Source of the DNA: Candidatus Nanopelagicales bacterium
GTDB lineage: Bacteria > Actinomycetota > Actinomycetes > S36-B12 > CAIYMF01
Assembly (NCBI GenBank): GCA_025456065.1
Contig: JALOLH010000050.1
Location: 1-36,167, forward strand
Direction: 5' to 3'
DNA length: 36,167 nt
Shown here: piece after piece, positions 1 through 36,167 of the stretch
Numbering within the stretch: the first letter of the stretch is position 1
Layout of the letters: the number at the start of each line of letters is the position of its first letter
Program-made: the position numbers and the translations under genes
The notes under the pieces: model-generated
The model's database searches: none
The model's input: only the letters and a program-made list of their open reading frames with translations
Told to the model about the DNA's origin: nothing

Positions 1-40
1 CGCCCAGCCCCGCCCTGACCCCCGCCCGGACTCCCGCCCG

Positions 41-81
41 GACCCCCGACCAGACCCCGACCAGACCCCGACCCCGCCCCG
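41..81 (-). repeat. C-rich tandem repeat; G-quadruplex motif on minus strand
   Basis: The first 100 bases hold no recognisable gene and are strongly C-rich. Within them an 11-bp unit (ACCCCGACCAG) is repeated, giving runs of four to five C at short spacings. Read on the minus strand this is at least four G-tracts of four or more G separated by 2-7 bases, which fits the G-quadruplex pattern. Whether it folds is not shown by the sequence. Confidence 0.5.
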
Positions 82-102
82 CTCCGGCCCGGCCACCCCC
101 CG

Positions 103-128
103 GTTTGCTCCGCTGGCGTACGTCTGCT
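103..128 (-). repeat. Outer inverted copy (left) of the 19-bp repeat family
   Basis: This 26-bp stretch is the reverse complement of positions 1339-1364 with a single mismatch (25 of 26). Read on the minus strand it is the end of one repeat unit followed by most of a second one (core GCGGAGCAAAC). It lies 3' of the DUF559 gene, and its partner lies 5' of that gene, so the pair brackets the gene. Match counted by eye. Confidence 0.85.
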
Positions 129-136
129 GATCGGCC

Positions 137-288
137 CGGTGGAGCAGGTGCACCCTGGCGGAGCGGACGCGTGCCGGCGGAGCGGACGCGTGCCGGCGGA
201 GCGGACGGGTGCCGGCGGAGCGGACGGGTGCTGGCGGAGCGGACGGGTGCTGGCGGAGCGGACGCGTGCCGGCGGAGCGGACGCACGG
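137..288 (+). repeat. Array of eight 19-bp tandem repeats
   Basis: Seven in-phase 19-bp units begin at 156, 175, 194, 213, 232, 251 and 270, with core GGCGGAGCGGACG followed by CGTGC or GGTGC. An eighth, degenerate unit precedes them at 137-155. There are no spacers, so this is not a CRISPR. The array ends 13 bp from the stop codon of the minus-strand DUF559 gene. It opens in all plus-strand frames, but these encode only low-complexity peptides and are not genes. Confidence 0.92.
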
Positions 289-301
289 CGGGCGCGCAGG
301 C

Positions 302-1192
302 TCACGGTGCCCGCAACGCTCGGTGCATCCGGGCCGCGAGCGCCACCTCGTCCCACAGATGTGCCCAGATCACCCGCCGAACCGGATACCCCTGCTCGAC
401 GATCCGATCGTGGCGCTGCTTCTCGAGCCAATGGGCGCGCGCCACGTCGCCGCTCATGGCGTACTTCGCCTCCCCGTCGAACTCGACCACCAGACGGCCC
501 TCGACCAGGAAGTCCACGCGCGGCGCGCCCTCGACGTCGTCGAGCACGACCTGCTCCGCCAGGGGGAGTCCCATCCGTTGCAGGCGAAGCCGGAGCAATG
601 ACTCGCCGGGACTCTCCGCGAGCGGGCTGCAGAGACCAGGCAGTGCCCGTGCCCGGGCCGCGCCCCACGACGCCGTCATCACGGCGGCTGCGCTGGTGAG
701 CGCAGGCAACGCGACGAGACCCTGGTGGAGGGCTGCGTCGGCGATGACGACCGCCCAGTCCATGTCTCTCGCCCGCGCGACGTCGAGAACCGTGCGCATC
801 GGGTCGGTCACCGGGATGCCGTGCAGCTCGGCGACGGCGTCGAGTGGGATCTCTCGCCTGTGGAACCGGTACCCAGGCCCCGACTTCGCGTGTCCTGCCC
901 TGCCCGCGAGGGCGGAGAGGTGCACCATCTCGAGGTCCCGGGTCCGGGCTGGCAGGCCCCACAGCGCTGCGGCCGTGTGATGGCTCACGACTGCGTCGCT
1001 CACCCGCGTGCTCAGGGCGGCCGCGCGCAGCGCGAGCAGCTGTGGTCCGGTCAGGCCCTGCGTGTGCGCGTACAGGCCGACGGCCAGGCGATCCATGCCG
1101 CGGATGGCCGAGGAGATCTCCCGCCGGCTCGCCCCCTGACTGGCCAGGGACGCGATGCGCAGGAGGGCCGGCGGGGCTGACACGCACGGCAT
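302..1192 (-). CDS. DUF559 endonuclease-like protein with AbiEi-like N-terminal half
   Basis: A 296-residue protein of a large, poorly characterised actinobacterial family. The first ~45 residues look like a shortened winged-helix segment ending GLYAHTQ. The middle (SHHTAAALWGLPA ... DPMRTVLDVAR) matches the AbiEi-antitoxin-like region of these proteins. The C-terminal ~95 residues hold the DUF559 (Vsr/restriction-endonuclease-like) pattern: RVDFLVEGRLVVEFDG, then KY, then W.EK.RHD and a terminal VRRVIWAHLW. The D-EFDG-K arrangement fits a metal-dependent nuclease core, but activity is inferred. The start at 1192 has AGG immediately before it and no well-spaced RBS, so the start is uncertain. 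The frame stays open upstream as a shadow of EF-G2 and is not a fusion. The gene is bracketed by inverted repeats (103-128 and 1339-1364) and followed by the 19-bp array, which suggests an accessory unit. Confidence 0.8.
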   Translation of the reverse strand: MPCVSAPPALLRIASLASQGASRREISSAIRGMDRLAVGLYAHTQGLTGPQLLALRAAALSTRVSDAVVSHHTAAALWGLPARTRDLEMVHLSALAGRAGHAKSGPGYRFHRREIPLDAVAELHGIPVTDPMRTVLDVARARDMDWAVVIADAALHQGLVALPALTSAAAVMTASWGAARARALPGLCSPLAESPGESLLRLRLQRMGLPLAEQVVLDDVEGAPRVDFLVEGRLVVEFDGEAKYAMSGDVARAHWLEKQRHDRIVEQGYPVRRVIWAHLWDEVALAARMHRALRAP

Positions 1193-1298
1193 CCTGCGGC
1201 ACCCGGGCGCATCCGGGTCCCCCTCCCGCAGGATCTGTGGACAGGCCCCCTGACGCCGACGTGCCCTGGCCGTGGACCCAGGGACGTGCCACCACCGT

Positions 1299-1324
1299 GT
1301 TCGCTCCGCCAGCGTGCGTTCGCT
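1299..1324 (-). repeat. Inverted member of the 19-bp repeat family
   Basis: Read on the minus strand it contains CTGGCGGAGCGAAC, the core of the array at 137-288. It matches positions 103-128 at 20 of 26 bases in the same orientation. It matches the reverse complement of 1339-1364 at 21 of 26. With that neighbour it forms a long imperfect palindrome with a 14-bp centre. Confidence 0.8.
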
Positions 1325-1338
1325 GACCAGCGCCGCGG

Positions 1339-1364
1339 AGCAGACGTACGCCGGCGGAGCAAAC
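1339..1364 (+). repeat. Outer inverted copy (right) of the 19-bp repeat family
   Basis: Partner of 103-128: 25 of 26 bases match after reverse complementing. It comprises parts of two tandem units, the second reading GGCGGAGCAAACGCGGG. It lies about 150 bp upstream of the DUF559 start codon. Confidence 0.85.
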
Positions 1365-1490
1365 GCGGGTGGGGGCGCGGGACGGCGGCGGGGGCGCGGG
1401 ACGGCGGGCGGGGGCGCGGGACGGCGGCGGCGGGGGGCGGCGGGGGACGGCGGCGGGGGACGGCGGGGGACGGCGGCGGGGGACGGCGGG
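1365..1490 (+). repeat. G-rich minisatellite (GGGACGGCGGC-type units)
   Basis: About 125 bp of short, irregular, near-identical units of the form GGGGGCGCGGGACGGCGGC and GGGGGACGGCGG. The plus strand has many G-tracts of four or five with short spacers. No gene or recognised element is visible. Such stretches are prone to length error in assemblies. Confidence 0.75.
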
Positions 1491-1520
1491 GGGGCCGCCC
1501 CACATCGGGGCGGCCCCCCC
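1488..1520 (-). terminator. Transcription terminator hairpin of EF-G2
   Basis: A perfect 14-bp stem (GGGGGGGCCGCCCC paired with its complement) around a 5-nt ACATC loop. It lies 11 bp past the EF-G2 stop codon. There is no U-tract on the transcript side, as is common for GC-rich actinobacterial terminators. Confidence 0.8.
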
Positions 1521-1530
1521 GCCGGCTGCA

Positions 1531-3684
1531 TCAGGCCTTGGCCTTCGCCGCCTCGATGACCTTCTTCGCGATCTGCCCCGGCATCGGCTCGTGGCCGATG
1601 TACTCGCGGGTGAACGTCCCGGTGCCGTGCGACATCGAGCGCAGCTCGATGGCGTAGCGGGTCAGCTCCAGCTCGGGCACCTCGGCCTTGATCTGCGTGC
1701 GGCCGTTGCCGACCGGCTCGCTGCCGAGCACCCGGCCACGGCGGCCCGACAGGTCGCCCATCACCGCACCGACGTACTCGTCGGAGACCAGCACGCTGAT
1801 GCGCGCCACGGGCTCGAGCATCGACAGCTGCGCTGCCGCCGCGGCCTCCTTCAGGGCCAGGGCCCCAGCGGTCTGGAACGCCATGTCCGAGGAGTCGACC
1901 GAGTGCGCCTTGCCGTCGAACAGGGTCACCTGGATGTCGACGACCGGGTAGCCGGCGACGACGCCCTTGTCCATCTGGGCGCGCACGCCCTTCTCGACCG
2001 ACGGGATGAACTGGCGCGGGACCGCCCCGCCCACCACCTTGTCGACGAACTCGAAGCCGGAGCCCGCCGGCAGCGGCGTCACCTCGATGTCGCACACCGC
2101 GTACTGCCCGTGCCCACCGGACTGCTTCACGTGCCGGCCGTGCCCCTTCGCCCCGGACGCGAACGTCTCGCGCAGCGAGACGCGCAGCTCCTCGGACTCC
2201 ACGGCGACGCCGTAGCGGTTGCGCAGGCGGTCCAGCAGGACGTCCACGTGCGCCTCGCCCATGCACCACAGCACCAGCTGGCCGGTCTCCGCATTGCGGT
2301 CCAGCCGCATGGTGGCGTCCTCGGCCACGAGCCGGTTGAGCGCCTGGCCGAGCTTGTCCTCGTCGGCCTTCGACTTGGCCACGATCGCCACGGGCAGCAG
2401 CGGGTCGGGCATGACCCACGACTCCATGAGCAGCGGGTTGTCCTTGTCCGACAGGGTGTCGCCGGTCTCCGCCCGGGTCAGCTTCGCGACGGCGACGATG
2501 TCCCCGGCGATCCCCCGGTCGATCGTGCGCTGCACCTTGCCCAGCGGGCTGGACAGCGCCCCGATGCGCTCGTCGACGTCGTGGTCCTCGTGCCCGCGCC
2601 CCTCCGCGAAGTGCCCGGAGACGTGCACGGTGGAGTCCGGCGTGATGGTGCCGGAGAACACCCGCACGAGCGAGAGCCTGCCGACGTACGGGTCGGTCGT
2701 GGTCTTCACGACCTCGGCGCACAGCGGGCCGGCCGGGTCACAGGCCAGGGGGCCGCGCGGCTGGCCGTCGGGGGTGGAGACCGGCGGCAGGGGGTGCTCC
2801 AGCGGCGAGGGGAACCCGCGGCGGACCAGGTCGAGCACCTCGGCGGTCCCCAGGCCCCCGATCTCCACGGCCGTGCCCAGCACGGGGTAGAAGGAGCCGC
2901 GGGCGACCGCCTTCTCCAGGTCCTCGATGAGGGTCTCGGTGTCGATGTGCTCGCCGCCGAGGTAGCGGTCCATGAGGCCCTCGTCCTCGCTCTCGGCGAT
3001 GATCCCCTCGATGAGCGCGGCCCTGGTGCTCTCGATCAGCTCGCGGTGCGTGTCCTCGGGCTCCCGGTCCACCCGCGATCCGGAGGAGTAGTCGTGGATC
3101 GTCTCGCTGATCAGGTCGATGAAGCCGGCCGGGGCGCCGTCGTCGCCGGCCATGGGCAGCATGAGCGGCATGACGCCGTCGCCGAAGACGCGCTGGCAGA
3201 TCGCGACGAGCTCCTCGAAGTCCGCGCGCTGGTGGTCCAGGCGGGTGACCACGACCGCGCGGGGCATCCCGACGGCGGCGCACTCCTCCCAGAGCATCTG
3301 CGTGCCGCCGTCGACGCCGTCGACCGCGGAGACCACGAACAGCGCCGCATCGGCGGCGCGCAGGCCGGCACGCAGGTCGCCGACGAAGTCGGCGTAGCCC
3401 GGCGTGTCCAGGAAGTTGACCTTCACGCCGTCGAGCACGACCGGCGCCAGCGCCAGCCCGACCGAGCGCTGCTGGCGGACCTCGGCCTCGTCGAAGTCCG
3501 AGACGGTCGTCCCGTCAGTGGTGCGGCCGGCCCGGGGGATCGTCCCGGTCGCCGCGAGCATCGCCTCGAGCAGCGTCGTCTTGCCCGCGCCGGCCGGTCC
3601 CACCAGGACCACGTTGCGGATGTCGGCGGGGCTGCTCGGTGCGACGACCGAACCACCACCCGCCCCAGTGTTGCCACCAGCCAT
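1531..3684 (-). CDS. fusA2: Elongation factor G-like protein EF-G2
   Basis: A 717-residue translational GTPase of the EF-G2 subfamily, a paralogue of EF-G found in many actinobacteria; its cellular role is not settled. The G domain shows the P-loop GPAGAGKT (29-36), DTPG (93-96) and TRLD (147-150) in place of the canonical NKxD. Domains II to V follow at full EF-G length, including GGHGQYAVCDIEV and the C-terminal EYIGHEPMPGQIAKKVIEAAKAKA region (about 700-717). It is not beside rpsL/rpsG, which argues against the housekeeping EF-G. The ATG at 3684 is preceded by GAAAGG at normal spacing. It is transcribed divergently from pgsA and ends at a strong hairpin. A ribosome-protection tetracycline-resistance protein is a less likely alternative. 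Confidence 0.9.
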   Translation of the reverse strand: MAGGNTGAGGGSVVAPSSPADIRNVVLVGPAGAGKTTLLEAMLAATGTIPRAGRTTDGTTVSDFDEAEVRQQRSVGLALAPVVLDGVKVNFLDTPGYADFVGDLRAGLRAADAALFVVSAVDGVDGGTQMLWEECAAVGMPRAVVVTRLDHQRADFEELVAICQRVFGDGVMPLMLPMAGDDGAPAGFIDLISETIHDYSSGSRVDREPEDTHRELIESTRAALIEGIIAESEDEGLMDRYLGGEHIDTETLIEDLEKAVARGSFYPVLGTAVEIGGLGTAEVLDLVRRGFPSPLEHPLPPVSTPDGQPRGPLACDPAGPLCAEVVKTTTDPYVGRLSLVRVFSGTITPDSTVHVSGHFAEGRGHEDHDVDERIGALSSPLGKVQRTIDRGIAGDIVAVAKLTRAETGDTLSDKDNPLLMESWVMPDPLLPVAIVAKSKADEDKLGQALNRLVAEDATMRLDRNAETGQLVLWCMGEAHVDVLLDRLRNRYGVAVESEELRVSLRETFASGAKGHGRHVKQSGGHGQYAVCDIEVTPLPAGSGFEFVDKVVGGAVPRQFIPSVEKGVRAQMDKGVVAGYPVVDIQVTLFDGKAHSVDSSDMAFQTAGALALKEAAAAAQLSMLEPVARISVLVSDEYVGAVMGDLSGRRGRVLGSEPVGNGRTQIKAEVPELELTRYAIELRSMSHGTGTFTREYIGHEPMPGQIAKKVIEAAKAKA

Positions 3685-3775
3685 GGGGATGCCTTTCGTC
3701 GGAGGATGGGCTGACCGGGGTCAAGCCTTGCAACAAGGACCTTCGTCCTGCACACCCGGGGGGACACTTTCTCGC

Positions 3776-3781
3776 TACCAT
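3776..3781 (+). promoter_or_regulatory. -10 box of pgsA operon; probable leaderless start
   Basis: TACCAT lies 7 bp upstream of the pgsA ATG at 3789, which places the expected transcription start at or next to the start codon. No Shine-Dalgarno sequence precedes the ATG. Leaderless mRNAs are common in actinobacteria. No good -35 box is visible. Confidence 0.5.
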
Positions 3782-3788
3782 CCGCGGG

Positions 3789-4472
3789 ATGCTGAACAAC
3801 GCCGAGGCGCGCGGGTTCGTCGCGCCGGTCGTCGAGCCGGTGGCGCGCGCGCTGCTGCGCACCGGGCTGAGCGCCGACGCGGTCACCGTCATCGGCGCCG
3901 CCATCACGGTCACCGCCGCACTCTGGCTCATCCCGCAGGGGCGTTTCATCCCGGCGCTGGTGATCGTCAGCTTCTTCATCGCCGCCGACGTCCTCGACGG
4001 GACGATGGCACGGCTGTCCGGGACGCAGGGCCCGTACGGCGCCTGGCTGGACGCCACCCTGGACCGCGTCGCCGACGTGGCCGTCTTCGGCGGGCTGGTG
4101 ATGTGGGCCGCGTGGCACAGCGACACCCTCACGACCTACCTCGCGTGGGCCTGCCTCGCCGGCGCGGTGGCGATCTCCTACGCGAAGGCGCGAGCCGAGG
4201 CGGTCGGGGCCACGGCCAACGGGGGGATCGCGGAGCGGGCGGAGCGGCTCATCGTGGTCGGGGTCGGCGCCATCCTGTACGTGCTCGGCGTCAGCTGGGC
4301 GATGACGCTCGCGCTCGGCGTGCTCGCGGTCCTCGTCGCGGTCACCCTCGTCCAGCGGGCCCTCGACGTGCGATCGCAGCTGCGGCCCACCGCGGCCGTG
4401 GCCCCGGCGCCGGGCGCCTCCGAGGACCAGGGGACGCCCGACCGGGACGCCGACGCGGACCCGGGCAGCTGA
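3789..4472 (+). CDS. pgsA: CDP-alcohol phosphatidyltransferase, phosphatidylinositol phosphate synthase
   Basis: A 227-residue integral membrane enzyme that joins CDP-diacylglycerol and inositol-1-phosphate to make phosphatidylinositol phosphate, the entry step to PI and PIMs. The family signature DG-x2-AR-x8-G-x3-D-x3-D is complete at residues 70-92, with the metal-binding aspartates at 67, 70, 88 and 92. Several hydrophobic helices follow, and the C-terminal tail from about 198 is Pro/Ala/Asp-rich and probably cytosolic. The start at 3789 is chosen because it gives the family's usual N-terminus and sits 7 bp after a TACCAT -10 box. Its function is supported by patA (7 bp downstream) and pimA. 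The thrS and HIT-protein genes often found upstream in relatives are not here; EF-G2 is the divergent neighbour. Confidence 0.92.
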   Translation: MLNNAEARGFVAPVVEPVARALLRTGLSADAVTVIGAAITVTAALWLIPQGRFIPALVIVSFFIAADVLDGTMARLSGTQGPYGAWLDATLDRVADVAVFGGLVMWAAWHSDTLTTYLAWACLAGAVAISYAKARAEAVGATANGGIAERAERLIVVGVGAILYVLGVSWAMTLALGVLAVLVAVTLVQRALDVRSQLRPTAAVAPAPGASEDQGTPDRDADADPGS

Positions 4473-4479
4473 GGCGCTC

Positions 4480-5508
4480 ATGGGGGGGACCGGGGTGGCC
4501 GCGACGGCCACGTGGGCGGCGTACGCCACAGGGTGGCGCGCCGTCCGGCTGATGCCGGAGCCGGCGGCGTACGCGCTGTTCGAGCGCATCGCCGACCAGC
4601 AGTGGCGGGCCCGCGGCGGCGCGGTGCGCCAGCTCGAGCGGAACCTCGCGCGCGTGGTGGGCCCGGTCTCCGAGGAGCAGCTGCGCGCGCTCTCGCGGCT
4701 CGGGATGCGCTCGTACATGCGCTACTGGTGCGACGCCTTCCGGATCCCGGGTTGGTCGCCGGCGCGGATCGACACGTTCGAGCTGCGCGAGGGCGACCGG
4801 ATCGTCACGCCCCTGTCCCGGGGCCGGGGCGTGGTCGGCGCCCTGGCGCACATGGGCAACTGGGACCACGCCGGCGCCTGGTTCAGCACCCACCACGCCC
4901 GCGTGGTGACGGTCGCGGAGCGTCTCGAGCCGGCCAGGCTGTTCGACGCCTTCGTGGCCTTCCGCGAGTCGCTCGGGATGCGCATCCTCGGCCTCGGCGA
5001 GCCGGGGGTGTTCGAGGCCCTGGCCCAGACGCTGCAGGAGGGTGGCTTCGTGCCGTTGCTGGCCGACCGGGACCTGTCGGCGAAGGGCGTGCCCGTGACG
5101 TTCTTCGGCGAGCTGACCCGGTTCCCCGCGGGACCAGCGGCGCTGGCGATCGACACCGGCGCGGCCCTGCACCCGGTCTCGCTGCACTGGGAGCCCGACG
5201 GCCCCGGCGGCCGCGGCGGGCGCAACGTCGGCGAGATCCTCCCCGAGGTCGTCCCACCGGCCACCGGCGACCGGTCCGAACGGATCAGGGTGACCACGCA
5301 AGCCGTGGCCGACGCCCTGGCCGGGGCGGTCCGCGCGCACCCCGAGGACTGGCACATGCTGCAGCGGCTGTGGCTGGCCGACCTCGACCAGGCGAAGCTG
5401 GCCGCTCGTGACGCCGCCGCGGCGGAGGGCGCGGCGGCGAAGGAGGAGGCGGCGGCCGAGGGCGCGGCGGCCGAGGGGCTGGGGACCACCGGGTCGGGGG
5501 CGTCCTGA
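4480..5508 (+). CDS. patA: Phosphatidylinositol mannoside acyltransferase
   Basis: A 342-residue member of the HtrB/LpxL-like lysophospholipid acyltransferase family. In this context it is expected to acylate the mannose of PIM1/PIM2 at the inner face of the membrane. The catalytic HX4D motif is HMGNWD (H124, D129), the same arrangement known for mycobacterial PatA. Substrate-pocket features such as the ERLEP segment and PLLADRDLSAKGVPVTFFG are present. The C-terminus (about 306-342) is an Ala/Glu-rich low-complexity tail (AAAAEGAAAKEEAAAEGAAAEG) outside the enzyme fold. It lies 7 bp after pgsA, and its stop codon overlaps the pimA start by 1 nt (TGATG), indicating translational coupling. Confidence 0.93.
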   Translation: MGGTGVAATATWAAYATGWRAVRLMPEPAAYALFERIADQQWRARGGAVRQLERNLARVVGPVSEEQLRALSRLGMRSYMRYWCDAFRIPGWSPARIDTFELREGDRIVTPLSRGRGVVGALAHMGNWDHAGAWFSTHHARVVTVAERLEPARLFDAFVAFRESLGMRILGLGEPGVFEALAQTLQEGGFVPLLADRDLSAKGVPVTFFGELTRFPAGPAALAIDTGAALHPVSLHWEPDGPGGRGGRNVGEILPEVVPPATGDRSERIRVTTQAVADALAGAVRAHPEDWHMLQRLWLADLDQAKLAARDAAAAEGAAAKEEAAAEGAAAEGLGTTGSGAS

Positions 5509-6710
5509 TGCGGATCGGCCTGGTCTGCCCGTACGCCTGGGACACCCCGGGCGGCGTCGCGGTGCACATCGACGACCTGCGACGGGCGCTGCTGCGGCTC
5601 GGCCACGAGGCGATCGTCCTCGCGCCGGCCGACGACGAGGACGCCCTGCCGGACTACGTGACCAGCGCGGGCAAGCCGATCTCGGTGAGCTCGAACGGGT
5701 CGGTCGCCAAGATCACCTTCGGCCCGGGCCCGGCGGCGCGGACGCGGCGCTGGCTCAAGGAGTCCGACCTGGACATCCTGCACGTCCACGAGCCCATGAG
5801 CCCGTCGTTGTCCATCCTGTCGATCTGGGCCGCGGAGGGCCCGATCGTGGCCACGTGGCACTCCAGCGTGGCGTCGTCGCGGCGGGACATCAACGCCGCC
5901 GCCCCGATCATGCGCAGCGCCACCGAGAAGGTGCGGGCGCGCATCGCCGTGAGCGAGGCCGCGCGGCAGTCGCTGGTGGAGTACTCCGGGGGCGACGCCG
6001 TCCTCATCCCGAACGGCGTGGACTGCTCGCTGTACGTCGGCGACGAGCCGCTGCCCGGGCGCAGCCGCGGTGGCAGCACCCTGATGTTCCTCGGTCGGAT
6101 CGACGAGCCGCGCAAGGGCCTGCCGGTCCTGCTCGACGCGCTGCCGGCAGTGGCGGCGGCGGTGCCCGACGTGCACCTGCTGGTCGCGGGGCCGGGCGAG
6201 GTCGAGCCGGTGCGCGCCGGCCTGCCCCCCGCGATCGCCGGATGCGTGGAGTTCCTCGGCCTGGTGAGCCAGGAGGACAAGGCGCGAGCGCTGCACTCCG
6301 CGGACCTCTACGTCGCCCCGAACACGGGCGGCGAGTCGTTCGGGATCATCCTGCTCGAGGCGATGGCCGCCGGGGCCCCGGTCGTCGCCAGCGACCTCGA
6401 CGCGTTCGAGCGCGTCCTCGACGGGGGCCGGGCCGGCGCCCACTTCCGCAACGAGGACCCCGCCGACCTCGCCCGCGTCCTCATCGCCCTGCTGCGCGAC
6501 CCGCAGCGCCGCGCCGAGCTCCAGCTCGCCGGCCGGGCGCGTGCCGCGCAGTTCGACTGGGCGCGTGTGGCCCGGCAGGTCGTGGCGGTGTACGAGAGCG
6601 TCACGCCGGGCGACGAGAAGGTCGTCGCGGACCTGTCGACCCAGTTCTGGGGCCGCTGGCCGGTGCGCCGCGTGCCGAGCCCGGTCCGGGGGAGCGGCGA
6701 TGCAGGTTGA
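5508..6710 (+). CDS. pimA: GT4 phosphatidylinositol alpha-mannosyltransferase
   Basis: A 400-residue GT-B glycosyltransferase of family GT4. It transfers mannose from GDP-mannose to the 2-position of the inositol ring of PI, the first committed PIM step, at the cytoplasmic membrane surface. The N-terminal glycine loop (TPGGVAVH, residues 13-20), the WHSS segment, the FLGRIDEPRKGL motif at the start of the second Rossmann domain and GGESFGIILLEAMAAG (nucleotide-sugar binding with the family E-x7-E) are all visible. The C-terminal ~40 residues are divergent. The start overlaps patA by 1 nt and the end overlaps the next gene by 11 nt. Confidence 0.93.
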   Translation: MRIGLVCPYAWDTPGGVAVHIDDLRRALLRLGHEAIVLAPADDEDALPDYVTSAGKPISVSSNGSVAKITFGPGPAARTRRWLKESDLDILHVHEPMSPSLSILSIWAAEGPIVATWHSSVASSRRDINAAAPIMRSATEKVRARIAVSEAARQSLVEYSGGDAVLIPNGVDCSLYVGDEPLPGRSRGGSTLMFLGRIDEPRKGLPVLLDALPAVAAAVPDVHLLVAGPGEVEPVRAGLPPAIAGCVEFLGLVSQEDKARALHSADLYVAPNTGGESFGIILLEAMAAGAPVVASDLDAFERVLDGGRAGAHFRNEDPADLARVLIALLRDPQRRAELQLAGRARAAQFDWARVARQVVAVYESVTPGDEKVVADLSTQFWGRWPVRRVPSPVRGSGDAG

Positions 6711-7257
6711 CCTCGGCCTCGCGCTGGCCGTCCTGCTGCTGCTGGCGTTCGTGGTCTGGCGGCTCAGTGCCCTGGCCGCACGCATCGACCGGCTGCACAT
6801 CCGGATCGACCTCGCGCGTGGGGCCCTCGACGCGCAGCTGCTGCGGCGCGCCCGGGCGGCCGAGGCGCTCGCCGCCTCGGGGCTGATCGATCCGGCGAGT
6901 GCGATCGTGCTGGCCCGGGCCGCGAGCAACGCGCGTCACGTGGGCTCCGCCGACACGGTCGAGCACGGCCTGGTCGAGTCGGAGATGTCGCGGGACCTGC
7001 GCGAGGTGTTCGCCGACCCGGAGGCGGTGGAGGCGCTGCGCGAGCTGCCCGAGGGGCAGGAGCTGGTCGACGACCTGGCGGCCGCCTGCCAGCAGGTCAC
7101 GCTGGCGCGGCGCTTCCTCAACGACGGCGTGGCCGCCGCCCGCCTCCTGCGCGGCGGGCGGCTGGTGCGCTGGTTCCGGCTGGCCGGGTACGCCCCGATG
7201 CCGCAGACCTTCGAGATGGACGACGAGGCGCCGCCGACGCTGCTGTCGTACGTCTGA
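6700..7257 (+). CDS. Small membrane-anchored conserved protein downstream of pimA
   Basis: A 185-residue protein with one N-terminal transmembrane segment (about residues 5-23, ALAVLLLLAFVVWRL). A largely helical, charged domain follows, containing EMSRDLREVFADPE and a C-terminal VRWFRLAGYAPMPQTFEMDD. Proteins of this kind sit at the same place in other actinobacteria and are sometimes labelled LemA-like or NUDIX-neighbour hypotheticals; I recognise no enzymatic motif. The ATG at 6700 overlaps the pimA 3' end by 11 nt and gives the membrane anchor at the very start, so it is preferred over upstream starts inside pimA. Co-transcription suggests a role linked to PIM synthesis, but that is inference. 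Confidence 0.8.
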   Translation: MQVDLGLALAVLLLLAFVVWRLSALAARIDRLHIRIDLARGALDAQLLRRARAAEALAASGLIDPASAIVLARAASNARHVGSADTVEHGLVESEMSRDLREVFADPEAVEALRELPEGQELVDDLAAACQQVTLARRFLNDGVAAARLLRGGRLVRWFRLAGYAPMPQTFEMDDEAPPTLLSYV

Positions 7258-7275
7258 GCGGCGGCGCCACAACCG

Positions 7276-7344
7276 GGTCACAGCCGGCCGAGCAGCTGGG
7301 CCCAGGCGGGTCGAGCCGACCCGGTCACAGCCGGCCGAGCAGCT
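7276..7344. repeat. 22-bp direct repeat at the 3' end of the SHOCT gene
   Basis: Positions 7276-7297 and 7323-7344 are identical over 22 bp (GGTCACAGCCGGCCGAGCAG followed by CT). The second copy contains the stop codon and last six codons of the minus-strand SHOCT protein gene. The first is a downstream duplicate 47 bp away. Confidence 0.85.
7307..7323. terminator. Hairpin between two convergent genes
   Basis: CGGGTCG, AGC loop, CGACCCG: a perfect 7-bp stem in the 67-bp gap between the convergent genes ending at 7257 and 7325. It could terminate transcription from both sides. A second, outer inverted pair (ACCGGGTC at 7272-7279 and GACCCGGT at 7318-7325) overlaps it. Confidence 0.6.
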
Positions 7345-8167
7345 CGGCCTTCTTGGCCTCGAACTCCTCCGGCGTGAGCAGGCCGGCGTCGCGCAGCTCG
7401 CCGAGCTTGCGGATCTGCTCGATGACGGCGTCACCGGACGCGGCCGCAGGCTGCGACGGCGCAGCGCTCGCAGGGGCGGCCGCGGGGGCCGAGCCGTGCA
7501 GCACCTGCTCCATCACGATGCCGCGCACCTGCTCGGCGTCGGCGGCGTCCATGGCGAAGACGATGGTGTTGCCCGAGGCGTAGACCGTGACGTCGTGGTA
7601 CCACGCGCCGCGGCGCACCTGCACCGAGGAGACCGACTTCATCGGGATCACCTCGAGGTCCTCCTGCCCACCGGCCAGCATGCCGGTGAGGGAGAGCTTG
7701 CTGGTCGGCTTGGTCCGCTCGATCCGGTCGGGCCAGACCGTCACGACCGCGTTGCGACCGGCCTCGTGGCTGATCCCGCGCCACAGGGCACCCTCCGGCG
7801 GCGGGCCGAGCTTGTCCAGCGTGGCCTGGTCGCGCTGCTTGGCCGCGGCAGTGGCCTGCCCCGCAGCCTGCTGCGCGGTCGCGGCGGCCTGCGAGGCTGC
7901 GGATTTCGCCTTGCCCATCCAGTCCTCGTCCTGGGCCTTGACCTTGAGGGACTTGAACATGCCGCTCACGCGCTGGGAGGCCGTCTCGGCCCCGGCAGCC
8001 CCGCCGGCAGCGGAGGCGGGGGGTGGCGGCGGCGGGACCGGCTCCGGCAGCCAGAAGTCCCAGCCCTCGGGGGCCGCGGGCCAGCCGGGGTCGGGGGTCC
8101 ACCCCTCGCCGGGCGTGAAGCCGGTGGGGACCTGCCAGCCGGGCGGCGGGTTGAACCGGTAGGCCAT
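7325..8167 (-). CDS. PH-like domain protein with C-terminal SHOCT domain
   Basis: A 280-residue protein of unknown function in three parts. Residues 1-50 carry the aromatic/proline motif seen at the N-terminus of many actinobacterial proteins (PPPGWQVPTGFTPGEGW, then PDPGWPAAPEGWDFW). A Gln/Ala-rich helix (about 80-115) and a PH-like beta domain (about 120-220, with ALWRGISHEAGRNAVVTVWP) follow. The last 35 residues are a SHOCT domain (IEQIRKLGELRDAGLLTPEE), usually an oligomerisation module. No signal peptide or membrane segment is seen. The start at 8167 is fixed by GGAGGTGA 5 bp upstream. It is convergent with the pimA operon and its 3' end has been duplicated just downstream. Confidence 0.85.
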   Translation of the reverse strand: MAYRFNPPPGWQVPTGFTPGEGWTPDPGWPAAPEGWDFWLPEPVPPPPPPASAAGGAAGAETASQRVSGMFKSLKVKAQDEDWMGKAKSAASQAAATAQQAAGQATAAAKQRDQATLDKLGPPPEGALWRGISHEAGRNAVVTVWPDRIERTKPTSKLSLTGMLAGGQEDLEVIPMKSVSSVQVRRGAWYHDVTVYASGNTIVFAMDAADAEQVRGIVMEQVLHGSAPAAAPASAAPSQPAAASGDAVIEQIRKLGELRDAGLLTPEEFEAKKAELLGRL

Positions 8168-8547
8168 GGCGTCACCTCCACGGGTTCCGGTGCAGCGCCG
8201 GGCGGCGCATCGGCACCACGTCGAGCCTATGCCGGCCGTGACGCCTGCCGCAGCGGAGGTCGGGCCCTCCGGGGGGTCCCTGGGCCCCTGCACCCGGGGC
8301 CTGCCGCCGTGACCCGTGGGGGCCCTGCACCCCGCCGCCGGGGCACGCCGCCGCTGGCACCTCGGCGAGGACTCCTCCTGCGGAATCCGTCGCGCGGCGA
8401 CGTCCCATCGACGGTTCATCGGCAACACCGCCGGAGGTGGCAACCGGATCCGTCGCGTGACCTCGCCGGGACAGGCGACATCGGCGGCGATGCCCGCTAC
8501 CCTGAGCCCCGTCGGCCCATCCGCAGCGACCCCAGGAGTGCCTGCCC
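8168..8547. other. Divergent 380-bp intergenic region
   Basis: No gene is supportable here. On the minus side TAGGCT (8224-8229) is a possible -10 for the SHOCT gene. On the plus side a promoter for the aminotransferase is visible at 8475-8503. A 10-bp direct repeat ATCCGTCGCG occurs at 8385-8394 and 8448-8457. The remainder is GC-rich with short hairpins and no recognised RNA element. Confidence 0.6.
8475..8503 (+). promoter_or_regulatory. Promoter of the class III aminotransferase gene
   Basis: A -35-like GCGACA (8475-8480), a 17-bp spacer and -10 TACCCT (8498-8503) lie 44 bp upstream of the ATG at 8548. An AGGAG ribosome-binding site follows at about 8533-8537. Confidence 0.5.
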
Positions 8548-9972
8548 ATGACCCTCGACGCCCCGATCGCTCCCGCCGCTGGCTGGCCCGCCCACGACCC
8601 CGCGACGCGCCGCACGATCCCGGCCTCCTCCAGGCCCCTTGACCCCGGCCGGGTCGAGGCCCTCACCGAGCAGGAGTGGGCACGCTTCTCGGCACAGCAC
8701 CCGGGATCGGCGGCGCATCACGAGCGGGCGCTCGGCTCCCTGCCCCTGGGCGTCACGTCCTCGTTCCAGCACTGGGAGCCGCACCCCATCGCGATCCAGG
8801 CCGCTCGCGGGGCATGGCTGACCGACGTGGACGGCCGGCAGCTGCTCGACCTGTCGATGGGCTTCGGGGCGATGCTGGTCGGGCACCTGAACCCCGCCGT
8901 GGTCGCCGCGGTGCAGGAGGCGATGGACGTCGGCACGCTGTTCGTCACCCCCTCCCCGCAGGCCACCGACGTGGCCGAGCGGTTCAAGCGCCGATTCGGG
9001 CTGGACCAGCTGCGCTTCACCAACTCGGGCACCGAGGCGACCATGTACGCCGTCCGCACGGCGCGCGCCTACACCCAGCGCCACGCCATCATCAAGATCG
9101 AGGGCGGGTACCACGGCGGGTACGACGCGCTGTCGGTGTCGGTGAAGCCCGACCCTGCCGAGGCCGGACCGGAGGACGCGCCGACCCCGGTGGTCCCGTT
9201 CGACGTCGAGGCCGGGACCGTGCACGTGGTGCCCTACAACGACCTCGACCGGCTGGAGGCGATCCTCGCCGAGCACGCCGCCGAGATCGCAGCGGTCGTC
9301 ATGGAGCCGGTGCTCGAGAACATCTCGATCGTGCTGCCCGACGAGGGGTACCTGGCGGGGGTGCGCGCCGCCTGCGACCGGCACGGCGTGCTGCTGGTGT
9401 TCGACGAGGTCAAGACCGGTCTGACCGCTGGGCACGCGGGCGCCTCGCAGCGCCTCGGTGTCCGGCCCGACCTCATCGCCCTGGCCAAGAGCGTCGGCGG
9501 GGGCCTACCGCTGGCCGCGTTCGGCGGCAGCGCCGAGGTCATGGCCGTGGTGGGGGACAACCGGATGTGGCACTTCGGTACCTACAACGGCAACCCGCTG
9601 GTGATGGCCGCTGCCGCGGCGGTCGACGAGATCTGCACCGAGGAGGCGCTGGCGGCCGCCGAGCACCTCAACAACGAGGCGCTGGCCGCGATCGACGAGG
9701 TCATCGCCGCGCACGAGCTGCCGGCCCACACCGTCGGGTTCGGGGTGAAGGGCGCGGTCACCTGGTCGCCGACGCCGGTGCGCAACTACCGGGACTACAA
9801 GCGCACCGACTTCGTGGCCGCCGAGCTCTCGTGGCTGTGGGGCGTGAACCGCGGGATCCTGACCCCGCCCGGGCTGGACGAGCAGTGGCTGGTCTCGCTG
9901 GCGCACACCCAGGCCGACATGCAGCTGCTGGTCGACGCCTTCGCCGAGCTGGCCGCCGCCCTGCGCGCCTGA
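8548..9972 (+). CDS. Class III aminotransferase (aspartate aminotransferase family)
   Basis: A 474-residue fold-type I PLP enzyme of class III, closest in style to glutamate-1-semialdehyde 2,1-aminomutase-like and omega-aminotransferases. Features include RFTNSGTEATMYAVRTARAY (cofactor-phosphate contact region), EGGYHGGYDALS, VFDEVKTGL with the PLP-nitrogen aspartate, and ALAKSVGGGLPLAAFGG, where K314 should form the Schiff base. The N-terminal ~50 residues are an extension before the fold. No haem-synthesis genes are nearby, so a role as hemL is unsupported and the substrate cannot be named. PLP synthase (pdxS/pdxT) lies 1.5 kb downstream, which may be coincidental. AGGAG precedes the ATG at good spacing. 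Confidence 0.88.
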   Translation: MTLDAPIAPAAGWPAHDPATRRTIPASSRPLDPGRVEALTEQEWARFSAQHPGSAAHHERALGSLPLGVTSSFQHWEPHPIAIQAARGAWLTDVDGRQLLDLSMGFGAMLVGHLNPAVVAAVQEAMDVGTLFVTPSPQATDVAERFKRRFGLDQLRFTNSGTEATMYAVRTARAYTQRHAIIKIEGGYHGGYDALSVSVKPDPAEAGPEDAPTPVVPFDVEAGTVHVVPYNDLDRLEAILAEHAAEIAAVVMEPVLENISIVLPDEGYLAGVRAACDRHGVLLVFDEVKTGLTAGHAGASQRLGVRPDLIALAKSVGGGLPLAAFGGSAEVMAVVGDNRMWHFGTYNGNPLVMAAAAAVDEICTEEALAAAEHLNNEALAAIDEVIAAHELPAHTVGFGVKGAVTWSPTPVRNYRDYKRTDFVAAELSWLWGVNRGILTPPGLDEQWLVSLAHTQADMQLLVDAFAELAAALRA

Positions 9973-10008
9973 CGGCGAGCCGGGATCGCGGGGACCGTCC
10001 GGCGGCGG

Positions 10009-10220
10009 GCGCACGAGTCCGGCGCCCCACCGAGCCGGGTGGCGAGCGGCCCGGCCCGCGCACGAGTCCGTCGTTCCGGCGCGCCGCGAGCAGGGTGGAC
10101 GACGCCCACGCACATCAGCCCGTCGTTCTCGGGGGGCAGCGGTGGTCCGCAGCGACGGATTGGTGCGCGCGTGCGATCCCGACCCGCCGGCGACCGCGCC
10201 GGAACGACGGGTTGGTGCGC
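10009..10220. repeat. Nested inverted-repeat cluster (GCGCACGAGTCCGTCGTT family)
   Basis: The 25-bp arm at 10058-10082 matches the reverse complement of 10196-10220 at 21 of 25 bases. Inside it, looser copies at about 10107-10130 (plus sense) and 10148-10170 (minus sense) form a second inverted pair. A fifth, partial copy at 10009-10021 repeats the first 13 bases of the left arm exactly. No transposase or terminal target duplication is visible. This family differs from that at 103-1364. Confidence 0.75.
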
Positions 10221-10292
10221 GAGCCCGACGCCCGGTGCACGGTCCCACCACGGTTGCGGTGAGCCGTGCCACCCCGGGCGGATCCGGCGTTC

Positions 10293-10298
10293 TACGGT
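10293..10298 (+). promoter_or_regulatory. -10 box of DUF3048 lipoprotein gene; probable leaderless start
   Basis: TACGGT lies 6 bp before the ATG at 10305, and no Shine-Dalgarno sequence is present. Transcription would therefore start at about the first base of the start codon. Confidence 0.5.
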
Positions 10299-10304
10299 GT
10301 GGCC

Positions 10305-11363
10305 ATGCGTGGCAACGGTCGTGTCCGCCGCCGGGCCGGATCGGCCGCAGCGGTCGGGCTGGTGGGGTCCCTGGTCCTGGCCGGGTGCACGGGCGGGCCG
10401 GCAGAGGCCCCGGCCGCGGCGCCGGCGCCCGCGTCCCCGCCGCCCACTGCCACGGTCGCGCCGGCGCCACCCGCGCCGCTGCCCACCACCTCCCCGTTCA
10501 GCGGCCGCAAGGGCGGGGTGGGGACCCCGGTCGTCGTCGTGAAGCTGGACAACACCCCCGCCGCCCAGCCGCACCGCGGCCTCACGGCCGCTGACATCGT
10601 CTACGTCGAGCCGGTCGAGTGGGGCGTGAACCGCCTGGCCGCCGTCTTCTCCACCAAGCTGCCCAGGGCGGTGGGGCCGGTGCGCAGCGCACGGGTCAGC
10701 GACATCGACATCTTCGCCCCGTACGGCGACGTCGCGTTCGTCATCTCCGGGGCCCAGCAGCGACTGCTGCCGAAGCTGGACCGGGCGGCCTTCACCGTCG
10801 TCAACGAGGACGAGGACGACCCGGGCTTCTTCCGCGACCCGGACCGGCGGATCCCGTACAACCTCATGGCCGAGCCGCAGCGGATCGTGGCCACCTCGGG
10901 GGCGACGGCGGTGGCCCAGGACATGGGGCTCGTGTTCGACCGCCGACGCCCCGAGGGGGGCAGGCGCGCACGCGAGGTGACGGTGCGGTGGCCGCAGACC
11001 TCGATGCAGTTCCGCTGGAACGCCGACGCGGGTCGCTACGACGTCTGGTCCGCGGGTCGGCCGGCGCGGTCGCTCGAGGAGCCCGGCGTCCAGCGGGCCT
11101 CGACGGTGGTGGTCCAGTACGTCGAGGAGGTCGACTCCGGCTACGGCGACCGCTTCGGCGGGGTGACACCGGAATCGGTCACCATCGGCTCGGGCAAGGG
11201 GCTCGTCCTGCGGGACGGCCGGGCCTGGCCGATCACCTGGGAACGGGTGAGCCGTGAGCAGCCGACCGCCTACCTCGACGCCGAGGGCCAGCCGATGCCC
11301 TTCGATCCCGGGCAGGTCTGGATCGTGCTGCAGGACCGCGAGCGCCGGGCCGTGATCGGGTAG
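10305..11363 (+). CDS. DUF3048 domain lipoprotein
   Basis: A 352-residue exported lipoprotein. The N-terminus has the RRR basic region, a hydrophobic stretch and the lipobox LAGC with the lipidated cysteine at residue 28. A Pro/Ala-rich linker (about 30-65) leads to the DUF3048 (YerB-like) domain. Recognisable segments are [60 protein letters not shown] and, near the end, [15 protein letters not shown]. The family's molecular function is unknown; it acts outside the membrane. The ATG at 10305 is chosen because it yields a proper signal peptide and sits right after a -10 box. It is followed at 93 bp by pdxS with its own -10 box, so it is probably a separate transcript. Confidence 0.9.
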
Positions 11364-11415
11364 CTGGAGCGGGTGCGGCCACATTGGGGCGTTCTCGCGC
11401 GGGCTGCGGAGGACG

Positions 11416-11421
11416 TACCCT
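11416..11421 (+). promoter_or_regulatory. -10 box upstream of pdxS
   Basis: TACCCT lies 34 bp before the GTG start of pdxS, with GCAGGAG as the ribosome-binding site between them. No convincing -35 box is seen at 17-18 bp. Confidence 0.45.
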
Positions 11422-11455
11422 TGACAGCGATCGTCACCAAGCGCAGGAGTCGGCC

Positions 11456-12361
11456 GTGAGCAGCACCCCCGAGACCCCCACCAGCATCGGCACCGCCCGT
11501 GTGAAGCGCGGCATGGCCGAGATGCTCAAGGGCGGCGTGATCATGGACGTGGTCACCGCCGAGCAGGCCCGCATCGCCGAGGACGCCGGCGCGGTGGCCG
11601 TCATGGCCCTCGAGCGGGTGCCCGCCGACATCCGTGCCCAGGGTGGCGTGTCCCGGATGAGCGATCCCGACATGATCGACTCGATCATCGAGGCCGTCTC
11701 GATCCCGGTCATGGCCAAGGCGCGCATCGGCCACTTCGTCGAGGCGCAGGTGCTCGAGGCCATCGGCGTGGACTACATCGACGAGTCCGAGGTCCTCACC
11801 CCGGCGGACTACGCCCACCACATCGACAAGTGGCGCTTCACGGTGCCCTTCGTCTGCGGCGCGACGAACCTCGGCGAGGCCCTGCGCCGGATCGCCGAGG
11901 GAGCGGCGATGATCCGCTCCAAGGGCGAGGCCGGTACCGGTGACGTCTCGAACGCCACCACCCACATGCGCGCGATCCGGGGCGAGATCAATCGCCTGCG
12001 CTCGATGAGCACCGACGAGCTGTACGTCGCGGCCAAGGAGCTGCAGGCGCCCTACGAGCTGGTCGCCGAGGTCGCCGAGCGCGGGGCCCTGCCCGTGGTG
12101 ATGTTCACCGCCGGGGGCATCGCCACCCCCGCCGACGCCGCGATGATGATGCAGCTCGGGGCCGACGGCGTGTTCGTCGGCTCGGGCATCTTCAAGTCCG
12201 GCGACCCGGTCGCCCGGGCGAACGCGATCGTGCAGGCGACGCTGCACTTCGACGACCCGGGCATCGTCGCGAAGGTCTCGCGCGGCCTGGGTGAGGCGAT
12301 GGTCGGGATCAACGTCGAGGAGATCCCGGAGCCGCACCGCCTCGCCGAGCGCGGGTGGTGA
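11456..12361 (+). CDS. pdxS: Pyridoxal 5'-phosphate synthase subunit PdxS
   Basis: A 301-residue (beta/alpha)8 synthase subunit that makes PLP from ribose 5-phosphate, glyceraldehyde 3-phosphate and ammonia supplied by PdxT. Family landmarks are [39 protein letters not shown]88 in [14 protein letters not shown] (the substrate-binding lysine) and [14 protein letters not shown] with the second lysine. GTG at 11456 is selected because AGGAG lies 7 bp upstream and it gives the family's usual N-terminus. The pdxT start overlaps its 3' end, indicating a coupled complex of the two subunits. Confidence 0.97.
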
Positions 12362-12972
12362 CCGACCCGACGATCGGGGTCCTCGCCCTGCAGGGCGACG
12401 TGCGCGAGCACCTCGCCGCGCTGGCTGCGGTGGGGATGCGTGCGGTGCCGGTCAAGGACGCCGCCGCGCTGGCGGGCGTGGACGGCCTGGTGCTGCCGGG
12501 CGGGGAGTCGACCACGATCTCCATGCTGGCCGTCCGCTGGGGCCTGATGGAGCCGCTGCGTGCCGCCGTGCGTGCGGGCCTGCCGGTCTACGGCTCCTGC
12601 GCCGGGATGATCCTGCTCGCCGACACGATCCTGGACGGCCGTCCGGATCAGCAGGGCATCGGCGGGATCGACATGGTCGTCCGACGCAACGCCTTCGGCC
12701 GGCAGGTCGACTCGTTCGAGGCCGACGTCGCCTTCCCCTCGCTCGGCGACGACCCCGTCCGAGCGGTGTTCATCCGGGCGCCGTGGGTGGAGTCGGTGGG
12801 CCCCGGGGTCGAGGTGCTCGCGACCGTCCCGGGTGCCCACGGCGATAGGATCGTGGCCGTCCGCAGCGGGCCGCTGCTGGCCACCTCGTTCCATCCCGAG
12901 CTGACCGGGGACCATCGGGTGCACGCGCTCTTCGCCGGCATCGTTCGCGCCGGTCGTCGCACCCCCGCGTAA
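12355..12972 (+). CDS. pdxT: Pyridoxal 5'-phosphate synthase glutaminase subunit PdxT
   Basis: A 205-residue class I glutamine amidotransferase that hydrolyses glutamine and channels ammonia to PdxS. It has the [12 protein letters not shown]-terminus, the oxyanion-loop GGESTT (50-54), the nucleophile C82 in [11 protein letters not shown] and the HPE dyad in [12 protein letters not shown]. Two GTG codons, at 12355 and 12358, are possible starts. The second overlaps the pdxS stop by exactly 4 nt (GTGA), a common coupling arrangement, so the true start may be 3 nt later. Confidence 0.96.
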
Positions 12973-12980
12973 GGAGCAGC

Positions 12981-13733
12981 ATGTCCGGCCATTCCAAGTG
13001 GGCCACCACGAAGCACAAGAAGGCGGCGATCGACGCCAAGCGCGGCAAGCTGTTCGCCAAGCTCATCAAGAACATCGAGGTGGCCGCCCGGACCGGCGGC
13101 GGCGACCCGGACGGCAATCCGACCCTCTACGACGCGATCCAGAAGGCCCGCAAGAACTCGGTGCCGCTGGACAACATCGAGCGGGCGGTCAAGCGCGGCT
13201 CGGGCGCGGACGCCGGCGGGGCCGACTGGCAGACCATCACCTACGAGGGCTACGGCCCGAACGGGGTCGCGATCCTGATCGAGTGCCTCACCGACAACCG
13301 CAACCGGGCGGCCAGCGAGGTGCGCGTGGCGGTCACCCGCAACGGCGGGACCATGGCCGATCCCGGCAGCGTGTCCTACCTGTTCAGCCGCAAGGGGATC
13401 ATCATCGTGCCGAAGTCCGAGGGCGTGACCGAGGACGACGTGCTGCTCGCCGTGCTCGATGCGGGCGCCGAGGAGGTCAACGACCTGGGCGAGGCCTTCG
13501 AGGTGATGACCGAGGCCGGTGACCTGGTCGAGGTGCGCAAGGCGCTGCAGGCATCAGGGCTGGACTACGAGTCGGCGGAGGCTGAGTTCGTCGCCAGCGT
13601 CCACGTGCCCCTCGATGCGGAGGGTGCCGCGAAGATCATGCGCCTCGTGGACGCGCTCGAGGACAGCGACGACGTGCAGAACGTGTTCACCAACGCCGAC
13701 ATCCCCGCGGACGTGCTCGCCGCGATGGACTGA
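12981..13733 (+). CDS. yebC: YebC/PmpR family protein
   Basis: A 250-residue YebC/PmpR (TACO1-like) protein. Family members were described as transcriptional regulators, and more recent work links them to relief of ribosome stalling at proline stretches. The hallmark N-terminus [20 protein letters not shown] and the [20 protein letters not shown] segment are intact, followed by the two C-terminal domains ([38 protein letters not shown]). The GGAG ribosome-binding site overlaps the pdxT stop (TAAGGAG), 8 bp before the ATG. In Streptomyces ruvC follows directly; here about 8.9 kb of other genes intervene. Confidence 0.97.
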
Positions 13734-13745
13734 TGTCTGCGGACC

Positions 13746-13751
13746 TACGAT
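13746..13751 (+). promoter_or_regulatory. -10 box upstream of the acyltransferase fusion gene
   Basis: TACGAT lies 54 bp before the GTG at 13806, just after the yebC stop. GAGGGAGG supplies the ribosome-binding site. No clear -35 box. Confidence 0.35.
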
Positions 13752-13805
13752 CGGGGATCATCGCGCGCACGGTCGTGCCGGCGCGGTCGCGAGGGAGGCA
13801 ACGAC

Positions 13806-15782
13806 GTGGCTGACCAGGACCTGACCAGCATCGGCGGCGGGGATGCGCCGCAGCCGGACGCGCTGGTGACCGGGACGGCCGTGCCCGGCCAGGCGGCCGA
13901 GGCGCTCGACCCCAGCGAGGGGGTCCCTGGGGCAGCCGCCCCGAAGGCCCCGGCCAAGCAGGCCCCGGCGACGAGGGCCCCCGCCGCGCAGGCCCCGGCG
14001 AAGAAGGCCCCGGCCAAGCAGGCCCCGGCCAAGCGGGCGACCGCCGCGAAGGACCCCGCCGCCAAGGCCCCGGCGAAGAAGGCCGCGGCCAAGCGGGCGA
14101 CCGCCGCCAAGGCACCGGCGACGAAGGCCCCCGCCGCCAAGGCCCCCGCCGCGAAGGCCCCCGCCGCCAAGGCCCCGGCCAAGAAGGCCCCCGCCGCCAA
14201 GGCCCCCGCCGCCGGGGCGACCACGAGCCCGACCGACCGCACGAGGACCTCGGGTCGCAAGCGTGCGGCAGCCAAGCGGACCGCCCGGACGGTCGCCGGG
14301 GCGGCCGGCGCCGTCGTCGATCGGGCCGGCGGGGCGATCGACTCGGCGACCGCCGCCGCGCGCGGCTACGGCAGCGAGGGGCCGGTCGTGCCGCCCAAGC
14401 GGCTGTCCGGCTTCGACTTCGCCACGTGGCGGACCGCGTCGGCCGATCCGGCCATGCGCTCGCCGATCATCGGCCTGGTGGCCCTCGACTCCAGCCCCGA
14501 CTGGGATCGCCTCGTCGCCCGGTTCGACCGGGCCAGCCGGGTCGCCCCCGTGCTGCGCCAGAAGGTGCTCGAGGGACCAGCGGACATCCTCAGCCCGCGC
14601 CTGGTGATCGACCCCGACTTCGACCTCAGCTTCCACATGCGTCGGTTCCGGGTCGCGGAGCCTGGCAGCTGGGACCAGGTGCTCGACGAGACCCGACGGC
14701 AGTCGATGACCGACTTCGACCTCGCCCGTCCGCTCTGGCGGGTGACCCTGCTCGAGGGGCTGCAGGGGGGCCGCGCCGCCCTCATCGTCAAGCTGCACCA
14801 CGCGATCGCCGACGGCCAGGGCGCCATGATGCTGGGGGCGACCGTCATCGACCTCACCCCCGCCGACCAGGACCTCGGCCCGCTGCCGCCGGCCCCCGTG
14901 CCCGCGCCCATGGACACCGCCGCCTTCCTCGGCACCGCGATGGCCGACGCGTCGTCGTTCCTGGTCAAGGCGGCCAAGGAGGCCGCCGACACCGCGGTGC
15001 CCATCGCCACCCGCGCGCTGACCGACCCGATGGGCGCCGCCGAGGACGTCGCCCACGTGCTCAAGTCGGTGGCGCGGTTCCTGGCGGTGCCGTCCCGGCC
15101 GATGTCGCCGCTCATGACCGGGCGCTCGATCAACTACCACTTCGTGACCTTCGAGCTGCCGCTGGCCGAGCTCAAGGCCGCGGCCAAGCCACACGGGCTG
15201 TCGCTCAACGACGCCTTCATCGCCGCTGTGATGGGCGGCCTGCGGATCTACCACGAGCGTCGCGACGAGCCGGTGGCCGAGCTGCGCTGCAACATGCCGA
15301 TCAGCCTGCGCAACCCGGAGCGGCCCGCCCAGAACGCGGTGACCATCGCCCGGTTCGAGGTCCCGGTGGGGATCGTCGACCCGGTCGAGCGGATGCACGC
15401 GGTGCGCCGCATCGTCGACGGTTGGAAGCGGGAGCCGGCACTGCACCTGGCCGACCCGCTCGCCGAGGTGGGCACCCGGATCATGCCCCTGGAGATCCTG
15501 ACCTCGGCGGCGCAGAAGAGCGACTTCACCGCCAGCAACGTGCCGGGCGTCCCGATGCCCGTCTGGATCGCCGGGGCGCAGGTCCTGGCCATGTACCCGA
15601 TGGTGGGCACCATCGGCGCGGCCACGAACATCACCCTGCTGTCCTACGCGGGCCGGGCGAGCCTGGGCATCTCGATGGACGACGCCGCGATCCCGGACCG
15701 CGAGCTGTTCGTGGAGTGCCTCGGCGCCGGGCTGGCCGAGGTGGTCGGACACCACGTGACGACGAGCGACCCGCTCGCCTGA
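13806..15782 (+). CDS. WS/DGAT-type acyltransferase with N-terminal histone-H1-like Lys/Ala/Pro repeat region
   Basis: A 658-residue protein. Residues 47-136 are 18 consecutive pentapeptides of the type (K/Q/R)APA(K/A/T), strongly basic and resembling histone-H1-like or HU C-terminal tails. A basic linker (about 145-165, GRKRAAAKRTART) and a short Ala-rich helix follow. From about residue 198 the protein is a wax ester synthase/diacylglycerol acyltransferase, with the catalytic HHxxxDG motif as HHAIADG (H331-G337), the NVPGVPMPVWIAGA segment and YAGRASLGISMDDA near the end. Such enzymes use acyl-CoA with diacylglycerol or fatty alcohol at membranes or lipid bodies; the exact substrate is not readable. 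The repeats could tether the enzyme to DNA, polyphosphate, acidic lipids or the lipid-droplet surface. GAGGGAGG lies 9 bp before the GTG. Confidence 0.9.
   Translation: MADQDLTSIGGGDAPQPDALVTGTAVPGQAAEALDPSEGVPGAAAPKAPAKQAPATRAPAAQAPAKKAPAKQAPAKRATAAKDPAAKAPAKKAAAKRATAAKAPATKAPAAKAPAAKAPAAKAPAKKAPAAKAPAAGATTSPTDRTRTSGRKRAAAKRTARTVAGAAGAVVDRAGGAIDSATAAARGYGSEGPVVPPKRLSGFDFATWRTASADPAMRSPIIGLVALDSSPDWDRLVARFDRASRVAPVLRQKVLEGPADILSPRLVIDPDFDLSFHMRRFRVAEPGSWDQVLDETRRQSMTDFDLARPLWRVTLLEGLQGGRAALIVKLHHAIADGQGAMMLGATVIDLTPADQDLGPLPPAPVPAPMDTAAFLGTAMADASSFLVKAAKEAADTAVPIATRALTDPMGAAEDVAHVLKSVARFLAVPSRPMSPLMTGRSINYHFVTFELPLAELKAAAKPHGLSLNDAFIAAVMGGLRIYHERRDEPVAELRCNMPISLRNPERPAQNAVTIARFEVPVGIVDPVERMHAVRRIVDGWKREPALHLADPLAEVGTRIMPLEILTSAAQKSDFTASNVPGVPMPVWIAGAQVLAMYPMVGTIGAATNITLLSYAGRASLGISMDDAAIPDRELFVECLGAGLAEVVGHHVTTSDPLA
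13944..14213 (+). repeat. Coding minisatellite: 18 units of 15 bp
   Basis: The DNA encoding residues 47-136 of the acyltransferase is an in-frame array of 15-bp units (typical unit AAGGCCCCCGCCGCC). The last third is almost homogeneous and the first two thirds are diverged. Copy number could vary without breaking the frame. Confidence 0.85.
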
Positions 15783-15808
15783 CCGCCGGGTGCGCCCCGG
15801 CCGCGGTC
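15781..15808. terminator. Hairpin between convergent acyltransferase and sulfur flavoprotein genes
   Basis: GACCGCCGGG pairs with CCCGGCCGCGGTC across a TGCGC loop, with a 2-nt bulge. It fills nearly all of the 29-bp gap between two converging genes and could terminate both. Confidence 0.6.
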
Positions 15809-15811
15809 GCG

Positions 15812-18281
15812 TCAGATGAAGAAGGTGCCGTTCGACTCGTTGGCCTCGCCGAGGAACATGGCGACCCCGCCGAACTCCACGCCGTCGATGAGCTCGTCCT
15901 CCTGCAGCCCGAGCAGGTCCATCGTCATGGTGCACGCGACCAGGCGGACCCCGGCCCGCTGAGCCGAGGCGATCAGCTCGGGCAGGCTGGGCACCTTGTT
16001 GTCGCGCATGATCTTCTTGATCATGGCGGTGCCGCCGCCGAGCATGTTCATCTGCGACAGCTTCATGTCCTCGGGCCCGGCCGGCATCATCGTGGCGAAC
16101 GCCTTCTCCACCAGCGACTTGTCGACCGCGGGGGCGTCGGGCCGGCGCAGCGCGTTCAGGCCCCAGAAGGTGAAGAACATCGAGACCTCGTCGCCCATCG
16201 CGACAGCCCCGTTGGCGATGATGAACGCCGCGAGCACCTTGTCGAAGTCGCCGGAGAAGACGACGAACGACTTCTTCTCCCGCAACCGGGCGGCGACCGG
16301 GTTCTGGACGGCGCCCCCGGCCGAGGCCGCCGGCCCGCCCTTGCGGATCCGGGCGACCACCCCGGCGCCCTCGGGCCTGATGTCGAGGACCTCGTGGCCG
16401 TTCTTGGCGGCCCAGGCGGGCGCGTCCAGCCGGAACCCGATGTCCGAGACGTGCGCCACGACCTCGTCGCCGGGGTCGAGCTCGCCCATCTTCTGCTGCA
16501 GGGCCATGATCGGCCCCGGGCAGGCCAGCCCCGTGCAGTCCAGGTCGACCTCGACCCCGGTCCCGGCCGGTGCCCCCGCGGGCGGCAGCGCGCCACCGGC
16601 GCGCAGCGACTCCTCCTCGGCGTAGGAGGTCATCGGCACCAGCGGGTCGGGCACGTCCTCGGGCGCGACGTGGTGCCACGCGCGGAACGTCTTCACGCCA
16701 CCGGCCAGGGTGGCCACGTCGGTGAACCCGCGCTGCCTCAGGGCCCGGTAGGCCAGGTAGCTGCGGAACCCCGACGCGCAGTACAGCCGGATCGGGATGT
16801 CGCGGTCCCAGGCCTCCTGCGCCGTTCGCAGTGTCGGCAGCGGGACCAGCTCGGCGCCCGGGATGTGCCACACGTCGTACTCGCTGGCGCTGCGCACGTC
16901 GATGATCCGGGCACCCTCGCAGTTGCCCGGGTAGTCGGTGGAGAACCACGACTCGACATCGCCGCGCAGCGTGTTGGACCCGATGAACCCGATCATGTTG
17001 ACCGCGTCCTTCGCCGAGCCGAACGGCGGGGCGTACGCCAGCTCGAGCTTCTCGAGGTCGAACACCGTCGCACCCAGCCGGATCGCGGTGGCGAACACGT
17101 CCAGGCGCTTGTCGACGCCGTCGAAGCCGGTGATCTGCGCGCCGAGGATCCTCCCGTCGTCGGGGGAGTAGAGGCACTTGACGTCCATCTGGGCCGTACC
17201 CGGGTAGTAGCCGGCGTGCCCGGAGGGATGCACGTGGGCGCGCAGGAACGGGATGCCGGCGGCGCGCAGCTGCTTCTCGGTGGCGCCGGTGCCGCCCGCG
17301 ACCATGTCGAAGACCTTGACGATGGACGTGCCCTGGGTGGACTCGTACTCGGTGTCGCGGCCGCAGATGCTCTCGGCGGCCACCCGCGCCTGCCGGTTCG
17401 CCGGGCCGGCCAGCGGGATGATCGACGAGTCGGGCAGCACGGTGTGCTCCACCTCGACGGCGTCGCCGGCGGCCCAGATGTCCGGGTGCGAGGTGCGCAT
17501 GTGCCGGTCCACCTTGATCCCCCCGCGCGGTCCCAGCTCGAGCCCGGCCATCGTGGCGAGCTCGACGTTGGGGCGGACGCCGGCGGACATGATCACCAGC
17601 GAGGTCTTCAGGAACCGGCCGCTGGTCAGCTCGACCGTGAGCTGGCCGGCCCGGTCGGAGCTGAACGCCGCCGCGGCGGTCGACAGGTGCAGTGCGATGC
17701 CGTGGGCCCGCAGGTAGTTCTCCACGGGCGTGGAGAGCTCCTTGTCCAGCGGGGGCATGATCTGGTCGGCCAGCTCGACGATCTCCACGGCCAGGCCGCG
17801 GTCGTGCAGGTTCTCGGCCATCTCCAGGATCGGACGCGATGGCGTCCACGCGCTCCTTGATCGCGTCCATGTCCTCGATGTTGCGCAGGACGTGCACCCG
17901 GGGGTCGTCCAGGCCGGGAAGCGGCGGGCGGAACGGCGAGGAGCCCGGGCACAGGGCGAGCCTGTCCCAGGTCTGCGTGTACTCCTCGCCGGTGTCCAGG
18001 TTCCGGACGGTGACGGTGTGCGCCTCGGGGTCGATCGCGGTGACCTCGGTCATGATCCGGACGTCGATGTCGAGGTTCTCGCGCAGGCTCGCCGGGGTCT
18101 GCAGCAGCAGCCGGGACCGGTCCCTGATCGTCCCGCCGATGTGGTACGGCAGGCCGCAGTTGGCGAACGACACGTTGCCGGACCTCTCGAACACGATGAT
18201 CTCGGCGAACTCGTCCAGCCGCCGGGCCCGCGCTGCCACCGAGGCTCCCGCCGCGACGCCGCCGACCACCACGAGCCTCAT
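15812..18281 (-). pseudogene. CoA-disulfide reductase - rhodanese - TusA - DsrE fusion, interrupted by a frameshifting deletion
   Basis: The gene starts at 18281 behind GGAGG. The first frame encodes 148 residues: FAD-binding VVVGGVAAGASVAARARRL and the CoA-disulfide-reductase active site SFANCGLPYHIGG (C42). Near 17828-17843 the frame shifts, and the second frame (to 15812) resumes at LEMAENLHDRGLAVEIVEL. It continues through the flavoprotein (WAAGDAVEVEH), a rhodanese domain (DVRSASEYDVWHIPGAE; active-site YCASGFRSYLA, about 16770), TusA (CTGLACPGPIMALQQKMGEL, about 16520) and a DsrE-like domain (VACTMTMDLLGLQ, to the end). Relatives carry about 15 more residues with VVVGGGFIG, the NAD(P)H-binding glycine loop, exactly at the break. 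So 45-55 bp appear lost and the frame broken. The intact protein would pass persulfide sulfur between modules. It may be a true pseudogene or an assembly error. Confidence 0.85.
17832..17847. repeat. Perfect palindrome at the frameshift junction
   Basis: GGACGC, GATG loop, GCGTCC: a 6-bp stem that covers the point where the two reading frames of the sulfur flavoprotein gene meet. Confidence 0.7.
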
Positions 18282-18302
18282 GGGATGCCTCCTCGCCGGG
18301 AC

Positions 18303-18322
18303 GGCCGGGCTGCCGCCCGGCC
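18303..18322 (-). promoter_or_regulatory. Hairpin in the 5' leader of the sulfur flavoprotein gene
   Basis: GGCCGGGC, TGCC loop, GCCCGGCC: a perfect 8-bp stem 22 bp upstream of the ATG at 18281. It lies between a weak -10 candidate (TAGCGT on the minus strand, 18325-18330) and the ribosome-binding site. Its role is not known. Confidence 0.4.
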
Positions 18323-18397
18323 CGACGCTAGCCCGCGGCACGGGCCGAAGGCGGCGCGAGCGCCCCGGTGGGGCTGGCTGCCGACCCGGCACCGACC

Positions 18398-18426
18398 TTG
18401 ACCACGGCTCATACACGATATATCGT
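18398..18426 (+). promoter_or_regulatory. padR promoter
   Basis: -35 TTGACC (18398-18403), a 17-bp spacer and -10 TATCGT (18421-18426). The -10 box lies inside the palindrome at 18411-18430. The leader to the ATG at 18462 is about 28 nt and contains AGGAG. Confidence 0.75.
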
Positions 18427-18443
18427 GAATACATCGCGAATGT
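18411..18443. promoter_or_regulatory. PadR operator
   Basis: CACGATATATCGTG (18414-18427) is a perfect 14-bp palindrome, extended to 20 bp with one mismatched pair (18411-18430). It is AT-rich in otherwise very GC-rich DNA and covers the padR -10 box. A second, looser inverted pair (ACAT and ATGT, 18431-18443) follows. PadR proteins often bind AT-rich palindromes in their own promoter, so negative autoregulation is the likely reading. The site is also upstream of the divergent sulfur flavoprotein gene. Confidence 0.8.
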
Positions 18444-18461
18444 TCGTGAGAGGAGACGAGA

Positions 18462-19112
18462 ATGCGACATGACGATGGACGAGGAGGCGGCGGCCGCGGC
18501 GGTCACGGGCCGGGCGGAGGCGGTGGGCCCGGCTGGGGGTCGGGCGGCGGACCGGGCGGACCCGGCTGGGGTGCCCACGAGGGGGCCGGCGACGGGCCGC
18601 ACCGGCGCCGGCGTGGCCCGGGGCGGCGGCGCGCCGGGTCGGTGCGCGACGCGATCCTGTCGGTGCTGGCCGAGGGCCCGTCGAACGGGTACGGGCTGAT
18701 GCAGGCGATCGCCGATCGGACCGACGGTGGGTGGCGACCCAGCCCCGGGTCGGTGTACCCGACCCTGCAGCAGCTGGTGGACGAGGCGCTCATCGAGCCG
18801 TCGGACGACTCCCGCCGGCCGGAGTACCGGCTCACCGCACAGGGGGAGGCCCAGGTCGCGGCCCGGTCCGAGGAGATCGACCGGGCGTGGCGCGAGGCGA
18901 CGCGCGGCCCGGCGCGGGCCGGCGACCTGCGCGACGCGCTCGGGACGCTGCAGGCGGCGGGCCGCCAGGTGGTGCAGGTCGGCACGGACGCGCAGGTGGC
19001 GCAGGCGGTGGCGGTCCTCCATGCCGCGCGGCGCGACCTCTACGGCATCCTGGCCGAGGCCCCGCCGGAGACCGCCGGCGAGGTGGCCGCACCCCGCGAG
19101 GTGGCACCGTGA
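18462..19112 (+). CDS. PadR family transcriptional regulator with Gly-rich N-terminus
   Basis: A 216-residue regulator. The first ~45 residues are almost all glycine with Pro, Trp and His. A basic segment RRRRGPGRRRAG follows. The PadR winged helix runs from about 60 to 130 (VRDAILSVLAEGPSNGYGLM, then PSPGSVYPTLQQLVDEALIE and YRLTAQGEAQV). The C-terminal helical part (about 135-200) should dimerise. The effector is unknown. AGGAG precedes the ATG. The stop overlaps the GTG of the NifX-like gene by 4 nt, so the two are co-expressed. It is probably autoregulated through the palindrome over its promoter. Confidence 0.92.
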   Translation: MRHDDGRGGGGRGGHGPGGGGGPGWGSGGGPGGPGWGAHEGAGDGPHRRRRGPGRRRAGSVRDAILSVLAEGPSNGYGLMQAIADRTDGGWRPSPGSVYPTLQQLVDEALIEPSDDSRRPEYRLTAQGEAQVAARSEEIDRAWREATRGPARAGDLRDALGTLQAAGRQVVQVGTDAQVAQAVAVLHAARRDLYGILAEAPPETAGEVAAPREVAP

Positions 19113-19456
19113 TCATCGCCGCAGCCCTGGCCCCCGACGGCCAGATCGGCCACTCGTGGGGCAAGGCCCAGGCGGTCGCGGTGGGCCGCGTCGAGGGTGC
19201 AGCCCTGGTCGCCTGGGAGGTCCACGAGGTCGGCTGGGACCACCTGCACGAGCAGGGGAGCGAGGGCTCGCACCACGCGCGCGTGGTGACGTTCCTGCGC
19301 ACGCACGCCGTCGAGGCGGTCCTCGCCGAGCACGTCGGGGCCGGCATGCGCCGGATGCTCGGCAGCATGGGCATCAGGCTCGTCGAGCACGCGCAGGGCG
19401 ACGCCCGGGCCGCCATGCTCGCTGCGGCCGGGCACCCGCCCCACGACCGGCCCTGA
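19109..19456 (+). CDS. NifX/NifB-C-like (dinitrogenase iron-molybdenum cofactor biosynthesis) domain protein
   Basis: A 115-residue single-domain protein that looks like the NifX / NifB C-terminal ribonuclease-H-like fold. It has a LAPDGQIGHSWGKAQAVAV start (the family's 'HFGRA' position reads HSWGKA), a central FLRTHAVEAVLAEHVGAGMR and GIRLVEHAQGDARAAMLAA at the end. Family members bind metal-sulfur or other cofactor precursors, but no nitrogenase genes are present, so a nitrogen-fixation role is not supported. It overlaps padR by GTGA (4 nt). The family is assigned from overall pattern rather than a catalytic motif, so confidence is moderate. Confidence 0.65.
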   Translation: MIIAAALAPDGQIGHSWGKAQAVAVGRVEGAALVAWEVHEVGWDHLHEQGSEGSHHARVVTFLRTHAVEAVLAEHVGAGMRRMLGSMGIRLVEHAQGDARAAMLAAAGHPPHDRP

Positions 19457-19489
19457 CCCGACCGGCCCTGACCCGACCGGCCCTGACCC
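19445..19489 (+). repeat. Three perfect 15-bp tandem repeats at the end of the NifX-like gene
   Basis: GACCGGCCCTGACCC is present three times without mismatch (19445-19459, 19460-19474, 19475-19489). The first unit contains the stop codon TGA, so copy-number change would not alter the protein. Confidence 0.92.
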
Positions 19490-19535
19490 CGGCACGCCGC
19501 CCGACGGGGCGACGTGCGAGGGCGCCGCCGCGACG

Positions 19536-19551
19536 AGCGCGCCACCGCGCT
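19536..19551 (-). terminator. Short hairpin at the end of the universal stress protein gene
   Basis: AGCGCG, CCAC loop, CGCGCT: a perfect 6-bp stem overlapping the first bases of the stop codon of the minus-strand gene. It lies between two convergent genes. Candidate terminator only. Confidence 0.4.
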
Positions 19552-19996
19552 ACCGGCCGCTCGTCGCGGTGCGGTACACCAGCACCGGACACGGGGCGTG
19601 GTGCACGCAGTACGTCGCGACCGAGCCGAGATGCATGCCCGGGAGCTCGCCGCGGCCGTGGCTGCCCACGACGAGCAGCGCCGCACCTGCGGCAGCCTCC
19701 GTGAGCGCGTGGGCGGGGCGATGCGCCAGGACCAGCTCCTCGACCGGGAGGTCGGGGGCCTCGCCCAGGGCCTCGGCGACCGACCGTGCGAGGGCCTCCT
19801 TGGCCGCGTCCTCGTAGTCGGACTCGCGCGCCGTGGGCGAGAAGAAGATGCGCCCCGGGACCTCGTAGGCGGTCACGACCCGCAGCCGACCGCCCACCCG
19901 GCGTGCGTGGTCGGCCGCCCACCGGATCGCCGCGACGCCCAGCTCCGAGCCGTCGGCACCCACGACGATGAGTGGGACCTCGTCGTAGTTGAACAT
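19550..19996 (-). CDS. Universal stress protein, ATP-binding type
   Basis: A 148-residue single-domain UspA-family protein. It has the N-terminal VVGADGSELGVAAIRWAADH and the ATP-binding G-2x-G-9x-G-S motif in VGSHGRGELPGMHLGSVA, ending CPVLVYR. The start is placed at 19996 because GGAGGT lies 7 bp upstream. Two in-frame ATG codons further upstream would give 3-7 extra residues but have no ribosome-binding site. It follows the 64-residue gene on the same strand by 96 bp and may share its transcript. USPs of this class bind ATP and are often induced by stress, redox change or low oxygen. Confidence 0.92.
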   Translation of the reverse strand: MFNYDEVPLIVVGADGSELGVAAIRWAADHARRVGGRLRVVTAYEVPGRIFFSPTARESDYEDAAKEALARSVAEALGEAPDLPVEELVLAHRPAHALTEAAAGAALLVVGSHGRGELPGMHLGSVATYCVHHAPCPVLVYRTATSGR

Positions 19997-20092
19997 GATT
20001 CCCACCTCCATCTTCACCCTAGCCCTCGGCGACTCCTACCGGTCAGGGCCGAACGGCACAGGCGGGGGTGCGGGCGGGAGGCAGGCGGACCG

Positions 20093-20287
20093 CTACGGGC
20101 GCACGGCGCGCCAGGTGGCGTAGATGTGCATGAGGTCGTCCATGGTCGGAACGCCCGGCAGTGGGGGATCGGTGACCATGACGTCGTCGATGAGCACCGC
20201 GACCATGCCACCGCCCTCGTCATCGGGGTACTCGACGACGTCCACGCGATGCGGACCGAACGTGTGCGTCTGCAGGACCCGGTCCAT
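20093..20287 (-). CDS. Small conserved-looking protein of unknown function (64 aa)
   Basis: A 64-residue acidic protein starting [20 protein letters not shown] and containing the hydrophobic [16 protein letters not shown]. The C-terminal part reads [16 protein letters not shown]. It is an easily missed gene because the frame stays open far upstream, but GGAGGAGGTG lies 5 bp before the ATG at 20287, which makes it convincing. No known domain is recognised. It lies between the universal stress protein (same strand, 96 bp downstream) and the divergent DUF255 gene, so a shared stress-related regulation is possible but not shown. Confidence 0.72.
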
Positions 20288-20309
20288 CGGACACCTCCTC
20301 CGGCCGCCC

Positions 20310-20332
20310 GACCCGGACCGGCGGTCCGGGTC
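20310..20332. promoter_or_regulatory. Perfect inverted repeat in a divergent intergenic region
   Basis: GACCCGGACC, GGC, GGTCCGGGTC: a 10-bp perfect stem 22 bp upstream of the 64-residue gene start and 108 bp upstream of the DUF255 gene start. It could be an operator for a dimeric regulator or a leader hairpin. Confidence 0.5.
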
Positions 20333-20439
20333 CACCCCCATCGTGCCACCGCCGGCCCAGGGAGCGAAGCGACGCGGGCACCGCAGGGGCCGGCCCGCGT
20401 CCGGGGGCGGGCCGGCGGGTCCTGGGCCATCATCGAACG

Positions 20440-22480
20440 GTGCCCAATCGACTGGCTGACGCCATCTCCCCGTACCTGCTGCAGCACGCGGACAACCCGG
20501 TCGACTGGTGGTCCTGGGGCGAGGACGCCTTCGCTGAGGCGCGGCGCCGGGACGTCCTGCCACTGGTGCCACGTGATGGCCCACGAGTCGTTCGAGGACC
20601 CGACCACCGCGGCGCTGATGAACGCGCGCTTCGTCAGCATCAAGGTCGACCGCGAGGAGCGGCCGGACGTCGACAGCGTCTACATGGCGGCCACGCAGGC
20701 GCTCACCGGGCAGGGCGGCTGGCCGATGACGGTGTTCCTCGACCATGACGGCCGGGCCTTCCATGCCGGCACCTACTTCCCGCCCGAGCCGCGCCACGGC
20801 ATGCCCTCCTTCGGCCAGGTGCTCGCCGGGGTGGCGCACACCTGGGCGACGAACCGCCCGCTCGTGCGGGCGGCTGCCGACCAGCTCGAGGCGGCGCTGG
20901 CCCGGCACGCCGCGGTCCAGCCGGTCGTGCCCGTGGCCGAGGGCGGCGCGGCCCTGCCCGGGCCCACCGAGCTCGGCGCGGCCGTGGAGCGGCTGGCCCG
21001 GGAGTTCGACCCCGTGCGGGGCGGGTTCGGCGGGGCGCCCAAGTTCCCCCCCAGCCTCGTGGTGGCCTTCCTGCTGCGCGCCCACGCGCTGGGCCCGCAG
21101 GCGTCCCAGGGCCCCGACGCGCTGCGGATGGCTGCCGCGACGATGGAGCGGATGGCCCGGGGCGGCATGTACGACCAGCTCGCCGGGGGCTTCGCGCGGT
21201 ACTCCGTCGACGCGGACTGGGTGGTGCCGCACTTCGAGAAGATGCTGTACGACAACGCGCTGCTGCTGCGGGCCTACCTGCACTGGTGGCGGGCCACCGA
21301 CGACCCACTGGCCCGGCGGATCGTCGAGGAGACGGCGGAGTTCCTCCTCGACGAGCTGCGGACGCCGGAGGGCGGGTTCGCCTCGGCGCTGGACGCCGAC
21401 GCCGACGGTCGCGAGGGCTCCGCGGCGGTGTGGACCCCGGCCCAGCTCGTCGACGTGCTCGGCGCGCAGGACGGGGCGTGGGTCGCCAGCCTCTGCGGGG
21501 TCTCGGCGCAGGGGACCTTCGAGCACGGCACCTCGGTGCTCCAGCTGCGCCGGGACCCCGACGACGCCGCCCGCTGGGCACGGTGCCGCACGGCGCTGCT
21601 CCGGGCCCGCCGCGACCGCCCCCAGCCGGCCCGCGACGACAAGGTGGTCGCGGCCTGGAACGGGCTGGCCATCGCCGCGCTGGCCGAGGCCGGCGCCCTG
21701 CTGTCCCGGCCGGAGTGGCTGGGGGCGGCCCGTGCGTGCGCCGACCTGCTGCTCGACCTGCACCGCGACCCGACCAGCGGGCGGCTCGTCCGGGTCTCCC
21801 GCGCCGGCGTGGCCGCTGCGCACGCACCGGGCGTCCTGGAGGACCACGCCGACGTCGCCGAGGGGCTGCTCGCCCTGTTCCAGGTGACCGGCGAGGTGCG
21901 CTGGTTCCAGGGGGCACAGGAGCAGCTGGGGATCGTCCTGGCCCGGTTCGCCGACGGCGAGGGCGGGTTCCACGACACGGCCGACGACGCGCCGGCCCTG
22001 GTGCAGCGCCCGGTCGACCCCACCGACGGGGTCACCCCGGCCGGATGGTCCGCGGCCGCGCACGCCCTGCTCACGTCGGCCGCACTCGGCGGGCCGGCCC
22101 AGCACCGCGAGGTGGCCGAGCGCGCGCTGCTCCGGCTGCTGCCCATGGCCCGACGGGCGCCCCGCTTCACCGGCTGGACCTGGGCGGCACTCGCCGCGCT
22201 GGCCGCCGGCCCCGTGCAGGTGGCGGTCGTGCTGCCGGCCGGCACCCCGCTGCTCGGCGCGGACGGGGTGCCGGCCGAGCCGCTGCACCGGGCCGCCCTC
22301 GCAGCGGCCTCGCCGGGCCTCGTGGTCGCCGCCGGGCCGGCCGGCGCCCGCGTCCCCGGCCTCCTCGCCGACCGCGTGCCGGTCGACGGGCGGCCTGCCG
22401 CCTACCCCTGCCGGGGGTTCGTGTGCGACCTGCCGGTGACCGACCCCGACCAGCTGCGCACCGCGATCGCGGGAGCGTGA
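20440..22480 (+). pseudogene. DUF255 / YyaL-type thioredoxin-fold protein, broken by a ~29-bp deletion
   Basis: A gene of about 680 codons for the conserved DUF255 (SPATA20/YyaL) family: an N-terminal thioredoxin-like domain followed by an (alpha/alpha)6 region. The first frame gives [20 protein letters not shown] ... EARRRDV and then goes off. From about 20557 the protein continues in another frame as [20 protein letters not shown], through [55 protein letters not shown] and CRGFVCDLPV to the stop at 22480. Relatives read about ten more residues (LLSVGYSA-like) between RRDV and CHWC, so some 29 bp are missing. Everything else is at family length. Start GTG at 20440 gives the family N-terminus but has no clear RBS. 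It may be a true mutation or an assembly error. Confidence 0.85.
20550..20557. repeat. Palindromic octamer at the DUF255 frameshift junction
   Basis: GGACGTCC is exactly self-complementary and ends where the first reading frame breaks. The other broken gene in this window has GGACGC...GCGTCC at its break. Confidence 0.6.
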
Positions 22481-22618
22481 GCGGTTCGGCGCACCGTGTC
22501 GATCCTGCGGGCGCCGGTGCCGGCTGCATTGGCGCCACCCTCGACGGGGTCGGGCCCCGCGGCGCCCGTCGCGGCGTCGCGGGGCGTGTCGATCGGCCGC
22601 CCGTGCCGGACGGCCCGC

Positions 22619-22624
22619 TATGGT
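22619..22624 (+). promoter_or_regulatory. -10 box of the ruvCAB operon
   Basis: TATGGT directly abuts the LexA box at 22625-22640, so bound LexA would cover the transcription start. No clear -35 box at standard spacing. Confidence 0.65.
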
Positions 22625-22640
22625 GCGAACACCTGTTCGC
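22625..22640. promoter_or_regulatory. LexA (SOS) box controlling ruvCAB
   Basis: GCGAACACCTGTTCGC: perfect 7-bp arms (GCGAACA/TGTTCGC) around CC. It matches the actinobacterial/Gram-positive SOS box CGAAC-N4-GTTCG exactly. It lies between the -10 box and the ruvC ribosome-binding site. LexA control of ruvC is established in Mycobacterium, so DNA-damage induction is expected here. Confidence 0.92.
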
Positions 22641-22652
22641 ATGGAGGTGCGC

Positions 22653-23291
22653 ATGCGCGTGCTCGGCGTGGACCCGGGCCTGACCCGGTGCGGCCTGGGC
22701 GTCGTCGACGGCGCCCTCGGCCGGCCCCTCGCGCTGCACCACGTCGAGGTGCTGACCACCCCGGCGGCGGACCCGTTGCCCGCCCGGCTGCTCGCGGTCG
22801 CCAGCCGCGTGCGCGACCTCGTCGAGGGCACGCGACCCGACGTCGTGGCCGTCGAGCGGATGTTCAGCCAGCAGAACCTGCACACCGTCATGGGCACGGC
22901 GCAGGCCTCCGCCGCGGCGGTGCTCGCAGCCGCGGAGGCCGGGGTTCCGGTGGTGTGGCACACGCCCTCCGAGGTCAAGGCCTCGGTGACCGGCTCGGGT
23001 CGGGCCGACAAGGCCCAGGTCGCCGCGATGGTCGTGCGCATCCTGGACCTGGCAGCCGCCCCGCGTCCGGTCGACGCCACCGACGCCCTCGCCCTGGCGA
23101 TCTGCCACATCTGGCGGGGCAGCGCCACCGCGCGGATCGCGGCGGCCGCGGCCGCCGCGCCGCCCAGCCGGATCCCGCGACGCGCCGGTGCCGGCACCCG
23201 CGGCACCGGGGCCGCGCGACCGGCCGGGCCCGGTCAGGCCGTCGTCCCGACCCCGCTCCCCGGGGTCGCGATCCGGCGGGCGGCGCCGTGA
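22653..23291 (+). CDS. ruvC: Holliday junction resolvase RuvC
   Basis: A 212-residue RNase-H-fold endonuclease that cuts Holliday junctions made by RuvAB. The catalytic acids are in place: D7 ([10 protein letters not shown]), E68 (VAVERMF), D141 and D144 ([12 protein letters not shown]). The core ends near residue 160; the last ~50 residues form an Ala/Pro/Arg-rich tail ([20 protein letters not shown]) longer than in most relatives. The start is put at 22653 because GGAGGT lies just upstream; an in-frame ATG at 22641 directly follows the LexA box and would leave no room for a ribosome-binding site. The stop overlaps the ruvA GTG by 4 nt. Confidence 0.95.
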
Positions 23292-23899
23292 TCGCCTTCG
23301 TGCGCGGGACCGTCGCCAGCGTCGGCGCCGACCACGCCGTCGTCGACGTGGGCGGGGTGGGCCTGGCCGTGCTGTGCGGGCCGCGGACGCTGGCCGAGCT
23401 GCGCCCCGGCGGCCAGGCGCAGGTGGCCACCGCGCTGGTGGTGCGGGAGGACTCGCTAACCCTGTTCGGGTTCGCCGACGAGGAGGAGCGCCAGGCCTTC
23501 GAGGTGCTCCAGTCGGTGACCGGGATCGGCCCACGCACCGCGCAGGCCGTGCTCGCCGTGCTCACCGTCGACCAGCTGCGTGCCGCGGTCGCGGCCGACG
23601 ACCTCGCCACGCTCGCCAAGCCGCCCGGCATCGGGCGCAAGGGCGCGGCCCGGATCGCCCTGGAGCTCAAGGACCGGCTCGGCGCCCCCAGCACGTTCGG
23701 GGCCCAGCCCCAGGTCGGGGCCGAGGCGTGGTCCGGTCCGGTCGTGGATGGCCTGGTCGCCCTCGGCTGGCCACTGCGGGACGCCCGTGCGGCGGCGGAG
23801 GCCGTCCGCCCGGAGGCCGAGGCGGTCCTGGCCGAGGGCGGCGTCCCCTCGGTGCCGGCACTGCTGCGCTCCGCCCTGCGCCACCTGGACCGGGCGTAG
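23288..23899 (+). CDS. ruvA: Holliday junction DNA helicase subunit RuvA
   Basis: A 203-residue junction-binding subunit. It has domain I (an OB fold beginning [20 protein letters not shown]), domain II with two helix-hairpin-helix motifs ([17 protein letters not shown] and [20 protein letters not shown]) and a C-terminal domain III ([20 protein letters not shown]) that contacts RuvB. The GTG start at 23288 overlaps ruvC by GTGA, so translation is coupled. It is part of the LexA-controlled transcript. Confidence 0.96.
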
Positions 23900-23911
23900 G
23901 GGGTCCCGGGC

Positions 23912-24979
23912 ATGGGTGACGAGCACCTGCTCGAGGGGGCGGCCGACGCCGACGACCTGGCCGCCGAGGGTGCGCTGCGCCCCCGCAGCCTCGCCGAGTT
24001 CGTCGGCCAGGAGCGGGTCCGGGCCCAGCTCGGCCTGGTGCTCGAGGCGGCGCGCAACCGCGGCACGCCGGCCGACCACGTGCTGCTCTCCGGCCCGCCC
24101 GGCCTGGGCAAGACCACCCTGGCGATGATCATCGCCCAGGAGATGGCCGCGCCGCTGCGGATCACCTCCGGCCCCGCGATCCAGCACGCGGGCGACCTGG
24201 CCGCGGTGCTCTCCAGCCTCGTGCCGGGTGAGGTCCTGTTCCTCGACGAGATCCACCGGATGGCCCGGCCGGCCGAGGAGATGCTGTACGTGGCGATGGA
24301 GGACTTCCGGGTCGACATCGTCGTGGGCAAGGGACCGGGTGCGACGGCGATCCCGCTGGACCTGGCCCCGTTCACCCTGGTCGGGGCGACCACCCGGGCC
24401 GGCCTGCTGCCCGGGCCGCTGCGCGACCGGTTCGGCTTCACCGCCCACATGGACTTCTACGCCGACGCCGACCTGGTCACCATCGTGCACCGCTCCGCCC
24501 GGCTGCTCGGCGTGCCGATCGACGCCGACGGGGCCACGGAGATCGCCGGGCGCTCCCGCGGCACGCCGCGGGTCGCCAACCGGCTGCTGCGCCGGGTCCG
24601 GGACTACGCCCAGGTGCACGGCCGGGGGACGGTCGACCTGCCGACGGCCCATGCTGCCCTGGACCTCTACGAGGTCGACGACCTCGGCCTGGACCGCCTC
24701 GACCGGGCGGTCCTGGAGGCCCTGCTGCGGACGTTCCGGGGAGGTCCGGTCGGCCTGTCGACGCTCGCCGTGTCCGTGGGGGAGGAGGCCGAGACCGTGG
24801 AGACCGTCGCCGAGCCGTTCCTCGTGCGGGCCGGGCTGCTCTACCGCACCCCGCGCGGGCGCGTGGCCACCGAGGCTGCCTGGCGGCACCTCGGCCTGCT
24901 GCCCCCCGCGGGCGGCCCGCCGGGCGGGGCGGGCGGTCCGGCCCAGCCGGCCCTCGACCTCGGCCTCGACGAGGCCTGA
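23912..24979 (+). CDS. ruvB: Holliday junction branch-migration ATPase RuvB
   Basis: A 355-residue AAA+ motor that drives branch migration with RuvA. Walker A is GPPGLGKTT (61-69), Walker B is LFLDEIHRM, the sensor segment is [20 protein letters not shown] and the C-terminal winged helix contains [20 protein letters not shown] Gly/Pro-rich tail ([20 protein letters not shown]) follows. It starts 12 bp after ruvA in the same transcript. Confidence 0.97.
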
Positions 24980-25083
24980 GGACCCCGGCCGCGGACGCCG
25001 AGCCGTTCGCAGCGACGGCGGTGCCACCGAGGCGAGGGGGCGCGCGGGTGCGCGGCCTGCCCGGGAGGTCGGGGTCGTGGGCC

Positions 25084-25089
25084 TAGAAT
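25084..25089 (+). promoter_or_regulatory. -10 box of the yajC-secDF transcript
   Basis: TAGAAT lies 28 bp before the yajC ATG, with GGAAAGG as ribosome-binding site 8 bp before the ATG. This implies a promoter separate from that of ruvCAB. No consensus -35 box. Confidence 0.5.
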
Positions 25090-25117
25090 CGGGCGCAATC
25101 GTGCGGAAAGGCCTCAC

Positions 25118-25525
25118 ATGACCCTGCTCGAGCTGCTGCCGTTCGTCGCCGTCGCGCTGGCGTTCTGGCTGCTCATCCTGCGTCCGGCGAAGCAGCGCCG
25201 GGACGCCCAGGCCCGGCTCGTCGCGAGCCTGGCCGCCGGGCAGCGGGTGATGACCGCCGGCGGCATCTTCGGCACCGTGCGATCGGTCCAGGACGGCCGG
25301 GTGACCCTCGAGGTGGCCCCGGGCGTGGCGATCGAGCTGGTCGCGCCGGCCATCGCCGAGATCCTGCCCGAGCCCGCTGGCGGTGCGTCCGCCCCGGGGG
25401 GCAGCGCCCTCGGCGACGCGACCGATCAGCCGGCGACGGGCGATCCGGCGCCGCCGGATCCCGCGTCCTCCGAGCGCGGACCCGGCCCCGACGCGCCCAC
25501 GACCGGGGAGGCCGACCGTGGCTAG
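25118..25525 (+). CDS. yajC: Preprotein translocase subunit YajC
   Basis: A 135-residue accessory Sec subunit with one N-terminal transmembrane helix (LLPFVAVALAFWLLILRP, about 5-22). The YajC domain follows, with RPAKQRRDAQARLVASLAAG, QRVMTAGGIFGTV and VTLEVAPGVAIELVAPAIAE. The last ~50 residues are a Pro/Ala/Gly-rich cytosolic tail without known fold. Its stop codon lies inside the start of secD (8-nt overlap), so the two are coupled. Confidence 0.94.
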   Translation: MTLLELLPFVAVALAFWLLILRPAKQRRDAQARLVASLAAGQRVMTAGGIFGTVRSVQDGRVTLEVAPGVAIELVAPAIAEILPEPAGGASAPGGSALGDATDQPATGDPAPPDPASSERGPGPDAPTTGEADRG

Positions 25526-27215
25526 CAGCCTGTCCAACTACCGGCCCTGGCGGGTGCTCATCCCGTTCCTGATCGCCACGCTCGCCCTGGGCCTGTGGGC
25601 GTTCTGGCCGGGGCAGAAGAACACGCCGAACCTCGGCCTGGACCTGCAGGGCGGCACCCAGGTGACGCTGCTGCCGCAGCCGGCTCCCGGCTCGACCGGC
25701 AGCATCACCGACGACCAGCTGCAGCAGACCGTGGAGATCATCCGCCAGCGCGTCGACGGCCTCGGCGTGGCCGAGGCGGAGGTCACCGTCCAGGGTTCGG
25801 GGGACAGCGCCGCGATCGTGGTCTCGGTGCCGGGCTCGGTCCCCCAGGACCGCCTCGTCGAGCTGGTCGGCCGCACCGCCCAGCTGGCCTTCCGCGCGGT
25901 CGACACCATCGGCGACCCGACCGGCGTGGACCCCGACGCCGAGCCGACCGCCACCGCGGAGCCGTCCCCGACGGCCACCGCCGCCGAGCCCTCGCCCACC
26001 CCGACCGACGCCACCGCGAGTCCGACGCCGTCACCGGAGGCGACCGCGACCAGCCCCTCGCCGGAGCCCACCGCCAGCCCCAGCCCGGTCCCCACGGTCG
26101 AGCAGCCCGAGCTGCCCGTCCAGGCCGCCCAGAACGACCAGGACTTCCAGTCGCGCGCGCTGCGCCTGGACTGCACGCTGCCCGAGAACCGGGCGGGCAC
26201 GCCGGACGACCCGGAGCTGTGGCTGGCCACCTGCGACCTGGAGGGCACCGCGAAGTTCCTGCTGCAGCCGGCGTTCATCCTCGGCACCCAGGTGACCGAC
26301 GCCTCGGCCCAGCTCGACCCGCAGACCAACTCGTGGTCGGTCAGCCTGACGTTCGACGCGGAGGGCTCGCGCCAGCTCGCCACCATCTCGACCGACCTCT
26401 ACGACAACACCCCGCCGCAGAACCAGTTCGCGATCGTGCTCGACGGCGTCGTCTACAGCGCGCCGTCGTTCCTCGAGCCGATCCCGGGCGGGTCGGCCCA
26501 GATCACCGGCGAGTTCACGACCGAGGAGGCCGCCGACCTCGCGAACGTGCTGAAGTTCGGCTCGCTGCCGGTCTCCCTCGAGGTCGGCCAGGTCACCTCG
26601 ATCACACCGACCGTGGGTGCGGACTTCCTGCGCGCCGGCCTGATCGCCGGTGCCCTCGGCCTGGCGCTCGTGGCCCTCTTCCTGCTGCTGTACTACCGCG
26701 CCCTCGGCCTGGTCGCCGTGGCCAGCCTCGTGATCGCCGCCATCATCTCGTACTGCATGTTCGTGATCCTCGGCCGGCAGCTCGGCTTCGCGCTCACGCT
26801 GGCCGGCGTCGCCGGCGCGATCGTGGCCATCGGCATCACCGCCGACTCGTTCATCGTGTACTTCGAGCGGATCCGCGACGAGGTGCGCGACGGACGCACC
26901 CTGCGGGTCGCGGCCGACGCCGGCTGGATCCGGGCGCGGCGCACGCTGCTGGCGGCCGACTTCGTCTCGTTCCTCGGCGCGGTGGTCCTCTACGTGCTGA
27001 GCATCGGCAGCGTCCGGGGCTTCGCGTTCGCCCTGGGCCTGACCACCGTCGTCGACGTGGTGGTCGCCTTCCTGTTCACCCGCCCGGTCGTGTCGATCCT
27101 GGCCGCCACCCGCTGGTACCAGTCCGGCAGCAAGTGGACCGGTGTCGACCCGGACCGCCTGGGCATCCACGATCGACCCGCGCCCCGTGCCGTGGCCGCG
27201 GCAGGGAGGCGGTAG
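25518..27215 (+). CDS. secD: Protein translocase subunit SecD
   Basis: A 565-residue RND-like membrane protein that with SecF uses the proton gradient to pull exported chains off SecYEG. It has TM1 (RVLIPFLIATLALGLWAFWP), the P1 domain starting LGLDLQGGTQVTL, the EIIRQRVDGLGVAEAEV segment and the AIVLDGVVYSAPSF region. Five further TM helices carry ALTLAGVAGAIVAIGITADS, with the conserved acidic residue in the TM4 region. Residues about 138-195 are an inserted Pro/Thr/Ser/Ala/Glu low-complexity linker in the periplasmic part, not found in the short form of the family. The GTG at 25518 overlaps yajC by 8 nt and gives the normal N-terminus. Confidence 0.96.
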   Translation: MASSLSNYRPWRVLIPFLIATLALGLWAFWPGQKNTPNLGLDLQGGTQVTLLPQPAPGSTGSITDDQLQQTVEIIRQRVDGLGVAEAEVTVQGSGDSAAIVVSVPGSVPQDRLVELVGRTAQLAFRAVDTIGDPTGVDPDAEPTATAEPSPTATAAEPSPTPTDATASPTPSPEATATSPSPEPTASPSPVPTVEQPELPVQAAQNDQDFQSRALRLDCTLPENRAGTPDDPELWLATCDLEGTAKFLLQPAFILGTQVTDASAQLDPQTNSWSVSLTFDAEGSRQLATISTDLYDNTPPQNQFAIVLDGVVYSAPSFLEPIPGGSAQITGEFTTEEAADLANVLKFGSLPVSLEVGQVTSITPTVGADFLRAGLIAGALGLALVALFLLLYYRALGLVAVASLVIAAIISYCMFVILGRQLGFALTLAGVAGAIVAIGITADSFIVYFERIRDEVRDGRTLRVAADAGWIRARRTLLAADFVSFLGAVVLYVLSIGSVRGFAFALGLTTVVDVVVAFLFTRPVVSILAATRWYQSGSKWTGVDPDRLGIHDRPAPRAVAAAGRR

Positions 27216-27217
27216 CC

Positions 27218-28387
27218 ATGTCCCGCGTGGGCGACTTCGGCGCCAAGCTCTACTCCGGCGAGATCTCCTACGACTTCGTCGAACGGCGGCGGCGCTGGTA
27301 CGCGATCTCCGCCGTGGCCTTCCTCATCGCCCTGGGCGCGCTCATCGGGCGGGGCCTCAACCTCGGCATCGAGTTCACCGGCGGTGCGGAGTTCCAGGTG
27401 CCCTCGGCGGGCTGCACGATCGCCGAGGCCCGCACGGCCGCCGAGGACGCGGGGGCCACGATCTCCACCGCCACCCAGCTGGGCAACGAGTCGATCCGCA
27501 TCACCACCGAGGCGGTGGACCAGGGCCAGAGCCTGGCGATCCGCGGGTCGCTGGCCGAGGCGTGCGGAGTGACCGTCGACGAGGTGTCCGCCCAGGTGGT
27601 CGGACCGACCTGGGGCGGGGCCATCACCCAGAAGGCGCTCACCGCGCTGGCCGTGTTCCTGGGCCTGCTCACGGTGTTCATGGCGATCTACTTCGACTGG
27701 CGGATGGCGGTCGCCGGCATCGTGGCGCTCATCCACGACGTCGTCATCACGATCGGCGTCTACGCGCTGCTGCAGTTCGAGGTCACCCCCAGCACGGTCA
27801 TCGGCGTGCTCACGATCCTCGGCTACTCGCTCTACGACACGGTCGTGGTGTTCGACAAGGTCAAGGAGAACACCCGGGGCATCCTCGGCCAGAGCCGCCA
27901 GACCTACTCGCAGGCGGCCAACCTCGCCCTCAACCAGACCCTCGTGCGCTCGATCAACACCTCGATCGTGGCGCTGCTGCCGGTCGCCTCGATCCTGGTC
28001 GTGGGTGCGGGCCTGCTCGGCGCCGGCACCCTGAAGGACCTCGCGCTGGCGCTGTTCGTCGGCACCGCGGCCGGCACCTACTCGTCGATCTTCATCGCGA
28101 CCCCGCTGCTGTGCCAGCTCATGGAGCGCAACCCGCAGATGCAGGCCCTGGCCAGGCGGGTGCAGTCGCGCGGCGGGGCGCCGGCCGGGGGGACGCGGAC
28201 CAGGGCCACAGGGGCGGCGCGGCCCGCGGCCGGGCAGCCGGCGGACGCCGCCGGGGGCGCTGGGTCCACCGCGACGGCCCTGGACGAGCCCGAACCCGTC
28301 GACGAGGCGATGGACCGGGCGCGCGCCCGGCGGGCCAGCGGCGGGCCGCGCAACCAGCCGAAGCGGACGACGAAGTCCAAGCGCTAA
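27218..28387 (+). CDS. secF: Protein translocase subunit SecF
   Basis: A 389-residue partner of SecD. Family features are SYDFVERRRRWYAISAVAFL with TM1, LGIEFTGGAEFQVP, the TM2-3 block DWRMAVAGIVALIHDVVITI and TILGYSLYDTVVVFDKVKEN (the proton-path acidic residues). NTSIVALLPVASILVVGAGL and PLLCQLMERNPQ come near the end of the fold. The C-terminal ~85 residues form a long Ala/Gly/Arg-rich cytosolic tail ending KRTTKSKR. It starts 2 bp after the secD stop, with GGAGG as ribosome-binding site. Confidence 0.96.
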   Translation: MSRVGDFGAKLYSGEISYDFVERRRRWYAISAVAFLIALGALIGRGLNLGIEFTGGAEFQVPSAGCTIAEARTAAEDAGATISTATQLGNESIRITTEAVDQGQSLAIRGSLAEACGVTVDEVSAQVVGPTWGGAITQKALTALAVFLGLLTVFMAIYFDWRMAVAGIVALIHDVVITIGVYALLQFEVTPSTVIGVLTILGYSLYDTVVVFDKVKENTRGILGQSRQTYSQAANLALNQTLVRSINTSIVALLPVASILVVGAGLLGAGTLKDLALALFVGTAAGTYSSIFIATPLLCQLMERNPQMQALARRVQSRGGAPAGGTRTRATGAARPAAGQPADAAGGAGSTATALDEPEPVDEAMDRARARRASGGPRNQPKRTTKSKR

Positions 28388-28391
28388 GGCC

Positions 28392-28419
28392 GCGCGGCCC
28401 CACCCCCGTGGGGCTGCGT
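28392..28419 (+). terminator. Terminator hairpin after secF
   Basis: GCGCGGCCCCAC, CCCC loop, GTGGGGCTGCGT: a 12-bp stem with two G-T pairs, 5 bp after the secF stop and 65 bp before relA. No U-tract follows. It suggests that relA has its own promoter. Confidence 0.65.
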
Positions 28420-28460
28420 CGGGCCGGTTGCGTACGGGAGCCCCCTCCCGGTCCGGTGCG

Positions 28461-28466
28461 TACACT
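28461..28466 (+). promoter_or_regulatory. -10 box of relA
   Basis: TACACT lies 17 bp before the relA GTG at 28484; AGGAGGT (28473-28479) is the ribosome-binding site. The leader would be very short. No clear -35 box. Confidence 0.5.
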
Positions 28467-28483
28467 CGCCCCAGGAGGTCCTG

Positions 28484-30745
28484 GTGGCTGATCCGGAGGT
28501 GATCGGGGGGCTCGAGCCCGCGGTCGAGTCGACCCTGCGGTCGCGCCTGTCCCGGATCATCAGCCCGGCCCCGGCCAACCCCGACCTCGAGCCCGTCCTG
28601 CGCACGCTGCGCCAGTACCACCCGCGCAGCGACACCAAGCTGGTCATCCAGGCCTACGAGACCGCCGCGCACCTGCACCGCAACCAGCAGCGCCGCTCGG
28701 GGGCGCCGTACATCACCCACCCGATCGCCGTCGCGCAGATCCTGGCCGACCTGGGCATGACCGGGCCCACGCTGGCCGCGGCCCTGCTGCACGACACGGT
28801 GGAGGACACCGGCTTCACCCTCAAGCAGCTCCGGGCCGAGTTCGGCGAGGAGATCGCCGCGCTGGTGGACGGTGTCACCAAGCTGGACAAGGTGCAGTAC
28901 GGCGAGGCCAGCGCGGCCGAGACCGTCCGCAAGATGGTCGTGGCGATGGCCCGCGACATCCGGGTGCTCGTGATCAAGCTCGCCGACCGCCTGCACAACA
29001 TGCGCACGCTGCAGTACCTGTCGCCCGAGAAGCAGGCCGTGAAGGCGCGCGAGACCCTCGAGATCTACGCACCGCTGGCCCACCGGCTGGGCATGAACAC
29101 CGTGAAGTGGGAGCTGGAGGACCTCTCGTTCGCCACGCTGCACCCGAAGATGTACGAGGAGATCGTCCGCCTCGTCGGCCAGCGCGCCCCGGCCCGCGAG
29201 CAGTACCTCGAGCGGGTGCTCGGCGACATCGAGGGCCGGCTGCGCGAGGCCCGCATCCGGGCCACCGTGACCGGCCGGCCGAAGCACTACTACTCCGTCT
29301 ACCAGAAGATGATCGTGCGCGGGCACGACTTCTCCGACATCTACGACCTCGTCGGGGTGCGCATCCTGGTCGACTCCGTCCGCGACTGCTACGCCGTGCT
29401 CGGCACGCTGCACGCCACCTGGAACCCCCTGCCCGGGCGGTTCAAGGACTACATCGCGATGCCGAAGTTCAACATGTACCAGTCCCTGCACACGACGGTC
29501 ATCGGCCCGGAGGGCAAGACCGTCGAGGTGCAGATCCGCACCCACGAGATGCACCGCTCGGCCGAGTACGGCATCGCGGCCCACTGGCGCTACAAGCAGG
29601 CCGAGGTGGGCGGCAAGCTGGGGCCGGAGGACCTCGGCTGGCTGCGCCAGCTGGTGGAGTGGCAGCGTGAGACCGAGGACCCGGGGGAGTTCCTCGAGTC
29701 GCTGCGCTACGACCTCGGCGCCACCGAGGTGTTCGTGTTCACCCCGCGCGGCGACGTCATCGCGCTGCCCGCGGGCTCCACGCCCGTGGACTTCGCCTAC
29801 GCGGTGCACACCGAGCTGGGCCACCGCTGCGTCGGCGCCCGCGTGAACGGGCGGCTGGTGCCACTGGACAGCCCACTGGCCAACGGTGACTCGGTCGAGG
29901 TCTTCACCACGAAGGCCGAGGGCGCCGGTCCGAGCCAGGACTGGCTGTCGTTCGTGCGCAGCCCGCGCGCCAAGAGCAAGATCAAGGCCTGGTTCTCGCG
30001 GGAGCGCCGCGAGGAGGCCATCGAGAAGGGCAAGGACCACCTCCTCAAGGCCATGCGCAAGGAGGGCGTCGCGGTCCACCGGCTGCTCAGCACCACCGCG
30101 CTGGGGACCGTGGCGGCCGACCTGCGCCAGCCGGATGTCAGCGCCCTGTACGCGTCGATCGGCGAGGGCCGGATCAGCCCGCAGACGGTCATCCATCGGC
30201 TCGTCGCCACCGCCGGCGGGCCCGCGGCTGCTGCCGACGACGCCGCCGAGGCGGTCACCCCGCAGGGGATCCCGAAGCTCAAGCAGCGCTCGGACTCCGA
30301 CCCCGGCGTGACCGTGATCGGCTCGCACCTCGGCGACGTCTGGGTGAAGCTGGCCCGGTGCTGCACGCCGGTGCCCGGTGACGAGATCACCGGGTTCGTC
30401 ACGCGCGGCAACGGGGTCTCCGTGCACCGGACCGACTGCGCCAACCTGGCGGCGATGGGCAGCCAGGCCGAGCGCTTCGTGCCGGTGGCGTGGTCGCCGG
30501 GGGCCGCGTCGGTGTTCCTGGTCAACATCCAGGTCGAGGCGCTGGACCGCTCACGGCTGCTCTCCGACGTGACCCGGGCGCTGTCCGACCAGCACGTGAA
30601 CATCCTCGCCGCGTCGGTCACGACCACGAAGGAGCGCATCGCGATGTCGCGGTTCACCTTCGAGATGGGCGACCCGAAGCACCTCGGCGCCGTGCTGCGG
30701 GCGGTGCGCAACGTGGAGGGCGTGTTCGACGCCTACCGGGTCTGA
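28484..30745 (+). CDS. relA: Bifunctional (p)ppGpp synthetase/hydrolase RelA/SpoT (Rel)
   Basis: A 753-residue long Rel protein controlling the stringent response. It comprises the HD hydrolase domain ([20 protein letters not shown], then [11 protein letters not shown] near residue 103), the synthetase domain ([50 protein letters not shown]), the TGS domain ([20 protein letters not shown]), a helical/zinc-finger-like region with [20 protein letters not shown] and a C-terminal ACT domain ([20 protein letters not shown]). Both catalytic centres look intact, so it should make and degrade (p)ppGpp. GTG at 28484 follows AGGAGGT. In Streptomyces and Mycobacterium apt precedes relA; here it is missing from between secF and relA. 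Confidence 0.97.
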
Positions 30746-30772
30746 CCCGATCGCCGGTCGTCGTTCGCGGGC

Positions 30773-30796
30773 GCGGGCGGCCGCCGTCCCGCCCGC
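30773..30796. terminator. Bidirectional terminator candidate between relA and the DUF349 gene
   Basis: GCGGGCGG, CCGCCGTC loop, CCGCCCGC: a perfect 8-bp stem in the 67-bp gap between convergent genes. Confidence 0.6.
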
Positions 30797-30812
30797 CGAC
30801 GCGCCGCTCGTC

Positions 30813-32057
30813 TCAGCTGCCGGAGTACTCGGCCAGGGAGTGCTCGGCGGCCGCGAGCAGCGCCCGGGTCTGGCTGATCCGTCCGTGCAGGTCGGCTGCC
30901 CTGCCGGCGTTCCCGGCGGCCTCGGCCGCGGCGGCCTCGGCCTCCAGCTTGGCCAGCGACTCCCGGAAGGTCCCGACGGTCGACTCGGCCAGCGCCCGCT
31001 TCGCGGGGTCGGTCCGGCGCCACTGCTCGGCCTCGTGGCGGTGCACCGCGTCCTCGACCCGACGCAGCCGGCCCTCGACCCGGTCCCGGTCGCCCCGCGG
31101 CACGTGTCCGATGGCGTTCCACCGCTCCGCGATGCTGCGCAGGGCGGAGCGGGCGGCGGCCAGGTCGCTGATCGGCAGGAGGGCCTCGGCCTCGGCGGCC
31201 AGGGCCTCCTTGGCCGCGAGGTTGGCCCGCTGGTCCTCGTCGCGCTCGGCCTGCACGGCGTTGCGAGCCGAGAAGAAGGCGTCCTGGGCGGCGCGGAACC
31301 GTGCCCAGAGCTTGTCCTCGTCGACCCGACCGGCCCGAGGAGCGGCGCGCCACTCGTCCATCAGGCCGCGGTAGGCGCGCGTGGTCTCGTTCCACTCGGT
31401 GCTGTCCGAGAGCGCCTCGGCGCGGGCGATGATCGCCTCCTTGGCCGCGATCGCCTCCCGCCGGGTGGCGTCCAGCTGCGCGAAGTGGGCGCGGCGGGCG
31501 CGGTCGAAGGCCGAACGGGCGCTGCTGAACCGCTTCCAGAGCTCCTGCTCGGCCTCGCGGGTGGCCCGGTCGCCGCGCGGCAGGGCGGTCCACTCGCCCT
31601 GCAGCTGCTTGAACCGGTCGCCCGTGGCCTTCCACTGGGTGGAACCGGCCAGCTGCTCGGCCTCCTCGGCGATCGCCCGGCGCGCGGCCATCGTGCGCTC
31701 CCGCGCGGCCTCCTTGGCCGCGGCCACCTGTTCGCGGCGGGCCGCACCGGCGGCCTCGAGCGCGTCGGCGAGCCGGGCCAGCGCGGCGAGGTCGCCCACC
31801 ACGTGCGGGGCGTCGAGCTGGTCGCGCAGCTTGCCGGCCACGATCGCCACCGACTCCGGCGAGGCCTTGCCGTCCTTGAGCCGGACCAGCAGCAGCTCGG
31901 CCTCCACCTTGAGCCCGTCGTACTTGCGCTCGAAGAAGGCCAGGCCGGCGGCGGGTTCGCCGGCCGCCCACTGCCCGACGGCCACCTCCGTGCCGTCCGG
32001 CCGGCGCACGTACACGGTGCCGTCGTCGGCGACCCGGCCGTGCTCGTGCTCGGTCAT
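30813..32057 (-). CDS. DUF349 domain-containing protein
   Basis: A 414-residue, largely helical protein composed of repeated DUF349 units of about 75 residues. Each unit carries the W(K/N)..G..P pattern, as in LAGSTQWKATGDRFKQLQGE, LSDSTEWNETTRAYRGLMDE and SALRSIAERWNAIGHVPRGD. Repeats are separated by LWKRFSSARSAFDRARR-type segments. The N-terminal ~70 residues (DGTVYVRRPDGTEVAVGQWA) form a small separate domain. The family's function is not established. It is found next to relA and ppi in many actinobacteria, so the position is conserved. GGAGGG precedes the ATG. The last ~60 residues are predicted coiled coil. Confidence 0.93.
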   Translation of the reverse strand: MTEHEHGRVADDGTVYVRRPDGTEVAVGQWAAGEPAAGLAFFERKYDGLKVEAELLLVRLKDGKASPESVAIVAGKLRDQLDAPHVVGDLAALARLADALEAAGAARREQVAAAKEAARERTMAARRAIAEEAEQLAGSTQWKATGDRFKQLQGEWTALPRGDRATREAEQELWKRFSSARSAFDRARRAHFAQLDATRREAIAAKEAIIARAEALSDSTEWNETTRAYRGLMDEWRAAPRAGRVDEDKLWARFRAAQDAFFSARNAVQAERDEDQRANLAAKEALAAEAEALLPISDLAAARSALRSIAERWNAIGHVPRGDRDRVEGRLRRVEDAVHRHEAEQWRRTDPAKRALAESTVGTFRESLAKLEAEAAAAEAAGNAGRAADLHGRISQTRALLAAAEHSLAEYSGS

Positions 32058-32261
32058 GCGCGCACCCTCCCAGCTCAGCCGGGCTGCGTCACCCCGCCCG
32101 GCGCGGGCGCCATCATCCCACGCGCCGGCAGCATGCGACCGGCTGGCCGATCGGCCCCTGGGGGGCGCCCAGGCCCGGTTCGGACGTCCCGGGCCGGGGA
32201 GGCCGCCCTGCCGTGCGGAGCCGTCGTCGCGGGCCGGCGGTGCGTCGCGCTGTGGGTGAGC

Positions 32262-33116
32262 TCAGCCCAGCGCGGGGTCGACCTGGGTGCCGAGGATCCC
32301 GATGGCCGCCGCCGGCGGCCCGTCACCACCACCGCCGGCGACCCCGGCGCCGGCGACCCGCTCGACCACGTCGAGGCCCTCGGTCACCTCGCCCCACACG
32401 GTGTAGCTGGGCGGCAGCGTGGTGTCCTCGTACACGACGAAGAACTGGCTGCCGGCGGTGCCCGGCCCGGCGTTCGCCATCGCGATCGTGCCCTTGGGGT
32501 AGTTGGCCTCGCCGTCGTCCGGCAGGTTCTCGTCGGGCAGCTGGAAGCCCGGGCCGCCACTGCCGGTGCCGGTCGGGTCGCCGCACTGCAGCACGAAGAT
32601 GTTCTCGGTGGTCACCCGGTGGCAGATGGTGTCGTCGAAGTAGCCGTCCTGGGCCAGCGAGAGCATCGCGTTCACGGTCTGCGGGGCGTCGGCGGCCGCG
32701 GTGGCGATCTCGATGTCGCCGCAGTTGGTCTGCAGGCGCAGCGTGTAGTCGGCGCCGTCCTCGAGGGCGGCCGCCGGCGCCGCGTCGTACTGCATCGGCT
32801 CGGCCGGTGGGGTCGGTGCCGGATCGCAGCCGATGTCCGCGGTGGCAGCCGGGCTGGGGTCGGTCGTCGCCGGGGTGCTCGCCGCCGGATCCGGGCTGGC
32901 CACCGTGTCGTCGCTCGGCGGACGGGTCAGCAGGAACAGGGCGCCCAGGCCGACCACGCCCAGGAGGGCGGCGACCGTCCACCCGATCCGCCTGCGGCGA
33001 CGCGCCGCGGTCGCACGCTCGGCGCGCCGGGCCATCTGGCGGTCGTACTTGGCCGCGGCGAGCTCCTTGCGGCGCTTGTTCGTCGCGCCGGTCCCCGGCT
33101 TCTTCGGCTTCGACAC
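32262..33116 (-). CDS. Cyclophilin-type peptidyl-prolyl cis-trans isomerase, membrane-anchored
   Basis: A 284-residue PpiB-type protein. A basic N-terminal segment (KPKKPGTGATNKRRKELAAA ... RRRRR, residues 4-43) precedes one transmembrane helix (44-64) and a Thr/Ser/Pro linker. The cyclophilin domain (about 118-284) is outside the membrane: ICHRVTTENIFVLQCGDPTG, GPGFQLPDEN, GTAGSQFFVVYEDTTLPPSY and TVWGEVTEGLDVVERV. The usual Arg of the FHR catalytic motif reads CHR, and F/Q positions are retained (SQFFVV). The start is GTG at 33116, with GAGGAG at normal spacing; upstream in-frame codons have no ribosome-binding site. It is divergent from the MBL-hisS-aspS operon. Confidence 0.93.
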   Translation of the reverse strand: MSKPKKPGTGATNKRRKELAAAKYDRQMARRAERATAARRRRRIGWTVAALLGVVGLGALFLLTRPPSDDTVASPDPAASTPATTDPSPAATADIGCDPAPTPPAEPMQYDAAPAAALEDGADYTLRLQTNCGDIEIATAAADAPQTVNAMLSLAQDGYFDDTICHRVTTENIFVLQCGDPTGTGSGGPGFQLPDENLPDDGEANYPKGTIAMANAGPGTAGSQFFVVYEDTTLPPSYTVWGEVTEGLDVVERVAGAGVAGGGGDGPPAAAIGILGTQVDPALG

Positions 33117-33418
33117 CTCGTGCGCTCCTCGGCGGATCGGACAGATCGGGGCGAGTGTAGGTGGGCAGCGTCCGCTCGCCGTGCCGGGCCACGCGAGGGC
33201 CGGCGCTGGCCGTGCCGGGCCGGACGGACCGGTCGTCCCCGGCGCGCCCCCGTGGCCCGCCGACCGGTGCAGGATTGGGTGGGCCGGACGGGGGCCGGAT
33301 ACCCTTGGGGCCGCATCCAGCCCGCCCCGCGGGCGGCCGACCGGCCCGCTGGGCCGCGTCCTCGCCGGGTGCCCCGCCGTCCGGGCCCGAGGTCCGACCA
33401 CCGCAGGAGGAGCGCGCC
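33117..33418. other. Divergent promoter region (cyclophilin / MBL-hisS-aspS)
   Basis: 302 bp without a gene. On the minus strand TACACT (33154-33159) is a -10 box for the cyclophilin gene. On the plus strand TTGGGT (33275-33280), a 19-bp spacer and TACCCT (33300-33305) form a candidate promoter, giving a leader of about 106 nt before the MBL gene. That leader contains no recognised T-box or riboswitch. Confidence 0.5.
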
Positions 33419-34114
33419 ATGCTCATCGCCGGGTTCCCGGCCGGCCCGTTCGGCACCAATTGCTGGGTGCTGGCCCCCGCTCCGCGCTCCGAGTGCGTGA
33501 TCGTGGACCCGGGCATGGAGAGCCGCCGCGGCATCGAGGCGATCGTCGCCGAGCACCACCTGCGCCCGATCGCGGTCATGGTGACCCACGGCCACCTGGA
33601 CCACATGTGGTCCGTGCTGCCGGTGTGCGACGGGTACGAGATCCCGGCCTGGATCCATCCGGCCGACCGTGGCCTGCTGGCCGATCCGTGGGCCGGGGTC
33701 TCCGGGGAGACCCGGATGATGTTCGCCAGCGTCGTCGGCGCCGCCGACTTCGCCGAGCCCTCGGAGGTCCGCGAACTGGTCGACGGCAGCACCGTGGAGC
33801 TCGCCGGGCTGCGCTTCGTCGCCGACCACGCCCCCGGCCACACGCCGGGCTCCACGGCCTTCCGGCTCATGGAGACCGGCGGCGAGCCCGTCATGTGCTC
33901 CGGCGACCTGCTCTTCGCCGGCGCGATCGGGCGCACGGACCTGCCCGGGGGCGACCCCGCGGCGATGGACGCCTCGCTGGCCCGGGTCGTGCTCGGCCAG
34001 CCCGACGAGATGCTCGTGCTGCCCGGGCACGGCGAGACCACCACGATCGGCACCGAGCGGCGGGTCAACCCGTTCCTGCAGGGGCTGGTGCCGCCCGCGG
34101 GGTCGGGCGGATGA
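33419..34114 (+). CDS. MBL-fold metallo-hydrolase (glyoxalase II-like)
   Basis: A 231-residue metallo-beta-lactamase-fold hydrolase with the binuclear metal site: THGHLDH, the next histidine in DHAPGHTPGS, the bridging Asp in MCSGDLLF and the final His in LPGHGETT. The pattern is that of glyoxalase II-like enzymes (hydroxyacylglutathione hydrolase family); in an organism expected to use mycothiol the thiol substrate is unclear. AGGAGG precedes the ATG at 33419. The stop overlaps the hisS start by 4 nt (ATGA), a conserved pairing in actinobacteria. Confidence 0.92.
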   Translation: MLIAGFPAGPFGTNCWVLAPAPRSECVIVDPGMESRRGIEAIVAEHHLRPIAVMVTHGHLDHMWSVLPVCDGYEIPAWIHPADRGLLADPWAGVSGETRMMFASVVGAADFAEPSEVRELVDGSTVELAGLRFVADHAPGHTPGSTAFRLMETGGEPVMCSGDLLFAGAIGRTDLPGGDPAAMDASLARVVLGQPDEMLVLPGHGETTTIGTERRVNPFLQGLVPPAGSGG

Positions 34115-35469
34115 GCCGACCCGGCCCGCTCTCCGGGTTCCCCGAGTTCCTCCCCGCCGACCGCATCGTCGAGCAGCACGTGCTCGACACCGTGCGGCGG
34201 GTCTTCGAGCTGCACGGGTTCGCCTCGGTCGAGACGCGGGCCGTCGAGCCGCTCGAGCAGATGCTCCGCAAGGGTGAGATCGACAAGGAGGTCTACGTCC
34301 TGCGCCGGCTGCATGCGCCGGCCGACGAGCCGGACGCGGGCCTGGGGCTGCACTTCGACCTCACCGTGCCGTTCGCGCGCTACGTCGTGCAGCACGCCGG
34401 CCAGCTGGAGTTCCCCTTCCGGCGCTACCAGGTGCAGAAGGTGTGGCGCGGCGAGCGCCCCCAGGAGGGGCGCTACCGCGAGTTCACCCAGGCCGACATC
34501 GACGTGGTGGGCCGCGACACCCTCGCCTTCCACCACGAGGTCGAGGTCGCCCTGGTGATGGCCGAGGCCTTCCGGGCCCTGCCGATGCCCCCGGCGGTGA
34601 TCCTGGTGAACAACCGCAAGCTGGCCGAGGGCTTCTACCGCGGGCTCGGGGCCGCGGATCCCGCTGCGGTCCTGCGCACCGCGGACAAGCTCGACAAGGT
34701 CGGACCGGCGCGCCTGGCCGAGCTGCTGGTGGCCGAGGTCGGCCTCACCCCGGAGGCTGCCGACCAGTGCCTGGCCCTGGCCGACATCCGCAGCGCGGAC
34801 ACGGGCTTCGTCGACGCCGTGCGAGCGCTCGGCGTCACGCACCCGCTGCTGGACGAGGGCCTGGCCGAGCTGGCCGCCGTCGTCTCCGCCGCCTCGGATC
34901 GGATGCCGGGCGCCGTCGTCGCCGACCTGCGGATCGCCCGCGGCCTGGACTACTACACCGGCACCGTCTACGAGACCCGGCTCGTCGGCCACGAGGACGT
35001 CGGCTCGATCTGCTCCGGCGGGCGCTACGACGCGCTGGCCAGCGACGGTCGCACCACCTATCCCGGGGTGGGCATCTCGCTGGGCGTCTCCCGGCTGCTC
35101 GGCGTCCTCGTCGGCCGCGGCCTGGTCCGCGCCACCCGCCAGGTGCCCACCTGCGTGCTCGTCGCGGTCACCGACGAGGCGAGCCGGGGGCGCTCCGAGC
35201 AGGTCGCCGGTGCCCTGCGGGAGCGCGGCATCCCCACCGAGGTCGCCCCGAGCGCGGCGAAGTTCGGCAGGCAGATCCGGCACGCCGACCGCCGCGGCAT
35301 CCCGTTCGTCTGGTTCCCCGGCGAGGGCGGGGCCGCCGGTTCGGTCAAGGACATCCGCTCCGGCGACCAGGCCCCGGCCGACCCGACGACCTGGGCGCCC
35401 CCGGCCGAGGACCTGCATCCGCGCGCCGTGCGGCTGGACCCCACCACTGCCGAGGAGGGCACCCGATGA
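34111..35469 (+). CDS. hisS: Histidyl-tRNA synthetase
   Basis: A 452-residue class II aminoacyl-tRNA synthetase that charges tRNA-His. It shows motif 1 ([20 protein letters not shown]), motif 2 ([20 protein letters not shown]), the HisRS signature [21 protein letters not shown] and motif 3 ([11 protein letters not shown]). The C-terminal anticodon-binding domain starts near residue 350 ([20 protein letters not shown]). Its ATG lies inside the end of the MBL gene (4-nt overlap), and its stop overlaps aspS by 4 nt. Confidence 0.97.
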
Positions 35470-36167
35470 TCCGCAGCCACGAGGCTGGCACCCTGCGCGC
35501 CGAGCACGTCGGGCAGATCGTGACGCTGGCCGGCTGGATCGGCCGGCGCCGCGACCACGGCGGGGTGGCGTTCCTGGACCTGCGCGACGGCTCCGGCGTG
35601 GTCCAGGTCGTCGTGCACGACCCGGCCGTGGCGCACCCGCTGCGCAACGAGTACTGCGTGCGGGTCGTCGGTGAGGTCGTGCGCCGGCCGGAGGGCAACG
35701 AGAACCCGGAGCTGGCCACCGGCGAGGTCGAGGTGACGGTCGCCGAGCTCGAGGTGCTCTCCGAGTCCGCGCCCCTGCCGTTCCCGATCGACGAGCACGT
35801 CGAGGTGGGCGAGGAGGTGCGGCTGCGCTACCGCTACCTGGACCTGCGCCGTCCCGAGCCCGCGCGCATCCTGCGGCTGCGCTCGAGGGTCAGCCAGATC
35901 GCCCGCGAGGTGCTGTTCGCCCGGGACTTCCTGGAGATCGAGACCCCCACGCTGACGCGCTCCACTCCGGAGGGGGCCCGCGACTTCCTCGTGCCCGTCC
36001 GGCTGCAGCCGGGCAGCTGGTACGCGCTGCCGCAGAGCCCGCAGCTGTTCAAGCAGCTGCTCATGGTCGCCGGGATGGAGCGCTACTTCCAGATCGCGCG
36101 CTGCTACCGCGACGAGGACTTCCGCAAGGACCGCCAGCCGGAGTTCACCCAGCTCGACATCGAGATG
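35466..36167 (+). CDS. aspS: Aspartyl-tRNA synthetase, probably non-discriminating (partial, runs off the window)
   Basis: The first 234 codons of a bacterial-type class II AspRS; the window ends inside the gene. The N-terminal OB-fold anticodon domain is complete ([20 protein letters not shown]). The catalytic domain begins after [20 protein letters not shown] and includes motif 1 ([20 protein letters not shown]), the [15 protein letters not shown] segment and motif 2 ([20 protein letters not shown]). Position 31 in the anticodon domain is histidine (RRDHGG); bacterial enzymes with His here tend to be non-discriminating and also make Asp-tRNA-Asn for amidation by GatCAB, while the E. coli-type enzyme has Leu. 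The ATG overlaps hisS by 4 nt. Confidence 0.96.

Follow-up and report, generated by a model that had tools for sequence, protein, structure and literature searches.

The window, the whole 36,167-nt stretch of DNA analysed here, is contig C59 of a Candidatus Nanopelagicales MAG (genome G000; 139 contigs, 2.78 Mb, 85% complete). Close to its left-hand end, a gene for a predicted nuclease stands between two copies of a 68-bp palindromic element, with the features arranged as follows (genes were found by our own codon-usage method, not by Prodigal).

102–169, plus strand: 68-bp palindromic element, copy C59a, 3′ of the nuclease gene; covariance-model match with E=5e-14; consensus hairpin
Within 102–169: outer motif copies of C59a, GGTTTGCTCCGC / GCGGAGCGGACG
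157–283, plus strand: tandem expansion of the right-arm unit, seven GGCGGAGCGGACG units at an exact 19-bp pitch
About 302–1192, minus strand: nuclease gene, 296 aa; AbiEi-like winged-helix/antitoxin-type domain and C-terminal DUF559/Vsr-like PD-(D/E)XK nuclease
1298–1365, plus strand: 68-bp palindromic element, copy C59b, 5′ of the nuclease gene; covariance-model match with E=2e-14
1531–3684, minus strand: EF-G-like gene, context only, adjoining the nuclease unit; 94% identical in the same-genus genome G016

An initial annotation of this DNA had described a single DUF559-type nuclease gene between two outer repeats in inverted orientation, at 103–128 and 1339–1364. Both the coordinates and the match (25 of 26 bases identical) were confirmed, as was the single gene, which lies at 302–1192 on the minus strand and encodes the nuclease as a fusion to an AbiEi-like domain. 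The eight-unit array reported just past the stop codon also stands, as seven exact units with a variant unit in front of them; it ends 18 bp before the nuclease stop codon (302–304), and similar extra units are found at other copies of the element in the same genome. The outer copies are not the simple terminal repeats for which they had been taken, however, as each belongs to a full 68-bp palindrome, of which it forms one arm. Taken whole, C59a and C59b are identical at 49 of 68 positions and the mean over pairs of elements in the genome is 51.8, so that the two are no closer than average pairs; and since unlinked arms elsewhere match at 26 of 27 bases, the agreement between the outer window arms is not special on its own. 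Directly past the EF-G stop codon an inverted repeat lies at 1484–1524; its 18-bp arms match perfectly around a 5-base loop, and it is probably the EF-G transcription terminator.

The window repeat is an ungapped, imperfect palindrome with two motif copies in each arm at a 19-bp pitch: an outer motif CGTTTGCTCCGC/GCGGAGCAAACG, an inner motif at that pitch, and a centre that reads roughly GACCGGYRCCGCGG. The family is not a product of chance, as the pattern GGCGGAGCRNACG has 29 matches in the window's genome against two for the reversed pattern. A covariance model built on 11 copies, in the alignment of which we sought and did not find a fixed tag, detected 16 full elements in this genome (32 hits counting both strands) and seven in G016, four of them strong; none of the remaining 15 genomes in the family had a convincing copy of the window element. 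Measured against shuffled sequences, whole elements fold with z-scores of −2.6 to −8.1, whereas half elements fold no better than shuffles in four of five elements; one half from Gordonia reached z=−3.6. Compensatory changes were present at only three of 25 pairs in the 68-bp element, and so we make no claim of a conserved RNA; a search of Rfam with eight loci holding these repeats gave no match above the gathering score.

The intergenic copies of the window family are found between tandem genes, between convergent genes and in one case between divergent genes. Reading frames contain two of the copies in the window's genome, one in a linker of HypF and the other in the C-terminal tail of a fused urease gamma/beta subunit, and the HypF of G016 also holds a copy, in a different linker. 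The in-frame copies in the HypF linkers of the two species and the urease gamma/beta tail are at L111:1566–1633, L118:286–353 and L107:5001–5068. In the window's genome a copy of the element separates hemB from hemL, and in G016 one separates hemL from the gene that follows, a difference in placement which indicates that copies of this family come and go. At the orthologous EF-G locus of G016, the nuclease gene and its palindromes are absent, a comparison that covers the right junction only, as the window contig stops 100 bp beyond the unit and the gene expected on the left is missing from the assembly. G016, itself an incomplete assembly, has window palindromes and no detectable intact cognate gene.

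The N-terminal two thirds of the 296-residue window protein match the AbiEi model of PADLOC (E=8e-15), and the C-terminal third is DUF559-like, scoring 12.5 bits against Pfam DUF559 (PF04480), under the cut-off of 20.6. A homologue in the same genome, L031, passes that cut-off at 24.4 bits, and the motif residues are shared; E197, D227 and E237 are invariant among 55 homologues. The AlphaFold model of the window protein has a mean pLDDT of 93, and in a structure search of the PDB its nearest solved nuclease domain was that of the homing endonuclease I-Bth0305I (E=0.005, TM-score 0.65 on the target), with a further match to the structure of the AbiEi-like protein Rv2827c. Although their E-values are weak, these matches of a predicted structure point the same way as the sequence. 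Members of the gene family are present in 102 of 144 near-complete genomes of Actinomycetes (about 70%), with up to 15 genes per genome and not in near-identical multiple copies; a search of plasmids with one family member at E≤1e-10 found no homologue.

How general the arrangement is was assessed with a flank test, in which the 450 bp upstream of a gene are compared with the 450 bp downstream and which does not look for palindromes. Fifty of 62 loci scored above the 99th percentile of cross-locus pairs. As that control includes orthologous pairs (maximum 219), we place our trust in a same-neighbourhood control, in which 18 of 20 nuclease genes exceeded the 99th percentile of 199 control genes from the same 20-kb regions (Fisher p=3e-22), with mean scores of 51.2 for nuclease genes and 17.7 for controls (20 vs 199 genes; Mann–Whitney p=1e-10). 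With 20 further loci, matching flanks were present at 66 of 83 in total, about 20% of loci having none. Near-perfect hairpins were likewise concentrated at these genes: 42 in the 20.8 kb lying up to 250 bp from 43 homologues vs 11 in 136 kb elsewhere, and, in a new set of 30 loci including the window's contig, 23 in 24 kb near genes vs one in 66 kb, two of the 23 being a single hairpin of the window's contig counted twice. Hairpin detection of this kind misses imperfect palindromes, the window's own among them.

The association of an AbiEi–DUF559 gene with palindromes is therefore class-wide in Actinomycetes, and the suggestion of the initial annotation that a DUF559-type nuclease is paired with actinobacterial palindromes, much as a RAYT is with REP sequences, gains support from the 18 of 20 genes with matching flanks against about 1% of the 199 controls. 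That comparison, together with the 66 of 83 loci across the class, refutes at class level the notion that a common intergenic repeat merely happens to flank one gene on both sides. Seen from the window by itself, coincidence could appeal to the absence of the window repeat from the neighbourhood of the genome's other DUF559-family genes, and to the two bracketing copies not being especially alike; we give it almost no credence.

The initial annotation had also expected the repeat to recur at DUF559 genes. In its general form this expectation was borne out, in that a repeat family of the gene's own flanks most of them; the window's own repeat, in contrast, was sought at DUF559 homologues elsewhere and not found. 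Taken alone, this negative search would look like a refutation, but it is misleading, as the repeat is private to each gene. Most loci have repeats of unrelated sequence, none of 17 pairs of same-genome paralogues share a repeat, and repeats are alike mainly where the proteins are at least 60% identical (7 of 18 pairs, vs 9 of 2127). This specificity of repeat for gene is observed directly, and so is a common anatomy. Despite the differing sequences, a palindromic or inverted organization recurs across loci, and a 19- or 20-bp pitch was found in 40 of the 67 repeat windows that have an internal repeat, among them those of Microbacteriaceae, Micrococcaceae, Gordonia, Actinomyces and others. At the loci examined, the upstream repeat mostly lies 45–200 bp before the gene, a matching copy follows the stop codon at most loci, and the nuclease gene was the sole gene between the repeats wherever this was checked. 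A second family member in the window's genome, on contig C90, has the inverted motif CGTCGTTC/GAACGACG on both sides, as read by eye.

Repeats of these families are also dispersed far from their genes. Gordonia alkaliphila has 14 copies, of which two bracket the nuclease gene and 12 lie elsewhere on the chromosome, seven of these between convergent genes and none beside another such nuclease gene. In genus g43, searched with a DNA query made of one unit plus its neighbours, the genomes with a closely related unit (G067, G052, G080 and G163) gave 41, 69, 24 and 14 matches, whereas eight genomes with no unit or with a diverged one gave two to four, essentially the flanking genes and, where there is one, the diverged unit. 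Dispersed copies were thus detected in four of four genomes with a closely related unit against none of eight (Fisher p=0.002, with no correction for relatedness). In the window's genome and in Gordonia, the copies are single palindromes whose arms are inverted; in G067 and G052, 26 of 34 fetched loci are inverted doublets that contain no gene and keep a constant relative orientation, six of them sharing an outer length of 188–190 bp. Six of the G067 loci lie within a longer repeated segment of 0.5–1 kb and are not six independent insertions. In anatomy, the gene-less doublets are non-autonomous derivatives of the unit, and the dispersal, the doublet form and the differences in presence between relatives are all seen directly.

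Two accounts would explain the scattered copies with no part for the nuclease in their spread. According to the first, the palindrome upstream is an operator through which the AbiEi-like domain keeps its own gene repressed, dispersed copies are regulon or terminator sites occupied by this protein, and any nuclease function is unrelated to their distribution. AbiEi and Rv2827c do bind inverted repeats of 23 bp, arranged in pairs, and control the promoters of their own genes through multiple repeats of this kind (PMC7319586); the position of the upstream repeat, mostly within 200 bp of the gene, would suit an operator, and the preference of the Gordonia copies for convergent spaces would suit a terminator. 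Convergent spaces and coding sequences (hypF, urease) are not promoters, however, and a matching copy lies past the stop codon at most loci, where no operator is needed. Gene-less doublets of recurring length, and a copy number that shifts between relatives, are features of mobile repeats, and we regard the operator explanation as unlikely.

In the second account, the unit is an ordinary terminal-repeat transposon with an unrecognized transposase, the nuclease is passenger cargo and the scattered repeats are MITEs. Inverted terminal repeats of 60–110 bp and the MITE-like doublets of genus g43 are what such an element would leave. Against this, the unit holds no transposase gene, the nuclease gene being alone between the repeats at loci checked, and no target-site duplication was evident at the outer ends of 13 doublets. 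We sought a clean empty site at the G016 EF-G locus and at a locus between PAC2 and mshC and found none, some units are conservative in position, and the same gene family occurs with unrelated repeats in many lineages. A classical transposon is accordingly a very improbable explanation, and we favour it far less than an operator.

Four relatives without the unit were examined at the PAC2–mshC locus, and in three of them an acetyltransferase gene stands in its place. In several genomes of one genus (G067 and G052, at L162 and L157; also G163, G080, G140 and G164) nuclease units occupy this locus, but in opposite orientations, which suggests that the unit was inverted by recombination between its inverted repeats or by an equivalent event. 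Some units keep their neighbours across a genus or between families, and this, together with the lack of near-identical multiple gene copies, indicates that the nuclease gene itself mostly moves rarely. In two different families of bacteria, units (L169 and L164) were found in the same fba–DUF3151 neighbourhood, which suggests ancient vertical inheritance or a preferred site. Other palindrome families (GATCCATTCGGGTT... and ATGATCATCAACGTT...) occupy spaces orthologous to the unit sites of relatives at L122:820–870 (G016) and at L257 (G165).

Reversal of orientation at one locus is also what inverted-repeat recombination would give if the gene were a homing-type selfish element, its nuclease cutting gene-less palindromes, allelic or dispersed, into which the gene is then copied by recombination, with the scattered palindromes as targets or scars. 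The nearest solved nuclease domain being that of a homing endonuclease, and the gene lying between or inside its own repeat, would both fit. Dispersed copies far outnumber genes, however, and are mostly doublets of recurring length, so that the repeats multiply without the gene; and since same-genome paralogues share no repeats, there is no sign of the gene spreading from one of its sites to another. Homing seems to us improbable, and somewhat more so than autoregulation.

Our data are most consistent with a model in which the window gene and its palindromes are one member of a class-wide set of nuclease–repeat pairs, the palindromes being copied in trans in the manner of the RAYT/REPIN system, and we consider this reading probable. 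An inverted motif repeated at about two helical turns suits an AbiEi/Rv2827c-like protein, and the fused nuclease suggests cutting at the bound palindrome; DNA binding, cleavage and mobilization by the nuclease protein are what we infer. Several observations weigh against the model: neither a clean empty site nor a target-site duplication came to light, the gene itself mostly moves rarely, about a fifth of loci have no matching flanks, and G016 combines window palindromes with no detectable intact cognate gene. In such a mechanism, the AbiEi-like domain would bind the motif that recurs at a 19–20-bp pitch in each arm, and the PD-(D/E)XK domain would then cut or nick the palindrome, perhaps in the form of an extruded cruciform. 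Palindromes would be copied to new sites by repair or insertion, and the nuclease gene would serve non-autonomous repeats in trans, the part suggested for RAYTs with respect to REPINs.

The likeness to RAYTs and REPINs lies in organization. RAYTs have been proposed as the trans-acting partners of REPINs, short palindromes that are scattered outside genes and frequently form inverted doublets; as with our genes, each RAYT has its own repeat family and is encoded by one copy of a gene that passes mostly by vertical descent (PMC3116915). In the window's genome, in Gordonia and in G067, too, one gene for an enzyme that acts on DNA stands between copies of a repeat which also occurs at dispersed sites. 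The enzyme differs, being an AbiEi–PD-(D/E)XK fusion here rather than a Y1 HUH tyrosine transposase, and the profile of the latter (PF01797) had no match in G000 or G016. The repeats differ as well, as they have no conserved GTAG (or CGTC) tag, a single arm does not fold alone, and the arms carry a motif at a 19–20-bp pitch.

Other known systems resemble ours in part. Like the CGTC-tagged REPs and the Rickettsia palindromic elements (RPE), our repeats are dispersed palindromes without a RAYT, some of them in coding sequences; CGTC REPs, unlike them, have stems of 8–9 bp and no linked gene, in place of a 68-bp palindrome with four motif copies and a linked nuclease gene, and in a published survey no dedicated enzyme was assigned to CGTC-type repeats (PMC3733652). 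The AbiE type IV toxin–antitoxin systems share the AbiEi-type N-terminal part, with its Rv2827c-like structure, and the binding of AbiEi to paired inverted repeats, but differ from our genes in the nuclease fusion and in the repeats on both sides and at dispersed sites. No AbiEii toxin neighbour was seen, EF-G being the only sequenced neighbour of the window gene and 14 loci, inspected by eye, having unrelated genes. I-Bth0305I, a Vsr-like homing endonuclease, is the nearest solved structure to the C-terminal nuclease domain, but our gene, known from sequence and a model, is not in an intron or intein and is associated with palindromic repeats. Insertion sequences with MITEs share the inverted repeats, but our units show no known transposase domain and no evident duplication. 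The system thus falls outside the definitions of RAYT/REPIN, insertion sequences and AbiE, and has the organizational features of RAYT/REPIN.

We rate the pairing as new by its enzyme and by the architecture of its repeats, and its organization as analogous to a known kind. The statement of the initial annotation that no such pairing had been described agrees with the open-access literature, where none of 14 papers that name DUF559 also names AbiEi and none of those checked by title and abstract deals with such repeats, most subscription papers lying outside that search. With a little less assurance than for the model above, we favour the view that AbiEi–PD-(D/E)XK proteins of Actinomycetes copy short palindromes around the genome and so make up a widespread, undescribed kind of mobile repeat system, an independent evolutionary counterpart of RAYT/REPIN with a one-to-one match of protein to repeat family. 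REP-like repeats occur in many bacteria, and to our knowledge the RAYT is the only well-described dedicated enzyme. With a second, unrelated class of enzyme that has repeats of its own, it would become possible to test how intergenic palindromes arose and spread in actinobacteria. Such a class would also give a role to many ‘DUF559’ or ‘AbiEi-like’ genes now annotated as unknown or as orphan antitoxins, and the many natural protein–repeat pairs could reveal how recognition specificity is encoded.

Lastly, the dispersed copies of genus g43 showed several further features. The longer repeated segment of G067 (L245–L249 and L254), about 0.5–1 kb long and present in at least six copies, holds the palindrome, has ATGATCATCAACC-type ends and is possibly another element. 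Several G052 copies (L264, L266, L268, L271, L272, L274, L275 and L280) are interrupted near CGTGATC, often close to contig ends, and the foreign ends are common to all (TCTCTGTCAGGG... / ...CACATAGGAGCGTC), which looks like another insertion sequence that targets the palindrome. In many doublet spacers (L241, L250, L252, L261, L265 and L267) there is a conserved GGCAATCGCTTTCC-like stretch, similar to operators of the LacI type.
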